The position numbers and the translations under genes were made by a program. Under the pieces are notes generated by a model. It was not told the DNA's origin and did not search any database. It worked only from the letters and a program-made list of their open reading frames with translations. DNA of 64,000 bases from Lachnospiraceae bacterium (GTDB lineage: Bacteria > Bacillota > Clostridia > Lachnospirales > Lachnospiraceae), in NCBI GenBank assembly GCA_021202075.1, contig JAJQDT010000096.1, positions 134,297 to 198,296 on the forward strand, given 5' to 3'. This document shows, piece by piece, positions 1 through 64,000 of the stretch. Every line of letters begins with the position of its first letter. The first letter of the stretch is position 1.

Positions 1-180
1 CCTTCTGCACGGCCTTCTGCACGGCCTTCTGCACGGCCTTCAATCATTCCCTTCTCCCGGCCCTCAATCATTCCCTTCTCCCGGCCCTCAATCATTCCCT
101 TCTCCCGGCCTTCCGCTATTCCTTTCTCCCGGCCTTCCGCTATTCCTTTCTCCAGGCCCTCAGTCAATCCTTGTGTCATG
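1..180. repeat. In-frame 12-bp and 24-bp tandem repeats in the Rpn gene
   Basis: Three copies of a 12-bp unit (CCTTCTGCACGG) fill 1-36. Five 24-bp units at 37-60, 61-84, 85-108, 109-132 and 133-156 follow, and a diverged sixth copy is at 157-180. Units 61-84 and 85-108 are identical. All lengths are multiples of three, so copy-number change alters the protein tail by 4 or 8 residues without a frameshift. Confidence 0.95.
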
Positions 181-1166
181 CCTTCGTTCAGCGCCTCATT
201 TTTCAAATCTTCCATCCAGTCTCTAAGTGCTTCACACATATTTATTCCATCTCCTTTCGCGCTTTGTTCCGGATTGTTTAATGCTATCATTTTTTTCAGT
301 TCACTGGAATCTGTCAGTTCCGCAATCGCGTCTACAATTACTCCGGGCAAATCAGAAAATGCATCCTCGTTTTGTTCGAGGTAATCCTTTAATTTTGCTT
401 TATCACGGGAATATTTTACAAATCCAAATACAGCGCGGAGTTCTTTGCCGTATGTTTCAAGCTCCGCATCGCTGATTCTGTGGACTTCGAGTAAATGCAT
501 CTCATAATCGGACGCATACGGCGCCCATGGACTGTCCGAAAACATCTCCGACAAACGCCGCGGACCCTTCCATGGTTCATTTCCCCAGTAAATCACAAGT
601 GTAATACACGGAATGATTCGATCCTCTGCCAGAAACCTTCCAAGAAATTCCCCGCCTGACATTCCGGACGCAGGAATATCCTCTCCCGGAAGAGAGTCCT
701 TTTTCTTTTTCAATAAGGCAGCATTCCGATCTGTAATCATTCGAACCTGCCGTGCATAGTTGATGAAATCAAGCTCCATCACACGGAATGGCATCAGGAA
801 AGAGTCTCTCTCCTGATTCTCAATCCCTAAAATAGCCAGCACCTGATCAGAGCCAAGCTTCTTAATAACATCGCGGTAATTCGTAAGCGTCGTATGGCTC
901 TGTTCCTTAACCCGCAAAAGCGAAACTTCCTTAATATTATCGTCAGAAATGTCCGCTGCCTCAACAGGAACCGGCGCAAACACCGTATGGTTGAAGACGT
1001 CCGCGACATTCTCATTATTTTCAAAAATGACAGAAGTCGCAGAATCTTTTGGCTTCCCCTGGCCGGGTATTTTTCCGTCTATATCTTTTCTGGCGGACTC
1101 CTCAAGACGTAAAGAAAAACTACCCGCAGTTGCCACTTTCTTCTTGTTTCTTTTTTCCTCGTTCAT
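1..1166 (-). CDS. Rpn/YhgA-type PD-(D/E)XK nuclease-transposase family protein, 3' end outside the window
   Basis: An open minus-strand frame of about 388 codons runs from an ATG at 1166 off the left edge without a stop. It resembles the Rpn (recombination-promoting nuclease, formerly transposase_31) family, which are DNA endonucleases linked to RecA-independent recombination. Features seen: a Lys/Glu-rich N-terminus, a family-like core with VIYWGNEPWKGPRRLSEMF near residue 190, and a C-terminal tail of repeated EGREKG-type units, the usual hydrophilic end of these proteins. The tail is encoded by perfect and near-perfect 24-bp and 12-bp tandem repeats. The start is uncertain: no clear ribosome site precedes the ATG, while a TTG five codons upstream follows GGGGTGG. 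It stands alone, with its own promoter at 1242-1270. The family call rests on motif resemblance. Confidence 0.75.
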   Translation of the reverse strand, partial: MNEEKRNKKKVATAGSFSLRLEESARKDIDGKIPGQGKPKDSATSVIFENNENVADVFNHTVFAPVPVEAADISDDNIKEVSLLRVKEQSHTTLTNYRDVIKKLGSDQVLAILGIENQERDSFLMPFRVMELDFINYARQVRMITDRNAALLKKKKDSLPGEDIPASGMSGGEFLGRFLAEDRIIPCITLVIYWGNEPWKGPRRLSEMFSDSPWAPYASDYEMHLLEVHRISDAELETYGKELRAVFGFVKYSRDKAKLKDYLEQNEDAFSDLPGVIVDAIAELTDSSELKKMIALNNPEQSAKGDGINMCEALRDWMEDLKNEALNEGMTQGLTEGLEKGIAEGREKGIAEGREKGMIEGREKGMIEGREKGMIEGRAEGRAEGRAE

Positions 1167-1241
1167 ATGATGGTCACACAACAGACCACCCCGGGCAGGA
1201 ATACAGAGAAATCGCAAACACACACATAAATGTCTGTCTAT

Positions 1242-1270
1242 AATCTAACTCATATCTTGCGCTTAGTCAA
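1242..1270 (-). promoter_or_regulatory. Candidate sigma-A promoter for the Rpn gene
   Basis: On the minus strand TTGACT (1265-1270) and TAGATT (1242-1247) are separated by 17 bp. The predicted start is about 70 nt before the Rpn ATG. The -35 fits well; the -10 matches consensus at four of six positions. Confidence 0.5.
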
Positions 1271-1553
1271 TATTTATTTTATTAATTGATTATTAAAATA
1301 TAGTTTCAGTATATTCATGATTTTTACGAACAAACTTTCGGCTAATCTTAATGGATGAACGTAAATACAAAATCGCTCATAAACCTCCTGGTCATTTCTC
1401 TGTACCAGCAAAGAGGATGCTATTGTCCATAGCACCCTCTCTTAATGGTTTCTTTCATAATTACCATGCCTGCATTTTAAATCTTCTGCAAAATATCTTA
1501 CGCTTCTTACACGGCTTAACGCATGAATCACAGCCTGTCATAATCCTTAGGAA

Positions 1554-1623
1554 CTGTCACGAAATTACCTGCCCATCTTGCACCGCTTAACGCGCGAATC
1601 GCAGGCCATAAAAGCCTCGACGC
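1554..1623 (+). repeat. Dispersed 70-bp repeat, copy 1
   Basis: This block matches 20997-21066 at 64 of 70 positions with no gaps. It contains a shared core CACCGCTTAACGCGCGAATC (CACCGCCTAACGCGCGAATC in the other copy). A weaker internal echo, CGGCTTAACGCATGAATC, lies about 70 bp upstream. Both copies are intergenic. Confidence 0.85.
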
Positions 1624-1654
1624 TCTGCACTTCGCTGTGCCTGCATTTTTATGG
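1606..1654. repeat. Nested palindrome with CCTCGACG/GCCTGC core
   Basis: CCATAAAA (1606-1613) pairs with TTTTATGG (1647-1654). Inside lies CCTCGACG, then an inner GC-rich hairpin, then a CCTGC block. The same layout occurs at 21794-21845 with different stem sequences, so structure and core are conserved rather than the arms. Confidence 0.7.
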
Positions 1655-1710
1655 TCTGTACTTCACACGTTATCCGGCACAATCTGGGCATGTTATTTTG
1701 CAACAGTTCC

Positions 1711-4170
1711 TTAGTTAGAACTATAATTCAGAGTTCCATAAATATTGCGTGCATACCCATTTGATGAACTGGCTGGTTCATATGCTTTGGCCCCGCCAAT
1801 GACAGTCACGGTAACCCCCGGCTGTACAGTGAGTGATTTCGCTTTTATAACAATCGATGATGTACTGCTGGTTTTGACTGTCACATCACCGCCTGCGAAA
1901 TTAACAGATTTTGTCGAGAGCGCGAGTCCGGCGCTATTAATGGTAAGTGTTCCTCTCCCCATAAAGGTAATCGTTGACTTTGAGTATGACGCATAGATAG
2001 AATTGTTAAATACATTCTCGGTTCCTTCCATTGTCTCAATGATAATATTAGCAACGCCTGTGTCCAGATTGTTAGGTATCGTGACGCCCGCCAGAATGAT
2101 ATATCGAGATTCCGTTTCTGTTCCGGTAAAAAAGACATTGTTTGTCTTGTCTGCATCGCTTTGCACCAGAGTCAGGCCAGTGCTTTGTGAATAAGAGACC
2201 CAGGATCCCGAACCAGTCTTAGCGCTCTCACTGGCTATCGACGCCACTCCGTCGGACAGATCTATCCACGCTCCGCGAGTGACTACAATTTTACGAGATG
2301 CTGTAAATGTTCGCAGCGTGGCTGTTATGGTCGTTACTCCCTCGCTTACGCCGTAGACCGTTCCATTTGCGTCTACGGTGGCGATGCCAGAATTGCTGGA
2401 AGACCAGGTCACATCACTTGCCTTATCCGTCATATTCGAAGCACCCTCCAGCACAACAGGGATGGTCAGGGAATATCCCTGCTGTACAGCCGGGTCTGAC
2501 TCTCCAAAGGAAAGGCCGGTAGCCGGAATCTCAGATACTACACTTATCTCACAGTCAGCGGAGAATGAGCCCACCTTTACCGTCACCTTCGCAGTGCCAG
2601 ACGCTACAGCGTTCAGAGTTCCATTCTGATCTACCGTAACAACACTGGCTGTATCTGAGGACCAGACGACAGCATCTGTGGTATCCGCAGGTGTAATCGT
2701 GTGCCCAAGAGAATGTGTTTCACCGATACTGAGTGTCAGACTGGTGTTTTCAAGAGATACGCCGGTAGCAGGAACAGAAACGGTCACTTTGCATTTAGCA
2801 GATATTTTGCCTGATATTTTTGCTTTAATCGTTGTTGTTCCCGCCCCCACTGCTGAGATAGTACCATCTGAACCGACTGTTGCGACAGAAGAATTGGAGC
2901 TTGTCCACGTGACGTCTCCATATGAACCGGACGGCGACAGTTTATATTTAAGGTTGAAAGTGTCGCCCTTATTCAGCGAAAGCTTTGATTTAGCCAGCTT
3001 GATTTTATTAACCTTCTTCTTGACTGTAACCTTACACGTTGCACTTACTTTGTCTGAAATTTTAGCGGTAATGGTAGCCGTTCCTGTCTTTTTTGCAACC
3101 AGCTTTCCGTTTTTGTTTACAGATACAACGCTGGAATTGCTGCTGCTCCATGAAATCTTCTCTGTTGTATCCGACGGTTTCACGGTTGCGACCAGTGTCC
3201 TGGTTCCCCCGACGCCCATTTTGAGACTGGAACAGTCGAGCTTCACGCTTTTCGCTTTAACCTTAACCTTTACTTTGCATGTTGCTTTCAGACCGGTTGA
3301 CGAGGAAACAGTGATGGTCGCTGTACCCGCTTTATTGGCAGTGATGATTCCTGTTGAAGAAACAGAGGCAACGCTGGAATCGCTGCTGCTGAACGTCAAT
3401 GCGGCAGTAGATCCGGAAGGAGAAAACGAGTATTTGAGCTGCTTTGTTTTCCCTTTATTTAACGTCACTGATGTACTCTTCAGCACAATTTTTTTTGCTT
3501 TCTTTTTTACAGTAACCTCACAGGAAATTGAAATATTATTGGCTGTACTTGCAGTAATTGTCGTAGTTCCTCTTTTCTTTGCCGTGACGATTCCGTTCGA
3601 ATCAACGGAAGCCACGGAGACATCACTGCTCAACCATGTAATTGACGAATTTGCTCCCGATGGAGACTGTGAGACAGAAAATCTTTTCTGCTCATTCAAT
3701 GCAAGCTCCGAGCAGCTCGATGACCAGGAGAGACTTGTGGCTGCAACGGATGACGCAGAAGAAGTGCCGGTAGATGTGCCGGTGCCAGAAGAAGAACTCC
3801 CGCCCGCTGCCGTGACAGTGATTGTCCACCCGCCGCCGCTTTTGGTTTCATAGCGGGACTGGAAGGTATTTAACCGAGAATCATAGCTGTAATAGCTCAT
3901 AGATACCATGCAGGATATCGTTGCGGTTCCGGCAGATTCCCCCTGTACAGAACCGTACTGACCGTTACCAGAAACGGTAGCAACGCTGCTATCCGAGCTG
4001 GACCATACATACGTATAGCTGATTGTACCGGAAGCGGAATAGCTGGCTTCAGGTTTCGAGGCAGTCAGCGTGGTGGTGCCGCCGACCGAAAGAGTCGTCG
4101 CTGCTGACTCTGATACAGAAAAAAGCAGCAGAACAAGCATCAATAATGGAAATAAAACCTTCTTTTTCAT
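1711..4170 (-). CDS. Secreted Big2 (Ig-like) repeat protein, 819 aa
   Basis: A signal peptide (residues 1-24, Lys-rich start and a long hydrophobic core) precedes seven bacterial Ig-like Big2 repeats of about 80 residues. Each contains a WSSSxSSVxxV motif and a GTxTITA strand, near residues 56, 183, 265, 345, 425, 505 and 590. Residues about 640-819 form a different, Ser/Thr- and Val-rich beta module resembling the beta-helical carbohydrate-binding domains attached to such proteins. No LPXTG motif, SLH domain or C-terminal membrane anchor is seen, so it may be released or held non-covalently. A role in adhesion or polysaccharide binding is inferred from domain type. It follows a strong terminator and is probably monocistronic. 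Confidence 0.85.
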   Translation of the reverse strand: MKKKVLFPLLMLVLLLFSVSESAATTLSVGGTTTLTASKPEASYSASGTISYTYVWSSSDSSVATVSGNGQYGSVQGESAGTATISCMVSMSYYSYDSRLNTFQSRYETKSGGGWTITVTAAGGSSSSGTGTSTGTSSASSVAATSLSWSSSCSELALNEQKRFSVSQSPSGANSSITWLSSDVSVASVDSNGIVTAKKRGTTTITASTANNISISCEVTVKKKAKKIVLKSTSVTLNKGKTKQLKYSFSPSGSTAALTFSSSDSSVASVSSTGIITANKAGTATITVSSSTGLKATCKVKVKVKAKSVKLDCSSLKMGVGGTRTLVATVKPSDTTEKISWSSSNSSVVSVNKNGKLVAKKTGTATITAKISDKVSATCKVTVKKKVNKIKLAKSKLSLNKGDTFNLKYKLSPSGSYGDVTWTSSNSSVATVGSDGTISAVGAGTTTIKAKISGKISAKCKVTVSVPATGVSLENTSLTLSIGETHSLGHTITPADTTDAVVWSSDTASVVTVDQNGTLNAVASGTAKVTVKVGSFSADCEISVVSEIPATGLSFGESDPAVQQGYSLTIPVVLEGASNMTDKASDVTWSSSNSGIATVDANGTVYGVSEGVTTITATLRTFTASRKIVVTRGAWIDLSDGVASIASESAKTGSGSWVSYSQSTGLTLVQSDADKTNNVFFTGTETESRYIILAGVTIPNNLDTGVANIIIETMEGTENVFNNSIYASYSKSTITFMGRGTLTINSAGLALSTKSVNFAGGDVTVKTSSTSSIVIKAKSLTVQPGVTVTVIGGAKAYEPASSSNGYARNIYGTLNYSSN

Positions 4171-4304
4171 ACCAATTTCCCCTTCATACAGAGTTTATCT
4201 CTTTTAAAAAAGACATCCGGATTGCACAGCTCTGGCAATTGTGCGTGTTTTCTTGCCAAGCGAGCTTATTTTAAGAAATTTGTGTTGATTATAACATTGT
4301 TTTA

Positions 4305-4345
4305 TTAAAAAAAGAAAAATCCCAAATAATATGGGATTCCTTCTT
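4305..4345 (-). terminator. Rho-independent terminator after the response regulator gene
   Basis: On the minus strand AATCCC and GGGATT (4318-4338) form a hairpin followed by an almost pure T tract of about 12 nt. It lies about 120 bp past the response regulator stop and is the first clear terminator downstream of the ribosomal cluster. Confidence 0.85.
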
Positions 4346-4368
4346 TTTCACACTATTTTCCTGTCCCA

Positions 4369-4418
4369 GATAAACCGGAGTCAAAATTTTTCCATTTTGC
4401 GCGGGAAATCATTCATAT
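4369..4418. repeat. Dispersed 50-bp repeat (ACCGGA...AAATCATTC), copy 1
   Basis: It aligns without gaps to 25226-25275, sharing AAACCGGA, CAAAATTT, CCATTTTGCGC and GAAATCATTC. A looser third member lies at 7394-7444. All three are intergenic. Confidence 0.7.
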
Positions 4419-4467
4419 GCGCCTGATTTAATTTTTCTAAAGAAATGTGCTTTTCTGTTCTCACTGT

Positions 4468-5073
4468 TTACGGGTTCACCCGGAATATCTGAAATACATG
4501 AAGCAGATCTTTTTTATTCTCAAGCCCCAGCTTTTTCAATATACTGGTCGTCTGATTCTGGATCGTTTTCCGTGAAGACTGCAGCTGCACGTCCTTCCCC
4601 ATCAGGTTATGGAACACGGCCAGTTCAGCCTCTGAAAGACAGGCGAGCGCGGATTGCGCAATCACATATTCCTGCGCGGTATAGCCCCGTGAAAGCTCCA
4701 GGATCGTTGCTGCAAGAAGCGGCTGCTGCCCTTTAAATATGTACCCGGAAGCAAACGCCTCCTGACAGGCCTTTAAAATTACATCCGGTGAATCAATCGC
4801 CGTCAGTATCAACACCTTCGCGTCGGTCATGATACGGATTTCTCTGGATGCACGTATCCCATCAGAAAAAGAATTTCCCAGGTCAAGATCCATCAAAACA
4901 ATATCCGGAAGCTTCCTGCAAACCATGCTGACAGCGGAATCCGCATTGTCACAGCTCCCGATCACATCGAATTCCGGATACTTTTTCAATGTTTTCTGAA
5001 TCAGGTATAAAAAATCCGGATCATCGTCAACAACGATCAGTTTTATCCGCTCCTGGTCCTGGCCGATGTTCAA
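4468..5073 (-). CDS. Two-component response regulator, receiver plus LuxR-like HTH, 201 aa
   Basis: The N-terminal half is a CheY-like receiver: acidic triad D16-D18, phospho-acceptor D62 in the DIVLMDLDLG segment, T91 and K114. The C-terminal half (about 135-201) resembles a LuxR/FixJ HTH, with a recognition-helix region SSRKTIQNQTTSILKKLGL, although the first helix is atypical. The ATG overlaps the stop of the kinase fragment by four bases, which suggests translational coupling. It should act as a DNA-binding regulator phosphorylated by that kinase. The target is unknown. Confidence 0.9.
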   Translation of the reverse strand: MNIGQDQERIKLIVVDDDPDFLYLIQKTLKKYPEFDVIGSCDNADSAVSMVCRKLPDIVLMDLDLGNSFSDGIRASREIRIMTDAKVLILTAIDSPDVILKACQEAFASGYIFKGQQPLLAATILELSRGYTAQEYVIAQSALACLSEAELAVFHNLMGKDVQLQSSRKTIQNQTTSILKKLGLENKKDLLHVFQIFRVNP

Positions 5074-6556
5074 TGACGCTTCCTCCGTTTCCTGCTCCCT
5101 GCGGGCAGATAAAGTGTAACAATTGTGCCTTTTCCCTCTGCGGACGCCGGTGATTTCACCTCAATACTTCCCCTGTGCTCAAGCATGATTTTCTGACACA
5201 AGGAAAGTCCCAGCCCAAAATGCCGGCCATCCTTTTTATTTGTGTAGTATGGCTGAACTACATTCTGAAGAATTTCCTTCGGGATTCCCTTTCCGTTATC
5301 TTCTACCTCAATACGGGCCATGTTCGCCTTCCACTGATCCGAATAGCGTAAATGCCCAGCTTTAAAAAGTCGATGACGCCGGACAGGTTCTGCAAGCGAA
5401 ACGTAAGCAGATTCTCTTCTCCAGGCTCCATTGCTTCTATCGCATTTTCCGTCAGATTCGTCAGCACCTCTTTCATGTGATCATGGTCGCAAAACACGCA
5501 GGAAGATGTATTTTTCATTTCAATGCGAACCTGCCCCTTCCACTTGCTCAGGCACTCCTCCCGGATTTCCTGAAAAAGCGGATAGACCGCCACGTCCCGA
5601 CATTGCAGAATGACCGGCTTCTCATACCTGCTGCTGCGCTGCAGCAGGGCATCAATCTGATTTACGGAGCGCCTGATAATATCTGCTTCTGCGTTATTTT
5701 CCGGGTGTTCTTGGTCACGGATGGTATCCGCGCACCATCGTATTTTCGCAGTCTCATTTTTTATCATATGAAGCAGATAAGACGAAGCTTTTGCCTGATC
5801 GCTTTCCTCTTCTGTCCAGTCAAAATGCTCCTTCTGCAGCCGGAGCCCCCATGCTCCGTCCCGAAACAGCTGCCGCACATAAAAAAGAAACAAAACCGGC
5901 AGTATAATAATATTCCCTTGCCACAGTTTATATAGCTTTTCCAGCTTTAACAGATGAAATCCAAAAAGCGTAATCAGCCAGTATCCGACCGGAATCAGAA
6001 CAATAAACACCACCATGCGTCTTTGAGCAAATTGCGGCATATTTCGTTCCCTGACTAACGAAATGCAAATCAATACAGCAGAAATCATTCCGTAGATAAG
6101 GTTATAAATCGCCACATTTCGAAATGCGTCAGGCTGCGCCTGTGCAATCGCTCTCGTCTGGATGGGCGTATAGACAAATGAAAAAATAACTGCCGGAACA
6201 AATACTAACACACATAAAGCCGGAAACAGCTTCGGGGTTTCCTTATCCAACCGGCAGAAATAGAATGTAAAAACCATTACGCAGGGCATGGCAAGATAGT
6301 ACAAAATCGCTGTCAGAATTGAATTGAGCATCTCCTCAAGATCATAAGAGTCACCCAAAACATATACTTCCGTACCCGCGTAAACCCCTGCGTCCACTAT
6401 AAATTCCTTAAATACACCAAGGCTCAGAATCAGCCCGCAGATCAGACACCATTGATTAATCCGGTTCTTTGCATCCGACAGGAAAACGGCGCCATACATG
6501 ATCCAGACGAATACGGAAAAGAAAAGCAGTAATCCCGGCTGTAACCCTTTTTCCAT
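5070..6556 (-). pseudogene. Sensor histidine kinase, split by a -1 frameshift
   Basis: Two overlapping frames make up one kinase. The first (6556-5303, 417 aa) has seven predicted membrane segments in residues 8-228, an H-box with H263 (LLHMIKNET) and an N-box (NLTENAIEAM, N368/N371). It then runs into about 30 unrelated residues and a stop. The second (5321-5070) supplies the ATPase remainder: DNGKGIP, a GLGLSL G-box and the terminal strand. The second frame reads back to around 5400 as a plausible continuation (YSDQWKANMARIEVEDNG), so a single lost base, perhaps near the T5A3 run at about 5360-5370, best explains the break. A programmed slip or a sequencing error are alternatives. The kinase starts only 6 nt after infA. 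Confidence 0.8.
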
Positions 6557-6562
6557 TTTGTA

Positions 6563-6781
6563 TTATTTGTCTCTCCAGATAATTCTTCCCTTGGTCAGAT
6601 CATACGGCGACAGCTCGATTGTTACCTTATCACCCGGAAGAATACGGATAAAATTCATGCGAAGCTTTCCACTGATATGCGCAAGCACGACATGCTTGTT
6701 CTCCAGCTCCACACGAAACATCGCGTTCGGAAGCTTCTCAATCACTTTTCCTTCCACTTCAATGACATCTGCCTTCGACAT
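6563..6781 (-). CDS. infA: Translation initiation factor IF-1, 72 aa
   Basis: A full-length S1/OB-fold IF-1. It starts [11 protein letters not shown] and keeps the conserved [10 protein letters not shown] and [11 protein letters not shown] segments. IF-1 binds the 30S A site during initiation. The ATG at 6781 follows GGAGG at proper spacing; an in-frame upstream ATG at 6793 overlaps that site and is rejected. It is normally followed by rpmJ and rpsM; here a histidine kinase follows within 6 nt. Confidence 0.97.
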
Positions 6782-6814
6782 ATTTACCTCCATTCGTCTT
6801 TCATTTCATCATAT

Positions 6815-6852
6815 GTCCGTACTCGCTTTGCGAGTATGGACGAAGGCCACCA
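6815..6852 (+). repeat. Compound palindrome, member A
   Basis: GTCCGTACTCGC and GCGAGTATGGAC pair around a TTT loop (6815-6841), followed by GAAGGCCACC. It lies between infA and the KOW gene. There is no T tract, so it is not a standard terminator. The member at 60561-60594 is nearly identical but inverted. Confidence 0.85.
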
Positions 6853-6864
6853 TGGAAATCACAA

Positions 6865-7257
6865 TTAGCATTCTCTATACTCTCTTAGAATCTTTCTCAC
6901 ATGCGCATCCAGTGTAATCTCACTCATCTTCACTAAAAGCGGCTGCGGCAGGTGTGTAATCAGCTGCACGTGCTTCACCTTTTTTCTCTTGGGATGCTCC
7001 AGTGTCCGGTTCTTTCCATCCGCCAGGAATATATATGCGCTCTCAGTTACAGGAAAACCTTTAAAATCCTTGTCTGCAGATTCTTTGTTTATAAGAAAAC
7101 CGATGTCCGGTGCGTCTGCACATTCGCCATCCGCATATCCGCCATCTCCGAACTCACCATCCTGGCACGGCGGCAGTTCTTCTATCACGGCATACAGCTT
7201 TCCCTTATCATGACCGGCCAGAGATACTGCCAGCATCCTTGATGTCCACACCTTCAT
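6865..7257 (-). CDS. KOW domain RNA-binding protein (L14e/L6e/L27e-like), 130 aa
   Basis: Small basic protein of the clostridial KOW family found between map and infA, related to archaeal/eukaryal ribosomal protein L14e. The N-terminal KOW strand pair (SLAGHDKGKLYAVIEE) and the basic HPKRKKVKHVQLI segment are typical. Residues about 30-52 carry a Gly/Asp/Glu-rich insertion (DGEFGDGGYADGECADAPD) that looks like a family-specific or strain-specific expansion. Position and domain suggest a ribosome or rRNA-associated role; no function is proven for the family that I can name. Confidence 0.8.
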   Translation of the reverse strand: MKVWTSRMLAVSLAGHDKGKLYAVIEELPPCQDGEFGDGGYADGECADAPDIGFLINKESADKDFKGFPVTESAYIFLADGKNRTLEHPKRKKVKHVQLITHLPQPLLVKMSEITLDAHVRKILREYREC

Positions 7258-7393
7258 TCTCCGACCGTCCTTCTCCTTTTATCCATAACTTCTTAACTTC
7301 AGTTGTGAAATGATTTTCGCCGAACCACTGCATCCGTAATCCACTTCATCCGGCATCTACTGATGCGCAAATCATAATATGATATCTGACCCG

Positions 7394-7444
7394 GACAAGT
7401 CAAAACCAGAATTTTGCCAGAATGCTCAGAAAATCATTCTTAAG
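7394..7444. repeat. Dispersed 50-bp repeat, diverged copy
   Basis: It shares the 13-mer AATCATTCTTAAG and the CAAAACCAGAATTTTGCCA layout with the copy at 25226-25275. The upstream half is clearly diverged. It lies between map and the KOW gene. Confidence 0.5.
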
Positions 7445-7473
7445 CACATGAAGCTTTCCTCGCAGTCCGTCTC

Positions 7474-8229
7474 TTACTCCGCCAGTGTCAGAATTTCCGG
7501 TTCTCCGTCGGTGATCAGAATCGTATTTTCGTAATGTGCCGCAAGGCTTCCATCCTCGGTCACAACCGTCCAGTCATCGTCCAGCCATTCCACGTCCGGC
7601 CGTCCGGCGGTAATCATCGGCTCTATCGCAAGAGTCATGCCCTTCACCAGCCGGATGCCTCTCGTTTTCTGACGGAAATTCGGTATCTGCGGATCCTCAT
7701 GAAGCGCGTGCCCGATGCCATGTCCTACCAGATCGCGGACCACGCCGTAGCCAAACTGGTCAACATAATCATTCACCGCCGCGGAAATCTCATGAAGCCG
7801 GTGCCCTTCCTTCGCCATCGCAATGCCGCGGAAAAAGGATTCCTTTGTCACATCCATCAGCTTCTGCGCCTCCGGTAAAATCTGTCCGACGCCGTAGGTG
7901 CGCGCGGCATCCGAATGCATTCCCTTATAAATCAGTCCTGCGTCGACGCTTACAATATCTCCTTCATGCAATATCCTGCCTTTGTGCGGGATTCCATGCA
8001 CGACCTCTTCATTGATGGAAATACAAAACGAGGCCGGAAATCCATTATAGTTCAGGAAATTTGCAGTACACCCAAAGCTGCGGATGACCTGCTCTCCGAT
8101 CTTATTCAGTTCCCAGGTCGATACGCCCGGGCGGATCGCGGCTGCCAGTTCCTTGTGTACAATATTTAACAGTCTTCCGGCCTCTCTCATCAGCTCAATT
8201 TCGTGCCGGGATTTGATTGATACCGCCAT
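7474..8229 (-). CDS. map: Methionine aminopeptidase type I, 251 aa
   Basis: Removes N-terminal methionine from nascent proteins. It has the pita-bread fold with metal ligands in the VDAG, DAARTYG, GHGIGHALHEDP and AIEPMI segments, and is full length for the type Ia enzyme. The start at 8229 follows GGAGGCG; the longer frame to 8262 would begin inside adk. It lies directly downstream of adk as in most Firmicutes spc clusters. Confidence 0.97.
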   Translation of the reverse strand: MAVSIKSRHEIELMREAGRLLNIVHKELAAAIRPGVSTWELNKIGEQVIRSFGCTANFLNYNGFPASFCISINEEVVHGIPHKGRILHEGDIVSVDAGLIYKGMHSDAARTYGVGQILPEAQKLMDVTKESFFRGIAMAKEGHRLHEISAAVNDYVDQFGYGVVRDLVGHGIGHALHEDPQIPNFRQKTRGIRLVKGMTLAIEPMITAGRPDVEWLDDDWTVVTEDGSLAAHYENTILITDGEPEILTLAE

Positions 8230-8230
8230 C

Positions 8231-8875
8231 TCACGCCTCCAGGATCGCAACAATCGCGGCAAACACGTCGTTCATGTCCTGTGTACCGTCCACAGTCTTC
8301 AGAATCTTCTGACCATCATAATACTCAATCAGAGGCTGTGTCTGATCATGGTAAACGCTCAACCGCTTCTGTACCGTCTCCGGCTTGTCGTCATCGCGAA
8401 GAATCAGTTTATCTCCGCAAACCTCACACAGTTCACCCTTCTTAGACGGGTTGTAAACAATGTGGTACGTCGCGCCGCAGCCGGTGCAGGCTCTTCTGCC
8501 CGACATTCTCGTGACTATATTCTCATCCGGTACATCGACATTGATTGCAAAGTCAAGCCCCGAACCGGCCTTTTCAAGAGCCGCATCCAGCGCCTCGGCC
8601 TGCGGAATCGTGCGCGGAAATCCATCCAGAATATAGCCGTTTTTGCAGTCATCCCAGGAAACCCGGTCAATCACCAGGTCGACCGTCAGCTCATCCGGAA
8701 CCAGAAGCCCCTGATCCATGTATTCCTTCGCCTTTTTCCCAAGCTCCGTACCATTTTTAATGTTGGTCCGGAAAATATCTCCGGAAGAGATATGCGGCAC
8801 CTGATATTTCGCCGCAATCATTTTTGCCTGCGTCCCTTTACCCGCGCCCGGCGCTCCTAACATGACTATTTTCAT
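8231..8875 (-). CDS. adk: Adenylate kinase with zinc LID, 214 aa
   Basis: Catalyses AMP + ATP to 2 ADP. P-loop GAPGAGKGT at residues 7-15, the SSGD AMP-binding segment, and a Cys4-type LID (ACTGCGA and CEVCGDK) as in Gram-positive zinc-binding Adk. The ATG at 8875 follows GAGG and gives the family length; the 51-codon extension to 9028 has no resemblance to Adk and is excluded. The stop overlaps the ribosome site of map. Confidence 0.97.
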
Positions 8876-9131
8876 TTCCGCGTCCTCTTTTCTTTCTATA
8901 TAGACGATGATATTATAAAAATCCCTATAACCCATTTTAGTGTACTCTCGGTTGACCAAAAATCCCGAATGGGCTTTTCTGATCTGTTGAGAGTACACCT
9001 CTTCAATTCTATTCGCTAAGCCCTTCACTTACGGATTCCGGAACTTTTTCCGTGGAGCAGTTCTTCTGCCCGTTTCCAGAATACGTTCCGTCTGTCCGTT
9101 TCATTCACGGCTCGCGTCTAAATCCGGTTCC

Positions 9132-10445
9132 CTAATCCATCAGGAAACCTCTGTAATTGCGGACGACCATCTGGGATTCGATCTGCTTCAGCGTCTCCAG
9201 GATGACACCCACGATAATGATGATCGAGGTACCGCCGAAGGAAACCGACGCACCGAACACACCGTTAAAGAAGATCGGTACCAGAACGACGATGATCAGT
9301 CCCACCGCACCGATAAATACCAGATTGCCCAGAACCTTATCCAGGTATTCCGTCGTCGGCTTGCCCGGACGGATGCCGGGGATGAAACCGCCCTGTTTCT
9401 TGATATTGTCCGCCACCTCAATCGGATTGAACGTGATCGAAGTGTAGAAATATGCGAAGAACACAATCAGAACGATATACAGAATCAGGCCGATGGAATA
9501 TTCCGGATGGCTGAAGTTGAACCAGTTGTTCTGGCTCAGCATATTGACCAGCGTAGCCGAAATTCCGGATGTGCTGATTCCCGCAAAGGAAATGACCATC
9601 GACGGAATCGACATCAGGGACGAAGCAAAGATGACCGGGATGACGCCGGCGGTATTCACCTTCAGCGGAATATGTGTGGACTGACCGCCCACCATTTTCC
9701 TGCCCTGCATCTTCTTCGCGTACTGTACCGGAATCCTTCTCTCGCCATCGTTCAGGAAAATAACCAGAACGACTGTGACGAGTACAACCGCGATAATAAT
9801 CAGTCCGGCAAGACCGCCTCTTGCGATGGTCTTTCCCTTTACAAACAGTTCATACAGGCTGACAAAATCAGACGGAACGCTGGAAAGGATATTGACCATC
9901 AGGACAATCGAGATACCGTTGCCGACGCCGTTTTCCGTAATCCGCTCACCAATCCACATCAGCAGTGTGCTGCCCGCCACAAGCGCTACCACAACGGTAA
10001 TCGCATTCAGGGCGTTGAACTCCTCAAGAAGTCCGCTTCTGCCGAAGCCGATGGTCATCGCGATACTTTCAATCAGCGCAAGACCAACGGTCGTATAGCG
10101 CGTAATCTGCGTGATTTTCTTTCTTCCGTCCTCCCCGTCTCTGTGCATCTCCTCAAGTGCCGGGATGGCAATCGTGAGAAGCTGGATGATAATGGAGGAA
10201 GTAATATACGGGGTAATGCTCAGCGCGAATATGGACATATTCTCAAAGGAGCCTCCCGTGAACGCCGAGAAAAAGTTGAACGCATCATTGGAATAAGAAG
10301 AAAACCACGACGCAAAATAATCTCTGTCCACACCCGGAACCGGAAGCTGTGAGCCAAAGCGGATCACGATAATCATCAGGAAGGTGTAGAACAGTCTTCT
10401 CCGGATATCCTTGATCCGGAACATATTTGTGAGTGTCTCTAACAT
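9132..10445 (-). CDS. secY: Preprotein translocase subunit SecY, 437 aa
   Basis: Channel-forming subunit of the Sec translocon, with about ten hydrophobic segments. The start MLETLTNMFRIKDIRRR and the segments GSQLPVPGVD, ITENGVGNGIS and FNPIEVADNIKKQGGFIPG are characteristic. It starts one nucleotide after the rplO stop, the usual spc arrangement. Confidence 0.98.
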   Translation of the reverse strand: MLETLTNMFRIKDIRRRLFYTFLMIIVIRFGSQLPVPGVDRDYFASWFSSYSNDAFNFFSAFTGGSFENMSIFALSITPYITSSIIIQLLTIAIPALEEMHRDGEDGRKKITQITRYTTVGLALIESIAMTIGFGRSGLLEEFNALNAITVVVALVAGSTLLMWIGERITENGVGNGISIVLMVNILSSVPSDFVSLYELFVKGKTIARGGLAGLIIIAVVLVTVVLVIFLNDGERRIPVQYAKKMQGRKMVGGQSTHIPLKVNTAGVIPVIFASSLMSIPSMVISFAGISTSGISATLVNMLSQNNWFNFSHPEYSIGLILYIVLIVFFAYFYTSITFNPIEVADNIKKQGGFIPGIRPGKPTTEYLDKVLGNLVFIGAVGLIIVVLVPIFFNGVFGASVSFGGTSIIIIVGVILETLKQIESQMVVRNYRGFLMD

Positions 10446-10446
10446 A

Positions 10447-10887
10447 TTAGATCACCTCTGCTTTTCCACCGAGCTCCTCGATCTTAGCCTTTGCGCCCTC
10501 GCTGAATGCATTCACCTGCACGGTCAGCTTCTTTGTGAGCGTTCCATTTCCAAGTACCTTTACGCCGTCGCGCGGCTTTTTGATCATCCGATTCTCCATC
10601 AGGGTATCGATCGTGACAACCGAACCATCCTCAAACCGTTCCAGTTCGCCGATGTTTACTGTGACAATATCCAGAGAGTTCCGATTGTAGAAGCCTCTCT
10701 TTGGAAGACGTCTGTACAGTGGCATCTGGCCGCCCTCGAAGCCGATTCTCGGTGCTCCGGAACGCGCCTTCTGTCCTTTATGGCCCTTGCCGGCCGTCTT
10801 GCCATTTCCGGATCCATGTCCGCGTCCACGTCTGAAATTATTGCTGTGAACGCTTCCCTCGGCCGGACTTAAATTCGATAAATCCAT
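10447..10887 (-). CDS. rplO: Ribosomal protein L15 (uL15), 146 aa
   Basis: Large-subunit protein. It starts [12 protein letters not shown], then shows the Gly/Arg/Lys-rich [19 protein letters not shown] segment and [20 protein letters not shown]. The ATG at 10887 is preceded by AAAGGAGG; the longer frame to 10998 adds 37 unrelated residues and is rejected. Confidence 0.98.
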
Positions 10888-11021
10888 ATTGACCTCCTTT
10901 ATATGCCGTATATCCGCGATACAATTTTGCAGCGCAGCTATGCGGCGCACTCCATCGCTTCTGACCTGTGTCTGTCTGATCTTTCCGCGATGTTTCACAA
11001 GTGTATGTCCTTCCGGAGCAA

Positions 11022-11204
11022 TTACGCTTCTTCGACTTTCACCAGATGAGCAACCTGCCGAACCATGCCCTTTGTGGCATCGTTATTCGGAAGCTCCACG
11101 GTCTTGTTCAGTTTGGTAAGACCAAGTGCCTTCACCGTTGCGCGGTGCTTTGGGATAGCACCAATTGGCGACTTCACCAGTGTAACCTTTACCTTGTCTG
11201 CCAT
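11022..11204 (-). CDS. rpmD: Ribosomal protein L30 (uL30), 60 aa
   Basis: Full-length bacterial L30 with [14 protein letters not shown] and the conserved [14 protein letters not shown] region. It sits between rpsE and rplO as in the standard spc order. Confidence 0.97.
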
Positions 11205-11231
11205 GACTGGCCTCCTCTCTATTTCCTGTCG

Positions 11232-11747
11232 TCAGCCCAGAATTTCTTCTACCGATTTCCCGCGAAGTCTTGCTACCTCTTCGGGGGATTTCATCTGCTT
11301 CAGCGCTTCCAGCGTTGCCAGAACTACATTCTGCTTGTTATTCGAGCCAAGTGACTTGGTACGGATATTTTTGATACCCGCAGTCTCCAGGACGCTGCGG
11401 ACCGGGCCGCCTGCGATGATACCGGTACCTTCCGGAGCTCTCTTCAGCAGTACACTTGCTCCACCGAATTTGCCGATCACATCATACGGTACACTGCAAT
11501 CCTCATTCATCGGAATGGTCATCAGCTTCTTCGATGCATCCTCTTTGCCCTTCCGGATCGCTTCCGGAATCTCAATCGCCTTGCCAAGTCCTGCCCCGAT
11601 ATGACCGTTGCCGTCGCCAACTACCACAAGAGCAGTAAAACGCATGGTACGTCCACCCTTTACAGTCTTGGATACACGCTTAATTGCCACAACCTTATCA
11701 GTCAGCTCTTCTCCGAACTGCTTCGGGTCAATGATCTCATGTCTCAT
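11232..11747 (-). CDS. rpsE: Ribosomal protein S5 (uS5), 171 aa
   Basis: Decoding-centre protein with the N-terminal double-stranded RNA-binding fold ([16 protein letters not shown]) and the C-terminal S5 domain ([15 protein letters not shown]). S5 mutations near the VKGGRTMRF loop classically affect spectinomycin response; the loop here looks ordinary. Confidence 0.98.
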
Positions 11748-11762
11748 GTGTCTTTCCTCCTC

Positions 11763-12131
11763 TTAGAATTCCAGCCCGGCTTCTCTGGCTGCCTCAGCCA
11801 GAGCCTTTACCTTGCCCTGATAGATAAATCCGCCTCTGTCAAAGACCACCTCTTTGATGCCCGCATCAAGCGCTCTCTGGGCAATTACCTTGCCAAGATA
11901 TGCAGCCGCTGCCACATCATCGGTCTGCTCCAGCTCTGCTTTGACTTCCTTCTGCAACGTGCTGGCGGATACCAGAGTGTGTCCAACCGTATCGTCAATG
12001 ATCTGCGCATACATATGTTTGTTGCTCCGGAATACGGCAAGACGCGGCTTTTGTGCTGTACCGCTGAAACGGTTGCGAATTCTTTTATGCTTTTTCACAC
12101 GAACTTCTGTTCTTGATTTCTTATTAATCAT
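11763..12131 (-). CDS. rplR: Ribosomal protein L18 (uL18), 122 aa
   Basis: 5S rRNA-binding protein. [18 protein letters not shown] and the C-terminal [21 protein letters not shown] are diagnostic. It lies 15 bp from rpsE and 17 bp from rplF. Confidence 0.98.
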
Positions 12132-12148
12132 CTTCGCACTCTCCTCAC

Positions 12149-12688
12149 TTATTTCTTACCAGTCTTACCAACTTTGCGTCTGATTACCTCATCCGCATAC
12201 TTGATGCCCTTGCCCTTATACGGCTCCGGCTTTCTCTTCTCCCGGATTTCCGCCGCATACTGGCCGACCTTCTCTTTGCTGATGCCGGATACGATAATCT
12301 TGTTACCGTCTACCTTCGTCTCAATATCCGCCGGATCCTCCATCTCGACCGGATGCGAATAGCCAAGCGTGAGCGTAAGCTTCTTGCCCGTCTTCTGCGC
12401 ACGATAACCGACGCCATTGATCTCAAGCGTCTTGGAGTATCCTTCGCTGACGCCGACCACCATATTGTGAATCAGGGTTCTGGTAAGACCGTGGAGAGAT
12501 TTCATTCTTTTCAGGTCATTCGGTCTGGAGACCACCACATGGCCATCCTCAAGCTTAATCTCCATCTCCTTCGGAAGCGCCCGCACGAGCGTCCCCTTAG
12601 GCCCCTTCACTGTTACTTCATTTCCTTCCGCAATCGTGACAGTAACGCCTGCCGGGATTGCCACTGGCATTCTTCCTATACGTGACAT
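12149..12688 (-). CDS. rplF: Ribosomal protein L6 (uL6), 179 aa
   Basis: Two repeated L6 domains. It starts [15 protein letters not shown] and ends with the conserved [19 protein letters not shown] segment that contacts the sarcin-ricin region. It is followed by rplR and preceded by a 187-bp gap carrying a compound palindrome. Confidence 0.98.
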
Positions 12689-12754
12689 GCCTGTATTTCC
12701 TCCTTACTTAGATTTTCGGAAGAGACTGCGCGCCTCCTCTGTTTTCAGTAAAGG

Positions 12755-12844
12755 TCACATATTTGCGAAGCAAATGTGTGACGCAGAATGTTCCGATTTA
12801 CGCAGTAAATCGAGAACACCCACGCCGCCGCCAAAGGCGGTGGC
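12755..12844 (+). repeat. Compound palindrome, member B (three hairpins)
   Basis: Hairpin 1 (12755-12781) pairs TCACATATTTGC with GCAAATGTGTGA. A GCAGAATGTTC spacer follows, then hairpin 2 (GATTTAC-GCA-GTAAATC), then GAGAAC, then hairpin 3 (CCGCC/GGCGG ending GGTGGC). It sits between rpsH and rplF. Confidence 0.85.
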
Positions 12845-12875
12845 TCAGCTCTACTTCACTTAAAATATAAGAAAA

Positions 12876-13277
12876 CTACCACACAAACGCGAGCACTTCG
12901 CCGCCTACCTGCAGCTTTCTCGCCTGCTTGTCGGTGATCACGCCCTGATTGGTGGACAGGATTGCAATCCCAAGTCCGCCAAGGACTCTCGGCAGATTCT
13001 CCTTGCCTGCATAGACACGCAGACCCGGTTTGGAGATTCTCTTCAGGCCGGTGATGACCTTCTCATTCTTATCCGCGCCATATTTCAGGGTGATATGAAT
13101 GTCCTTCGAAACGCCGTTGCCCTTCAGCTCATACTTTCTGATATATCCTTCATCGACCAGGATGTCGGCAATCGCGATTTTCATCTTGGACGCCGGAACA
13201 TCAACGGTGTCATGCTTTGCCGTATTTGCGTTGCGGATTCTTGTGAGCATATCCGCAATCGGATCTGAAATCGTCAT
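12876..13277 (-). CDS. rpsH: Ribosomal protein S8 (uS8), 133 aa
   Basis: Binds the central domain of 16S r[21 protein letters not shown] at the start and the [18 protein letters not shown] motif near the end are invariant family features. It is flanked on both sides by palindromic repeat clusters, an unusual interruption in the spc block. Confidence 0.98.
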
Positions 13278-13318
13278 GTAAGTTTCCTCCTCGTCTTTCC
13301 TCAGACTTTACATGCTTT

Positions 13319-13391
13319 GTCGTAAATCCCGCAAGGGATTTGCGACGCAGGTCGCCGTCATTGTGCGAAGCACAATTTCCGTTACGGCGAC
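13319..13391 (+). repeat. Compound palindrome, member C1
   Basis: GTCGTAAATCCC pairs with GGGATTTGCGAC (13319-13346). After GCAG a larger stem, GTCGCCGT with ACGGCGAC, encloses an inner TTGTGC-GAA-GCACAA hairpin. Confidence 0.85.
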
Positions 13392-13400
13392 TTTCCCGTT

Positions 13401-13487
13401 GTCGTAAATCCCGAAGGGATTTGCGACGTAGAATGTTCCGATTCACGTAGTGAATCGAGAACCGGACGCCGCCGCCAAAGCGGTGGC
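13401..13487 (+). repeat. Compound palindrome, member C2 (three hairpins)
   Basis: It has the same three-part build as member B: a GTCGTAAATCCC/GGGATTTGCGAC stem, GTAGAATGTTC, a GATTCAC-GTA-GTGAATC hairpin, GAGAAC, then a GCCGCC/GCGGTGGC block. The spacers are near-identical to B although the stems differ. Confidence 0.85.
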
Positions 13488-13520
13488 TTTGCTTCTTAAT
13501 TTTTATCCCGCCAGAGTTTT

Positions 13521-13586
13521 ATGACGTAGATTGTCCCGATTCATGCAATGAATTGAGGACGCGCCCCGCCGCCTTCAGGCGGTGGC
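13521..13586 (+). repeat. Compound palindrome, member D (first hairpin lost)
   Basis: Begins at TGACGTAGATTGTCC without a paired upstream arm. Hairpin 2 (GATTCAT-GCA-ATGAATT) and hairpin 3 (CCGCC-GCCTTCA-GGCGG) remain. It lies just downstream of rpsN. Confidence 0.75.
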
Positions 13587-13612
13587 TCTCCCGCTCTTCT
13601 CTATTCTATTCT

Positions 13613-13798
13613 TTACCAGCTTGCTTTCTTCACGCCCGGGATCTGGCCCTTGTACGCCAGCTCGCGGAAGCAGACACGGCAAATCCCGTATTTTCTCAGA
13701 ACGGAATGCGGACGGCCGCAGATTCTGCAGCGTGTGTACGCTCTTGTCGAGAATTTCGGTTTGCGCTGCTGCTTGATTTTCATTGAAGTCTTTGCCAT
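13613..13798 (-). CDS. rpsN: Ribosomal protein S14 type Z (uS14), zinc form, 61 aa
   Basis: Short zinc-binding S14. The two pairs CRIC (C24/C27) and CRVC (C40/C43) form the zinc ribbon; [16 protein letters not shown] is the typical start. The zinc form is the constitutive one in Firmicutes; no zinc-independent paralogue is in this window. Confidence 0.98.
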
Positions 13799-13810
13799 GG
13801 AACTTCCCTC

Positions 13811-14350
13811 CTACTTCATAAACGGCATATTGAACAGTCTCAGCAACTCTCTGGCTTCCTCGTCGGTCTTCGCGGTGGTGACGAAAATCACGTCCATGCC
13901 GCGCACCTTGTCGATCTTATCATACTCGATCTCCGGGAAAATCAGCTGCTCCTTAATGCCCAGTGCGTAGTTTCCTCTGCCGTCGAACGCGTTCGGGTTC
14001 ACGCCCCGGAAGTCACGTACACGCGGCAGTGCGAGGTTGATGAGACGGTCTACAAAATCATACATCTTCTCACCGCGAAGCGTTGTCTTACATCCGATCT
14101 GCATGCCCTCTCTGATCTTGAAGTTTGCGACGGAGTTCTTCGCCTTTGTCTTGACTGCCTTCTGGCCGGTAATGATCTGCATGTCGCTGACAGCGGAGTC
14201 CAGGATCTTCGCGTTCTCCTTTGCCTCGCCAACGCCCATGTTGACGACTACCTTCTCAAGCTTCGGCACTTCCATGATATTTTTATATCCAAATTTTTTG
14301 ATCATAGCGTCTACGATCTCATTCTGATATACTTCTTTCAGTCTGCTCAA
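13811..14350 (-). CDS. rplE: Ribosomal protein L5 (uL5), TTG start, 179 aa
   Basis: 5S rRNA-binding protein with YGYKN-type N-terminus ([20 protein letters not shown]) and [18 protein letters not shown]. The longest frame begins at a GTG (14359) only one base from AGGAGG, too close to use. A TTG at 14350 lies 9 bases from AGGAGG and yields MSRLKEVY, matching the usual L5 start and length, so TTG is chosen. Confidence 0.96.
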
Positions 14351-14372
14351 CTTGTGCACCCTCCTCTCCTGA

Positions 14373-14672
14373 TTAGTCTATTACATCTCCGGTGGATTTT
14401 GCCACGCGGACCTTCTTGTCTCCATCCATCTTAAAACCGATTCTGGTCGTCTGACCCTTATGGAGATACATCACATTCGACGCGTCAAGATAAGCTTCCT
14501 TCTGCACAATACCGCCATTCTGATTCGCAGCGGACGGCTTCGTATGCTTTGTCACCATGTTGACTCCCTCGATCAGAACCCTGCCGTCCTTTACCGCCAG
14601 GACCTTGCCGTCCTTGCCTTTTTCTTTGCCGGCGATCACCTTTACCGTATCGCCCGTCTTAATCTTATTCAT
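14373..14672 (-). CDS. rplX: Ribosomal protein L24 (uL24), 99 aa
   Basis: Assembly-initiating protein with an N-terminal KOW motif ([18 protein letters not shown]) and [12 protein letters not shown]. The ATG at 14672 follows AGGAGG at good spacing; the 14-codon upstream extension overlaps rplN and is rejected. Confidence 0.97.
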
Positions 14673-14685
14673 GTTCCGGTCCTCC

Positions 14686-15054
14686 TTATAATACCTCCGG
14701 CGCCAGGGAGACAATCTTCATGAATTTCTTGTCACGAAGCTCTCTCGCTACCGGTCCGAAAATACGGGTTCCGCGCGGGGTGAGGTCATCCTTGATGATG
14801 ACCGCCGCGTTCTCGTCAAATCGGATATAGGAACCGTCTTTGCGGCGGATGCCCTTTACCGTCCGAACGACAACTGCCTTTACGACATCGCCTTTTTTGA
14901 CAACACCGCCTGGCGTTGCATCTTTGACCGTAGCAATAATGGTATCGCCAACAGTCGCATATCTTCTGGTGGAACCGCCCATAACACGGATGCAGAGAAT
15001 CTCTTTCGCACCAGTATTATCAGCAACCCTGAGTCTGGATTCCTGCTGTATCAT
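14686..15054 (-). CDS. rplN: Ribosomal protein L14 (uL14), 122 aa
   Basis: [18 protein letters not shown] start and [16 protein letters not shown] near the end are near-universal for uL14. It separates rpsQ and rplX in the canonical order. Confidence 0.98.
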
Positions 15055-15072
15055 GCCGATATACCTCCTCTG

Positions 15073-15327
15073 TTATTTAACCTTCTCAACGATTTCCACA
15101 AGCCTCCATCTCTTGTCCTTAGACAGCGGTCTTGTCTCCATAACCTTTACGGTATCGCCGATATTGCACTCATTATTCTCATCATGTGCCTTCAGCTTAT
15201 ATGTCTTCTTCACAATCTTGTTGTAGAGCGGATGCTTTACGTGATCCTCTACAGCTACAACGATTGTCTTATCCATTCTATCGCTGACAACCTTGCCCGT
15301 ACGGGTTTTTCTAAGATTTCTTTCCAC
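15073..15327 (-). CDS. rpsQ: Ribosomal protein S17 (uS17), 84 aa
   Basis: OB-fold 16S rRNA binder with [19 protein letters not shown] and a [18 protein letters not shown] segment. A 100-bp gap with a palindrome separates it from rpmC. Confidence 0.98.
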
Positions 15328-15349
15328 GGAAATTCTCCTTTCTTATATT

Positions 15350-15425
15350 GTCATAAATCCCGCTGGGGATTTGTGACGCGGAATGTCCCGATTCATACGA
15401 TTTTATTCATTGAACCAGGGACGCG
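15350..15425 (+). repeat. Compound palindrome, member E
   Basis: GTCATAAATCCC pairs with GGGATTTGTGAC. The GCGGAATGTCC spacer is followed by an imperfect GATTCAT...TTCATTGAACC hairpin and AGGGACGCGG. It lies between rpsQ and rpmC and reaches the rpmC stop. Confidence 0.75.
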
Positions 15426-15427
15426 GA

Positions 15428-15631
15428 TCACGCATTCGCCTTTTCTGTGATAACAGTCTGAATTCTGGCGATGTTCTTGCGAACTTCTTTGATTCGTCCC
15501 GTGTTATCCAGCTGGTTCGTCGCGTTCTGGAATCTCAGATTGAAAAGTTCTTTTTTCGCGGCTACCAGTTCTTCCTGTAACTCCGCCGCGGACTTGCTCT
15601 GTAAGCTATCTATATACTTCTTACTCTTCAC
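15428..15631 (-). CDS. rpmC: Ribosomal protein L29 (uL29), GTG start, 67 aa
   Basis: Small helical protein near the peptide exit tunnel, with [20 protein letters not shown] and [19 protein letters not shown]. Two in-frame GTGs exist (15640, 15631). The first lies inside the AAGGCGG ribosome site, so the second, giving [13 protein letters not shown], is preferred. The start overlaps the rplP end. Confidence 0.95.
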
Positions 15632-16058
15632 TGTTATCACCGCCTTCTAAGTCTGCACGAGAAACGATTTTACATTTGCAGGGTAATTTGTGCATAGCGA
15701 GACGCAGCGCCTCATGGGCTACATCCTCCGGTACTCCGGCCAGCTCAAACATCACACGGCCCGGCTTTACAACCGCCACCCAGTATTCCAGAGTACCTTT
15801 TCCGGAACCCATTCGGGTCTCAGCCGGTTTCGTCGTCACAGGCTTATCCGGGAAAATCTTAATCCATACTTTACCGCCACGCTTGATATAACGGGTCATC
15901 GCGACACGGGCCGCCTCAATCTGGTTTGACTTAATCCAGCACGGCTCCAGAGCCACCAGGCCATACTCACCGTTCGAAATCGTGTTGCCTCTTAAGGCCT
16001 TGCCCTTCATGGAGCCACGGAACTGCTTGCGGTGTTTTGTTCTTTTCGGCATTAACAT
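15621..16058 (-). CDS. rplP: Ribosomal protein L16 (uL16), 145 aa
   Basis: [20 protein letters not shown] start and the [19 protein letters not shown] motif are diagnostic. The ATG overlaps the rpsC stop by one base (TAATG), implying coupled translation. Confidence 0.98.
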
Positions 16059-16708
16059 TATTTATCGCTCCCTTCTTTTTTAGATGGAAGTATTTCGCCC
16101 TTATAGATCCATACCTTTACGCCAACCTTGCCGTATGTGGTGTTTGCCTCGGCGAATCCATAGTCAATATCAGCCCTCAGTGTCTGAAGCGGGATGGTAC
16201 CCTCGCTGTAGAACTCAGAGCGCGCCATATCCGCGCCGCCAAGACGGCCGGACGCAGCGGTCTTAATGCCCAGTGCACCGGACTTCATCGTTCTGCTCAT
16301 CGCGGACTTCATCGCGCGGCGGAATGACACACGGTTCTCCAACTGCGCCGCAATGTTCTCCGCTACCAGCTGCGCGTCCTTATCCGGTCTCTTGATCTCC
16401 TTCACATCCACAATCAGCTTCTTGGAGAGCTTCTTCTGGAGGTCTTTTCTGAGCTCCTCAATCTCCTTGCCGCCCTTGCCGATGACAACGCCCGGCTTCG
16501 CCGTATGGATGACTACCTTTACTCTGTCAGATGCCCGCTCGATCTCAATCGTGGAAACACCTGCGCTGTATAATCTCTTTTTCAGATACGTGCGGATCTC
16601 GTGATCCTCAATCAGGCAATCTGCAAAATCTGCTTCTGCATACCATTTGGAATCCCAGTCTTTGATAATACCAACTCTAAGACCATGCGGATTAACTTTC
16701 TGTCCCAT
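16058..16708 (-). CDS. rpsC: Ribosomal protein S3 (uS3), 216 aa
   Basis: mRNA-entry helicase-site protein. N-terminal [14 protein letters not shown], a KH domain with [13 protein letters not shown], and the C-terminal S3 domain [14 protein letters not shown]. Typical length. Confidence 0.98.
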
Positions 16709-16719
16709 GCCAGTCCTCC

Positions 16720-17106
16720 TTACTTCTCATTCAGCACGATTGTGATGTGGCTCATACGCTTCTCAATGCGGTATGCTCTGCCCTGTGCCCTCGGTCTGAT
16801 TCTCTTCATTGTCGGACCCTTATTTGCGAAGCACTCCTCAATATACAGGTTCTCCGCCTTCAAACCATTGTTGTTCTCCGCGTTCGCGATCGCGGATTTC
16901 AGAAGCTTCAGAATCACTTCCGATGCGTATCTCGGATTGTATGTCAGAATGCCGAGCGCCGTCTGCACATCTTTCCCGCGGATGGCATCCAAAACGTAAC
17001 ATGCCTTGCGGACAGATACCCGTGCGTAAGAAACCTTCGCAGACGGTCTCGTATCCTTCTGGGCATTTCTCTCTCTCTTGATCTGGGATCTATGTCCTTT
17101 TGCCAT
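16720..17106 (-). CDS. rplV: Ribosomal protein L22 (uL22), 128 aa
   Basis: Exit-tunnel protein with [16 protein letters not shown] and the tunnel-loop region [18 protein letters not shown], where macrolide-related changes map in other species; nothing unusual is seen here. Confidence 0.98.
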
Positions 17107-17138
17107 TGGATTCGTCTCCTTTCGAAAATTAAATTCCC

Positions 17139-17420
17139 CTACCTGGCACGGGACTTCTTCTCGTCCTTGCTATGGCCTCTGTAAGTTCTGGTGACTACGA
17201 ATTCGCCAAGCTTGTGCCCTACCATATCCTCTGTGATATATACCGGAACATGCTTCCTTCCATCATGCACCGCAATGGTATGACCAACCATCTGCGGGAA
17301 AATGGTGGAACGGCGGGACCAGGTCTTGATGACCTGCTTGTTTCCCGAAGCGTTCATTGCATCTATTTTCTTCAGCAGACTCTCATCAGCAAACGGTCCT
17401 TTTTTCAGTGAACGAGCCAT
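17139..17420 (-). CDS. rpsS: Ribosomal protein S19 (uS19), 93 aa
   Basis: [18 protein letters not shown] start and [16 protein letters not shown] end are invariant features of the 30S head protein. Confidence 0.98.
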
Positions 17421-17444
17421 TGTTACCCTCCTTAAAATCTATTA

Positions 17445-18284
17445 TCAAATAGCTTTGCCGTCTCTTCTTCTTACAATCAGCTTGTTGGAAGCTTTCTTCT
17501 TCTTTCTCGTCTTCAGACCCATCGCAGGCTTGCCCCACGGTGTGCTCGGACCCGGGCGTCCTACCGGAGCTCTGCCCTCGCCGCCGCCATGCGGGTGGTC
17601 GTTCGGGTTCATAACCGAACCGCGGACCGTCGGGCGGATGCCCATGTGGCGTTTTCTTCCTGCCTTACCGATGTTGATCAGGTTGTGGTCGCCGTTGCCG
17701 ACCACGCCTACCGTCGCGCGGCAATCAATCGGAACCATTCTCATCTCGCCGGACGGAAGTCTTAAGGTCGCATACTTGCCTTCCTTCGCCATCAGCTGCG
17801 CGCCGTTGCCGGCCGAGCGAACCAGCTGTCCGCCGTGACCCGGGTAAAGCTCGATGTTGTGAACCATCGTACCGACTGCAATCGCGGAGAGCGGCAGGCA
17901 GTTGCCGACACGAACCTCTGCCTCCGGACCGTTCATAACCGTCCAGCCCACTTCCATGCCCGCCGGAGCGAGGATGTAGGACTTCTGGCCGTCCGCGTAG
18001 CAGATCAGCGCGATATTTGCGGAGCGGTTCGGATCATACTCAATGCCGAGTACCTTTGCCGGAATGCCGTCCTTATTTCTCTTGAAATCGATCAGTCTGT
18101 ATTTTCTTCTGTTACCGCCGCCCTGATGTCTGACGGTAATCTTGCCCTGATTGTTCCGGCCGGATTTCTTCTTCAGGGATACCGTCAGCGACTTCTCCGG
18201 TGTCGACTTCGTGATCTCTGAAAAATCAGAACCGGTCATATGCCTTCTTGAAGGCGTATATGGATTATAGGTTTTGATTCCCAT
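17445..18284 (-). CDS. rplB: Ribosomal protein L2 (uL2), 279 aa
   Basis: Peptidyl-transferase-centre protein. [14 protein letters not shown] start; the C-terminal [19 protein letters not shown] loop includes the conserved His that approaches the active site. The ATG at 18284 follows AAAAGGAG; the 26-codon extension to 18362 is rejected. Confidence 0.98.
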
Positions 18285-18409
18285 GATGTTTCTCCTTTTC
18301 TTTTTATCCTGCCGTTCGGCAGATAGTTTACAACACATCGGGGTGTGTCCTTCCCGGGACAATCCCCGGCGGACTGCGCCGGAACCCGTGTGTCATAGAT
18401 AACGGCTCT

Positions 18410-18709
18410 TTACAGTCCCTCGAAGATCTCGATATCCTTGCTGTCCTCAGTCAGCTGAACGATCGCTTTCTTCCGCTTCGCCGTCTTGCCGGTCGTCATC
18501 CCACGGCGCTTCGGCTTGCCCTCGAGATTCATCGTATTGACGCTTGCCACCTTCGTGCCGGCAAACATCTTCTCGACCGCCTCTTTGATCTGAGACTTTG
18601 TCACATCCGGATGCACCAGGAACGTGTACTTTTTATCCGCCATGGAATTCATGCTTTTCTCCGTAATCACCGGCTTCAGGATTACGTCATAATACTTGAT
18701 ATCAGCCAT
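18410..18709 (-). CDS. rplW: Ribosomal protein L23 (uL23), 99 aa
   Basis: Exit-site protein that docks trigger factor and [18 protein letters not shown] and [12 protein letters not shown]-like features are present. The start overlaps the rplD stop by one base. Confidence 0.98.
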
Positions 18710-19329
18710 TACGCATACACCTCCTCGATTGCCTCCACTGCAGCCTTTGTAACCACGACTGTGTTGTACTTCAGAATGTCATATACATTGATTGTATTGA
18801 TGAACGCCGTCTTCACGTCCGGAAGGTTTCGCGCGGAAAGGACCACATTCTGATCATTTTCCTCGATCACAACCAGTGCCTTATCAAGCTTCAGCGCATC
18901 CAGAACCGCTTTCATGTTCTTCGTCTTGATCTCCGCAAGCTTCAGCTCGTCAAGAACGATCAGCTTGTTCTCCTGTACTCTGGAGGTCAGAGCAGACTTC
19001 AGAGCCAATCTCTTTTCCTTCTTGTTCATCTTGAACGAGTAATCTCTCGGTACCGGTGCGAATACAACGCCGCCGCCCTTCCACTGCGGAGCACGGATCG
19101 AACCCTGTCTCGCGTGGCCGGTGCCCTTCTGTCTCCACGGCTTCTTGCCGCCGCCGGAAACCTCAGAGCGGGTCTTTGCCTTCTGGGTGCCCTGGCGCTT
19201 GCCTGCGAGCAGGCTCACGACCGCGAGGTGTACGAGGTGTTCATTGACTTCCACACCAAACACGGCATCATTCAGCTCCATCTGGCCTACTTCCTTGCCT
19301 TCCATATTATAAACAGCTACGTTTGCCAT
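18709..19329 (-). CDS. rplD: Ribosomal protein L4 (uL4), 206 aa
   Basis: Exit-tunnel and, in E. coli, S10-operon regulatory protein. [19 protein letters not shown] is the tunnel-loop signature. In the light of the structured rpsJ leader upstream, L4 is a natural candidate autoregulator, but that is inference. Confidence 0.98.
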
Positions 19330-19359
19330 CTGTGTTCTCCTCCTTTCCTGTCCTAAGGC

Positions 19360-19995
19360 TTATTTACCGCTCTTAACGGTATTCTTCAATGTAACGAGTG
19401 CCTTCTTCGGTCCCGGAACAGCGCCTTTCACCAGGATCAGATTATTCTCAGCGTCAACGCGGACGATCTCAAGATTCTGAACCGTTACCCGGTCTCCGCC
19501 CATGCGTCCCGCCATCTTCTTGCCCTTAAATACACGGCTCGGATCGGATGCAGAGCCATTGGAGCCGGCATGGCGGTGATACTTGGAACCATGCGCCATC
19601 GGGCCTCTGTGCTGTCCATGTCTCTTGATCGCGCCCTGGAAGCCCTTGCCCTTGGAAACCGCCGTCGCGTCGACCTTCTCACCAGCCGCGAACACGTCCG
19701 CCTTGATCTCCTGCTTTACCTCATAGCTCTCCGCGTCGTCCAGGCGGAACTCTCTGACGTATCTCTTATAAGAAACGCCCGCCTTGTCAAACGCGCCCTT
19801 CTGCGGCTTATTGACAAGCTTCTCTCTCTTGTCAACGAAACCGACCTGAACCGCACTGTAACCGTCCTTCTCCACCGTCTTGACCTGCGTCACCACGCAC
19901 GGCCCGGCCTGAAGAACCGTTACCGGAATCAGTAAACCGTTGTCGTCGAAAATCTGCGTCATTCCGACCTTTGTTGCCAAAATCGCTTTCTTCAT
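19360..19995 (-). CDS. rplC: Ribosomal protein L3 (uL3), 211 aa
   Basis: [20 protein letters not shown] start, and the central loop [20 protein letters not shown] that approaches the peptidyl-transferase centre. The ATG at 19995 follows CAGGAGG. Confidence 0.98.
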
Positions 19996-20028
19996 TGCCT
20001 TTCCTCCTGATTTTCTACAGCGGATTAT

Positions 20029-20080
20029 GTCACGCATCTGCGCAGCAGATGCGTGACGAAGGCCGCCGCGAAGCGGTGGC
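20029..20080 (+). repeat. Compound palindrome, member F
   Basis: GTCACGCATCTGC pairs with GCAGATGCGTGAC around a GCA loop, then GAAG and a GCCGCCGC/GCGGTGGC block. It lies in the rplC-rpsJ gap, and a further GTAGC/GCTAC mini-hairpin follows. Confidence 0.85.
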
Positions 20081-20180
20081 TGTCGTAGCGCCTGCTACAG
20101 ACTGCATAAACACAATCATCCTAGTCCAAGGAGTGAATTATTTCCACCTGAATAGGATTTGCCTCAATGCGTTTGCCCCA

Positions 20181-20498
20181 TTATTTCTGCTTCATCTTGA
20201 TATCGATGTAGACACCGGCCGGCATCTCCAGTCTTGACAGCGCGTCAACCGTCTTCTGGGTCGGTGAGATGATATCGATGAGCCTCTTATGGGTTCTCTG
20301 CTCGAACTGCTCTCTGGAGTCCTTGTACTTGTGTACCGCACGAAGGATGGTCACTACCTCTTTCTTCGTCGGAAGCGGCACCGGTCCGCTCACCTGCGCT
20401 CCATTCTTTTTTACAGTGTCGATGATTTTCTTCGCGGATGCATCCACCAGCTGGTGGTCATACGCCTTCAGTGTGATTCTCATTACCTGAGTTGCCAT
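20181..20498 (-). CDS. rpsJ: Ribosomal protein S10 (uS10/NusE), 105 aa
   Basis: First gene of the S10-spc cluster and also a NusB partner in antitermination. [19 protein letters not shown] and the Pro-rich [12 protein letters not shown] loop are diagnostic. AAGGAGGCGAC precedes the ATG. The promoter and a long leader lie upstream. Confidence 0.98.
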
Positions 20499-20621
20499 AA
20501 AAAAGTCGCCTCCTTATTCGCACTTTTATGGAGATCCACGCCAGCTCCGGCTGCGCTGCTGCGCAAGGGGCGTGGTCTTCGCCGCGCGTCTGCCACGCAG
20601 AATCACGGCATAAATCAGTAC

Positions 20622-20718
20622 GACAAGCGGTGACTGTACACTCACCCGTGCGTGTCATGCGCCCGCACGGTGTCCGATCGACCAATCGGAACCATTAAAA
20701 TTTGTACAGTGACTTGTC
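20622..20718 (-). promoter_or_regulatory. Structured 5' leader of the S10 operon
   Basis: In the predicted rpsJ transcript, 20703-20718 (GACAAGTCACTGTACA on the minus strand) can pair with 20640-20622 (TGTACAGTCACCGCTTGTC) with one mismatch and a small bulge. This closes a domain that contains a hairpin near GATTGGTCGATC and a GTGCG...CGCAC stem. The domain sits in a leader of about 310 nt. A ribosomal-protein-binding regulatory leader is the likeliest role; no T tract is visible that would make it a simple terminator. Confidence 0.55.
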
Positions 20719-20815
20719 GCCAGCTTTCATAACCTGACATTCGCTCCACGGAAAAACCTGCGGCGCACACCGCAGCAACCTCGCGCTTCTACGCTATCAA
20801 GGCCACAACATAAGC

Positions 20816-20844
20816 ATTATAAAGGCTTTTCCAGAATAATGCAA
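20816..20844 (-). promoter_or_regulatory. Promoter of the S10-spc cluster
   Basis: A perfect TATAAT -10 (20816-20821) lies 17 bp from TTGCAT (20839-20844) on the minus strand. It is the only strong sigma-A match upstream of rpsJ and would start transcription near 20809. Confidence 0.75.
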
Positions 20845-20996
20845 GACGTTTCTTTCGAAAAATTTTATTTTTTCCCGAATTTTTTCGTAAAAAATTGTAT
20901 TTTTTTCAGTACAATCCCCCGGGCCTGTTTTTTCTGTAATTTTCTCTTCCTTTTTCTTCTGAAAGGAACTATACTGTTTCCAATAAGCGCAAGGAT

Positions 20997-21066
20997 CTGT
21001 CACGAAATAACCTGTGCATCTTGCACCGCCTAACGCGCGAATCGCAGTTCATAAAAGCCTCGACGC
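20997..21066 (+). repeat. Dispersed 70-bp repeat, copy 2
   Basis: Matches 1554-1623 at 64 of 70 positions. It sits between the rpsJ promoter and the metallopeptidase gene. In this copy the sequence after CCTCGACGC diverges and the nested palindrome is incomplete. Confidence 0.85.
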
Positions 21067-21167
21067 AGTAAGGTGTCACGAAATGTGCTGCTCCGGCAGC
21101 TCAAAAGCGGCTCAAAAAAACAACCCGCATTTAATAAATAAAAATCAGAAAGCAACAGGATATCTTT

Positions 21168-21695
21168 ATGTGTGAATATTCCATTATCCGCTCACAGCGA
21201 AAAACCGTGGCCATTCAGGTCAAAAACGACGGGCAGGTCATCGTCCGCGCGCCGATGCGCATGCCGCAGCGGGAGATCAGCCAGTTTGTGCAGTCGCATG
21301 CCGACTGGATCTCCCATACACAGGAAAAGCTGGCGGCCGCCCGGCAAAACACGCACATCGTCACGCCCGAAGAGCGCGAGCAGGGCATAAATGACGCCGT
21401 CCAGGTCATCCCGCAGCGCGTGGCGTACTACGCGGCAAGGATGGACGTCACCTACGGACGCATCACCATCCGCGAGCAGAAAACCCGCTGGGGCAGCTGC
21501 TCTGCGGCCGGGAACCTGAACTTCAACTGGAAGCTGATGCTTGTGCCGCCGGAGCTGCTTGACTACGTCGTCGTCCATGAACTGGCTCACCGGCGCGAGA
21601 TGAATCACTCCGCCCGGTTCTGGGCCATCGTCGGGCAGGAGCTGCCCGACTACCGCGAACGGCGCGCGCAGCTCAGGAATATCTCAATTGAATAA
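21168..21695 (+). CDS. YgjP/WLM-like M48 metallopeptidase-domain protein, 175 aa
   Basis: Resembles the DUF45/YgjP family (UTP pyrophosphatase or protease-like, function unsettled). The zincin motif VVHELAHRREMNHS provides HExxH-type ligands (HELAH) and a downstream His; the preceding REQKTRWGSCSAAGNLNFNW segment is the family hallmark. It has no signal peptide, so it is cytosolic. It stands alone on the plus strand and shares a bidirectional hairpin with assT downstream. Confidence 0.88.
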   Translation: MCEYSIIRSQRKTVAIQVKNDGQVIVRAPMRMPQREISQFVQSHADWISHTQEKLAAARQNTHIVTPEEREQGINDAVQVIPQRVAYYAARMDVTYGRITIREQKTRWGSCSAAGNLNFNWKLMLVPPELLDYVVVHELAHRREMNHSARFWAIVGQELPDYRERRAQLRNISIE

Positions 21696-21793
21696 TTCAC
21701 CCTTCCATCTGGCAGCAGGAAATCCCTCTTTGATTAGTCGCCCGTATCGTAATTCCATGTGCATTCCGCTTGCCTGTTTCGCCGAAAGAAAGC

Positions 21794-21845
21794 ACGATGC
21801 AAAAATCCTCGACGTAGCTCGCTACGCCTGCGGTTTTTGCATCGT
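21794..21845. terminator. Bidirectional terminator-like nested palindrome
   Basis: A perfect 12-bp inverted repeat, ACGATGCAAAAA (21794-21805) and TTTTTGCATCGT (21834-21845), encloses CCTCGACG, a GTAGC-TCG-CTAC hairpin and GCCTGCGG. The A/T tracts in the stem could end transcripts from both convergent genes. The core is shared with 1606-1654. Confidence 0.65.
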
Positions 21846-21898
21846 ACTCTCAACAAAACATTCTGCGCATTATGCACAAGCTCTTACGATACGGTCTA

Positions 21899-23899
21899 CT
21901 AGAATTCCACCGAATACCCACTCTGGTACGTCACACCATCCAGCAGCAGATAGATTTCCCAGACGGCATCTTCGAGCCCGACAGGAGAAACCCATCCCTT
22001 TACGGCCACAGAGGTGCCGTCGTCATTCTCTGTCGCCGTCTGTGTCAGGCTGTAAGCAAGCGTCTCCCCTTCACTCTTTAAGATGAGATGTCCATCCGGC
22101 AGATCATCGGAAGACGTCTCTGTTGTAAAGGTTCCGTTTACTGTCAGCTTCACGGCGTCAAGGCTAAAGGACCATCCGTCCGGCAGTGTCTGGGCGGATT
22201 CAAAAGAAATTTCCGTCTCCGGCTCCGCAGTGGCAGTCTCACCAAGGTTTCCGAGAAGTACCGGCGCCAGGGTCACATCCAGATTAGCGTTTTCTCTGTA
22301 AAGAGAGATGCGCGCGGAACGGTAGGTTTCCGATATATAGCTGTCCGCGGAAATCGTCAGCTCGTAGGTAAGCTCTCCGTTTGTGAGCTGATCAATGTGC
22401 GTCGTGCTGATCAGGCCTGATGTAAACATATAGGAAGGCCCATAGTCGTGGCTGTCTTCCTCCGGATTATAAAGATTGGAGCCCGCGGTAACCCATAGAA
22501 GATCCTTTGTCCCATCCAGAGAAAACACACCGGAAATCCAGTCAGAATACCATTCTGCGCCGCGCTCCTTTCCGTATTCATATACCTGCTCAACCGTCAT
22601 GCTCTCCGTATCAATATGATATATCACTGCGCGGGAATACACATCATCCCCGGTCACACGGTTGTCATTGTCATCGTATTTTACCTTTCCGGAGCCATTG
22701 TCAAACAGCATGATATCCCCATTGTCCAACATCGTCACCTGATGCTGTCCGTAGAACCATTCAAAATCATCTCCTTCCGGAGTGAAGAAACAGCTCTCAT
22801 CCACGGTCTCCCATCCTTCCGGATCCCCGAGAATCCAGACCAGGCTGCTATCCAACGTGTCCACAGCAATGATTGCGTCCTTATGCCGGCCGGAGAGCAG
22901 CAGCAGCCCGTTCTCCTCATCATAGACAAAGGAATTGTTGTGGAACCAGTCCGTGTCGCTGGAGCCATCCGAAATCATCGTAGCGGAAGCTCCGTCCGTC
23001 AGATCCTCAAACAGGTCTTTTAAATCCAGCTCCCATACGACGTCGCCGGTCTCCCGGTCAATCTCAACCACATAGTCCTCAAAGCTCTCCAGGTCAGGGC
23101 TGCTGGTCGCCACAAGCAGATTTCCGTCCGAAAGCTCCTGGAACTCATGATGCATACCGCCCGGAATCGCGTATTCCGCGTATATCTTACCCGAAAAGTC
23201 AAACTCGATAAGACCGGATTTGTGGTAGCCGCCGCGAATCGTATAGGAGGACGGACACATCAGATGTCCGTTCTCAAGCTCACGGAGAATCGACATGGTA
23301 CCCGGTTCGAAATACCAGCGGACATCGCCGGCGGCATCGATCCCGAGAATCAGCCCCTCATTCGTGGAAATGAAAGTCAGGCAGGAATAATCATAAGAAG
23401 AAGAATCGAGCATCTCTGCCTCGATCGTCAGATCACTCAGGTCAACACCCTCACAGGTGATTTCCAGCGTATTTGCCGTACCGTCCTCCAGCGTCAGCTC
23501 CACTTCCGTCACCGCTCCATTGTACAGTCCATAAACCGGAACAATGTGATCCGTCGCCGCCTCAAATGTGCCCTGAATGTCATTTTCCTCACTGTTTCCT
23601 TTCACAGTAATGGTTCCACCCATCTCCTCGTCCGTACTGAAGATCACCACGGCCGTCAGCGGGGAATTCCCATAAGGGTTCAGAACAACCAGCGGCTCTT
23701 CAAAGGAATAGCCGACGGCTGCCTCCTGCTGCAGCGCCTCGTCAATCGCATTCTGAGACTCAAAAATATCTGTCTCGGCAAGAAGCTCTGTCTCCCCGGA
23801 GGCTGATACCGGCAAGCGTGCCGCGAATACCAGAGCCAGCAGGAAAAATGCCGTCAGCAAAAAATAACCGTTTTTCAGATAGAACACATGTCTTTTCAT
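21899..23899 (-). CDS. Exported aryl-sulfate sulfotransferase, 666 aa
   Basis: PAPS-independent arylsulfate sulfotransferase (ASST) family, which moves sulfate between phenolic compounds outside the membrane. An N-terminal membrane segment or signal (residues 12-33) is followed by the ASST beta domain and a six-bladed propeller. Catalytic residues known from E. coli AssT (H252, H356, R374, H436) appear to correspond to H250/H251 in GGMHHEF, H320 in DWFHNNSF, R338 in SGRHKD and H386 (sulfohistidine) in YGQHQVTM. About 130 C-terminal residues look like an extra beta domain. It has its own promoter with a leader of about 160 nt. Ribosome site AAAGGAGTG. Likely acts on dietary or drug phenols. 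Confidence 0.9.
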   Translation of the reverse strand: MKRHVFYLKNGYFLLTAFFLLALVFAARLPVSASGETELLAETDIFESQNAIDEALQQEAAVGYSFEEPLVVLNPYGNSPLTAVVIFSTDEEMGGTITVKGNSEENDIQGTFEAATDHIVPVYGLYNGAVTEVELTLEDGTANTLEITCEGVDLSDLTIEAEMLDSSSYDYSCLTFISTNEGLILGIDAAGDVRWYFEPGTMSILRELENGHLMCPSSYTIRGGYHKSGLIEFDFSGKIYAEYAIPGGMHHEFQELSDGNLLVATSSPDLESFEDYVVEIDRETGDVVWELDLKDLFEDLTDGASATMISDGSSDTDWFHNNSFVYDEENGLLLLSGRHKDAIIAVDTLDSSLVWILGDPEGWETVDESCFFTPEGDDFEWFYGQHQVTMLDNGDIMLFDNGSGKVKYDDNDNRVTGDDVYSRAVIYHIDTESMTVEQVYEYGKERGAEWYSDWISGVFSLDGTKDLLWVTAGSNLYNPEEDSHDYGPSYMFTSGLISTTHIDQLTNGELTYELTISADSYISETYRSARISLYRENANLDVTLAPVLLGNLGETATAEPETEISFESAQTLPDGWSFSLDAVKLTVNGTFTTETSSDDLPDGHLILKSEGETLAYSLTQTATENDDGTSVAVKGWVSPVGLEDAVWEIYLLLDGVTYQSGYSVEF

Positions 23900-24241
23900 C
23901 TTTTATTCACTCCTTTTTTAATTTTGTAACATATGTCCGACTCACCGGCGGTCACTGCACCAGTTACGTTTCCGGAACATACTCTTCTTTTTCATACATC
24001 ACCCTGCACCTCTTCAAGTGCTGCGATTCCTTTCGTCTGTCATGGTTCTCTTTGGTGTGGTTCTATTATAGCTGCGTTTTCGGTCCTTTGCAACTTAAAC
24101 TTTCATGCCTGCTTCGCGGGCGCCGCTGAATATAAAAGTCGACTGCTCCGTCCATTGGAAGCAAACAATACCTGCGTCTCCCACCGCAATTTCACCGGAT
24201 GCATTGTCGAGACAGAGCCGTCAATCAGAAGTATACAACGT
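23900..24241. other. Upstream region of assT
   Basis: Contains the assT promoter and leader; no coding potential with a ribosome site was found. The right part is the region just past the methyltransferase stop. Confidence 0.55.
24065..24093 (-). promoter_or_regulatory. Promoter of the aryl-sulfate sulfotransferase gene
   Basis: TATAAT (24065-24070) lies 17 bp from TTGCAA (24088-24093) on the minus strand. Transcription would start near 24058, giving a leader of about 160 nt. Confidence 0.7.
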
Positions 24242-25111
24242 CTACGCCTCCCACCGTCCGGACGCACCGCACGGCAGGATCAGGCCGCTCTCGCGCACGG
24301 GCAGGCCGATTTCCTGCGCTTCGACGTGTCCTCCCCGGTTTTTCAACTCCGTTGAAATCAGATAAGTAAGAACAGCGGGCGCGAGGCCGGTCGTGTAGGA
24401 ATTGACCAGGAAAAACAGCGGCTCGTCGGAGAGCAGCTTCGCGCATTCCCGGATAAAGGGGTGAATCGAATCTTCAATTTTCCAGATTTCGCCTTTCGGG
24501 CCTCGCCCGTACGACGGCGGATCCATGATAATGCCGTCATAATGATTTCCGCGGCGGATTTCGCGCTCTACGAATTTCATGCAGTCGTCGACCAGCCAGC
24601 GGATCGGGGCATTTGAAAGACCGGACGCGGCGGCATTTTCCTTCGCCCAGCCAACCATGCCCTTTGACGCGTCCACATGAGTGACCTGCGCGCCTGCGGC
24701 GGCCGCGGCCAGCGTCGCGCCGCCGGTGTACGCAAATAAATTCAGCACCCGTACTGTAGTCATGCCGCCCCGCTTCGCGCTGCGTATTTTCTCCGAAAAC
24801 CAGTCCCAGTTCACGGCCTGTTCCGGGAACAGCCCGGTGTGCTTGAACGCGAACGGCTTGAGCCGGAAGGTCAGCTCCCGGTAATGGATGCTCCACTGTT
24901 CGGGCAGGTCAAAAAACTCCCACTCGCCCCCGCCTCTGCTGCTGCGGTGATAGTGTCCGTTCGGATACTTCCACCCGCGATGGCGGCGCGGCGTGTCCCA
25001 GATCACCTGCGGATCCGGGCGCACGAGAAGATAGTCCCCCCAGCGCTCCAGCTTTTCTCCTTTTGAGGTATCGATCACCTCATACTCGTTCCAGTCGTTC
25101 GCAATCCACAT
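24242..25111 (-). CDS. RlmI-like class I SAM-dependent methyltransferase, 289 aa
   Basis: COG1092-type rRNA or nucleic-acid methyltransferase without the N-terminal PUA domain of RlmI. Motif I is VLNLFAYTGGATLAAA (about residue 119), the acidic loop is THVDASKGMVGWA, and catalytic motif IV is MDPPSYGRGPKG. The DPPSYG form is typical of the RlmI/RlmK group. It probably modifies 23S rRNA; the exact base is unknown. It is preceded by an intergenic region carrying the 50-bp repeat. Confidence 0.85.
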   Translation of the reverse strand: MWIANDWNEYEVIDTSKGEKLERWGDYLLVRPDPQVIWDTPRRHRGWKYPNGHYHRSSRGGGEWEFFDLPEQWSIHYRELTFRLKPFAFKHTGLFPEQAVNWDWFSEKIRSAKRGGMTTVRVLNLFAYTGGATLAAAAAGAQVTHVDASKGMVGWAKENAAASGLSNAPIRWLVDDCMKFVEREIRRGNHYDGIIMDPPSYGRGPKGEIWKIEDSIHPFIRECAKLLSDEPLFFLVNSYTTGLAPAVLTYLISTELKNRGGHVEAQEIGLPVRESGLILPCGASGRWEA

Positions 25112-25225
25112 ATGCGCTGTCGCTCCTTACTTTTTTATGCAATCTTTATGCAGTCGTTTTCTAATCAAATCATTCGTCCCGGTACTCCAAACTGATATTT
25201 TTGTTTCAGGCCTTCAGCCTGACCC

Positions 25226-25275
25226 GACAAACCGGAACCAAAATTTAGCCATTTTGCGCAAGAAATCATTCTTAA
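25226..25275. repeat. Dispersed 50-bp repeat, copy 2
   Basis: Gap-free match to 4369-4418 over CAAACCGGA, CAAAATTT, CCATTTTGCGC and GAAATCATTC. The 3' end CTTAAG is shared with the diverged copy at 7394-7444. Confidence 0.7.
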
Positions 25276-25452
25276 GTTCTTAATAAAAATTGTCTGCTCT
25301 GACGCTTCAAATCGATAAAATTGTCAACTTCTGCGCTTCAAACTGATATAATGTCAGCCCAACGCTTCATACGAAAAAATCTGCTTTATCACTATATCAA
25401 AAACCCCTTCTCTTTGCAATTCTCTAATGTATAAATAATTTGTAAAAACAGC

Positions 25453-25481
25453 TTTAAAAAAATCCAATCCAATGATACAAT
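25453..25481 (+). promoter_or_regulatory. Promoter of the transglutaminase-like gene
   Basis: TTTAAA (25453-25458) and TACAAT (25476-25481) are separated by 17 bp. The start would be near 25488, about 33 nt before the ATG, which has a GGGAGGAAC ribosome site. Confidence 0.6.
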
Positions 25482-25520
25482 AGGTCCAAAACTGACACGC
25501 AAATATAGGGAGGAACCAGT

Positions 25521-26456
25521 ATGAACACAAGAAAAGAAGCAACTGAAACCGGACGATTTCCGGCGAGATCCTTCATGCTTGCTCTGACAACTGTAGTTTG
25601 CATGGCCGGAATGTCTCTTGCAGGTACCGGAATCCCTGCAAAGGCTGCGGAAGCCACGGAATCAGGCAGTACGGCGGAAGCTTCAGAGACCGCTGTATCA
25701 GACAGCAACGCGGAAACATCTGAGACCGCTGTATCAAACAGCAACACGGAAACATCTGAGACCGCAGAATCAGACAGTATCGCGGAAGCCTACACCGGGT
25801 GGAAAAAGGTCGACGGGGTAAAATACTACTACGTCGACGGCGAAAAGGTCACCGGCTGGAAAAAGATTTCCGGAAAATATTATTACTTCAACGCCAAAGG
25901 AAAGCTGCAGACGAACAAGATCGTCGGTTCAAAGAAAAAAGGATATTATTATGTAGACAAAACCGGCGTTCGTGTGACTGATGCGAGAATCAAAGCGGCC
26001 GTCAATTTTGTAGTGACTCACTCCAAAAGCTCACAGTCAAACAGGGCGCGGCTGAAAGCCTGCTATGTCGCAATGTATAACAACCCGTATAAACGATTTT
26101 ATGGCGACACGCCGTCTGCTTCAACCATGCCCTCCTACGCCGCATATATGTTTAAATACAATACTGGCAACTGTTATCGCTACGCTTCCGCTATGGCTTA
26201 TATCGCGAGAGTGCTTGGGTATGATTCCCGTGTAACCACCGGTGGCGTCAATTCCTCCGGCGGAACCTATCTGGCTGCGCACGGCTGGTGCGAAATCAAG
26301 GTCGGCTCCACCTGGCGGATTCTCGACTGCAGCATTCAGCTAAAGCACAAGAATGTCAGCCTTTTCCTCGTGACGCGGAAGACCTATCCTTATCCGCTGC
26401 GCTGGGACAAGTCTTACCGCATGACGGTAAAGAACGGTAAGGTAACCTGGAAGTAA
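25521..26456 (+). CDS. Secreted cell-wall-binding protein with transglutaminase-like domain, 311 aa
   Basis: Signal peptide to about residue 43 (AKAAE). Residues 48-90 are near-perfect repeats around SETAVSDSN. Residues 92-150 are two to three choline/glucan-binding-type repeats (GWKKVDGVKYYYVDGEKVTG and similar). Residues 155-311 form a transglutaminase/protease-like domain with a probable triad C218 (GNCYRYA), H254 (HGWCEI) and D269 (RILDC). The protein is likely bound to wall polymers and acts as a cysteine peptidase or cross-linker; which of the two cannot be told from sequence. Monocistronic: it has its own promoter and a terminator-like hairpin. Confidence 0.88.
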   Translation: MNTRKEATETGRFPARSFMLALTTVVCMAGMSLAGTGIPAKAAEATESGSTAEASETAVSDSNAETSETAVSNSNTETSETAESDSIAEAYTGWKKVDGVKYYYVDGEKVTGWKKISGKYYYFNAKGKLQTNKIVGSKKKGYYYVDKTGVRVTDARIKAAVNFVVTHSKSSQSNRARLKACYVAMYNNPYKRFYGDTPSASTMPSYAAYMFKYNTGNCYRYASAMAYIARVLGYDSRVTTGGVNSSGGTYLAAHGWCEIKVGSTWRILDCSIQLKHKNVSLFLVTRKTYPYPLRWDKSYRMTVKNGKVTWK

Positions 26457-26605
26457 GACACTGCCGCGACAAACGTATCCGTTCGGATGCTTTCACCGGT
26501 AATGCGGCGCGGCGTTTCACGCTATGCACACAGGCGCAGGCTCTTCCATCCGGGCAACCGGGATATGCGGCAAGGCTCTCAGCATGCCCTTACATTGAAA
26601 ATACG

Positions 26606-26650
26606 GCGGATGCAGCACAGATGACATCCGCTGCGTTTCTTTATTTATCT
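26606..26650 (+). terminator. Terminator candidate after the transglutaminase-like gene
   Basis: GCGGATG (26606-26612) pairs with CATCCGC (26625-26631), followed by TGCGTTTCTTTATTTAT. Confidence 0.6.
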
Positions 26651-26722
26651 TTATTTATAATAAAACGAACCGGTCAAGACAGAATCATCCTGCTTCATGA
26701 CAGGCGCGGAGCACCAGGCTGA

Positions 26723-26983
26723 TTACAGGGTGCCATACAGCTCGCGCATCCTGCCGTAGATCCACGCAAAATCCACCACACAGTCTCCACCATAAATACC
26801 GACCGGAACCTTATCCCCAAAGCCGTAGATCCTGGCGGAATCGCGCTTTTCAAATTCGTAGACGATCACCTTTTTCCGTTCCGGATCGATCAGCCAGTAT
26901 TCACGCACCCCGGCTCTTTTATATTTGGAAAGCTTCAGCCCCCGATCTGCTTGTGTCAATTTATAACCAAACATTTTTCTCAT
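26723..26983 (-). pseudogene. 3' remnant of a Uma2-family endonuclease gene
   Basis: The last about 73 residues match the C-terminal half of Uma2 PD-(D/E)XK-like proteins (KLSKYKRAGVREYWLIDPER, VPVGIYGGDCVVDF). Full-length members have roughly 190 residues, so the first 110 or so, with part of the nuclease core, are missing. The upstream 13 codons do not resemble Uma2 and the ATG overlaps the recombinase stop (GAATGA). The best reading is a Uma2 gene cut by insertion of the recombinase-bearing element; the matching 5' half is not in the window. Confidence 0.8.
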
Positions 26984-28554
26984 TCACCGAACACATGAGC
27001 AAATTTCCAGGTAATCTTCATCCGGTCTGCGGAATAGACATCTACCCGCTCGATGAACGCCTCCTGTATCTCCGGTGTCAGCGTGTTCAAATCTGAATGC
27101 CGCTGAATCAATTCAGCCACGCTTTCTCTTTCCGTATTTTCTGCGCTTCCTTTGGAATTCTCCGTTTCTCCGGGTGACAGGTGTTTCCGGTACTCTTCCA
27201 TTTTTGTATCACATTCCTGCTTCTGCATCAAGTACTCATCTCTTGAGAATTTCCCATCCTTATATTTTTCATACAGTTCCGTCTTTTCTCTTTCGAGACA
27301 CTCCAGTTTCTTTTGATAACGCTGTCGGTCTGATTCTTCCGAAGTCTCTTTCTCCAGCCGGTCTTTTCTATAAGTTTCCAATGCGACAAATCTTTGGATA
27401 TGGCTGTTCAACTCTTGAAGAACCGCATTTTCAAGAACGGGAGCGTCTACACGAAAGCGGTAACAGGAAGCATTCGGATTCGTCTCCCCATACCGGCACC
27501 AATAATATGTCTTCTTACTCGATTTCGACATCTTCTTCCTACAATACGCACAACAAAATACATTCGTTCGTTTTCCGGCATATGGTTTTTTATACTTAGG
27601 CAGTATGGTTTCTACTTTTTGGAACATTTCTTTCGATATGATTGCTTCATGAGCATCCTCCACCCTGATCCACTCCTGCTTATCGCGGACTGTCCTTTTC
27701 CCGTGGATACCATTCGTTTTCGTTTGCAAAGTAACCATATTTCCCGTATATTTCTCGTTACGAAGGATGCGCGTCACGCTACAACTATTCCACGCCGTTT
27801 CCCTGTGAATTTTATCTCGTTCTGTCTTTCCTTCATTATGCTCACTGGCATACTGTGCAGGTGACGGAACACCCCGGGCATTTAAAATTCGTGCGATTGT
27901 CGCAGCATTGTTGCCCGACAGCCGAAGTTCATATATTTCTTTAACAATTGAGGCGGTCTCCAGATTAATCTCCAGCTTATGACAATTTTCTTTCGATTTT
28001 CGGTATCCATACAAAGTATTCGTACCCCAATAGCCTCCTTCCAATGCAACTTTTCTCCATGCTTCACTTGCTTTTCTTGAAGTGTCCCGGCTATATGAAT
28101 CATAAACGAAATTCTTAAATACCATATCTAATCCAAGCGTCTGATTGGGAGATGATGCACTGTCGTAGCGGTCATTTACCGATATGAAACGAATTCCAAG
28201 AAAAGGAAAAATCTGTTCCAGATAATTTCCCGTCTCTATATAGTCTCTGCCGAGTCTGGAAAAATCTTTTACAATAATGCAGTCTGTTTCTCCCCGTTTG
28301 GCAAGTTCAATCATCTCCTGAAATGCCGGGCGGTCAAAACTTTTTCCAGAAAAACCATCATCGCATTTCTCAATAATTTTCGCATTCTTCAAATCAGGTT
28401 TCGATTTTATATACTCATGCATCAACATCCTTTGATTTGTAATACTGTTGCTTTCCTCTTTACAGCCGTTCCTGACGTCTTCATCCTCCACTGACAATCG
28501 AATATACATAACTATTGTAGCAACGGCTGAAGCATTGTTAATTTTTGATGACAT
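26980..28554 (-). CDS. Large serine recombinase 3 of three, 524 aa
   Basis: Resolvase/invertase N-terminal domain with the nucleophile Ser in YIRLSVED and a KDFSRLGRDYIE motif, then a recombinase domain (YGYRKSKENC, GVPSPAQY), a zinc ribbon (CCAYC...WCRYG...SCYRF) and a coiled-coil C-terminus. It mediates site-specific excision and integration of an element in Tn4451/Tn5397-like systems. The ATG at 28554 follows GGGAGGAG and overlaps the end of recombinase 2. It is the last gene before the Uma2 stump, the usual place for such a gene at the end of an element. Confidence 0.92.
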   Translation of the reverse strand: MSSKINNASAVATIVMYIRLSVEDEDVRNGCKEESNSITNQRMLMHEYIKSKPDLKNAKIIEKCDDGFSGKSFDRPAFQEMIELAKRGETDCIIVKDFSRLGRDYIETGNYLEQIFPFLGIRFISVNDRYDSASSPNQTLGLDMVFKNFVYDSYSRDTSRKASEAWRKVALEGGYWGTNTLYGYRKSKENCHKLEINLETASIVKEIYELRLSGNNAATIARILNARGVPSPAQYASEHNEGKTERDKIHRETAWNSCSVTRILRNEKYTGNMVTLQTKTNGIHGKRTVRDKQEWIRVEDAHEAIISKEMFQKVETILPKYKKPYAGKRTNVFCCAYCRKKMSKSSKKTYYWCRYGETNPNASCYRFRVDAPVLENAVLQELNSHIQRFVALETYRKDRLEKETSEESDRQRYQKKLECLEREKTELYEKYKDGKFSRDEYLMQKQECDTKMEEYRKHLSPGETENSKGSAENTERESVAELIQRHSDLNTLTPEIQEAFIERVDVYSADRMKITWKFAHVFGE

Positions 28555-30292
28555 CACTTGTCTCCTCCCGACTATGAATCGTCTGCATCAGGCAGTCCAT
28601 CTCCGCCTGAAATGTATATTTAATCTGAATATGTTCTTTGTCCAAAACGGTAATCCTGTCCACAAACGTATTTACCAAATCCACAGATATCTCCTTTATG
28701 TTCAAATAATTCTGAATAATGCTATGGACTTTCTCCGACACGCTATAATTGGAAGTGTACATTTTCTGGAGTCCCATCAATTCTGTTATCTGTTTCTCCA
28801 AAAGTTGCCTTCCCTCGTTATAGCTTGCCTTCATCTGAAGATATTCCGCTTCTTCTAATAGCCCATCTTTCAAATCTTCATAAAGCTCCGTGCAGAGATT
28901 TTGCAATTTAGTAAGGCGAACCTGTTTTTTTCGGATCAGGTTATTGAACTCCTGAAATTTCTTTACTGAATCCGGTTTACTATTTAGCTGGCAAATAATT
29001 TTTTCCGAATCAGCAAATCTGCGGATAAAGCTTTGTATTTCCTCCAGGACAATTGCGTCCAAAACTTCTTTATTAATAATTGTTGCCTTACACTCGAGAG
29101 AAATCCGTCTGGTCCGGTTGCAGCAATCGTAGAAAACAATATTTTTAGGCTCCTTCCTTTTCCTTTTTCTCTGAATCCTGACCATATGCATTGCCGCTCC
29201 ACAGCATCCGCAGCGGATATGCCCGCGATATATGTTTTCCACTTCGAAATCCTTATATGAGCCAACATAAGAATGATATTGCCGAGCCGCAATATTGATC
29301 ATATCCTGTACTTTGGCAAATAGTTCTCTGCTTATTATTGGTTCATGAGTATTCTCAGTAACAAACCATGATTCCTCCGGCATCTTTTTCCAGCGTATGC
29401 CCTCAGCAAATGATGATCTTCTCTTACCAGTTACCATATTTCCGATGTAAACCGAATTTCGCAATAGTCCATCAACCATTTCCCTTGTCCAGCCTTTATT
29501 CTTATAACGTTCACTTTTTACAATGCCTTTTGCGAAAAAATACATATGCGGAGAAGGGATTTGTTCAGCATTCAATTTTCTGCTGATTGCCCCCGGACTC
29601 ATGCCTTCGGCTCTCCAGGTGAAAATTCGCTTTACAGTATCAGCCACTTCATGGTCAACAATCAAGTGTCCGCTCTTTTGACGGTCTAATAAATAACCAT
29701 AGGGTGGGCGAAACGAAATATATTCTCCTTTTCTTCTTCTGGCGTCATTTGAAGCACCAATCTTCTTTGAGATGTCTTTCGAGTAGCTCTCATTTATAAT
29801 ATTTTTCAGCGGAACTGTAATGCCATCATCCATCGTGCTGCCGTTCAGGCTGTCATAATCATCCATGACAGAGATAAAACGTACATGAAAGAATGGAAAT
29901 ATTTTTTCCATGTAATTCCCGGCTTCCAGATAATTCCGTCCCAGTCTGGACAGGTCCTTTACAATAATGCAGTTGATCTTCCCGGCGCGCATATCCGCAA
30001 TCATCTGATTGAATGACGGCCTGTCGAACCGCACGCCGCTTTCCCCGTTATCGATATATACTTTATACAGGGAAAATTCTTCTTTCGAATTAATATAGTC
30101 CTTCAAAAGGCTGATCTGGTTTTCGAGGCTGTAACCGTCCTCTTTACCGCTATCCTCCACGGATAATCTTGCATATAGTGCGGTTGAATAACCGATTGTT
30201 TTGCTTTCTGCTCCAGTGTCTGAATTGCTGAGCGCGTTGCCGTTTTCTACAGACAGCACCATCTGTGCATCCGATCTTTTTTTGCGAGCCAT
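28538..30292 (-). CDS. Large serine recombinase 2 of three, 584 aa
   Basis: Catalytic Ser in YARLSVED, KDLSRLGRNYLEAGN, a recombinase domain with GYLLDRQKSGHL, a zinc ribbon (CGCCGAAM and CCNRTRRISLECKA) and a long coiled coil. It is distinct in sequence from its neighbours, so this is not a recent duplication. The ATG at 30292 follows AAGGAGGAGG, 16 bp after the stop of recombinase 1; an upstream 22-codon extension is rejected. Confidence 0.92.
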   Translation of the reverse strand: MARKKRSDAQMVLSVENGNALSNSDTGAESKTIGYSTALYARLSVEDSGKEDGYSLENQISLLKDYINSKEEFSLYKVYIDNGESGVRFDRPSFNQMIADMRAGKINCIIVKDLSRLGRNYLEAGNYMEKIFPFFHVRFISVMDDYDSLNGSTMDDGITVPLKNIINESYSKDISKKIGASNDARRRKGEYISFRPPYGYLLDRQKSGHLIVDHEVADTVKRIFTWRAEGMSPGAISRKLNAEQIPSPHMYFFAKGIVKSERYKNKGWTREMVDGLLRNSVYIGNMVTGKRRSSFAEGIRWKKMPEESWFVTENTHEPIISRELFAKVQDMINIAARQYHSYVGSYKDFEVENIYRGHIRCGCCGAAMHMVRIQRKRKRKEPKNIVFYDCCNRTRRISLECKATIINKEVLDAIVLEEIQSFIRRFADSEKIICQLNSKPDSVKKFQEFNNLIRKKQVRLTKLQNLCTELYEDLKDGLLEEAEYLQMKASYNEGRQLLEKQITELMGLQKMYTSNYSVSEKVHSIIQNYLNIKEISVDLVNTFVDRITVLDKEHIQIKYTFQAEMDCLMQTIHSREETSDVIKN

Positions 30293-30308
30293 CTCATCGT
30301 CCTCCTCC

Positions 30309-31979
30309 TTAAATCGCTTTACTCGCCCTTGCTGCATTATCAAGATACTCGCAGGCATCAGCGAACCGTTCTTCGAAGTTATACACGATTTTTATTCTCC
30401 TGCCCTCATAGACCAGGACACGGTTTATGAAAATGGATGCAACGCTTCTAGAAAGGCTTTCGATATTTTTATATTTTTTGAAATAATTCATCCAGTCGCA
30501 GATTCCAGATTTGTTTTCCTTTGCCTTTTCGATCTCTTCCTGATAAATGCGGATCGCATCCTCGGCATCTTTGATTCTTCTGTTAAACTCATTTTTAAAA
30601 CTCTGGTATTCTTCCTGATCAATCAATCCCTCTTTCAAATCTTCATATATCCCAATCTTCAATTTCTGAGCCTTCATAAGCTCTTCTTCCTTCTTCTCCA
30701 TCTGAAACATAAACCTTTTTACCCTGAATTCCTGCGTGTGTACCATGTCAATCGCTTCCAATGCGTCCTGCATATTCAAAACATTTCTGATATGGGATTG
30801 CAGCTCTTCAAAAACCGTGTTTAAAAGTTCCTCTTCCCGTATCCAGTGTCCGGTACACCCTCCGGATTTCTGACGGTTTTTACACATATAGTACACATAC
30901 CGCTTCGGATTTTCCTGACCATCTTTTACCCGTCCAAGATTTGTCTTCCTCACCATCGGAGCTCCACAATCCGCGCAAAATACTAATCCGCACAGCGGAT
31001 AAGTCTCATTGCTCGTCTGGGACTGCCTTGTATCCCGGCCAAGAAGATTCTGAACTATATCAAAGTAAATGCTGTCTATAATCGGCTCGTGGGAATGCTC
31101 CACGCGGACCCATTCTTTCGCATCGACCTTCTCCGTAGACTTTATCTTGTAATTAGGAGTGGTTCTTTTTCCCTGTTCCAACACGCCGGTATAGATTCTG
31201 TTTGTTAATATTCTTGTCACGGCATTGGGGCTCCACATGGCCTGTTGCCCGGTCTTAAAACTTGTCTCATAATTGAATCCAAGACTTTTTTTGTATTCCA
31301 TTGGTGATAAGACATGCGTGTCGTTTAATTTATCAGCAATCGCACGGGGGCTCATTCCCTCCAGCTTCATTCTGAAAATGTCCTTCACTATTTCGGCAGC
31401 GAACGGATCGATAATCAGATGGTTCCTGTTCCCTTCTTCTTTTAAATAACCGTATACAGCAAAATTTCCAATAAACTCTCCATTCTTTCGCTTCACCGCA
31501 AGATGGCTCCTTATTTTTGTCGAAAGGTCTCTTAAATAAGAATCATTGATCAGATTTTTAAATGCGATTACGATATCCTGTGAGCCCTGGTCACTGTAGC
31601 TGTCATAATTATCCGTCACTGCAATAAATCGGACTCCCAGCGTCGGAAATATTTTTTCTATATATCGTCCCGCATCTATGTAGTTCCTGCCAAATCGCGA
31701 TAAATCTTTTACGACAATGCAGTCGACCACGCCTTTTCTTACATCTTCCATCATTTTCTGGAATTCCGGGCGGTCAAAATTAACACCGCTGTATCCGTCA
31801 TCCGTCCGAATGGATACCACGCTGATTTCCGGTTTTGTTTTCAGAAAATCAAGTATCAGTTCCTTCTGGTTTGAAATGCTGTTGCTTTCCTGCTTGTTTC
31901 CCGATGCGACATCCCCATCTTCCTTTGATAATCTCAAGTAAATGGCCGCATGAAAACTTTTGGCGTTGTTCATTTCCAT
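30309..31979 (-). CDS. Large serine recombinase 1 of three, 556 aa
   Basis: First gene of the recombinase operon. Catalytic Ser in YLRLSKED, DGYSGVNFDRPEFQKMM, KDLSRFGRNYID, a zinc ribbon (FCADCGAPM, MCKNRQKSGGCTGHW) and a C-terminal helical region. The ATG at 31979 is 7 nt from AAGGGG, preferred to the ATG at 31997. All catalytic motifs are intact. Confidence 0.92.
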   Translation of the reverse strand: MEMNNAKSFHAAIYLRLSKEDGDVASGNKQESNSISNQKELILDFLKTKPEISVVSIRTDDGYSGVNFDRPEFQKMMEDVRKGVVDCIVVKDLSRFGRNYIDAGRYIEKIFPTLGVRFIAVTDNYDSYSDQGSQDIVIAFKNLINDSYLRDLSTKIRSHLAVKRKNGEFIGNFAVYGYLKEEGNRNHLIIDPFAAEIVKDIFRMKLEGMSPRAIADKLNDTHVLSPMEYKKSLGFNYETSFKTGQQAMWSPNAVTRILTNRIYTGVLEQGKRTTPNYKIKSTEKVDAKEWVRVEHSHEPIIDSIYFDIVQNLLGRDTRQSQTSNETYPLCGLVFCADCGAPMVRKTNLGRVKDGQENPKRYVYYMCKNRQKSGGCTGHWIREEELLNTVFEELQSHIRNVLNMQDALEAIDMVHTQEFRVKRFMFQMEKKEEELMKAQKLKIGIYEDLKEGLIDQEEYQSFKNEFNRRIKDAEDAIRIYQEEIEKAKENKSGICDWMNYFKKYKNIESLSRSVASIFINRVLVYEGRRIKIVYNFEERFADACEYLDNAARASKAI

Positions 31980-32170
31980 ACAAAAGCCCCTTTCCAAATA
32001 GAATTATCAAGGAAATACTTCTAAATGATGCCTGCTCTGATCCGTACCAGCGAATCAAAGCGATTTCTCAGAAACAGTTACCAGCCGGTTTCCGGGATTG
32101 TTCTTTGCTAAATTGGTTTCTGTCAATATAGCACCGGGATATTTCGTCAATCAAGGATGTCGATTGGGAA

Positions 32171-32404
32171 TCAGGATGATGCTACCAATACAGCAAACAG
32201 GTCATTGATTGACTTCCCCTCTGTGTACGAGTTTTCAATCACAACATCTCCCCGTCTATGGATATGCCAGTTCACCGGATTCTCCAAAGCCTCGCTGACT
32301 GTCTCTGGACTTTTTTCTTCCATACGCTCCAATTCACGCATATCAACCAGATTCTCTTTTTTTACTGTCCTTATGTCTATATTCTGTGTATCGTTTAACG
32401 TCAT
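32171..32404 (-). CDS. Small DUF6870-like mobile-element protein, 77 aa
   Basis: Short protein with an IDIRTVKKENLVDM N-terminus and a VVIENSYTEGKSINDLF end, resembling small clostridial mobile-element proteins of the DUF6870 type (VDIRxV, NPxxY/H, GDxVVxxSF). The ATG at 32404 follows GAGGTG; a longer frame to 32434 has no ribosome site. It is transcribed toward the recombinases and probably belongs to the element. Function unknown. Confidence 0.6.
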   Translation of the reverse strand: MTLNDTQNIDIRTVKKENLVDMRELERMEEKSPETVSEALENPVNWHIHRRGDVVIENSYTEGKSINDLFAVLVASS

Positions 32405-32954
32405 CTGTACACACCTCGTCATTCTGTAAAGCACAATTTTTGTGGTATGATTTCATTATCCTGTACCTTGGCACAGAAGTGCGGCAGGGCTTTTCAAAGC
32501 AGACAGAATGTCTGCCAAAGAGCCTTGCCGCTTAAGCAAATAATGTGAGAGAGGCCATTTTGATTCTATTTGTCCTCGACACCCCGAATCTTTTCCTGAT
32601 ATTCAGGAAGGGAATAATAACCTGCCGGGATGCATACTCCCGACCATAACCCAAAAGCTATGATGCAATCAGGCTCCGGCAGTTCGCAGGGATGCCGGCT
32701 GCAGGCGTTCTACGGCCCACAGATGTATCTCACTCCAGGCAGTTCTTCGCATCACCGGCCTGCCGGCCGATTTTAGGACAGTGCTTTTTCGCAGCTTCAA
32801 TTGTTCCTTTCATATCTATTCCAAAGCAATAAGAAGCCAACCGCGGCATCTTCCCCGTGCTCCCTGCATGGTATGTCATGTCAGTTATTACTGAATTATT
32901 CAGTTTTCAATGTGCAGTGCTTATATGTCTCCAGTTCCCAATAATGACCTGGAA
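32405..32954. other. Gap between the DUF6870-like gene and the HTH_16 gene
   Basis: Contains the 51-nt hairpin at 32481-32531. On the minus strand around 32572-32700 an open stretch lacking a start encodes a plausible fragment (CIIAFGLWSGVCIPAGYYSL) ending in a stop near 32570, perhaps a relic of an element gene. Nothing else is supported. Confidence 0.5.
32481..32531. repeat. Strong 51-nt imperfect palindrome
   Basis: GCGGCAGGGCT...AGCAGAC pairs with GTCTGC...AGCCTTGCCGC around an AGAAT loop. No T tract flanks it on either side. Its position inside the element suggests an att-, oriT- or regulatory site, or a decayed transposon end. Confidence 0.6.
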
Positions 32955-33233
32955 TCAGACTTTAGCCGCCTTACTCCCTCTGTCATAGGGAACCGGATCA
33001 AAGCCGAGAGTTACATCCATAAGCGCCATTTGCAGACGCCTGCGTAAAAATTCATCTACATAACAGTGCGGGATGCCATACTCATCATATCGAACTCTGA
33101 GCGACAGTTTCGCTATGTAATCGCCATAATGATTTAAAATAGCATCCATCGCCTCAGCATTCCCAGCAGAGGCGGCTTTGATCACCTCATAGGAAGGCAG
33201 ATCAGCGCTTCCCTTTCTTTGCCTTTTCTTCAT
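32955..33233 (-). CDS. HTH_16-type conjugative-transposon regulator, 92 aa
   Basis: Resembles the small helix-turn-helix protein (Pfam HTH_16) that sits next to the sigma-like gene in Tn916-family elements. Seen: YEVIKAASAGNAEAMDAILN, HYGDYIAKLSLR and a C-terminal DVTLGFD. The start lies inside the 3' end of the sigma gene (overlap 32 bp), giving a coupled pair. It probably helps control excision genes downstream. Confidence 0.8.
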   Translation of the reverse strand: MKKRQRKGSADLPSYEVIKAASAGNAEAMDAILNHYGDYIAKLSLRVRYDEYGIPHCYVDEFLRRRLQMALMDVTLGFDPVPYDRGSKAAKV

Positions 33234-33657
33234 TCGCTTTTTTCTCCATAATTACTTTCAGTTTTTCCAGCAAATTCAACCGGTGCTCGCGAATAGTGGT
33301 CCTGTCCTGATGCATTCTGCGTCCGATTTCTGCATCACTCATGCCGAGATAATAAGAGAACAGGATGATATTCCGTTTCTCTTCTGTCAGCGTCTTCAGA
33401 GATTCCGCCAGAAACCGATCCTTTACCTCAATGTCGTATTCAAGAACTTGAAACCAGCAATTTTCAGCGCCATAGTCATCCATAGTCACCAGTTGATTCC
33501 ACTCAGTTTCTGACAGTTCAGAAAACAATTTTTCGTGCTCCTGTAAATAATTCTCATGTCTGTAGTAATCTATCAGTTCTCTTTTCAGAGCCAACTTGCA
33601 AAGCCGGTCTAATTGTTTTCTGACGATCAGTTCATCACAGGAAGAAGATTTCTCCAT
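33202..33657 (-). CDS. Sigma-70-family (Tn916 Orf7-like) regulator, 151 aa
   Basis: Compact sigma factor-like protein with a region 4 HTH near residues 110-140 (YYLGMSDAEIGRRMHQDRTT). The order sigma gene then HTH_16 gene is that of the Tn916 regulatory module. AAGGAGGTGAAC precedes the ATG. It is divergent from the XRE gene, with two palindromic sites between them. Confidence 0.85.
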   Translation of the reverse strand: MEKSSSCDELIVRKQLDRLCKLALKRELIDYYRHENYLQEHEKLFSELSETEWNQLVTMDDYGAENCWFQVLEYDIEVKDRFLAESLKTLTEEKRNIILFSYYLGMSDAEIGRRMHQDRTTIREHRLNLLEKLKVIMEKKANEEKAKKGKR

Positions 33658-33959
33658 AAGAGTTCACCTCCTTCCCGGCCCAGTTGGGCAAGCGTGAAGT
33701 CTTTTTATCCCTTCCACTTAATAGCTCGATTGGGAAAGGGGGAATCGTGGGGTTTTTGCAAAACTTTTTTTGAAAATACGAAAGTTTCACAGAATGTTCA
33801 CAAATCAGATCATAGCGGTGAGCCAAACCAGGCTCACAAATTGCACTTCTGTCACAGCGCATCAAAAAACCTCCGTTTTAGTCCGTGGTTTATGTGAACC
33901 GGATCAAAACGGAGGCGGCGATCGGCACCCCGATGTATATTTATTATTTTCTGTTGATA

Positions 33960-33973
33960 TGAATTGTAATTCA
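33960..33973. promoter_or_regulatory. Operator-like palindrome TGAATTGTAATTCA
   Basis: Perfect arms TGAATT/AATTCA around GT. Related sites are TGAACTGTAATACA at 34096-34109 and AGAATTGTAATTCT at 35473-35486. Two of the three flank the XRE regulator gene, the natural candidate binder. Confidence 0.5.
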
Positions 33974-34095
33974 CATTTAGGGACGCAGTTGTCTACAGAT
34001 GTGAAACAAAATTTGAGTTATTAAGAATTACGCTGCTTATCTTGTCCGTCTCTCGTTTCTCCTCTCCATTTTCTCTTACTATATATCCGCGAACA

Positions 34096-34109
34096 TGAAC
34101 TGTAATACA
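34096..34109. promoter_or_regulatory. Operator-like palindrome, second site
   Basis: TGAACTGTAATACA, imperfect copy of the 33960 site, about 70 bp before the XRE start. Confidence 0.4.
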
Positions 34110-34179
34110 CGTAAGTTCGAACCGCGATTCATTCCAGAAAGAGAATATGTATTGTAAAATTTAAGTGAGGTGAACTTTA

Positions 34180-34536
34180 ATGCAGAACCATGAATTTTCC
34201 CGTATCCTTGGAGATACGGTAAGACATGCCCGAGAAAAATCGTCGCTGACCCAGGAGCAGTTAGCGTCTGACATAGGAATTCAGGCCAGGACTATATTGA
34301 ACATTGAAAATCATCACGGAAACCCAAAGCTGGAGGTCCTCTATCCTCTGATTCGTTCTCTCAAAATTGACCCCTGCTGTATTTTTTATCCGGAATCACA
34401 GCAGGATTCCCCGGCTTTACGTCAATTACAGATTCTGATATCAGATTGCAGTGAAGAAGAAGCCGTATTACTTGCCTCTGTTATCGAGGCTCTTCTTACT
34501 ACATATAGGGACAGTAAAGCAGGCAAAATCCAGTAG
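34180..34536 (+). CDS. XRE-family transcriptional regulator, 118 aa
   Basis: N-terminal Cro/C1 HTH (residues 8-63: EKSSLTQEQLASDIGIQART) and a short C-terminal helical part. It corresponds in position and orientation to the Tn916 Orf9 repressor, opposite to the sigma-like gene. GTGAGGTGAAC serves as ribosome site. Likely represses the element's excision or transfer genes through nearby palindromes. Confidence 0.88.
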   Translation: MQNHEFSRILGDTVRHAREKSSLTQEQLASDIGIQARTILNIENHHGNPKLEVLYPLIRSLKIDPCCIFYPESQQDSPALRQLQILISDCSEEEAVLLASVIEALLTTYRDSKAGKIQ

Positions 34537-34670
34537 AACACTTTTCGTTCATATATTGTATATATTCGCTTTCTCCCGCCGGGGCGTGTTCATACCGGAC
34601 CAAATAGTTCATACAAAATAAGCAGAGCAAGAATCCATAGATAACCATGGAAATTTTTGCTCTGCTTTTT

Positions 34671-34850
34671 TCATGAATCAATGTGCGCGACCATTTTAAA
34701 TCGCACAACGTCTATCAGGATTTCTCTTTTACACTTCGGGCAATACAGCGGATAGTTTACCATAACAGTATCAAAGTATACCCTTGTCCGGGTCTTTGTT
34801 TTACATATTGGGCAATGAATCCTCAATGGTTTTTCTCGACGTTCTTCCAT
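34671..34850 (-). CDS. Cysteine-rich KTR domain protein, 59 aa
   Basis: Two zinc-ribbon-like pairs, CPICKTKTRTR and CPKCKREILIDV, define the KTR family often found beside tet(M) or regulatory genes in Tn916-like elements. The ATG at 34850 follows AGGGGAAC; a 20-codon extension is rejected. Role unknown. No tetracycline-resistance gene is next to it here. Confidence 0.85.
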   Translation of the reverse strand: MEERREKPLRIHCPICKTKTRTRVYFDTVMVNYPLYCPKCKREILIDVVRFKMVAHIDS

Positions 34851-35100
34851 AAGTTCCCCTGTTCTTTTCCTGCTGCTTATGCTCTGCGTCTGGCGTCTGG
34901 CTGGCAGCAAATCTCTGATGATAATATGTCTTCCAATAAGCTGTATTATTCGAATCGGTTATAAATTGGGAAAGAGAATTCGTACCGGATTGTTCCCGAA
35001 TTTCACCTGCGCAGACCTTGCTCCGTGCACGATATCATCCGTAACAATAACATACCGACGTGCGCACGATTTTTGCTATATAGAAACAGAACTTCCTGAC

Positions 35101-35147
35101 AAAATAAAAAGCGTGCAGTCACACTACCCAGGCTATGACCACACGCA
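35101..35147 (-). terminator. Terminator upstream of the KTR gene
   Basis: On the minus strand GCGTG...GTCA pairs with TGAC...CACGC, followed by TTTTTATTTT. The gene it would have served is no longer present, consistent with deletion to the right. Confidence 0.7.
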
Positions 35148-35472
35148 CAGAAAAGCTCTCACCAATACTAACTCGATTGTTGCAGTTGCTTTTTTACTCC
35201 CCAATCATAAACAGCTTATACTTCAAACAAACTATTTCCTTTTCGTTCTTTGCATTCATCTGATGATACTCTCAGTTTTCACTCTCAGTATCATCCGCAT
35301 CTTCTTAAACATCCCTTCTTTACTTGATGAAAACTTTGCTTAATGAAAACAAGATAAATCCAAGATATGGCTATTTTGTGTTGGAATTGTGTGGTGTTTT
35401 TATAAGAAACTATGTCTATTGTGTGAAAAGCACAGAAATGGTTATTTATTTCTTAACATTTTTATAATTTAA

Positions 35473-35486
35473 AGAATTGTAATTCT
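35473..35486. promoter_or_regulatory. Operator-like palindrome, third site
   Basis: AGAATTGTAATTCT, a perfect palindrome with the GAATTGTAATTC core of the 33960 site. Confidence 0.4.
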
Positions 35487-35557
35487 GAAGCTGTTGATAA
35501 ATACAAGCGCAAAAAATCCCGCTGTAAATCATTGTAGCAACCCGTCTTTTCTGCACA

Positions 35558-35607
35558 ACAGTAAAAGAAGTCCGCGAACTCTTTCAGATAAGTCCGTGGG
35601 CTTCTTT
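35558..35607. terminator. Terminator after the nitroreductase gene
   Basis: AAGAAG-CCCACGGACTT pairs with the AAGTCCGCGGACTTCTT-like arm on the minus strand, ending in CTTCTTTTA. About 90 bp beyond the stop at 35697. Could act in both directions. Confidence 0.6.
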
Positions 35608-35696
35608 CGCTACGTGCCTGTATGTACTTTACTGACAATTACAGCTAAATGTCAATCTCAGTCTTTTATAAAAAAATATTGTTCGCCAGATTTCAT

Positions 35697-36638
35697 TTAT
35701 TCAAGCCCCGCTTCCACGGTGATCTCTTCAAGTGCCGTGACAATTGCGTCACTGGTAACGGTAGCTCCCGATACAGTGTCAAATGATAATGATTTACTCT
35801 CAATAATCTGTGCTTCAATTTCCTCCGCAGCGACACCTCCGATATCCGGTGTCTCTCCTGAAGCGTCGATCACACAATCCACGATCTCCCCATCATTTAC
35901 AACGATTGTCACCGTAACGTCCGATGAGATACCGGTTGCGGCTGCTGTATAAACATCGCCCTCTGCGAGTTCTCGTGCCTCTGTTTCAGCCTCTGTCTGT
36001 CGTTCATAATCTTCCTCAAGTCCATTATAATGCACCTGGGCAGAATCATAATTTTCTACCGAAGCGGAAGAAACCGCATCTTCAGCCGGATAACCAAACG
36101 TTACGAGAAGAATCGGAAGATAGTTCTCAGTAAGATCAAGGATTTCGGAAATACCATCTATCCGTTCATCCTGCGGCGAAATACTCATCACACAAGATGA
36201 AATCCCCAGATCTGTAGCCTGAATAATCATAGCCATTGCGGCAAGACCACTGTCCATTTCTTCCAGTTCAGGAAATGCGGCAAGATCCTCATTCCCGCAG
36301 ATTACAATGGCAAGAGGCGCTGTGCTTGCTCCATCGAAATGCCCCGGATTTACCGCAATCGCGTCAAGCATATCTCGATCGGTCACAACAAAAAACTCTA
36401 TTGATCTCTGATTTCCGCCAGTCGGTGCTGAAAATCCTGCATTCAGTATTTCCTCAATCACATCATCATCCAGAGAAGTAGAATCATAATCTCCGTGCAG
36501 AGTCGTTCTGTCATAGAGAACAGATCCCCTCTCTTCTGTGGCTTCGGTCTCTTCAGCCAGCACTGTCCCTGCAGAAGCAAACGAAAACAATGCCGTTAAA
36601 ATAAGTACGCAAACCTTTAATAATTTTGTTTTTTTCAT
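35697..36638 (-). CDS. Secreted nitroreductase/FMN-binding fusion flavoprotein, 313 aa
   Basis: A signal peptide (residues 1-27, ending SAGTVLAEE) with no lipobox Cys. Residues about 35-205 are a nitroreductase fold (FSAPTGGNQRSIEFFVV, DLGISSCVMSI, LVTFGYPAED). Residues about 225-313 are an FMN_bind domain with DTVSGATVTS, the Thr being the usual site of covalent FMN attachment by ApbE. This would be an extracellular reductase carrying its own flavin electron relay, probably using electrons passed across the membrane. The ATG at 36638 follows AAGGAAGGAAG; the 46-codon upstream extension is rejected. Confidence 0.85.
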   Translation of the reverse strand: MKKTKLLKVCVLILTALFSFASAGTVLAEETEATEERGSVLYDRTTLHGDYDSTSLDDDVIEEILNAGFSAPTGGNQRSIEFFVVTDRDMLDAIAVNPGHFDGASTAPLAIVICGNEDLAAFPELEEMDSGLAAMAMIIQATDLGISSCVMSISPQDERIDGISEILDLTENYLPILLVTFGYPAEDAVSSASVENYDSAQVHYNGLEEDYERQTEAETEARELAEGDVYTAAATGISSDVTVTIVVNDGEIVDCVIDASGETPDIGGVAAEEIEAQIIESKSLSFDTVSGATVTSDAIVTALEEITVEAGLE

Positions 36639-36762
36639 CTCACTACTTCCTTCCTTTTTTAATAAAAATTTCATATTCCTTTTTTCAGCATACATTTTGT
36701 CAACGCCAGACAAATGAAACAGCTTGGGCTTTAAATTTTGCCCGTTATGATGCTGTCGTAGC

Positions 36763-38160
36763 TTATTTTTCTTCATTCAGCATCCGAAAAATACGCAGGA
36801 TCATCGTAACGGCGATAACGGCTGTGAGCAGATCCGAGAGCGGCATGGAATAGAGAACGCCGTCCAGCCCGAAAAACATTGGCAGGATCAGCGCCCAGCC
36901 GACGCCGAAGACTACTTCACGAATCAACGAAAGGATGGAGGACTGTGCCGCCTTCCCCAGTGACTGCATACAGATAAAGGTTCCCTTGTTCATGGTGGCT
37001 AACGGCAACATGCACAGATAGATCCGAAATGCTTTTACCGCAAATTCTGAGTAATAAGTGCTCTCATTTGCCGCGCCAAACAGACCAATCAGCTGCATTG
37101 GGAAGATCTCTACAATAGCCAGGGCAACAAATCCAGTAATCAGCTCCCCCGCCAGAAGCATTTTAAACAGGCCAAGTGCACGGTCGTTCCGCCGGGCACC
37201 CACATTATAGCCCATAACCGGGATACAGCCCGCGGACAGACCTACAGAAATGGAAATCACAATTTGGAAGAACTTCATGACAATTCCCAACACTGCCATC
37301 GGAATCTGGGAGTACTCTTCAAGTCCGAAGATTGCGTCCATTGCACCATATTTCACGACCATATTATTCACAGCCGCCATAGAAGCAACGATGGAAATCT
37401 GCGACAGGAAGCTGGTGATACCAAGAGGGAGGAACTGACGCATCAGCCCTGGATAGAGCCTAAAGCTCTTCTTCTCCAGTTTCACTGCCTTCATATGGAA
37501 CAGGTACCAGATGGCCAGAATGGCCGTCAGCACCTGCCCGCCAACTGTTGCCACAGCCGCTCCCATCATACCCCAATGCAGGCCATAGATGCAGATTGGG
37601 TCAAAGATGATATTAAACACTGCACCAAGCACCGTCGACGCCATCGCGAACCGCGGGCTTCCGTCAGACCGGATAATTGGATTCAGGCACTGACCGAACA
37701 TATAGACCGGAATTCCCATGGTAATAAATGTAAAGTACTCTTTCGCGTTGGAAAATGTCCCTTCATTTACGCGGGCGCCAAAGAAGGTCAGAATCGGATT
37801 CTGAAAAATGGCATAGAGCACGGTAAGAATCAGACTGACCACGATCACAAGCACAATCGCGCAACCGATGCTTTTGTGCGCATTATCCTTTTCATTTCTG
37901 CCCAGCAGGATGCTGACATACGCACAGCAGCCATCGCCAATCATCACGGCCAGTGAGAGCGCCACAATCGTCAATGGAAACACTGCGTTGTTTGCCGCGT
38001 TTCCATATGAGCCAAGATACGACGCATTCGCTATAAAAATCTGGTCGACAATATTATACAGTGCCGCCACCAGCAGTGATATAATACAAGGTACGGAATA
38101 TTTCCTCATCAGCGTACCAAGTTTTTCTTCTTCTAAAAACTTATTAGCCTTCTCTTCCAT
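36763..38160 (-). CDS. MATE-family multidrug/organic cation efflux pump, 465 aa
   Basis: Twelve hydrophobic segments in two MatE repeats. KYSVPCIISLLVAALYNIVD at the start and PIIRSDGSPRFAMASTV are family features. Exports cationic drugs or metabolites with Na+ or H+. It lies 138 bp downstream of the SDR gene with a palindromic repeat between, so membership in the catabolic operon is uncertain. Confidence 0.92.
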   Translation of the reverse strand: MEEKANKFLEEEKLGTLMRKYSVPCIISLLVAALYNIVDQIFIANASYLGSYGNAANNAVFPLTIVALSLAVMIGDGCCAYVSILLGRNEKDNAHKSIGCAIVLVIVVSLILTVLYAIFQNPILTFFGARVNEGTFSNAKEYFTFITMGIPVYMFGQCLNPIIRSDGSPRFAMASTVLGAVFNIIFDPICIYGLHWGMMGAAVATVGGQVLTAILAIWYLFHMKAVKLEKKSFRLYPGLMRQFLPLGITSFLSQISIVASMAAVNNMVVKYGAMDAIFGLEEYSQIPMAVLGIVMKFFQIVISISVGLSAGCIPVMGYNVGARRNDRALGLFKMLLAGELITGFVALAIVEIFPMQLIGLFGAANESTYYSEFAVKAFRIYLCMLPLATMNKGTFICMQSLGKAAQSSILSLIREVVFGVGWALILPMFFGLDGVLYSMPLSDLLTAVIAVTMILRIFRMLNEEK

Positions 38161-38184
38161 TGGTTCTCACTCCATCTTATGCAG

Positions 38185-38225
38185 GCCACGCCATTGTGCG
38201 AAGCACAATCTCTGAATGGCGCGGC
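38185..38225. repeat. Compound palindrome, member G
   Basis: GCCACGCCATT pairs with AATGGCGCGGC, enclosing a TTGTGC-GAA-GCACAA hairpin identical to that in member C1. Lies between the MATE and SDR genes. Confidence 0.7.
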
Positions 38226-38298
38226 TCCCCGCTTCATGTCCGGCATCGTTTTAATCCGACATCTTTTCACTCTATGTATCTCCCTCTTCTGCATTTGC

Positions 38299-39063
38299 TT
38301 ACCGGCGCAGCTCCAGTCCGCCTGTCAGATGAATCGTCTGCCCAGTCAGGTAAGCACTCTCCTCGCTAGCGAGGAAGCAGATCAGTTCAGCAAGCTCCTC
38401 CGGTGTCCCAAGCCTCTCCATCGGGATAGATGGAAGAAAATCTGCCGGATCCACGTCGCCCGGGTGCAGCCCTTCGATTCTCGGAATTGCACCTTTTGCG
38501 ATGCAGTTTACTGTAATATGTTCTCCTGCAAGCCTTGCCGCCGCATTCAGTGCCAGAGAGTGCACCGCGCCCTTTGCGATCGCGTTGGAAAAGCTCTCAT
38601 GTACGCCGCCATTGACTCCCTCTGCAGTGGTCATGAAAATAACACGCGGCGCTTTGCTCCTGCGCAGCGAAGGAAGCGCGGCACGCAGCATATTAAATGC
38701 GCCGCAAAGAAGGTGTTCCACATCCCACAGCAACTGGTCACCAGTCAGCTCTTCCATCGGAATGTTTTTCCCCAAACCTCCCGTGTTCGCAATGATGACA
38801 TCTACGGAACCGAACTCCTGCGCCAGTGATTCATAGACCTCCGGAGCTTCCTCAGCGGGACCGCTCTCAAGCGCGCCGACAGCTTTGCACTTCCCTGGAA
38901 GATTCATCCCATTGACCTCGTTGACGAGTGCCTGCGCACGTGATGCCTGATGAGTCATCATGGCCACGTTCATTCCTCCCGCACAAAGGGCTTTCACCGC
39001 CGCAACCCCGTCTCCTGCCGTTGCTCCCGCAAACACGCAGGTTCTGCCTTTTAAAGTCTGCAT
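38299..39063 (-). CDS. Short-chain dehydrogenase/reductase, 254 aa
   Basis: NAD(P)-binding Rossmann protein. The cofactor motif is atypical (GATAGDGVAAVKAL, for TGxxxGxG), NTGG replaces the NNAG motif, and the catalytic region shows TTAEGVNGGVHESFSNAIAK: the usual YxxxK appears as SNAIAK, so the catalytic Tyr is replaced and activity is doubtful. The C-terminus AYLTGQTIHLTGG is typical. The ATG at 39063 follows AGGAGGAGGG. Last gene of the compact part of the cluster. Confidence 0.85.
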   Translation of the reverse strand: MQTLKGRTCVFAGATAGDGVAAVKALCAGGMNVAMMTHQASRAQALVNEVNGMNLPGKCKAVGALESGPAEEAPEVYESLAQEFGSVDVIIANTGGLGKNIPMEELTGDQLLWDVEHLLCGAFNMLRAALPSLRRSKAPRVIFMTTAEGVNGGVHESFSNAIAKGAVHSLALNAAARLAGEHITVNCIAKGAIPRIEGLHPGDVDPADFLPSIPMERLGTPEELAELICFLASEESAYLTGQTIHLTGGLELRR

Positions 39064-39133
39064 CTTATCCCTCCTCCTAGTATCTGGTTTCTCATCTGCA
39101 TCGCTGTCACCCGTTATTCCAGGGCTTTCACCT

Positions 39134-40717
39134 TCAGATTCCTGCCACACCCAGTCTCTTTAGTGCCTTTATTGCCGGCTCCGCTATTTTATCGCCCCGT
39201 TTCGCTGAAATCCTGTACCATTCGACTGCTTTCTCGAGGCTCTGCGCAACACCGCGTCCCTGCTCATACATCAGACCAAGCAGGTACTGACCGGTAATAT
39301 CGCCTCTCTCTGCAGCCGCCTGATACCACAGAACCGCTTTCTCTTCGTCCGCTGCTACACCAAGTCCCTTTTCATAAATCATGCCAAGATATCTCGGTGC
39401 TTTCATGTCTTCCTTTTCGGCTGCTTTTTCAAACCATTTTCTTGCTGTTTCAAAATCAAGTTCTACATAATAGCCATTCAGGTACAGGTTCCCAAGAATC
39501 GTCATTGCGTGGGAAAGATCATACTCCGCAGCTTTCGTCGCCCATTTGAACGCAGCTTCATAATCCGGTTCGCGGTCATGTGCGTAAAAAGCGTCCGCCG
39601 CCAGTTTCATATACCTTTCCGCTTCATTTGAATCATTTCCTTCAGCTTTACTTTCATCTGTCATTGATTTACCAAAGTAAATTTTCTCCGCATTCTCTCC
39701 CAGCATCAGATTTTTCTGTTCTTCTGTAATATCCAGCTTTCTCACAAAATCCGCGCCCTCCAACAGCCATTCTTTCCGCACTGGATAAGAGGTGCCCCAG
39801 ATAATGTGATCCGCTCCAAGTACATTCACCGCACATTCCAGCTGGGTTTTTCCCCAGGGCTGCGCATGAGACATTTCAAAATAGATGTGTTCCCGAAAAC
39901 GCGCCGCCGTCTCACCACTGTCAGATTTGAACCGGCTGACATCCTCACTCTTTTTCGCCTGCTGCGGAAACATCATATTCGCGATGGCAAAAAAGCCGCC
40001 ACCGAGCATGGAATGAACCATTTTAATATTCGGATATCTCTCAAAAAAGCCGCTGAATACCTCACGTCCGACCGCAAGGCCCTGATCCACGCAGCGGCCA
40101 TAAGAACGCCTTACATTATTATAGTCACAGAACGACTTGTATTCCGCCGGTATCGGCGTGTGATGCACATAAACATTCATTCGAAGCTCATTAACCTTTT
40201 CAAAAAAGGCCGAAAACTTCTCATCATCCAGATAGGTCTCGCCATAATGCGCACTGACCTGGACGGCCTTCATGCCCAGCTCGTTTTTGCAGCGTTCCAG
40301 CTCTGCAAGGCTTTCCGGCGTCCCATAAGGAGGAACGACTGCAAGCGGAATCAGCCTGCCTCCGCTTGCTTTCTCGTACTCATGCATCCCATCATTAAAC
40401 AGGCGGCACATTTCCAGACCCATCCACTCATGGCAGCCAGGGACCTTCAATATCGCTTTGTCCACACCGGCCTCATCCAGATCCCCCAACATGGTCTCCA
40501 GCACATAGTCCCCCTGGACATAATTCAGATTTGGTGAACCCAGAGGTTTCTCCAGGACTACCTGCTTTTTCCCATTTGCCCCCGGCACATCCTCACAGCG
40601 CCCATACCAGCCAAACTGTCCGGGAACCTCGCTTAAAAACTTTTTCATCAGAGTTTCATCCAAAAAGATCTTCTCCGGAATCCAGTATAAATTCGCGTCA
40701 ATAATCATCCTAACCAT
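39134..40717 (-). CDS. Amidohydrolase-fold protein fused to Sel1 repeats, 527 aa
   Basis: Residues 1-350 resemble amidohydrolase_2 (PF04909: ACMSD, resorcylate decarboxylase and related TIM barrels). Residues about 365-527 hold three or four Sel1/TPR-like repeats (AMTILGNLYLNGYYVE, APRYLGMIYEKGLGVA, GQYLLGLMYEQGRGVA). The N-terminal metal motif HxH is replaced (IIDANLYWIP) and the late Asp of GSDxP is Ser (WGTSYP); the two mid-barrel His remain (VYVHHTP, MVHSML). It may bind metal differently, use no metal, or be non-catalytic. Ribosome site AGGAG at 5 nt. The gene overlaps no neighbour after the SDR start correction. Confidence 0.82.
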   Translation of the reverse strand: MVRMIIDANLYWIPEKIFLDETLMKKFLSEVPGQFGWYGRCEDVPGANGKKQVVLEKPLGSPNLNYVQGDYVLETMLGDLDEAGVDKAILKVPGCHEWMGLEMCRLFNDGMHEYEKASGGRLIPLAVVPPYGTPESLAELERCKNELGMKAVQVSAHYGETYLDDEKFSAFFEKVNELRMNVYVHHTPIPAEYKSFCDYNNVRRSYGRCVDQGLAVGREVFSGFFERYPNIKMVHSMLGGGFFAIANMMFPQQAKKSEDVSRFKSDSGETAARFREHIYFEMSHAQPWGKTQLECAVNVLGADHIIWGTSYPVRKEWLLEGADFVRKLDITEEQKNLMLGENAEKIYFGKSMTDESKAEGNDSNEAERYMKLAADAFYAHDREPDYEAAFKWATKAAEYDLSHAMTILGNLYLNGYYVELDFETARKWFEKAAEKEDMKAPRYLGMIYEKGLGVAADEEKAVLWYQAAAERGDITGQYLLGLMYEQGRGVAQSLEKAVEWYRISAKRGDKIAEPAIKALKRLGVAGI

Positions 40718-40770
40718 CCTTTCTCCTCAGCGATTTTGCAATACCGTTCCGTATCCCGTGCTTTCCTCTC

Positions 40771-42051
40771 TCACTCATGCCCGTGCAGCCATCTGACAAT
40801 CTGGCCATACAGAGCCGTCTCCGTATCCCCAAACTCTCCCGGGAACTTTTCTGCCCTGCGGTTCGGCGTAAACATATGATCCGCGCCATGGATAAACAGC
40901 AATGTCTTATCCTCCATGGACGCATGCTCACAGATCATCTCTGCGGCCAGATATTCATAGCTCCCTGTCAGGCCGATCGCCAGAAGCGGTGCTTTGATAT
41001 ATTCAATATTTCCAATCGGAGAAGCATAGCTGGATTTCCAGTCGACGCCTTTTACGTCATCCTCCGTAATGCCAAAGCTTTCATCGACCTGAATCGCCTG
41101 GGAGCTTAAGAAGCCTTTTACTGTATTTTTATTCGCCCCCATTCCGTAGAACGAAGAGAAACTGCGGTCAAATTCCGGTACACGGACACAGCGAATCACT
41201 TCATGAGTGACCGACCCATCCGCATGTACCAGGTCATGCGCCTCTTTGGTGTGACTTAAGAGTCTCATATCCTGCGGCAGGAGACGATTATTCGGCTTCG
41301 GCTGGTTTGCAGCCGCGATGATAAACGGTTCATCCTCGAAGTAATTACCATCGCCACGCTGGAGTGCCGCCAGCCGTTCTTTCGCAATGGCGATCAGCTC
41401 ATGATAACGTTTCACCTGCGCCCTCTGGTACTTTTCGATAAATTCAGCGCTGTATTTTGCGCCTTCCGGCGAATAGCCGTTTTCAGGCGCATACAGGTCA
41501 AACGCCGGATCCAGCTTATTCGCATTCCCTTCCTCTGTCACAGCCGGGTCCAGGCTGATCAGCGCCATCACCGCATTTCCATAATTGGCGTCTACCAGCA
41601 TGACCAGATCTGCAGGCTCCAGAGGATTACGCACGGTCGTACGATAAATCATCCGGTCCGTACGGAAAATATCCGGACCGTTTTCCGCGATTGCCTGGTA
41701 TGCCGTGATCAGTGTCGCTCCGCCGGAATGCCCCAACAGCGCGACCTTTTTAATCCCCGGCAGGCTCTTCATAAAACGCACGCCCTGATCCAGATCTTCG
41801 AACTTATGCTCGATTTCTCCGCCCTCTGTCGATTCAATCGCCAGAACCGGAATGCCCATATCCGCCAGACGGCCGCAGATGGCAAGACCCATATAGTTTG
41901 CGTCACAATGCATAATTACCACGCCTGTAGAAGAAGCTTTGCGCTCATCCGGCTGATATAACATCGCGTGTGTGTGAAAAAACAGCACCAGGCTTTCCTT
42001 TACACCTTCATATTCTTCCTTTTCGCAGGTTCCACGTTCAATTCGATACAT
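40771..42051 (-). CDS. Alpha/beta hydrolase, 426 aa
   Basis: Serine hydrolase fold with nucleophile elbow GHSGG (S109) and a C-terminal catalytic His region HGADHMFTPN. An insertion of about 180 residues between strand 6 and the His looks like a large lid. Length and lid suggest an esterase or C-C hydrolase on a bulky substrate. GGAGGAG precedes the ATG. It sits between the transporter and the amidohydrolase-like gene in the same operon. Confidence 0.88.
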   Translation of the reverse strand: MYRIERGTCEKEEYEGVKESLVLFFHTHAMLYQPDERKASSTGVVIMHCDANYMGLAICGRLADMGIPVLAIESTEGGEIEHKFEDLDQGVRFMKSLPGIKKVALLGHSGGATLITAYQAIAENGPDIFRTDRMIYRTTVRNPLEPADLVMLVDANYGNAVMALISLDPAVTEEGNANKLDPAFDLYAPENGYSPEGAKYSAEFIEKYQRAQVKRYHELIAIAKERLAALQRGDGNYFEDEPFIIAAANQPKPNNRLLPQDMRLLSHTKEAHDLVHADGSVTHEVIRCVRVPEFDRSFSSFYGMGANKNTVKGFLSSQAIQVDESFGITEDDVKGVDWKSSYASPIGNIEYIKAPLLAIGLTGSYEYLAAEMICEHASMEDKTLLFIHGADHMFTPNRRAEKFPGEFGDTETALYGQIVRWLHGHE

Positions 42052-42176
42052 CCCATTCTCCTCCTGGCATTCCTTAAATATTTTCGTAACTGCCGTTCAG
42101 TATCTTCACAGTTACCATAGTTTCTTAATATACCGACCCTGTGGCATGCAGAGGGCATACCACAGGTAATTTCAGA

Positions 42177-43592
42177 TTAATCAGCAGCTGACCCGTGATG
42201 CATACCGCCGCGCAGCTCATCGAGCTTCTTATGGATCTCCGGCATCCGGTCGTCCAGGTCATAGGCAAACATGGCAAGAAGAACAATCAGAACGCCCGTG
42301 ACAGCAACCGCTGAAAATGCAACCTTTACACTTGTAATCGCTCCGGCGGTCTGCACATCCGCGCTCCCGTCAAAGCCGCCTATAAGCAGAACCATTGTCA
42401 CAAGGGAGCTGGAGAGACCGCTGCCGATCTGGCAGCCCAGACTGAACATGGCAGACACCATGCCTGTCATCTGTTTTCCGGTCTTTGCGGTCAGCGAGTC
42501 CAGGACATCCGGCTGCATGCTCATAAGAGAAGTGTTCATAACCCCCATACCCAGGCCATAAACAGCCATCCCAACGATCAGCATGACATTAAAAGACGGA
42601 GTCAGATACCTGGAAAGCAGTCCGACGATTACCACCACGCCAGCGAGCTGGACGATGTTCTTTTTCTTCATCTTAACGCCCAGTGCCACGAAGACCGCCG
42701 GACAGAGGAAGCCTATAGCGCTCTGCGCTGTCATGGCAAGACCCATCAAGGTGAAATTAAAGTTCAGTATGTACTGTGTATAATAGATCATTGTTGACGC
42801 AGTTGCAACCTGATTAATCAGATTGCAGATACAGAAGAGAAAAACAGCGATAAAGTTCTTGTCTCTCAAAATAACTCCAAGCGTGCCCAGAGACTCTGAC
42901 AGGGATGTTTTTTCTTTCTTTTCCTGGCGGATTGGAATGTTGACTTCTTTAATCATCATCACGCCGATCAGGCAGAGCACTACCTCAACTACGCCGACCA
43001 GCAGGGCAACACGGGAGTAGCCGAGCAGTTCATTGCTGCCTGCTCCGAAAAAGATTACCAGCGGGGTAACCGCATTCGCCACAATCACGTTTGCAAGGGA
43101 AGAAGACCATCCCCTCGCCGCGCCGAATGTGTTGTACTGCTTCGGATCCCTGCTCAGCATCGGCAGAACCGCGCTGACCGGAATGTTTACCAGTGTCAGA
43201 CCAAACGTATACAGAATGTATGACACATACATATAAATAACCTTCGCCGATGTGGAATCAAAATTTGGTCCCTGAAACAGTGCGTACACACCGACCGCAA
43301 ACACAAAGCATCCGCCGACTACCCACGGGCGGCAGCGCCCCATTTTCGTATTGGTCCTGTCCACCAGGATACCGATAACAAAGTCTGTGATTGCGTCAAT
43401 AATCTTACAGATCAGGAACATCGCTGCCACAGTTGCCGCCGGAAGCTGAACTACCGTGAGCAGAAACGAGTTCAGGTAAATGTCACCCAGAGACTGGGCG
43501 ATCGTCCTTCCCAGGTCAATGGACCCATAACCCAGGCGCTGACGCCATAAAAATCCGTTTGTTTCTTTTACTGCATTTGAATTTGTATTCAT
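42177..43592 (-). CDS. GPH-type MFS symporter, 471 aa
   Basis: Twelve-helix transporter of the glycoside-pentoside-hexuronide:cation symporter group. N-terminal GYGSIDLGRTIAQSL and the loop LVDRTNTKMGRCRPWVVGG are typical. Such carriers import glycosides or uronides. Two in-frame starts exist; the ATG at 43592 with GAGGAG at proper spacing is preferred to the GTG at 43616. A second uptake route beside the ABC transporter in the same operon. Confidence 0.9.
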   Translation of the reverse strand: MNTNSNAVKETNGFLWRQRLGYGSIDLGRTIAQSLGDIYLNSFLLTVVQLPAATVAAMFLICKIIDAITDFVIGILVDRTNTKMGRCRPWVVGGCFVFAVGVYALFQGPNFDSTSAKVIYMYVSYILYTFGLTLVNIPVSAVLPMLSRDPKQYNTFGAARGWSSSLANVIVANAVTPLVIFFGAGSNELLGYSRVALLVGVVEVVLCLIGVMMIKEVNIPIRQEKKEKTSLSESLGTLGVILRDKNFIAVFLFCICNLINQVATASTMIYYTQYILNFNFTLMGLAMTAQSAIGFLCPAVFVALGVKMKKKNIVQLAGVVVIVGLLSRYLTPSFNVMLIVGMAVYGLGMGVMNTSLMSMQPDVLDSLTAKTGKQMTGMVSAMFSLGCQIGSGLSSSLVTMVLLIGGFDGSADVQTAGAITSVKVAFSAVAVTGVLIVLLAMFAYDLDDRMPEIHKKLDELRGGMHHGSAAD

Positions 43593-43678
43593 GACTTTCT
43601 CCTCATTTTCGGACACCCGCAGAAAATATATCTTTATGAGTCAGCGTGTCTGTAAACTGCCGGTGTCTTTTTTCATAA

Positions 43679-44764
43679 TCAGAACGCTAACGATGCCGGA
43701 TGCGGGATATGCCCGGAAACCGCACATTCCTTCAGCAATCCATCTTCATTCACTTTGTAAGATACGATGTTTTCTGTATCGTTGCATGCCACCAGAAGAT
43801 ACTTCCCATCCGGAGAGAAGCACGCGCCGCGGGCCACCTTGCTTTCCGTCTGGATTGTCTGCAAGAGCTTTAATTTGCCGGTGTCCATGCTTACCTCCAG
43901 GACATTTAAAAGTCCCAGGCCACGCATCAGGTTATACAGGCGGGTACCGTCCCCGCTCAGCAGGATTTCTGACTGGTTGCAGTGCGGATCCATCACCGTG
44001 TCCTCCGGTACAACACTGATATCATCCACCAACTTCCGGTTTCCTTCCTCGCAGGAAATCCGGGTAATCACGCCATTTCTCTCATAGTTCAAATACAGGT
44101 ACGGCAATGTTTTGTGAAAAACTGCGTGCCGCGGCCCGGTTCCCCGCCCGCAGCGCACCGCGCCATCCATCGCCAGCTTTTCCTTCTCGTAATCGATATG
44201 GAAAAACCCAACCTCATCTGCTCCCAGGTTACAATAAGCAAACTGATTGCAGTTTCCCCATCGGATTGCCTTATGAATAAAGGAAACCGGCGGGTGTACA
44301 TACACATCACAAAGCTTGCCAGGCGTCCCGTCCGTGTTCATGCGATAGAGGCTTGTGATCGTATCCGGAAATACCTTCTGCGTGTGATACTGACCGGACT
44401 CATCTGCCACGACCTTGATCGTCGGCATCCCAATCGCGAAATGCGTCACGATCATATATTTGCCATCCACATCAAAGGTAACGTTCGATGTGTTTGCCGC
44501 CATCGTATCCGTATGGCCTAATTCTGTCAGCAATCCGTTCTCAGGGTCCGCCTGGAACGTGAACACTCTCCCGCCGCCTTCCTCTCCGCTGTCCCACTGC
44601 TCATCTGTTGCATAGAGAATATCTCTTCTTTTTACCAGGCTTCCTGCATTGACCTCCTCAAAAACGGTCTGAACCGGTTCTACAAGCCCCGTCTCAGGGC
44701 AAAACTTGCAGATCGTAATTCCCTCGGATCCCTGGTAGGCAAAGCTTCCCACATATACAAACAT
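43679..44764 (-). CDS. Beta-propeller lactonase (YbhE/PgL-type), 361 aa
   Basis: Seven-bladed propeller of the lactonase family (PF10282). Shows FVYVGSFAYQGSEGI start, repeated DGKYMIVTHF/DGKYLLVACN blades and a GTGPRHAVFH motif. Members hydrolyse 6-phosphogluconolactone or related sugar lactones. No signal peptide, so cytosolic. Ribosome site AAGGAGG. Suggests a lactone intermediate in the pathway. Confidence 0.88.
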   Translation of the reverse strand: MFVYVGSFAYQGSEGITICKFCPETGLVEPVQTVFEEVNAGSLVKRRDILYATDEQWDSGEEGGGRVFTFQADPENGLLTELGHTDTMAANTSNVTFDVDGKYMIVTHFAIGMPTIKVVADESGQYHTQKVFPDTITSLYRMNTDGTPGKLCDVYVHPPVSFIHKAIRWGNCNQFAYCNLGADEVGFFHIDYEKEKLAMDGAVRCGRGTGPRHAVFHKTLPYLYLNYERNGVITRISCEEGNRKLVDDISVVPEDTVMDPHCNQSEILLSGDGTRLYNLMRGLGLLNVLEVSMDTGKLKLLQTIQTESKVARGACFSPDGKYLLVACNDTENIVSYKVNEDGLLKECAVSGHIPHPASLAF

Positions 44765-44794
44765 CTTTTGCCTCCTTGTAAGCTTTTCAAATTC

Positions 44795-45712
44795 TCATGT
44801 CCTCTCGAACACCTTTGTTTCGTCATAGATAATCAGAACATCCTTATAATGGAATGTTCTTTTATGCTCTTCCCCTTTCTTTACATCTTCGTTCAGCTTC
44901 ATATCACAGGGGCGGGCATGATGACGGTCAAAGATTATTCTTGTCTCTTCTTCCTGACCCTTCGGTTTCCCCATCGGCATACCGAAGGCGGCGCCTTTTT
45001 CTCCTTCAGTCCCATCAAGGAGCAATTTCAAAGCTTCCAGAAAGGTTTCCAGAGCATCAGCCGGAACCGTGCCCTCCGGACCGCAGCAGATCAGGTCAAA
45101 GTCTTTCCGCTGCTCTTCCAGCTTCAGAAACTGATGGTACACATTCTCCACGGAAGTATTGATCAGTTTAAAATGGCCGGAAAGCTCGTCGCCTGAAAAC
45201 AGAATCCGGTTTTTTCGATCCAGGTACGCCATACTGCCAGCCGCATGGTCCGGGATATAGAACGCCTCCAGTGTCCTTCCGCCCAGATCATAGACAAAGC
45301 CCTCCTCTATAATCTGCTTTTTATAATCTCTGGGAAAATCAATTCCCTCAAAGCTGGGAAACGGGATCGTCGCCAGTTCACTCGTTTTCCGGGACATATA
45401 GGCACACTCAAAATAAGAATTGTTTGCTGTATGGTCAAAATGGTCATGCGTGTTAAAAATATTGTTTACGGGTTTATCCGTCAGCGTACCGCAATACTCG
45501 CGGAGATTCCCACACCCATAGCCGGAGTCGATCACCACCGCTTCATTCTCGCCTTCTACAAGATACGAATAATCTCCGTCGCTTAAAATCCTCCAGGTAC
45601 CATCCGCCACTTTTTCCGCCTCAAAATATGGCTCATCCATCGGCCTTAAGGTACCATCCTCATCACGGATTAAAATGTCATGCTTACAGGAAAAATCAAT
45701 CATCATAACCAT
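44795..45712 (-). CDS. Metallo-beta-lactamase-fold hydrolase, 305 aa
   Basis: HxHxDH metal motif in NTHDHFDHTANN (about residue 92), later ligand His in IPDHAAGSMAYLD and Asp in LFSGDE. Residues 1-45 form an extra beta hairpin. The family includes lactonases, thioesterases and glyoxalase II; the substrate cannot be assigned. The neighbours suggest a second hydrolytic step on a ring-opened or lactone compound. Confidence 0.88.
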   Translation of the reverse strand: MVMMIDFSCKHDILIRDEDGTLRPMDEPYFEAEKVADGTWRILSDGDYSYLVEGENEAVVIDSGYGCGNLREYCGTLTDKPVNNIFNTHDHFDHTANNSYFECAYMSRKTSELATIPFPSFEGIDFPRDYKKQIIEEGFVYDLGGRTLEAFYIPDHAAGSMAYLDRKNRILFSGDELSGHFKLINTSVENVYHQFLKLEEQRKDFDLICCGPEGTVPADALETFLEALKLLLDGTEGEKGAAFGMPMGKPKGQEEETRIIFDRHHARPCDMKLNEDVKKGEEHKRTFHYKDVLIIYDETKVFERT

Positions 45713-45828
45713 ATCATTCCTTTCTTGGTTCCTCAGATATTCAGTGTCCTCAAACAGATCCGGCTTTCACCATTTTTCAGATCTATCCCCCAATACATCC
45801 TTCGGATCGTTTGAATTTGACTGTGGTT

Positions 45829-46782
45829 TCAGACAAGGAACAGCGCGTCAGCATCATCCGCTGTCATGCTGATCTCGGCACCTTCCAGGCTCTGACGAAG
45901 CATGTCGGGGTTCTCCGCCCCGATGATCGCTACAGACGGAAGACGATTGTTCACGATAAAGCCAAGCGTCGGCGCGGACAGGGACATCCCATTCACTTCT
46001 GCCAGAGCTTTCACCCGTTCCAGGCGAACCTTATTTGCTTCATTCACATAATTTTTCTGCATCATCGGAGGAAGCGTCTCGATCCCGGCTGCCGCGCGCG
46101 GGAAAAATCCCTGTGCCTGTGAGCTGAACGCGAACACCGGAATCTGGTTCTCAAGATACCAGTGATATGCCGCATCATCCATCACTACAGCGCCAAAATC
46201 CTTAAAATATTCTTCCTTTGTCTCGGCAAGGCTCCACTGGATCTGGCTCGTCAGGAACCCTGCCTGACCGGATTCTTTCGCATATTTATTAGCTGCCTCA
46301 ATCCGTTCTTTATGCCAGTTCGAACAGCCAAGCGCACGCACCTTGCCGGGCTTTACAAGGATTGCGTTCATATTGTCAACAATCTCTTCCACCGGAATGC
46401 TCTCGTCATCCTTGTGAATCCAATACAGATCAAAATAATCCACTCCGAAGGTTTCAAGGCTCAGATTGATATCCTCTGTCATATCCCCCCTGCCAAGACG
46501 GCTGATATTCATGGATTCATTGCGCGGGTGGCAGCCTTTCGTGGTCAGCACAACCTGATTACGCTTCCCTGTCTTTTTCAGATAGTTTGCTACAAGTGCC
46601 TCACATTTTCCCTCCCCATAGGAGCGCGCGGTATCCAGGCAGTTGCCGCCCGCGTCAAGGTAAATGTCAAAAAGATTCGTAATCACATCATCGGAGAGGC
46701 GCATCATGCTCATTGCCGATCCCATCGCAAGGCGCGATACTTTTATAGTTTCCTGATATCCCTGTAAATTGATGTATTTCAT
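45829..46782 (-). CDS. Aldo/keto reductase 1, 317 aa
   Basis: AKR TIM barrel with the tetrad Asp/Tyr (CLDTARSYGEG), Lys (TTKG) and His (YWIHKDD). The C-terminal cofactor region VAIIGAENPDML fits NADPH use. The ATG at 46782 has better spacing from AAAGGAA than the one at 46788. About 40 percent alike by eye to the next gene in layout, so the two form a divergent paralogue pair. Confidence 0.92.
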   Translation of the reverse strand: MKYINLQGYQETIKVSRLAMGSAMSMMRLSDDVITNLFDIYLDAGGNCLDTARSYGEGKCEALVANYLKKTGKRNQVVLTTKGCHPRNESMNISRLGRGDMTEDINLSLETFGVDYFDLYWIHKDDESIPVEEIVDNMNAILVKPGKVRALGCSNWHKERIEAANKYAKESGQAGFLTSQIQWSLAETKEEYFKDFGAVVMDDAAYHWYLENQIPVFAFSSQAQGFFPRAAAGIETLPPMMQKNYVNEANKVRLERVKALAEVNGMSLSAPTLGFIVNNRLPSVAIIGAENPDMLRQSLEGAEISMTADDADALFLV

Positions 46783-46899
46783 ATTCATTTCCTTTCCGCA
46801 TTCATGCTTTTTCCGGCAGTGTCCTTCTGTTTAGGTGCTTCCTGGTATTTCGGTAAGCACCTTCCTTACAGAAGTGCCATTTCTTTTCCAGATAATAAA

Positions 46900-47856
46900 T
46901 CAGCCCCTGAAAATCCACCTGGCGTCATCCGGCGTCATGTCATCAGCACCGGACGAAAGGGCTTCTTTCAGGCACAACGATTCTCCCGTATCCACAATCG
47001 CGATCCCTTTCAGTGAACTGTGGATCATAAAACTATGATAAGCTTCCACCACGGAGATGCCTTTCTTTGCCGCATATTCGCCAAGCCGTCCTGCCCTGGC
47101 TCTGTTTTCACCCGTGTCATACATTTTTACAAAAAACGGTGGGATTGCATCCAGGTTTCTTTCACATACCGCTTTCGAATAAATATGTGCACCAAGATTG
47201 ATAGAAAAAACCGGCATCTCCTTTTCCCTGTACCAGCTGTATGCCTTCGGATTCATGGATGTCGCCTGAACCTCCGACAAACCCTGCTGGTCTTTTATCA
47301 CCGGGCTCCACTGCACCTGGCTCATCACAAATCCGGCCTGTCCTGTTTTGGCGGCATATTCATTTGCCGCGGCAATCCGGCTGATGCTCCAGTTGCAGGC
47401 GCCAACCGCGCGAACCTTCCCCGGCCGGATCAGAATGCGGTTGATGTTATCCACAACCGTTTCCACCGGATAGGATGGATCATCCCTGTGTATCCAGTAT
47501 AGATCGATCACCTCAACGCCAAGTGAGGTAAGGCTCTGGTTCACATCCCCCTCCATGTCCACCGCGCTCAGACGATTGATATGCATGGTTTTCATCAGAG
47601 GATGACAGCCTTTCGTCGAAATCACAAGATGATTCCGATTATTCCGGAGCCGGATCCATTCCCCCAGGAGCCGTTCGCTCTCACCGTCCAGATAGTCATG
47701 CGCGGAGTCATACAGATTTCCTCCCGTCTCCTGCACCTGGTCAAACATGGCAAACAGTTCTTCCTTCGACAGACGCTGTATTTCGTTCGCAGTACCGAAG
47801 CCTAACTGTGAGACATGAATGTCTTCATTGTATGCCCTTATTTTCAAATATTCCAT
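46900..47856 (-). CDS. Aldo/keto reductase 2, 318 aa
   Basis: Second AKR with NLYDSAHDYLDGESE (Asp/Tyr), STKGCHPL (Lys) and YWIHRDDPSYP (His). MEYLKIRAYNEDIHVSQLGFG aligns with the start of AKR 1, so the ATG at 47856 is chosen over a GTG six codons upstream. The C-terminal cofactor part is more diverged (IAIVDTGESLCL), so the two enzymes probably act on different steps or substrates. Confidence 0.9.
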   Translation of the reverse strand: MEYLKIRAYNEDIHVSQLGFGTANEIQRLSKEELFAMFDQVQETGGNLYDSAHDYLDGESERLLGEWIRLRNNRNHLVISTKGCHPLMKTMHINRLSAVDMEGDVNQSLTSLGVEVIDLYWIHRDDPSYPVETVVDNINRILIRPGKVRAVGACNWSISRIAAANEYAAKTGQAGFVMSQVQWSPVIKDQQGLSEVQATSMNPKAYSWYREKEMPVFSINLGAHIYSKAVCERNLDAIPPFFVKMYDTGENRARAGRLGEYAAKKGISVVEAYHSFMIHSSLKGIAIVDTGESLCLKEALSSGADDMTPDDARWIFRG

Positions 47857-47885
47857 ATATTTTACGTCCACCACCTTAAGTATTT

Positions 47886-48836
47886 TTAAGAGTTGATTTC
47901 TTTCACCCTGCAGCAGGAAACAAAATGGTTCGGCTCTATCTCTTCCAGCTTCTGAGGCTCATGGCAGTGTTCCGTCGCATACGGGCACCTCGCAGCAAAT
48001 CTGCAGCCGGGCTTCGGATTGATTGCCGAAGTAATCTCTCCTTTTAGCTGCACGCGCTGCATTGGATGATATACATCCGTCGACGGGATTGCAGACAGGA
48101 GTGCTTTCGTGTATGGATGCAGTGGCCGTTTAAAAAGCTCTTTCGATGGGCTGGTCTCCACAAGCTGCCCCAGATACATCACGCAAATGTCGTTTGAAAT
48201 ATGACGTACCACGGAGAGATCATGGGTGACAAACATATAGGTCAGTTTCATTTCCGCCTGCAGATCCATAAGCAGATTCAGCACCTGTGCCTGAATCGAG
48301 ACGTCCAGCGCGGATACCGGCTCATCACACATGATAAAGTCCGGGTTAAGCGCCAGAGCTTTCGCGATACCAACCCGTTGGCGGCGTCCGCCGTCCATCT
48401 CATGCGGGTAACTGAGCTGCAGACGTTTTTCTACACCAACCTTCTCCATCAGCTCCAGGCTGCGTTCCAGGACTTCCTTTTTGGTATAACGATGGCTTTC
48501 CTGCAGCGGCTCACTGATGATGTCCTGCACTGCCATTCTGGGATCCAATGAGGAATAAGGATCCTGAAAAATGATCTGCATCCGTTCACGAACCTTGCGC
48601 AGTTCTTTCCCCTTCACATGGGTAATATCCTGCCCATCCAGCTTTACCGTCCCGTCTGTCACATCATGCAGACGGATCACAGCTCTTCCGAGGGTTGACT
48701 TTCCGCAGCCAGACTCGCCTACCACGCCCATCGTTTTTCCTTTTTCGATTTTGAATGTGATGTCGTCCACCGCATGATTGACGCCCGCAGCACCATTAAA
48801 GTATTTTTTCAGATGTTCTACTTCGATCAATGCCAT
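47886..48836 (-). CDS. Oligopeptide-type ABC transporter ATPase (OppF/DppF-like), 316 aa
   Basis: Walker [10 protein letters not shown], Walker [10 protein letters not shown]-loop THD, and the C-terminal oligopeptide ABC extension with four Cys-rich residues ([10 protein letters not shown]). The signature is MDGGRRQR rather than LSGGQ, a variant also seen in other OppF-like proteins. The ATG overlaps the stop of the OppD-like gene by one base. Confidence 0.93.
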
Positions 48837-49822
48837 TACCGGTCACCTCCCCTCGCAGCGTTCCGAATACATCTGCTGAAATGATTCGTCTCAATTTCCC
48901 TCATTTCTATCTTTGCCTTTTTGCACTCCTCCGTTGCATACGGGCAGCGCTCCGCAAATGCACATCCTGCAATCACTCTTGTCGGATCCGGCGGGAGCCC
49001 TGGTATCGGGGAAAGACGGTCTTCCTCATCATTCAACTTCGGAACAGAGCCGAACAGGCCAAGCGTATATGGGTGTGTCGGTTTCAGGAACAGATTCATC
49101 TTATCTGCGTACTCCACAATTTCCCCCGCATAAATCACTGCGACATTGTCACAGGTTTCAGCCACAACACCAAGATCATGCGTAATCAGAATCATGGCTG
49201 TGTTGAACTTCTTTTTCAGGTCATTGATCATCTCAAGCACCTGTGCCTGAATTGTCACATCCAGCGCGGTGGTCGGTTCGTCTGCCAGCAGCAGTTCCGG
49301 ATCACAGGCCAACGCCATAGCAATCACAACGCGCTGCTTCATGCCCCCGGAAAACTGATGCGGATACTCAATGTAACGCTCCCTCGGTATCCCTACCATC
49401 TCCAACATCTCTATCGTGCGCTCCATAGCTTCCTGTTTGGAACAGTTATTATGCAGCTTTACCACCTCTGAAATCTGATTTCCAATTGTCATGACCGGGT
49501 TCAGGGCTGTCATGGGATCCTGAAAAATCATCGCGATTTTCTTTCCGCGGATGGTCAACATCTCTTTCTCCGGTTTTTTCAGAAGATCTTCGCCATCCAC
49601 AAAGATCTCCCCTCCAGTTATTTTTGCCGGCGGATCCGGCAGAATCCGCATAATCGCTTTCGCAATCGTGGTCTTGCCCGCGCCAGTCTCCCCGACGAGA
49701 CCAAGCGTTTCACCCTTATTCAAATGCATGCTAACATCATTTACCGCATGGATCACTGCGCCGCCGGATGTATACTGAACGGTTAGATTTTCTATATTTA
49801 CAAAATGCTCCCTCTCACTCAT
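48836..49822 (-). CDS. Oligopeptide-type ABC transporter ATPase (OppD/DppD-like), 328 aa
   Basis: Walker A GETGAGKTT, signature FSGGMKQR, Walker B LLLADEPT and the OppD-type C-terminus (CAFAERCPYATEEC), likely an iron-sulfur site by analogy with this family. The ATG at 49822 fits AGGAG better than one six bases upstream. Pairs with the next gene as a heterodimeric ATPase. Confidence 0.93.
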   Translation of the reverse strand: MSEREHFVNIENLTVQYTSGGAVIHAVNDVSMHLNKGETLGLVGETGAGKTTIAKAIMRILPDPPAKITGGEIFVDGEDLLKKPEKEMLTIRGKKIAMIFQDPMTALNPVMTIGNQISEVVKLHNNCSKQEAMERTIEMLEMVGIPRERYIEYPHQFSGGMKQRVVIAMALACDPELLLADEPTTALDVTIQAQVLEMINDLKKKFNTAMILITHDLGVVAETCDNVAVIYAGEIVEYADKMNLFLKPTHPYTLGLFGSVPKLNDEEDRLSPIPGLPPDPTRVIAGCAFAERCPYATEECKKAKIEMREIETNHFSRCIRNAARGGDR

Positions 49823-49836
49823 GTCCATACACTCCT

Positions 49837-50715
49837 TTAGTCCTTCAGTTTAGGATCCATCGCGTCACGCAGGCCGTCACCGAACATATTGATACTTAAA
49901 ACCGTAATTGCAATGAAAAGTCCCGGAAAAATCAACATATGAGGATAAAGAAGAATATACTCCCTTCCGGCCGCCAGCATGGCACCCCACTCTGGCGTCG
50001 GCGGCTGAATGCCCAGACCAATATATGACAGCCCGGCCGCACTCATAATCGTCATACCGATGCCCATCGTTGTTCCAACAATTGTCGGGGAAATAATATT
50101 CGGCATCATGTGCTTGAACATGATTTTCATCGGGCTGCAGTTTATGGATTTCGCGGATTCCAGATACTCCATCTCGCGTTCCTTTAAGCACATCGCACGG
50201 TTGTTTCTGGTAACTCCGGGAATCGCTCCGACAGAAAGCGCAATAATCGTGTTTACAAGGCCAGGCCCCAGCGCCGTAGAAATCAGGATTGCCAGAAGCT
50301 GTCCCGGAATCGCCTCGATTACATCCACGATACGCATGCAGATCATGTCAACTTTGCCTCCCGCGTATCCGATCAGGATTCCGAAAAAGACGCCAAATAC
50401 CATTCCGACGAGGGCGGCAATAAATCCAAGTGCCAGAGAATACCTCCCGCCGTAAAGCAGGCGGCTGAAAATGTCTCTCCCAAGGCCATCACATCCAAAC
50501 AGATGTTTCAGGGAAGGGGTGGCATACATGGCCGAATAGTCCATTGCCCCTGGCTCATAAGGCGCGATCAACGGGGCAAACACCGATAAGAGAACCAGTA
50601 TGATCAGTATAATCAGTCCGGCCATTGCCACTTTGTTTTTTGCAAGTCGTTTCATCGTTGTATAAAACATACTCACACGTTTTGGCTGCGTTTCGTTGAC
50701 TGCCTCCTGTTTCAT
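49837..50715 (-). CDS. ABC transporter permease (OppC/DppC-like), 292 aa
   Basis: Five to six membrane segments, with N-terminal OppC_N part (RLAKNKVAMAGLIILIILV) and the EAA-type loop SVGAIPGVTRNNRAMCLKER. The ATG at 50715 follows AGGGAGG and overlaps the upstream permease stop by four bases (ATGA); the 44-codon extension is rejected. Confidence 0.93.
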   Translation of the reverse strand: MKQEAVNETQPKRVSMFYTTMKRLAKNKVAMAGLIILIILVLLSVFAPLIAPYEPGAMDYSAMYATPSLKHLFGCDGLGRDIFSRLLYGGRYSLALGFIAALVGMVFGVFFGILIGYAGGKVDMICMRIVDVIEAIPGQLLAILISTALGPGLVNTIIALSVGAIPGVTRNNRAMCLKEREMEYLESAKSINCSPMKIMFKHMMPNIISPTIVGTTMGIGMTIMSAAGLSYIGLGIQPPTPEWGAMLAAGREYILLYPHMLIFPGLFIAITVLSINMFGDGLRDAMDPKLKD

Positions 50716-51677
50716 GCGCTCTTCCCTCCTCCCTTTTTTGCGGAAACCGCGACATACTGTGCCTTGATTCTCGGATCCATAAATGCGTAAATTAAATCCA
50801 CCAGCAGATTCGAAAATGCGGCAAAAATTGCCAGTACAAGCACGCATCCTCTTACAATCGGATAATCACGACTGGAAATTCCACTCAGCAGATAGGTACC
50901 GACACCCGGGAAGGAAAACACCGTTTCAATCACGACCGTACCCGCAATACATCTCGCAAATGCGCTTCCCAGCATTCCGACAACCGGAAGCAATGCATTC
51001 GGAAGCATATGCTTATATACCACGTTAAACTCTTTCAGTCCTTTCGCCCTGGCCGTTGTCACAAAATCTGCCCGCATAGTCTCCAATACTGCGGAACGTG
51101 TCTGTCTCGCGTTTATGGCAATACCGCCAATGGAACCGGCAATCACCGGCATTACCCAGTGTTTCCATGTTCCGATACCATAGGCCGGCAGCCATCCGAG
51201 CGTCAGAGAAAACAGGATGACCATCAAAAGCGCCAGCCAGAAATCCGGTATAGAGACACCCGCCATTGCGCCCACCATCAGGCCGCTGTCCAATGGGCTG
51301 TTTCTGTGCAGCGCGCACAGGACTCCCAGCGGGATCCCGATCATCGCGTTAAAAAACAGGCAGATACACCCTAGCATCACCGTCCGGGGGATTCTATTTC
51401 CCAATTCCGTCATTACAGGTGTCTTAAATGTATAAGAAGTCCCGAGATCCATCTTTAAAAACACTTTGGATAAGAAACTTCCCAGCTGCTCTATGTAGGA
51501 ATCATTCAAACCATACATTTCACGCCATTCATAACGCTGTTCTTCCGTAGATGTGTTCCCCAGCGCGACAGCAGCCGGATCTCCTGGCACAAAATACATG
51601 ATTGTAAAAATGATAATCGCCACGCAGAAAATGATCGCTATGATCCACAGCAGCCTCTGTCCGATATATCTCCACAT
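50712..51677 (-). CDS. ABC transporter permease (OppB/DppB-like), 321 aa
   Basis: MWRYIGQRLLWIIAIIFCVAI start, membrane segments and an EAA loop (RADFVTTARAKGLKE) typical of the OppB subunit. The first transporter gene after the binding protein, from which it is separated by a hairpin. Confidence 0.93.
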   Translation of the reverse strand: MWRYIGQRLLWIIAIIFCVAIIIFTIMYFVPGDPAAVALGNTSTEEQRYEWREMYGLNDSYIEQLGSFLSKVFLKMDLGTSYTFKTPVMTELGNRIPRTVMLGCICLFFNAMIGIPLGVLCALHRNSPLDSGLMVGAMAGVSIPDFWLALLMVILFSLTLGWLPAYGIGTWKHWVMPVIAGSIGGIAINARQTRSAVLETMRADFVTTARAKGLKEFNVVYKHMLPNALLPVVGMLGSAFARCIAGTVVIETVFSFPGVGTYLLSGISSRDYPIVRGCVLVLAIFAAFSNLLVDLIYAFMDPRIKAQYVAVSAKKGGGKSA

Positions 51678-51702
51678 AACCTTTCCTTTCCTGAATAAAT
51701 AA

Positions 51703-51749
51703 AGTCGGCCTGGCGCACGTCACACAGAGATGCCCGCGCCAGGCCGACT
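51703..51749 (-). terminator. Intra-operon hairpin after the binding-protein gene
   Basis: Perfect 14-bp stem AGTCGGCCTGGCGC (51703-51716) with GCGCCAGGCCGACT (51736-51749), followed on the minus strand by TTTATTTATT. It would let most transcripts stop after the binding protein and fewer continue into the permease genes. Confidence 0.8.
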
Positions 51750-51842
51750 CTGCTCAATAACTGTTTCGTACCCTCTCAGGTACATCTGATCTGTCTGTAC
51801 AGTCATTTAGCCTGTAAATTTCTCATAGGCTGCAGCCGTTTC

Positions 51843-53435
51843 TTATTCCGCAGTATACGTACATCCTCCAGGAATGATCGCATTCATATCGTTTGTCGCC
51901 AGTGAAGAGATTGTCACATCATAAACAACATTGGTAAAGTCTACACAAAGTCCCATTGCATATGCATTTTCAATCAGATAATTACGGAATTCGGTCAGTG
52001 CTTCTTCTGTGTGTCCTTCCTCCGTCAGGACGGAACTGAGCATTGTAAGAAGATTCTCATCACCCGAAAGGCCATACTGTTCCGCATTCGTCATGAATAC
52101 ATTCTTCCATACAGATACGACATAGCTATTGCCCGCCATATAAGCCACCTGCAAATCCCAGGCACTCGGATCTTCGGATGCTGACGTAAATGTTGGGTAA
52201 TCCATCACCTCAATTGTGCAGTTAATACCGGCATTGAGAAGCATCTGCTGTACTATCTCACAAATAGTCGATGCGTTGGCCATCTCGGCTGCGATAATTC
52301 GGATGGTCTCGCCGTTATAACCGGCAGCGTCAAGATACTGCTGTACAAGATCATTATCCGTAACAGTCTCATAATCCTCAGTGGTATCCCATTCAGTATT
52401 ATAATCCGGATACTTATAATTTCCTACTGTATAAGCTCTGGTCGCCGCGCCTTCACCAAGTCCAGCCGTCACTCCATCCGCATCAATCGCATAAAAGATT
52501 GCCATCCGCATATTAATGTCATTCAACAGGCTCTCTTCATTGCAATTCGGACCAACCCAGCAGGTCAGGTTATCCGGATAGGAATAGACATCATACTGGT
52601 CGTCAAAGCTGCCGCCCTCCTGGAAATCTCCCAGGGATGTAGTGCTGAGGCTTTCCACAAGGTCTACCGTACCGGTCTGAAGCGCAATCACCTTCTGAGC
52701 TTCTTCTGAAATAAACTGATAAACGATTGTGTCTACATTTGCCTGATGGTTCTGAGAAATCAGGCTCTCATCCGTCTGCCAGTACTCATCGCGTTTTTCC
52801 AGTGTCATAGAGAGTCCTGCGGAATAATCCGTAATTACATATCTGCCGGTGCCGACCGCATCCTGCATAAAGCCGGACTCGCTTGCTTCATATGCCGCCT
52901 GTGAGAAAATGACGGTTCTTGCAAAATATTCGTTAAGATCGCCAACATAGTTCATTTCTCTTTCGAAGTAAAAATCAATCGTGGTCTCATCCACAGCCTC
53001 GCAATGATCCCATGCGTCACAGTTGGTCGCCTCGCCGGACGCCATTCTTGCTTCCATGCTGAACACAACATCTTCCGCGGTAATGTGATTTCCTTCAGAG
53101 TCGTAGATATAATCATAGATATATACTGTATACTTATTGGTACCATCCTCATGGTCATATCCGCCGTATTCACCTCTGGATGCGTCCGCCAGAACTGCCA
53201 CAAAATTTCCGTCGCTGTCCACATCGTAGAGCATCTCATACGCGCACCACAGAAATACGTTTGTTGCCGTCTGCGTGTTAAACGGGTCCAGGCTGGAGGG
53301 ATCCGTGCCCGCGATTGTGATTGTGCTCCTCTGGACACTTTCACTGCTTTCCTCAGCGGATACGCTCATTCCTCCCACAAAAGAGGAAAGTGCCAGTGCT
53401 GAGCTTAAGGCTACCGCTATTGCTTTCTTGTTCAT
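51843..53435 (-). CDS. Extracellular solute-binding protein, family 5, 530 aa
   Basis: Signal peptide (residues 1-28, MSVSAEE) without a lipobox Cys, then an SBP_bac_5 fold (STITIAGTDPSSLDPFNTQT, GTGRYVITDYSAGLSM). Such proteins bind oligopeptides, nickel, or oligosaccharides/glycosides. Lack of lipidation is unusual for a Gram-positive binding protein. GGAAAGGAG precedes the ATG; its promoter carries the TetR-type operator. Confidence 0.92.
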   Translation of the reverse strand: MNKKAIAVALSSALALSSFVGGMSVSAEESSESVQRSTITIAGTDPSSLDPFNTQTATNVFLWCAYEMLYDVDSDGNFVAVLADASRGEYGGYDHEDGTNKYTVYIYDYIYDSEGNHITAEDVVFSMEARMASGEATNCDAWDHCEAVDETTIDFYFEREMNYVGDLNEYFARTVIFSQAAYEASESGFMQDAVGTGRYVITDYSAGLSMTLEKRDEYWQTDESLISQNHQANVDTIVYQFISEEAQKVIALQTGTVDLVESLSTTSLGDFQEGGSFDDQYDVYSYPDNLTCWVGPNCNEESLLNDINMRMAIFYAIDADGVTAGLGEGAATRAYTVGNYKYPDYNTEWDTTEDYETVTDNDLVQQYLDAAGYNGETIRIIAAEMANASTICEIVQQMLLNAGINCTIEVMDYPTFTSASEDPSAWDLQVAYMAGNSYVVSVWKNVFMTNAEQYGLSGDENLLTMLSSVLTEEGHTEEALTEFRNYLIENAYAMGLCVDFTNVVYDVTISSLATNDMNAIIPGGCTYTAE

Positions 53436-53475
53436 AATAAATCTCCTTTCCGTTGTTCCGTTCTAAATCTGATTT

Positions 53476-53489
53476 TAGAACTTGTTCTA
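53476..53489. promoter_or_regulatory. TetR-type operator, binding-protein promoter
   Basis: TAGAACTTGTTCTA (perfect arms TAGAAC/GTTCTA), flanked by TTTTAG and TATTTTG. It starts 13 bp past the -10, covering the start of transcription. Matches the site before tetR. Confidence 0.7.
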
Positions 53490-53501
53490 TTTTGTGTTTT
53501 A

Positions 53502-53530
53502 ATTCTAACGCTCAATCTTATACTTGTCAA
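53502..53530 (-). promoter_or_regulatory. Promoter of the binding-protein/transport operon
   Basis: TTGACA (53525-53530) and TAGAAT (53502-53507) on the minus strand with a 17-bp spacer, directly upstream of the operator. Confidence 0.8.
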
Positions 53531-53578
53531 TTAGACAACTATCACAGTTTTTATTTGTTTTTTTTGTTCAAAATGACA

Positions 53579-53617
53579 ACAGAGGGCCTTCTGCAATGAA
53601 CGCAAAATACCCTCTGT
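53579..53617 (-). terminator. Weak terminator candidate after tetR
   Basis: ACAGAGGG (53579-53586) pairs with CCCTCTGT (53610-53617), with only a weak T-rich tail on the minus strand. Confidence 0.4.
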
Positions 53618-53685
53618 CTTCTCTTAAATCATTTTTGCTTTTTACCAGTCTCAGAGCGCTTTGTTTAAAAATAGCTGTAATCTAT

Positions 53686-54402
53686 TTACATTGTTTTCTG
53701 ACTGCTGGCAATCTTTACACTTTCCATATGAAAAAAAGACTCAAACTCCGGTCTTTCCGTAATCAGCTGACCGATCTCAATTGACTCCACAATCTCACTT
53801 CTCGCAAACGAAAGCAGAAAGCGGAAAATCAGGTGCTCCATGTCCTGGCACATACTTCTGCCGGATCCGGTCCTCTTCGGAAGAAGGCACCAGCTCACAA
53901 TAATGCCTTTGTAGAGCATTTCCAGGTCCGCAACTATGTCTTCGTAAATAACTTCAACTGGTTTATCCTTTGGAAGACTCTGTTTTACAAACTCCTTTGC
54001 GAGTGGAATGACCTCCGGTCGAAATGTAATATCATAGAAAATATCGTCGCAGCAATCCTTAAACAAAAGCTGAATGATCTCCTGCCCCGCTGCCTCGCAG
54101 AATTTCGCATATACCAGAAACGGCCATAGGACTTCTCCGGCATACGCTTCATTCTTTACAAATTCAGGAATCGGGTTCTCTCTGACCACCTGAAAATACA
54201 GCCCCCTCATATACTGGACAACCAGATTCTCCTTCGTTCCGAAATGATGATAAAAGGATCCTGAAGAAACGCCTGACTCTGCACAAATATTGCGGATTGT
54301 GAGCTGCTTCTCACCATAATTCTCCAGGATCATTTTTGTCGTTTCCAGAAGTTTCTGCCTGGCGATTTCTGATTTCTGTTCCTTCAAAGATTTTATTTGC
54401 AT
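53686..54402 (-). CDS. TetR-family transcriptional regulator of the catabolic cluster, 238 aa
   Basis: N-terminal HTH (residues 10-55: EIARQKLLETTKMILENYGE, ESGVSSGSFYHHFGTKE) and a C-terminal ligand domain with an unusually Cys-rich helix (FKDCCDDIFYD). The ATG at 54402 follows GGAG; longer frames begin inside the operator. It reads toward the binding-protein operon 250 bp downstream; an operator sits before both, so it should repress itself and the operon until the substrate binds. Confidence 0.9.
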   Translation of the reverse strand: MQIKSLKEQKSEIARQKLLETTKMILENYGEKQLTIRNICAESGVSSGSFYHHFGTKENLVVQYMRGLYFQVVRENPIPEFVKNEAYAGEVLWPFLVYAKFCEAAGQEIIQLLFKDCCDDIFYDITFRPEVIPLAKEFVKQSLPKDKPVEVIYEDIVADLEMLYKGIIVSWCLLPKRTGSGRSMCQDMEHLIFRFLLSFARSEIVESIEIGQLITERPEFESFFHMESVKIASSQKTM

Positions 54403-54432
54403 TTTTTCATCACTCCGTGTATAATAAGTTTG

Positions 54433-54454
54433 TTTTAGAACATGTTCTGTTTTG
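54433..54454. promoter_or_regulatory. TetR-type operator upstream of tetR
   Basis: Perfect palindrome AGAACATGTTCT (54437-54448) within TTTTAGAACATGTTCTGTTTTG. Shares AGAACWTGTTCT and TTTTG flanks with the 53476 site. Confidence 0.75.
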
Positions 54455-54465
54455 CCATTCATTTT

Positions 54466-54494
54466 ATTATTAATCAAATTCACTGTTTTGTCAA
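54466..54494 (-). promoter_or_regulatory. Promoter of tetR
   Basis: TTGACA (54489-54494) and AATAAT (54466-54471) on the minus strand, 17-bp spacer, with the operator just downstream. Confidence 0.65.
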
Positions 54495-54533
54495 TTTGTT
54501 TTTATTCATCCTCAAACAGGAAAGGAGTTTTTT

Positions 54534-55151
54534 ATGGCCTATACACCCGGAAGTGAAATCCGTCACAGCACCTCTTACCGTACCTTTTTTGCCGGTTATA
54601 CAGAAAAAAAGATTCCATCTCCAAATGGAATCGGACATAAAATTCAGCGCGTCTACACAGCCGACTACTATCGGCAGCAATTATCCCAAAAGCAGGTCAT
54701 CCTGCTTCGCATCGTTTATCTGCTTCTGCACGTTGGCGCCGCAGCCTGCATTCTGTCTGCGCTTTCGCAACACTCGGATTTCCAATACGCATGGTATTGC
54801 ATCATCGCCGAATGCCTGATGCTGCTGTCTGCTGTCCCTCTGACAGCTACCCTGCTGCTCTATTTGATTTCCCACAGAAATCTGACCATCGGAGAGTATC
54901 ATTCTACATCGAAAGGGATCCGGCGTTATTCTACGATTGCGTCCGCATTATCGCTGACAAATGTTCTGACTGTTCTGATTTACCTTTTTCTCCACGGCGC
55001 CCGGCCTGGCGTATCGGACGGAAAAGCTCTCCTTGAGTTCCTTGCAGGAAGCCTCCTGTTCTTCCTGATCAGCCGGATTGAAAAAAAGATTACCTATATC
55101 ACCGTGGCAAACACAGCCAAAAAACCGGAGGGAGGCAGTGAACTATGGTAA
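54534..55151 (+). CDS. Uncharacterised membrane protein, 205 aa
   Basis: Four predicted membrane helices (about 58-78, 86-110, 140-160, 172-190) after a cytosolic N-terminus with GYTEKKIPSPNGIGHKIQ. I do not recognise the family. It overlaps the next gene by 7 bp, so the two are translated together, and it is divergent from tetR, whose operator also lies upstream of it. AAAGGAG precedes the ATG. Confidence 0.75.
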   Translation: MAYTPGSEIRHSTSYRTFFAGYTEKKIPSPNGIGHKIQRVYTADYYRQQLSQKQVILLRIVYLLLHVGAAACILSALSQHSDFQYAWYCIIAECLMLLSAVPLTATLLLYLISHRNLTIGEYHSTSKGIRRYSTIASALSLTNVLTVLIYLFLHGARPGVSDGKALLEFLAGSLLFFLISRIEKKITYITVANTAKKPEGGSELW

Positions 55152-55630
55152 CGGGACTGAACTTCCACCCGGAAAAGGGCGAAAACAGAAAGGATACTGT
55201 TCGGGACGGCTATAATGCCATCAGGCAAATGCGTACTTTCACCATCATTTTCTTTCTTGCCGTCATAATCTTTGCAACCATTTATGGATTTTCTGCAAAT
55301 AAAGGCTCCGTTACGGTTCAGATTGGCGAGGAAGCAGCAGGGATACTCGGCGCGGACCAGAATCCCATTTTTCTGTTTTATTCAGATATCACTTCAGTGG
55401 AAATGATTAACAATCTGGATACAGGCACATTAATTGATGGAACAGAAATGGAAAATACACAAAGCGGCACATATCAAAACGAGCTTTTCGGTGAGTATCG
55501 GTTGAACAGCTACAGGAACATAACGGAATATATTGTGATTTCCTGCGGCGATGCAATTTATGTATTTAACCAAAAAACAGAAAAAGCAACTGAAAAGATT
55601 TATCAGGAGATTTCTCAGGCCGTCGGCTGA
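55145..55630 (+). CDS. Membrane-anchored protein with PH-like domain, 161 aa
   Basis: One membrane helix (residues 32-50), then an extracellular or periplasm-facing beta domain resembling the bacterial PH-like modules of small clostridial membrane proteins (YRLNSYRNITEYIVISC, IYVFNQKTEKATEKI). Function unknown; partner of the preceding gene. Resemblance is by pattern only. Confidence 0.7.
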   Translation: MVTGLNFHPEKGENRKDTVRDGYNAIRQMRTFTIIFFLAVIIFATIYGFSANKGSVTVQIGEEAAGILGADQNPIFLFYSDITSVEMINNLDTGTLIDGTEMENTQSGTYQNELFGEYRLNSYRNITEYIVISCGDAIYVFNQKTEKATEKIYQEISQAVG

Positions 55631-55853
55631 AAGGCCAGTCCCCCGGAAAATTAAGATGCCAGCATTTCGAAATTAAGTCTATCCTATGCTTGCAATTGCA
55701 ATATCACGAATTCTACAAATAACTTGTCCGGCCGGTAAGCATCTTTGTAATCATCTTTCCTTTATTGATGCGAAAGTATAATTCTTGTTGCAGCCATCTG
55801 CATTCACCTCGTTCTCGTTACTGCTTCGAGGACTGCATTGGTGTCAGGAAGCA

Positions 55854-56000
55854 TTACAGCGGATTCGGCACAGGCGTATAGTTTTTCTTCTTCTTTCCCT
55901 TCTTGTACCCCTGCCACTTGCTCTTATCCAGCATCGCCTCCGCAAATACACGGGCCAGAAGACAGACGGACGACACCATTGCGCTTACATTCTGCTTCAT
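55854..56000 (-). CDS. Possible small basic protein, 48 aa
   Basis: Starts at an ATG overlapping the upstream stop by four bases (ATGA), ends with a Lys-rich KKGKKKKNYTPVPNPL tail. The overlap suggests real coupling, but no family is recognised. Confidence 0.3.
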   Translation of the reverse strand: MKQNVSAMVSSVCLLARVFAEAMLDKSKWQGYKKGKKKKNYTPVPNPL

Positions 56001-56296
56001 TCTGCCTTGTTTCTCGGCTGAAGTACGATTACCTGTGTTCCTGGAGCATCCATTGTCCCGATCTCGATCTCACTTCCGAATATTGTCTTCACGTTATCCA
56101 TAATATGTCCATGATTCGCAGAGCGAATCATGGACGCAGGCTGCGCCATCGCCGTCAGGCGATTCTGCATGGGATATCCCGTACGAAGTGCGAGATGCCT
56201 CCCGGCGAGGGCGCGGCTCTCCATAATCTCTGTAAATTCATCCACTGTCCCGATCACATTATATCCAAAGCCATCCTTAATCCATGTAATATTCAC
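55997..56296 (-). CDS. Possible hypothetical protein, 99 aa
   Basis: GTG start with GGAGAG upstream. The N-terminal IKDGFGYNVIGTVDEFTEIM looks protein-like, but residues about 57-66 (MIRSANHGHI) are encoded by the palindromic repeat H, so the repeat has inserted into a gene or the ORF is accidental. Confidence 0.3.
   Translation of the reverse strand: MNITWIKDGFGYNVIGTVDEFTEIMESRALAGRHLALRTGYPMQNRLTAMAQPASMIRSANHGHIMDNVKTIFGSEIEIGTMDAPGTQVIVLQPRNKAE
56107..56140 (+). repeat. Compound palindrome, member H
   Basis: GTCCATGATTCGC pairs with GCGAATCATGGAC around AGA, followed by GCAGG. It lies inside the 99-codon ORF. Confidence 0.85.
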
Positions 56297-56332
56297 AATA
56301 ATCTCTCCATCCCAAAAATGCCCTACTGATAA

Positions 56333-56470
56333 TTATCTGTCAAATAATCTTGCTCCGCCACGCGTATGCTGCACAACTTCCGCGCCAGTAAGTTCTGCCA
56401 GCATCTTCGGCATATCATTCGTAAATATATAGCTGTTCCCCAGCATCAGAATTCTCATCCTGCTCACCAT
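56333..56470 (-). pseudogene. 5' remnant of a DUF4886/SGNH-like gene, 45 aa
   Basis: Starts with a ribosome site AGAGGAAG and encodes RILMLGNSYIFTNDMPKML and EVVQHTRGGARL, the start of DUF4886/SGNH-like hydrolases, then stops. The rest of the enzyme is missing. Confidence 0.6.
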
Positions 56471-56713
56471 TATCTTCCTCTCATATTTTTTAACTCATCT
56501 CAATTTTTTCTGCACAGCTGTCAGAACGCCACCGCGCCCGCGACCACCCCGTTCAAAGATTCCTCTCCATTGCCGTCGAAATCCGCACAGTATAATCACA
56601 GTGAAGATCGTTGACAAAGACTTTCCCGAACCGACACAAACGCTCCTCTGGTAATCATAACCAGCTTCATCCATCGCGGTCAAATAGCTGCAAACCAATA
56701 GCGAAAAACCTGC

Positions 56714-56742
56714 TTGCCCGGTCACCAAAAATCTGCTACACT
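56714..56742 (+). promoter_or_regulatory. Candidate promoter of the C_GCAxxG_C_C gene
   Basis: TTGCCC (56714-56719) and TACACT (56737-56742), 17-bp spacer, about 40 bp before the ATG. Confidence 0.45.
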
Positions 56743-56783
56743 GTCAATCAGACAATTTCTGAAAAGGAACGCGGAACACATAT

Positions 56784-57206
56784 ATGGACTACAAAACATA
56801 CATATGGAATAAAGTACATAGTCTCTACTATCAATATGACATGAACTGCGCCCGGACAACCCTAACCTGTTTGTCCGAGCTATACAGCTTCCCGGTCAGC
56901 CCCGATGTCTTCGATGCCGCCCTGGGCATGCACGGAGCCGGCGGCTATGGAGCGCAGTGTGGTCTTATTGAAGGCGCACTGATGTTCATCGGCCTGTATT
57001 TTTCAGCGTCGAATATGAGCGAAAAGCAGGTCGCGTCTGTGTGTTATCAGTTCGCCAGAGAATTTGAAAAACGATTCGGTTCCTTGCGCTGCCGGGAGCT
57101 TCGCCCGGGCGGGTTTTCCAAAAACGATCCGCCGCACCTGTGTGAAACCATCACCTGCCAGGCAATTGAGTTTGCTTATCTTTTCATACAGGACGCGGAA
57201 CCGTGA
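56784..57206 (+). CDS. C_GCAxxG_C_C family protein, 140 aa
   Basis: Small redox-type protein family common in anaerobes. The Cys pattern includes MNCARTTL, GAQCGLIEGA, LRCRELRP and ETITCQA; the spacing fits C_GCAxxG_C_C, with CGLIEG in place of GCAxxG. Probably binds a metal cluster or forms redox disulfides; function unproven. Opposite in direction to the sirtuin operon. Confidence 0.85.
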   Translation: MDYKTYIWNKVHSLYYQYDMNCARTTLTCLSELYSFPVSPDVFDAALGMHGAGGYGAQCGLIEGALMFIGLYFSASNMSEKQVASVCYQFAREFEKRFGSLRCRELRPGGFSKNDPPHLCETITCQAIEFAYLFIQDAEP

Positions 57207-57508
57207 TTGGCGGCTTCTGCTATTCTGATGGACAATCAAGAGCTTGAAAGCTCTATTCTACCCCTGGGTCGGTTTTAAACGTAAATCTGAGTATTCCGCA
57301 CCCCACTTGCCCGGAACGACGGTTCATTTTCACAAGAATAAACAATCAACAGACTATTTGATTATCACCCAGTCTTCCTCTGGTGTAGACTATTAAATTT
57401 TAATTATAAATCAACAAGCAGTTTTACTTTTACTACATCTCCCGCTTTGACAGCTTACGATTAAAAAGCCACTGCAGCAATGCCGTGGCCAAAGAGTTTA
57501 TTCAGTTT
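57207..57508. other. Gap with no recognisable feature
   Basis: About 300 bp, AT-rich at the right. No hairpin with T tract, promoter or ORF could be supported. Confidence 0.5.
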
Positions 57509-58012
57509 CTATGGCCGCCTGTGTGCGCAGGTGTATTTCACGTCCAGCCCGTCAGGCCCTAAACGAAACCGATCCAGGGCATCCGCATCCTTGAAAATCT
57601 GGTACAGGAGAATTTCCCTGCCGGTCACGTCCTCTTTCATTGCGTCTTTTCCTGACTCGTCGTCCCGGTCATGCCATGCCATAATATCATAGCTCCACGG
57701 ATGGTATTCGAGGCTATTTTCCGCACAATAAGACTGATAATAGTCTGCCGCACGCTGTCCATGCCCGACGTCCTGCCAGTCGTCCTGCCGCCTGGAATCA
57801 TGGAAAACGGCGGCATGGCAGAGGACTTCCTTTTCTTTATCCGATACGACGATTTTATCGGCAATCAGTAGGGCGTACAGCAGCACCCGGCTGCAATGTT
57901 CTCTGGTGTGGAGGACACTGACATTCATCCAGAACTCTACTTTATTTTCAAGAAAATTACACCACCTGTTATAATCTGCCGCTACTGAGGCAACCGCATC
58001 TATTCTTCGCAT
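57509..58012 (-). CDS. HD-domain phosphohydrolase, 167 aa
   Basis: Metal-binding HD pattern: H in VLHTREHCSR, HD in AAVFHDSRRQDD, and a later D in KDADALDRFRLG. Members hydrolyse nucleotides or phosphate esters; the substrate is unknown. The start lies 13 bp inside the upstream sirtuin gene, so it is the last gene of that operon. No RelA/SpoT or cyclic-nucleotide domain is fused. Confidence 0.85.
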   Translation of the reverse strand: MRRIDAVASVAADYNRWCNFLENKVEFWMNVSVLHTREHCSRVLLYALLIADKIVVSDKEKEVLCHAAVFHDSRRQDDWQDVGHGQRAADYYQSYCAENSLEYHPWSYDIMAWHDRDDESGKDAMKEDVTGREILLYQIFKDADALDRFRLGPDGLDVKYTCAHRRP

Positions 58013-58836
58013 ACGTTTCTCAACTCTCCCAAAATGTCGCTGAGATACCCATCCAGGCCATAGGACTTATCCTGAATATCCCTGGTGATGTAAACCTCGC
58101 CAAGATTGATGGTGATATAGGTCGCATTCGGTTCACTGGCAGTCAGCCTCATCAGCGGAGCCTTGATCAGCTGATTTCTCGCGCCAATGCCAAGTTCCAG
58201 GATAACAATATTCCTGCCATGATATTTAGCGAGGAAATCCTCGAATCGCTTTTGTTCTTTTCGGTTCGGGATAAAACTGTGGTCTCCCACATCGTGAATC
58301 TGCATGGGTGCGCCGCATTTTGGACAATGCGGAACCATTTCAGAAGGGATTTTTCCGTTCTGTTCAACAGCAGCCATCTGCTCCAGCAATTCCGCAGCCG
58401 GATAGATTGTATCATGGCAAGGTCTGGAACACTGCATGGTCAGCCAGTTCCCCTCGATTTCATAGATTTTCTCCGGGTCGAGGCCGCATTTCTCAAAGTG
58501 GCATTCGCCATTGGATGTGACGATAAAATAGTCTCTGTCTCCAATAATCGCCTGTAAATCCTTCATAACCTGGGTAGGCTGATATTCCGCGCAGTAATGA
58601 TGTGCTGCCCGGCTCCAGAAGCCCCACTTTTCTTCCTCGCTGGGCCAGCGGGCAGTCATTCCATGCAACAGGCAGCGCAGTCCATATTTTCGTTTCAGGT
58701 CGCCAAACAGTTCCTCAAATGCCTCATTATCTGCAAATAGATGCAACCCCTCTGTAATAGACAGCCCGTTGCTGGCGCCAACCAGAATCGCATCCGCATT
58801 TTTCAGTTTTTTGATCATTGTTTCGTTCATAGTCAT
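58000..58836 (-). CDS. SirTM-like sirtuin 2 of two, 278 aa
   Basis: NAD-binding Rossmann fold with GASNGLSITEG (residues 20-30), TSNGE in place of TQNID, and EIEGNW where classic sirtuins have the catalytic HG, so the His is missing, as in SirTM (class M) sirtuins that act as ADP-ribosyltransferases. Two Cys pairs (QCSRPC, HCPKCGAPM) form the zinc site. GAGGAGG precedes the ATG. No macrodomain or lipoate-carrier gene is next to it, unlike the described SirTM operons. Confidence 0.85.
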   Translation of the reverse strand: MTMNETMIKKLKNADAILVGASNGLSITEGLHLFADNEAFEELFGDLKRKYGLRCLLHGMTARWPSEEEKWGFWSRAAHHYCAEYQPTQVMKDLQAIIGDRDYFIVTSNGECHFEKCGLDPEKIYEIEGNWLTMQCSRPCHDTIYPAAELLEQMAAVEQNGKIPSEMVPHCPKCGAPMQIHDVGDHSFIPNRKEQKRFEDFLAKYHGRNIVILELGIGARNQLIKAPLMRLTASEPNATYITINLGEVYITRDIQDKSYGLDGYLSDILGELRNVCEE

Positions 58837-58877
58837 GTCCTTTTCCTCCTCACTGTTTCAGAAAATTCCTGTTGTCG

Positions 58878-59486
58878 TCAGGCTTCCGTCAATCTCCTCA
58901 GAAGATAGTCTCCCACAGTCACAGCATCCTCTATCGTCAGATAATGCCCGATGCTCCGGTCTGCCAGAAGGCGCGCAGAAGGGGGGAATTCCTCGTCCGC
59001 GAACCAAATGTTGATAGTCAGCGGGACACGCGGCAGATACGGGACGCGCACACTAAGATCTGCTTTGCCCGAAATGATTTCTCCTCCCATTTCCCTCAGA
59101 ATATTACCGATTTCTGTCTCCGAATGGCCGGCCGCAAACTTTTCGATTGCGGCAGAAGCTGTACGGTCAAAATTCGCACCACGCACCAGACCATCTGGCA
59201 TATCTCCAAGAGCACACAGTTCTCCTGACAGTTCCATCCCATCGGCAAGGTTCATATAGTGAAGCATCGTCAGATAATGCCATTGATCTGTTTCTTCCAG
59301 AAGCGCATAATCTGGATAAGTGAGCGTGTACATTTTTCCGAGACTGGACAGCCGAAAACAGTTCGATCCAGCATCGTATGTAACTCCCGCATCTTGCGCA
59401 ATGCCTGCCGGGTTCTTTCCGGCAAGCATTTCTATAGCATCCCGCTTCATATTCAGAAAGGCCCTGTTTTCATCATCCTTAATCAT
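58878..59486 (-). CDS. DUF3786-domain protein, 202 aa
   Basis: Matches the DUF3786 pattern, with VPYLPRVPLTINIWFADEEF and ARLLADRSIGHYLTIEDAV as the conserved C-terminal block. The function is unknown; DUF3786 proteins in clostridia often sit near corrinoid or redox genes, which are not seen here. The ATG at 59486 follows GGAGG. It lies between the two sirtuin genes, an arrangement I do not recognise. Confidence 0.8.
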   Translation of the reverse strand: MIKDDENRAFLNMKRDAIEMLAGKNPAGIAQDAGVTYDAGSNCFRLSSLGKMYTLTYPDYALLEETDQWHYLTMLHYMNLADGMELSGELCALGDMPDGLVRGANFDRTASAAIEKFAAGHSETEIGNILREMGGEIISGKADLSVRVPYLPRVPLTINIWFADEEFPPSARLLADRSIGHYLTIEDAVTVGDYLLRRLTEA

Positions 59487-59503
59487 AAAACGCATTCCTC
59501 CAT

Positions 59504-60475
59504 TCACGCCTGTCCCTTTTCTCTCAGAACATCTTCCAGCACAGTAGAGATGTTTCCTACAATGGCCATGCCCTTATCCTCGATATTCTTTGGAACAAAA
59601 TCATACTTGTCGTTGACCGCAATATACCGGGCATCCGGCAGAGTTTTTGTCAATTCCCAGAATGGCTCCTGGATAAACATCGGTGTTATCCGTCCCACAC
59701 CAAACTCAAGGAAGAGAGTCTTCTTGTCCTGATGCGCCTGAATATAGCGGGAGATTTTCTGATACTCGCCGTCATATTTCCTCCCCTGAAGAAAATTGCC
59801 GTAGCCGCGAACCCAGGGAAACGCCTCCGCGCCGCAGTGGGGACAATGCGGAACCATATCCGTTGGAATTGTCGTCCCATCCCCCATAGCTTCTATCATT
59901 TCTTCCACCGGCTTCACTGCATCCCAGGTGTCATCCGTACAGCAGCGGGAACACTGGAAATAGCGGTGATCACCTTGGATTTCCGCCACCTTATCCTCCG
60001 GAAATGCCTTGATTGCCTGCGTGTCCTGATTGGTGGTGAGAATGAAATAATCTTTTCCTTCCAGAAGTGTGCGTAAGTCCAGATAGGGCTTGCGTATCGG
60101 TGCAGTCAGCGTCGTATGCAGGAAAGTCGCAAGATACGCCCACTTATCCTCTGGCCTGTCATAGCGGTAAAAGGTGCCGTCAAAAGCGCGGCGAAACCCA
60201 TATCTCTCTGCAAACTTCCCAAAATTCGCATAGAAAGAAGCTGTAGGCTCATAGTAAAAATCCCCGCCGTCGGCCGCCGACAGCCCGGAAGCAGCACCCA
60301 CTACGATACAATCCGCTTTGTCCACTTCCTCCGCAAACAGGCAAATCTGCTTTTCATAAGGAAGAGACTCCTTTTCCGTCAATACAACAGCAGTTCCGCC
60401 CCGCTGATAGAGTCCATAATGGCGCGAATAATTCATCGTCTGCGTTTTCATAACAAGATTTTCATAGCAGCTCAT
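59504..60475 (-). CDS. SirTM-like sirtuin 1 of two, 323 aa
   Basis: Contains GAASGLSAADGGDF (NAD loop), TTNQDTQAIKAFPEDK and AEIQGDHRYFQC, where QG replaces the catalytic HG, as in SirTM. Zinc Cys pairs are CSRCC and HCPHCGAEAF. The protein carries about 45 extra N-terminal residues compared with sirtuin 2. It is the first gene of the operon sirtuin 1 - DUF3786 - sirtuin 2 - HD. Overlap with the DUF3786 region is nil after start correction. The substrate is unknown. Confidence 0.85.
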   Translation of the reverse strand: MSCYENLVMKTQTMNYSRHYGLYQRGGTAVVLTEKESLPYEKQICLFAEEVDKADCIVVGAASGLSAADGGDFYYEPTASFYANFGKFAERYGFRRAFDGTFYRYDRPEDKWAYLATFLHTTLTAPIRKPYLDLRTLLEGKDYFILTTNQDTQAIKAFPEDKVAEIQGDHRYFQCSRCCTDDTWDAVKPVEEMIEAMGDGTTIPTDMVPHCPHCGAEAFPWVRGYGNFLQGRKYDGEYQKISRYIQAHQDKKTLFLEFGVGRITPMFIQEPFWELTKTLPDARYIAVNDKYDFVPKNIEDKGMAIVGNISTVLEDVLREKGQA

Positions 60476-60516
60476 CTCAATATCATCCTTTCACAAATTT
60501 ACTATCTGTATGTTTC

Positions 60517-60545
60517 TTGACACTCTGTATGCCAGAGATTATAAT
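60517..60545 (+). promoter_or_regulatory. Consensus promoter of the divergent TetR gene
   Basis: TTGACA (60517-60522) and TATAAT (60540-60545), 17-bp spacer: a perfect sigma-A match. Its spacer and -10 carry an inverted repeat, CTCTGTAT (60523-60530) and ATACAGAG (60544-60551), a likely operator. A TATAAT on the minus strand (60538-60543) overlaps it but lacks a good -35. Confidence 0.75.
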
Positions 60546-60560
60546 ACAGAGGCCGGGAAT

Positions 60561-60594
60561 GACCTTCGTCCATACTCGCACAGCGAGTACGGAC
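60561..60594 (-). repeat. Compound palindrome, member I
   Basis: On the minus strand GTCCGTACTCGC-TGT-GCGAGTATGGAC then GAAGGTC, nearly identical to member A but in inverted orientation. It lies in the TetR leader. Confidence 0.85.
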
Positions 60595-60666
60595 ATGCAA
60601 TGACAACATTCCCGAAGCTGTATGATGATAGACACATTCTGAAAAGTGTAAAGGAGTTTTTACTTT

Positions 60667-61275
60667 ATGAAGGGTGACAGGAAGAGAGATCGGAGAACGC
60701 GATATACGATTAAGGCAATCAAAGATGCGTTTCTTTCTCTGGAAAAAGAAATGGCCTATGATGAGATCAGTGTAAAAAAACTGTGTGAACGTGCGGAAAT
60801 ATCGAGGGCGACATTTTACCTCCACTACGATGAGCTGGGCGAAGTACTGGATGAGGTTCTTGACGATGCGCTTCTTTTTTCGGAGGAGTCAAACGAGAAT
60901 ACCCTTGATCTGATCGATGTGATTCAGTCCGATAAGATACCGGATGTCCGTGAAAATGAGGCGGTGCTGCCAGCCTGCCAGAGAATTGCTGATTCCCATA
61001 AATACCACGACCTGTTCATTGATGCTTCACTTGGAGAATACATCATTATGCGTATTTCAAATCATGAACATGACCGGGTCATTCCTGATCTGATGGGGCG
61101 AACCGGTCTCAGTGAAGAATATGCAGAGCTGCTTTTCCGCTTCATGCTTCACGGTTCTTTCTATGTAAATAAGCTGCTAAAATGGGAGAAAAATGATACC
61201 TGGTATGATTTTCAGAAACTGCTGAGCGCATTTCTGGATGCCGGAATCAATGAAGTTTCTAAAAAACGGGAATAA
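60667..61275 (+). CDS. TetR-family regulator (Firmicutes C-terminal type), 202 aa
   Basis: HTH at residues 10-55 (RYTIKAIKDAFLSLEKEM, ERAEISRATFYLHYDEL) and a C-terminal domain of the Firmicutes TetR type (FRFMLHGSFYVNKLLKWEK). AAAGGAG precedes the ATG. Divergent from the sirtuin operon, so probably its regulator; the inverted repeat over the promoter supports autoregulation. Confidence 0.9.
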   Translation: MKGDRKRDRRTRYTIKAIKDAFLSLEKEMAYDEISVKKLCERAEISRATFYLHYDELGEVLDEVLDDALLFSEESNENTLDLIDVIQSDKIPDVRENEAVLPACQRIADSHKYHDLFIDASLGEYIIMRISNHEHDRVIPDLMGRTGLSEEYAELLFRFMLHGSFYVNKLLKWEKNDTWYDFQKLLSAFLDAGINEVSKKRE

Positions 61276-61349
61276 ATAGTAATGGGACAGGTGAAGAAGC
61301 TCTCATAAAGGCAGGTGGTGCAGTCAGCAAGATCTGCTTCCTGATACGG

Positions 61350-62038
61350 ATAAACACGAAACAATTCACGAGTGTTCATTTATCTTTCCATGGGGCAGAC
61401 CGCTATTCTTCTGCTTACGAAAAAGGAACGTTCCGCCACGATATCCTGACCGGACGGGCCATGCAGAATGCAGGACGTCCGGTGGACACGGATTATCTGG
61501 AAAGCTACCGCTATCGGCCGCAGATAGAAGTGGATGAAGCCCTGAACCCGGAGACAAAAGCGCACAGCTGGCTCACCATCGGCTGCTGGAATCACTTTTG
61601 AAACAATGTTCTTCCCTGGTGCCGGCCGGAGCATTTAAACAATAATGAAGCCGCACTCATGCTTGATTTTACAAAGACCGTTCTTCTGGAAAAGGAGGTT
61701 CCGGCAAAGCGGATCCGCTACTATCAGATCGGGAGCGACAGCTGGAAGGAAACAGAATCCTTTCCCCCGAATCTCCTCCATCACGCGTATTCTGGCGGAC
61801 CAAGACCGGCTATCAGCCCGGCACGAAAACCACTGTCCAGATTACTATGTGGGACATCAGCTGGCAGGTCCCCGCGGGCTGCCGCCTGCGTCTGGACATT
61901 TCCAGCTTCGATTTTCCGCAGTATGCCGTCCACTCCAACTATGCCGGGTCATGGACCGATCAGAAAAAGGTGCGCAAAGCAAACCAGACCCTTTTCTGCG
62001 GGGAAGATTCTGTACTGGAGCTGCCGCTGATGGTGTGA
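61350..62038 (+). pseudogene. Broken CocE/NonD-type serine hydrolase gene
   Basis: Two frames preserve parts of an X-Pro dipeptidyl-peptidase-like CocE/NonD hydrolase. The first, about 61385-61601, reads ILTGRAMQNAGRPVDTDYL and SYRYRPQIEVDEAL before a stop. After a shift, the C-terminal jelly-roll reads RYYQIGSDSWKETESFPP and VPAGCRLRLDISSFDFPQYA, ending ELPLMV at 62038. The nucleophile region and the N-terminus are missing. A decaying gene with no in-frame start. Confidence 0.75.
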
Positions 62039-62138
62039 TTTTGGGGAACGAAGCTGCCTGTCAGGACAAGAATAAAGATGAACAGATGAAAATAACAGTC
62101 CGCGGCCGCCGAAAAGCTTTCATATTTCTATTTCGTTT

Positions 62139-63557
62139 TTATTCATCAGTTGCGAAAATTGCAGCAGAAACCTTCCGAAATACCTTTTTTGCCAGGAACA
62201 CGGTTACCGGAAGCGCCAGTATTTCAGAGAAAATGAACGCCGACCAGATCAAACAAATATTGCCGGACAGGCTGGCCGCAGATACAAAAATCAGCGGAGA
62301 CAGCACCTGACGCGCAGATGTCAGATACAGGCTGAAGGTTCCCATGCCAAGGGCCTGAAAAACTTCCGCGAATACCAGGCCAAAGGTAGAAAACAGATAA
62401 GCAACCGCCAGAATGTGGAGTGCCGGGATACCGGTGGCCAGCATTTCTTCTGAGGCGTCAAAAATCTGCAGTACCTGCATGGGAAAACACTCCAGAAAAG
62501 CCAGAATCACAAGATAAATGGCAAAGGAATACAGCAACGCCCATTTGATGGCGTCATAGATACGCTGTTCCTTTTTTGCGCCATAGTTATATGCCACAAT
62601 CAGGATCAGGCCATTGTCTATCCCATGAACGCCTACCGTCGCCAGGTTCTGTATTTTCAGGCATACGCCATAGACAGCTACAGCAGTCGTGCTGTAAGCG
62701 ATCAACACTGTGTTCATAAATATACCGACCAGCGATGTTACGCTCTGCACCAGCGTTGTCGGGATTCCAACATACAGAATTTCCCTGATACATTCCCCAT
62801 CCGGCCGAAGTGTGAATGTCATAGGAATTTCCGGATTAAAGCGCCGGTTGATGCAATAGCCAGCGATACAGCCGACGATCTGTCCGATCGCTGTAGCAGC
62901 TGCGGCTCCGGCTGTACCCATGGCCGGGAGGCCGAAGTACCCAAATATAAAAATCGGATCAAGAATCAGATTTGTGACGGAAGACGCGGAAAGCGTAAAT
63001 AAAAACAGGTGAGACCGGCCGCTGGCGATCACAAACCGGTCAAATACCCATTGTCCCATCTGCCCAAATGAAAAAATCATGCAGATGCTAAGATAGGCAT
63101 AGCCATATTCTTCAATATGTGTGTTTCCGCCAGACTGCCAGGTAAAATAGGCCCGGCCAAACAGGAAAAAACATGCCAGGATCAGAAGCCACGCACAGCC
63201 CGCCAGAAAAAAGGAAGCCGACGCCGCTTTCTTAACCTTCTCCCGGTCGTTCTCTCCAAGTGCTTTTGAAATCACAGCATTCAGTCCCACTGCGATACCA
63301 CAGCCAAGCGCGCCCATCATTGTCTGTACCGGCGAGGAAAGTGATACCGCTGTCAAAGCATCTTCTGACAGCCTGGATACAAATACACTGTCCACAAAAT
63401 TATACAGAGAGTTGATCAGCAACGAAAGCATAAGCGGGATACCGGTCTGAATCACCAGCCGGGGGACCGGCATCGTCCCCATGATATTTTCCTTTTCCGT
63501 TTTCATTAAATGTTCCATTTCTGTCCTGGCGCGTCCAGCCAGCTTTCTCGTCTTCAC
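62139..63557 (-). CDS. MATE-family efflux pump 2, GTG start, 472 aa
   Basis: Twelve-segment MATE protein, with VIQTGIPLMLSLLINSLYNF and the second repeat VGIPTTLVQSVTSLVGIF. The GTG at 63557 follows GGGAGGG at 8 nt and gives a 13-residue basic extension before the usual start. It follows the remnant of a MerR gene, its likely former regulator, by one base. Confidence 0.9.
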   Translation of the reverse strand: MKTRKLAGRARTEMEHLMKTEKENIMGTMPVPRLVIQTGIPLMLSLLINSLYNFVDSVFVSRLSEDALTAVSLSSPVQTMMGALGCGIAVGLNAVISKALGENDREKVKKAASASFFLAGCAWLLILACFFLFGRAYFTWQSGGNTHIEEYGYAYLSICMIFSFGQMGQWVFDRFVIASGRSHLFLFTLSASSVTNLILDPIFIFGYFGLPAMGTAGAAAATAIGQIVGCIAGYCINRRFNPEIPMTFTLRPDGECIREILYVGIPTTLVQSVTSLVGIFMNTVLIAYSTTAVAVYGVCLKIQNLATVGVHGIDNGLILIVAYNYGAKKEQRIYDAIKWALLYSFAIYLVILAFLECFPMQVLQIFDASEEMLATGIPALHILAVAYLFSTFGLVFAEVFQALGMGTFSLYLTSARQVLSPLIFVSAASLSGNICLIWSAFIFSEILALPVTVFLAKKVFRKVSAAIFATDE

Positions 63558-63558
63558 T

Positions 63559-63729
63559 TTATTTCCCTCCCTTGATTTGATAGAGCATATAGTCCAGCCG
63601 GTCTAACTGCTGCTGTTTTTCGTGGATTTCATCCAGCAGCTACGCCCTGTTTTTCCGTATGTTCCTGATCTGTTCTTCCTTTGTAGTTTCATTTGCCTTT
63701 ATCTGCTCTGCTGTTTCTTCTGACGCCAT
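63559..63729 (-). pseudogene. MerR-family regulator C-terminal remnant with internal stop
   Basis: With an ATG and AAGAGGAG, the frame encodes 29 residues, then TAG at 63640-63642, then LLDEIHEKQQQLDRLDYMLY, the characteristic C-terminal coil of clostridial MerR regulators. The DNA-binding domain is missing. This leaves the MATE pump probably unregulated. Confidence 0.65.
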
Positions 63730-63818
63730 ATCCGTTCTCCTCTTATGAAAGAGAAACCCCCTCAAACACCTTGATTCTGCCACAGAACCAGCCGACAGCA
63801 GCTTTCCTGTATCCTATA

Positions 63819-63870
63819 GAAAAATGTGGGCGCAGAGGAAAGTGTCATGCACTTTTTCTCTACACCCACA
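63819..63870 (-). terminator. Strong terminator at the right edge
   Basis: TGTGGG (63825-63830) pairs with CCCACA (63865-63870) and the stem continues through AGAGxAAA-type pairs, followed on the minus strand by TTTTTC. It ends a transcript coming from beyond the window. Confidence 0.75.
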
Positions 63871-64000
63871 TTATAAGCGGAGACAAACATTATATCAAAT
63901 ACTTGTACTTTGTACCTTAGATATGCCTAAAAAGCATTCCCCAATCTTGACTCAATATCAAATACTCTCTTCTTTGTGTAATAAGTTCGGTCATCCTCCG

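Follow-up and report, generated by a model that had tools for sequence, protein, structure and literature searches.

A two-sirtuin operon of the SirTM type in which one partner carries glutamate at the catalytic position

Results

The operon described here encodes two SirTM-like sirtuins, SirB with glutamine and SirA with glutamate in place of the catalytic histidine, whose genes are almost always found side by side. We give slightly better than even weight to the reading that they form an obligate two-sirtuin module, in which NAD+ would be cleaved and ADP-ribose most likely put on a protein.

The window, the whole stretch of 64,000 nucleotides of Lachnospiraceae DNA that was analysed, carries on its minus strand the operon sirB (QG), DUF3786, sirA (EG) and HD, from which a TetR-family gene diverges:

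60667..61275, plus strand: divergent TetR-family regulator, 202 aa (Pfam, NCBIfam)
60568..60594, no strand assigned: 12-nt inverted repeat between tetR and sirB, candidate operator by its place
59504..60475, minus strand: sirB, Gln-type (QG) SirTM-like sirtuin, 323 aa (ORF call, PDB match, residue columns, tree)
58878..59507, minus strand: DUF3786 protein, 209 aa from the listed start, with the ATG at 59486 more likely (PF12654, E 3.4e-37)
58000..58836, minus strand: sirA, Glu-type (EG) SirTM-like sirtuin, 278 aa (listed ORF)
57509..58012, minus strand: HD-domain metallohydrolase-like protein, 167 aa, overlapping the end of sirA (Pfam and alignment)

An earlier note, made from the sequence alone, had described this layout, and its observations hold: the ORF list and Pfam place the DUF3786 gene between the two sirtuin genes, the HD gene (58012-57509) overlaps the end of sirA (58000), the TetR-family gene diverges, each sirtuin has a CxxxC and a CxxC motif, and the catalytic histidine is replaced in SirB (IQG) and in SirA (IEG). 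The DUF3786 match passes its cut-off of 27 with 128.1 bits. Its listed GTG start at 59507 overlaps sirB, and the ATG at 59486 sits more suitably downstream of a ribosome-binding site. The predicted model of this protein is confident (pLDDT 93.5), yet Foldseek returned 0 PDB matches at E <=0.001 and a known fold was not assigned; a weak sequence match to corrinoid adenosyltransferase (E 0.01) disappeared in the profile search and was not used. The divergent regulator matches TetR_N (E 0.0012) and the NCBIfam DhaS model (E 1.9e-7), both below cut-off, and shares 64% identity over 199 aa with the regulator that diverges beside another sirB-sirA pair (L051). The inverted repeat is 92% complementary with a 3-nt gap.

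SirB and SirA are both related to SirTM. The best match of each is Streptococcus pyogenes SirTM (SpySirTM, PDB 5a3a), with E 7.2e-41 for SirB and 8.2e-40 for SirA, and the two are 30% identical to each other. Pfam SIR2 remained below threshold for SirB (E 0.043) and gave no match up to E 1 for SirA. By sequence both proteins stand closer to SirTM than to other sirtuins, with the fold compared for the SirA model only. In a 72-row tree the SirA clade has a support of 99/100, and the macrodomain-linked SirTM branch lies apart from it (99/95). The catalytic column of this tree holds Glu in 22/22 SirA rows, Gln in all SirB (14/14), Bx (2/2), SirC (9/9) and macrodomain-linked (21/21) rows, and His in CobB. 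A macrodomain gene adjoins, or a macrodomain lies within, 20 of the 21 macrodomain-linked rows, the exception being L070, which gave no macrodomain match.

The locus analysis covered the best 80 of 247 confirmed SirA relatives. Each neighbour count excluded loci whose flanks were short, and neighbour ORFs were picked greedily, some neighbour clusters being antisense artefacts. Among SirB proteins from these loci (best 80 of 247), those of 250 aa or less being excluded, the QG-for-HG signature of class M is found in 68/68, with Q167 and N149 in 68/68 and R223 in 65/68. The class M loop GVGx[NT]TP is altered, reading GVGRITP in the window; the [NT] place is M, L or I, and TP is kept, in 68/68 (best 80 of 247).

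SirA departs further. Its Glu128 stands for the class M Gln, the catalytic place being Glu in 81/81 orthologs (from the best 80 of 247), so that the QG signature is absent. The Arg that partners this Gln in class M is missing in all 81, and the loop is replaced by GIGxRNQLIK, with N221, L223 and K225 in 81/81 and Q222 in 78/81 (same best 80 of 247). The NAD-pocket residues Asn109 and Asn244 are retained, which suggests NAD+ as ligand rather than ADP-ribose only. In SpySirTM, mutation of Gln137 or Arg192 is reported to lower activity dramatically, and changing the class M hallmark Gln to His to abolish it (PMC4518038). Since SirA is without equivalents of Gln137 and Arg192, it may be catalytically dead, and the earlier description of both sirtuins as ADP-ribosyltransferase-like, sound as to their kinship, is not a safe label for SirA.

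The two genes are rarely separated. sirB adjoins sirA in 69/70 loci with enough upstream sequence (from the best 80 of 247), and 299 genomes of the same family comprise 18 with both, 1 with sirA alone and 2 with sirB alone. A third Gln-type copy, sirC, is present in 17/54 loci (best 80 of 247). At one locus (L157) sirA occurs with sirC and no adjoining sirB, a macrodomain-SirTM pair lying close by, and one genome (G169) holds a sirB remnant and no sirA. In another genome (G262) a partial SirTM match, 41% identical over 183 residues, is split across two ORFs; it scored almost equally against profiles A, B and C (198, 169 and 177 bits) and was not counted as SirA. The correlation of sirA and sirB branch lengths in a mirror-tree test (r 0.35, permutation maximum 0.30) was too weak to be taken as support for physical contact and was set aside.

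The distribution is broad in taxa yet patchy. sirA occurs in 19/299 family genomes, and sirB-sirA pairs are also found on plasmids, including those of environmental Mesobacillus and Paenibacillus, the Glu of SirA and the Gln of SirB being repeated in 4/4 plasmid pairs from Bacilli. Among 398 genomes drawn from the phylum, three gave matches at E <=1e-70: that of the window, and two that scored like the ordinary SirTMs of the window genome; apart from the window's, none was clear of ordinary SirTMs. One scan of viral_contigs gave 45 stretches that fit a pattern and 0 confirmed relatives, and a phage origin was not retained.

The earlier note had proposed a synteny search for the whole set of two sirtuins, DUF3786 and HD. 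This set recurs, but HD and DUF3786 are optional and the core is sirB with sirA. The note's statement that neither a lipoylated carrier nor a macrodomain partner is present is true of the operon, in which no macrodomain gene was found, but not of the genome, which has macrodomain genes elsewhere, at least two of them adjoining other SirTMs, and a single GcvH, which lies with lplA in a normal glycine-cleavage cluster. Across loci flanked by 3 kb in each direction (from the best 80 of 247), a macrodomain gene lies within 4.5 kb in 1/54, as judged with a profile built from four macrodomains linked to SirTMs, which may overlook macrodomains of other types.

Pfam HD stays below its cut-off of 22 for the window copy (13.2 bits, E 0.11) and for relatives (E 0.0023 and 0.0017; 18.7 bits at L150, 19 bits at L206). 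The HD metal ligands (H...HD...D) are present in 9/9 aligned proteins, window included, as H35, H71-D72, H84, H114 and D142. The window protein stops soon after ...LDVKY, about 20-50 residues before the end of 8/8 aligned relatives, which suggests a truncation or frameshift at its 3' end. Its profile gave two weak PDB matches to HD-type phosphodiesterases/phosphohydrolases (E 0.045 and 0.3), too weak for a substrate to be drawn from them. An HD search of the 299 family genomes gave a single strong match, at the window; two genomes had three weak matches between them, in open frames of 381-541 aa, which leaves the other 18 sirA genomes without a strong HD.

The best functional clue is the coupling of salvage genes to sirB-sirA in one cluster, which is the new element here. 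Five assemblies, from Clostridia, Eggerthellaceae and Bacillales, have sirB-sirA-HD in one cluster with genes for nicotinate phosphoribosyltransferase (NAPRT) and a nicotinamidase-like protein, once fused to HD; the NAD salvage sets lie at L084, L150, L162, L206 and L207. The isochorismatase-family protein of L150 matches PDB 1ilw, named pyrazinamidase/nicotinamidase (E 2.7e-13), and NCBIfam models for this amidohydrolase fall far below their cut-offs, with biuret amidohydrolase ranking first and nicotinamidase second. NAPRT is a minority trait, within 5.5 kb in 5/81 loci (best 80 of 247), two of them in one assembly. At L121, NAPRT is present, and HD and a nicotinamidase-like gene are absent from its 2.2 kb downstream. 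Neither NAPRT nor such a nicotinamidase-like protein is encoded in the window. The placement of HD beside salvage genes favours the earlier suggestion that the HD enzyme is linked to NAD products; for its other suggested role, in reversal, the evidence is gene position.

Discussion

In our preferred reading, the obligate two-sirtuin module, SirB and SirA would together cleave NAD+ and most likely ADP-ribosylate a protein, with release of nicotinamide. SirB, which keeps the class M active-site residues Asn149, Gln167 and Arg223, would be the catalytic transferase. SirA would be a working partner rather than a relic, either as the other half of a heteromer or as an enzyme that carries out a second and distinct reaction on that ADP-ribose. 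Where clustered, the nicotinamidase-like protein and nicotinate phosphoribosyltransferase would return nicotinamide to NAD. The substrate of the HD protein would be a product of this pathway, either phosphorylated or derived from ADP-ribose. DUF3786 could be an accessory protein or the substrate, and the divergent regulator, of the TetR or Rrf2 family, would control the operon.

A bolder proposal is that SirA represents a new type within the sirtuin superfamily, a Glu-base enzyme that removes, moves or processes the ADP-ribose of its Gln-type partner, in a system where both enzymes are sirtuins served by a dedicated HD hydrolase and, in some clusters, by nicotinamide recycling; we consider it speculative and unlikely. 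A rival reading, in which SirA is an eraser that uses Glu128 as base to remove the ADP-ribose added by SirB and so stands in for the missing macrodomain, appears less probable still. It would account for the scarcity of macrodomain genes near sirA compared with the other SirTM branch, for the near one-to-one pairing, for the invariant Glu and for the missing Arg partner of the class M Gln, but the retained pocket Asn residues speak for an NAD+ ligand, and we know of no sirtuin fold that hydrolyses protein ADP-ribose. About as improbable, in our view, is the earlier proposal of two independent ADP-ribosyltransferases with different targets. Both proteins are SirTM-like and the presence of sirC indicates that transferases do multiply, but separate targets would not need sirA and sirB to stay together, and SirA lacks two residues reported as needed for full SpySirTM activity (PMC4518038). 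Given the near-obligate pairing, a cooperating pair fits at least as well.

An NAD-depleting defence or toxin, like the antiphage Sir2 proteins, would suit the sirtuin fold, the patchy distribution and the plasmid copies. We judge it very unlikely: no PADLOC model matched any of the four proteins of the operon up to E 1, salvage genes in some clusters would restore NAD, the proteins belong to the SirTM branch and not to SIR2_2, and the viral scan confirmed no relative. That these are ordinary deacylases is scarcely credible. Pipeline annotation has them so, with "Sir2 family NAD-dependent protein deacetylase" or similar on at least one sirtuin in four plasmid records, but the best PDB match of both proteins, the tree and the structural match of SirA place them with SirTM, as the earlier note had supposed.

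Class M has so far been defined by Gln for the catalytic His and by a macrodomain partner. The SirA clade departs from both, with Glu in every copy examined (best 80 of 247) and a Gln-type sirtuin in place of the macrodomain. The keeping of this pair in many bacteria, with nicotinamide salvage genes beside it in some, points to a system of protein modification that consumes NAD and is so far uncharacterised. The reaction of the Glu sirtuin and its dependence on a paralogue become testable questions, and the name "deacetylase" that these genes carry in Bacilli plasmids would be corrected.

Human FAM118A and FAM118B offer a precedent for sirtuin NAD processing that depends on a paralogue: strong in vitro processing by these two vertebrate sirtuins is reported to need both (PMC12700824). 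They belong to the SIR2_2 subfamily, have an active-site His and form filaments, and the likeness is a functional analogy only. Nicotinamide salvage by PncA and PncB has its counterpart in the genes for NAPRT and a nicotinamidase-like protein that accompany sirB-sirA-HD in five assemblies, while such genes are missing from the window operon. The SirTM systems of S. pyogenes and S. aureus (5a3a) share with the present proteins the zinc cysteines, the Asn118 equivalent and, for the SirA model, the fold, but equivalents of Gln137 and Arg192 are present in SirB only, and the GVGx[NT]TP loop is modified at [NT] in SirB and wholly rebuilt in SirA. GcvH-L, described as the sole known class M target as of 2024 (PMC11490716), is absent from the present module together with LplA2 and the macrodomain, and a Glu-type paralogue adjoins instead (69/70 loci, from the best 80 of 247). 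The sirtuin half of Mfs1, a fungal macrodomain-SirTM fusion (PDB 8rsn), is the second-best structural match to the SirA model; its partner is a macrodomain, whereas the partner in the present module, which has no macrodomain, is a second sirtuin.

The sirB-sirA pair and its neighbours

The pairing of a Gln-type (SirB, 323 aa) with a Glu-type (SirA, 278 aa) SirTM-like sirtuin, without a macrodomain, is obligate or nearly so. Among 81 loci (the window and the best 80 of 247 confirmed SirA relatives), the sequence upstream of sirA reaches 1.2 kb or more in 70, and in 69 of these sirB runs in the same direction as sirA and is centred at most 2.3 kb from it; the lone exception, L157, carries sirC, a third, Gln-type SirTM-like gene. 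Searches of 299 genomes of the window's family at E ≤3.2e-73 for SirA (at least 41% identity) and E ≤1e-60 for SirB detected SirA in 19, SirB in 20 and both in 18 (Fisher p 1e-25, uncorrected for relatedness). The only-sirA genome has a sirB split into two ORFs (G281), and the only-sirB genomes have a contig that stops 129 bases past sirB (G159) and a 209-aa sirB remnant (G169). Branch lengths of sirA and sirB are weakly correlated (r 0.35, 66 pairs; permutation maximum 0.30).

Neighbours were counted over those of the 81 loci that have enough flank. The earlier note had proposed a synteny check of the order SIR2-DUF3786-SIR2-HD: the adjacency of the two sirtuins holds, DUF3786 lies between them in 4/54 loci (17/54 have it within 4.5 kb), and the HD gene is immediately downstream of sirA in 13/78, window counted. 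In 10 of these 13 the HD gene overlaps sirA by 1 or 10 bases, excluding the sirA stop codon. A divergent Rrf2-family regulator is present at 41/68; the one protein scored had HypR as its top specific NCBIfam model, at 46 bits against a cut-off of 180. Other neighbours are sirC (17/54), TetR (15/54), a CooC-like ATPase (12/54; our own label for a CbiA/MinD-type ATPase by Pfam) and a macrodomain (1/54). Some loci have redox-type neighbours, namely FrdA/FrdB, CGGC, TIGR04076 and C_GCAxxG_C_C proteins and what we take to be a hydroxylamine-reductase-like gene. At L056-L058 a C_GCAxxG_C_C redox protein is encoded between sirA and sirB, with a C-terminal SirC-like fragment upstream of sirA; the window's own C_GCAxxG_C_C gene (56784-57206) is convergent to the sirtuin operon.

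The DUF3786 protein of the window (59507-58878) has a confident predicted structure, for which no PDB match was found at E 0.001. A second copy (G000:C77:82731-83288, in the window's genome) is located near RnfC-like and MetF-like genes. In the open-access literature, as far as its available text extends, one paper mentions DUF3786 by name.

Distribution

The distribution of the pair is broad and patchy. Among the matches listed, SirA relatives occur in Lachnospiraceae, Oscillospiraceae, Acidaminococcus, Desulfovibrio and Eggerthellaceae, and SirA is absent from the one same-genus genome listed; 398 genomes drawn from the phylum contained no clear SirA except the window's. Thirty-six plasmid records gave any match. 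All 15 rows with at least 37% identity matched at two places per record, and the 21 rows at or below 33.3% matched at one place in 20 cases and at two in one (30.6%). In all four of the 15 records that were inspected, sirA and sirB adjoin.

NAD salvage genes

A nicotinate phosphoribosyltransferase (NAPRT) gene lies near sirA at 5 of the 81 loci, two of which (L148 and L150) belong to one assembly. L121 has NAPRT, and neither an HD nor an isochorismatase-family gene is present within its short contig end. The gene sets at other loci and on two plasmids are as follows.

Gene sets of clusters with NAPRT
L084: HD, isochorismatase, NAPRT
L150: isochorismatase, NAPRT, HD
L162: HD-isochorismatase fusion, then NAPRT
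Mesobacillus foraminis plasmid (record annotation): sirB, sirA, HD, NAPRT, one small gene, isochorismatase
Paenibacillus sp. 37 plasmid (record annotation): sirB, sirA, HD, NAPRT, isochorismatase

The L150 isochorismatase-type protein matches a solved protein named pyrazinamidase/nicotinamidase (E 2.7e-13), and its NCBIfam matches are weak, with biuret amidohydrolase on top. No NAPRT or isochorismatase-type amidohydrolase ORF was found in the window. Because nicotinamide is the leaving group in known sirtuin reactions, the salvage genes are the best evidence for NAD+ consumption by the pair. These clusters place the predicted HD enzyme in NAD metabolism. In a minority of loci, gene context links the SirB-SirA pair, which is probably ADP-ribosylating, to NAD salvage.

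Active-site residues

According to the available text of PMC4518038, mutating Asn118, Gln137 or Arg192 of Streptococcus pyogenes SirTM (SpySirTM) dramatically decreases activity, and changing Gln137 to His abolishes it. Aligned with SpySirTM (chain numbering offset by 10), SirB has the equivalents of all three residues (Asn149, Gln167, Arg223), and SirA retains Asn109, with Glu128 replacing Gln and Val183 replacing Arg. That both sirtuins lack the catalytic His (QG and EG), as previously noted, is borne out across relatives: in SirB proteins above 250 aa, Asn149 and Gln167 are each found in 68/68 and Arg223 in 65/68, the other three having Lys. The changes in SirA are not decay, since Asn109, Glu111, Glu126 and Glu128 are each kept at 81/81 loci (best 80 of 247 relatives and the window) and column 183 is never Arg (0/81, including 7 gaps).

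In a joint alignment of 72 proteins, the catalytic column is Glu in SirA (22/22), Gln in SirB (14/14), Bx (2/2), SirC (9/9) and a macrodomain-linked branch (21/21); the genome's CobB has His at this place. The Glu of SirA and the Gln of SirB are retained in four plasmid pairs of Bacillales and Lactobacillales, of which the two from Lactobacillales miss some zinc cysteines. On two Lactiplantibacillus plasmids (L208:4983-6314 and L209:4968-6287), SirA is extended at its C-terminus; the added part resembles a cupin in L208 (Pfam E 2.9e-4, under the cut-off) and bears a cupin annotation in L209. In both, sirB and a TetR gene adjoin sirA.

Other candidate ADP-ribosylation genes of the genome

The earlier note stated that neither known SirTM partner is present, which is true of the operon but not of the genome. 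Further SirTM-like matches lie on contigs C38, C124, C14 and C25; a macrodomain gene precedes those on C38 and C14, and a macrodomain fragment that on C124, so that this genome contains both the known SirTM/macrodomain pair and the new one. The single GcvH gene is within a glycine-cleavage cluster with lplA.

On C124 and C25 (L064, L066) the SirTM gene is followed by a presumably DUF1848-like gene; a Roseburia plasmid has consecutive macrodomain, SirTM and DUF1848 genes by annotation. At G000:C100:3202-6460 (L067), three tandem sirtuins of ordinary SIR2 type (240-249 aa), with Gln (QG) at the catalytic place, are followed by a TIGR02452 gene, which we assume to be PARG-like; these genes are possibly a second, different ADP-ribosylation system. 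At G000:C75:82979-84991 (L200, 2980-4992), a macrodomain protein adjoins a DraG-like ADP-ribosylglycohydrolase gene.

Relation to class M sirtuins

A maximum-likelihood tree built from 72 rows, with groups A, B, Bx and C labelled from profile scores, recovered single clades for SirA (99/100), SirC (99/96), SirB with Bx (98/93) and a fourth group of 21 rows (99/95); support for joining B with C is weak (88/51). Of the fourth group's rows, 20/21 have an adjoining macrodomain gene or a macrodomain inside, the exception being L070, and Pfam confirmed Macro in the two proteins checked. Within the available text of the open-access literature, we found neither a Glu-type class M sirtuin nor a SirB-SirA pair described. 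Compared with class M (SirTM), SirA differs in QG, in the GVGx[NT]TP loop, where it has GIGxRNQLIK, and in its lack of a macrodomain, and SirB differs at one position of the loop and in the macrodomain; therefore neither is strictly class M, and the Gln/Glu sirtuin pair adds a variant to the SirTM group.
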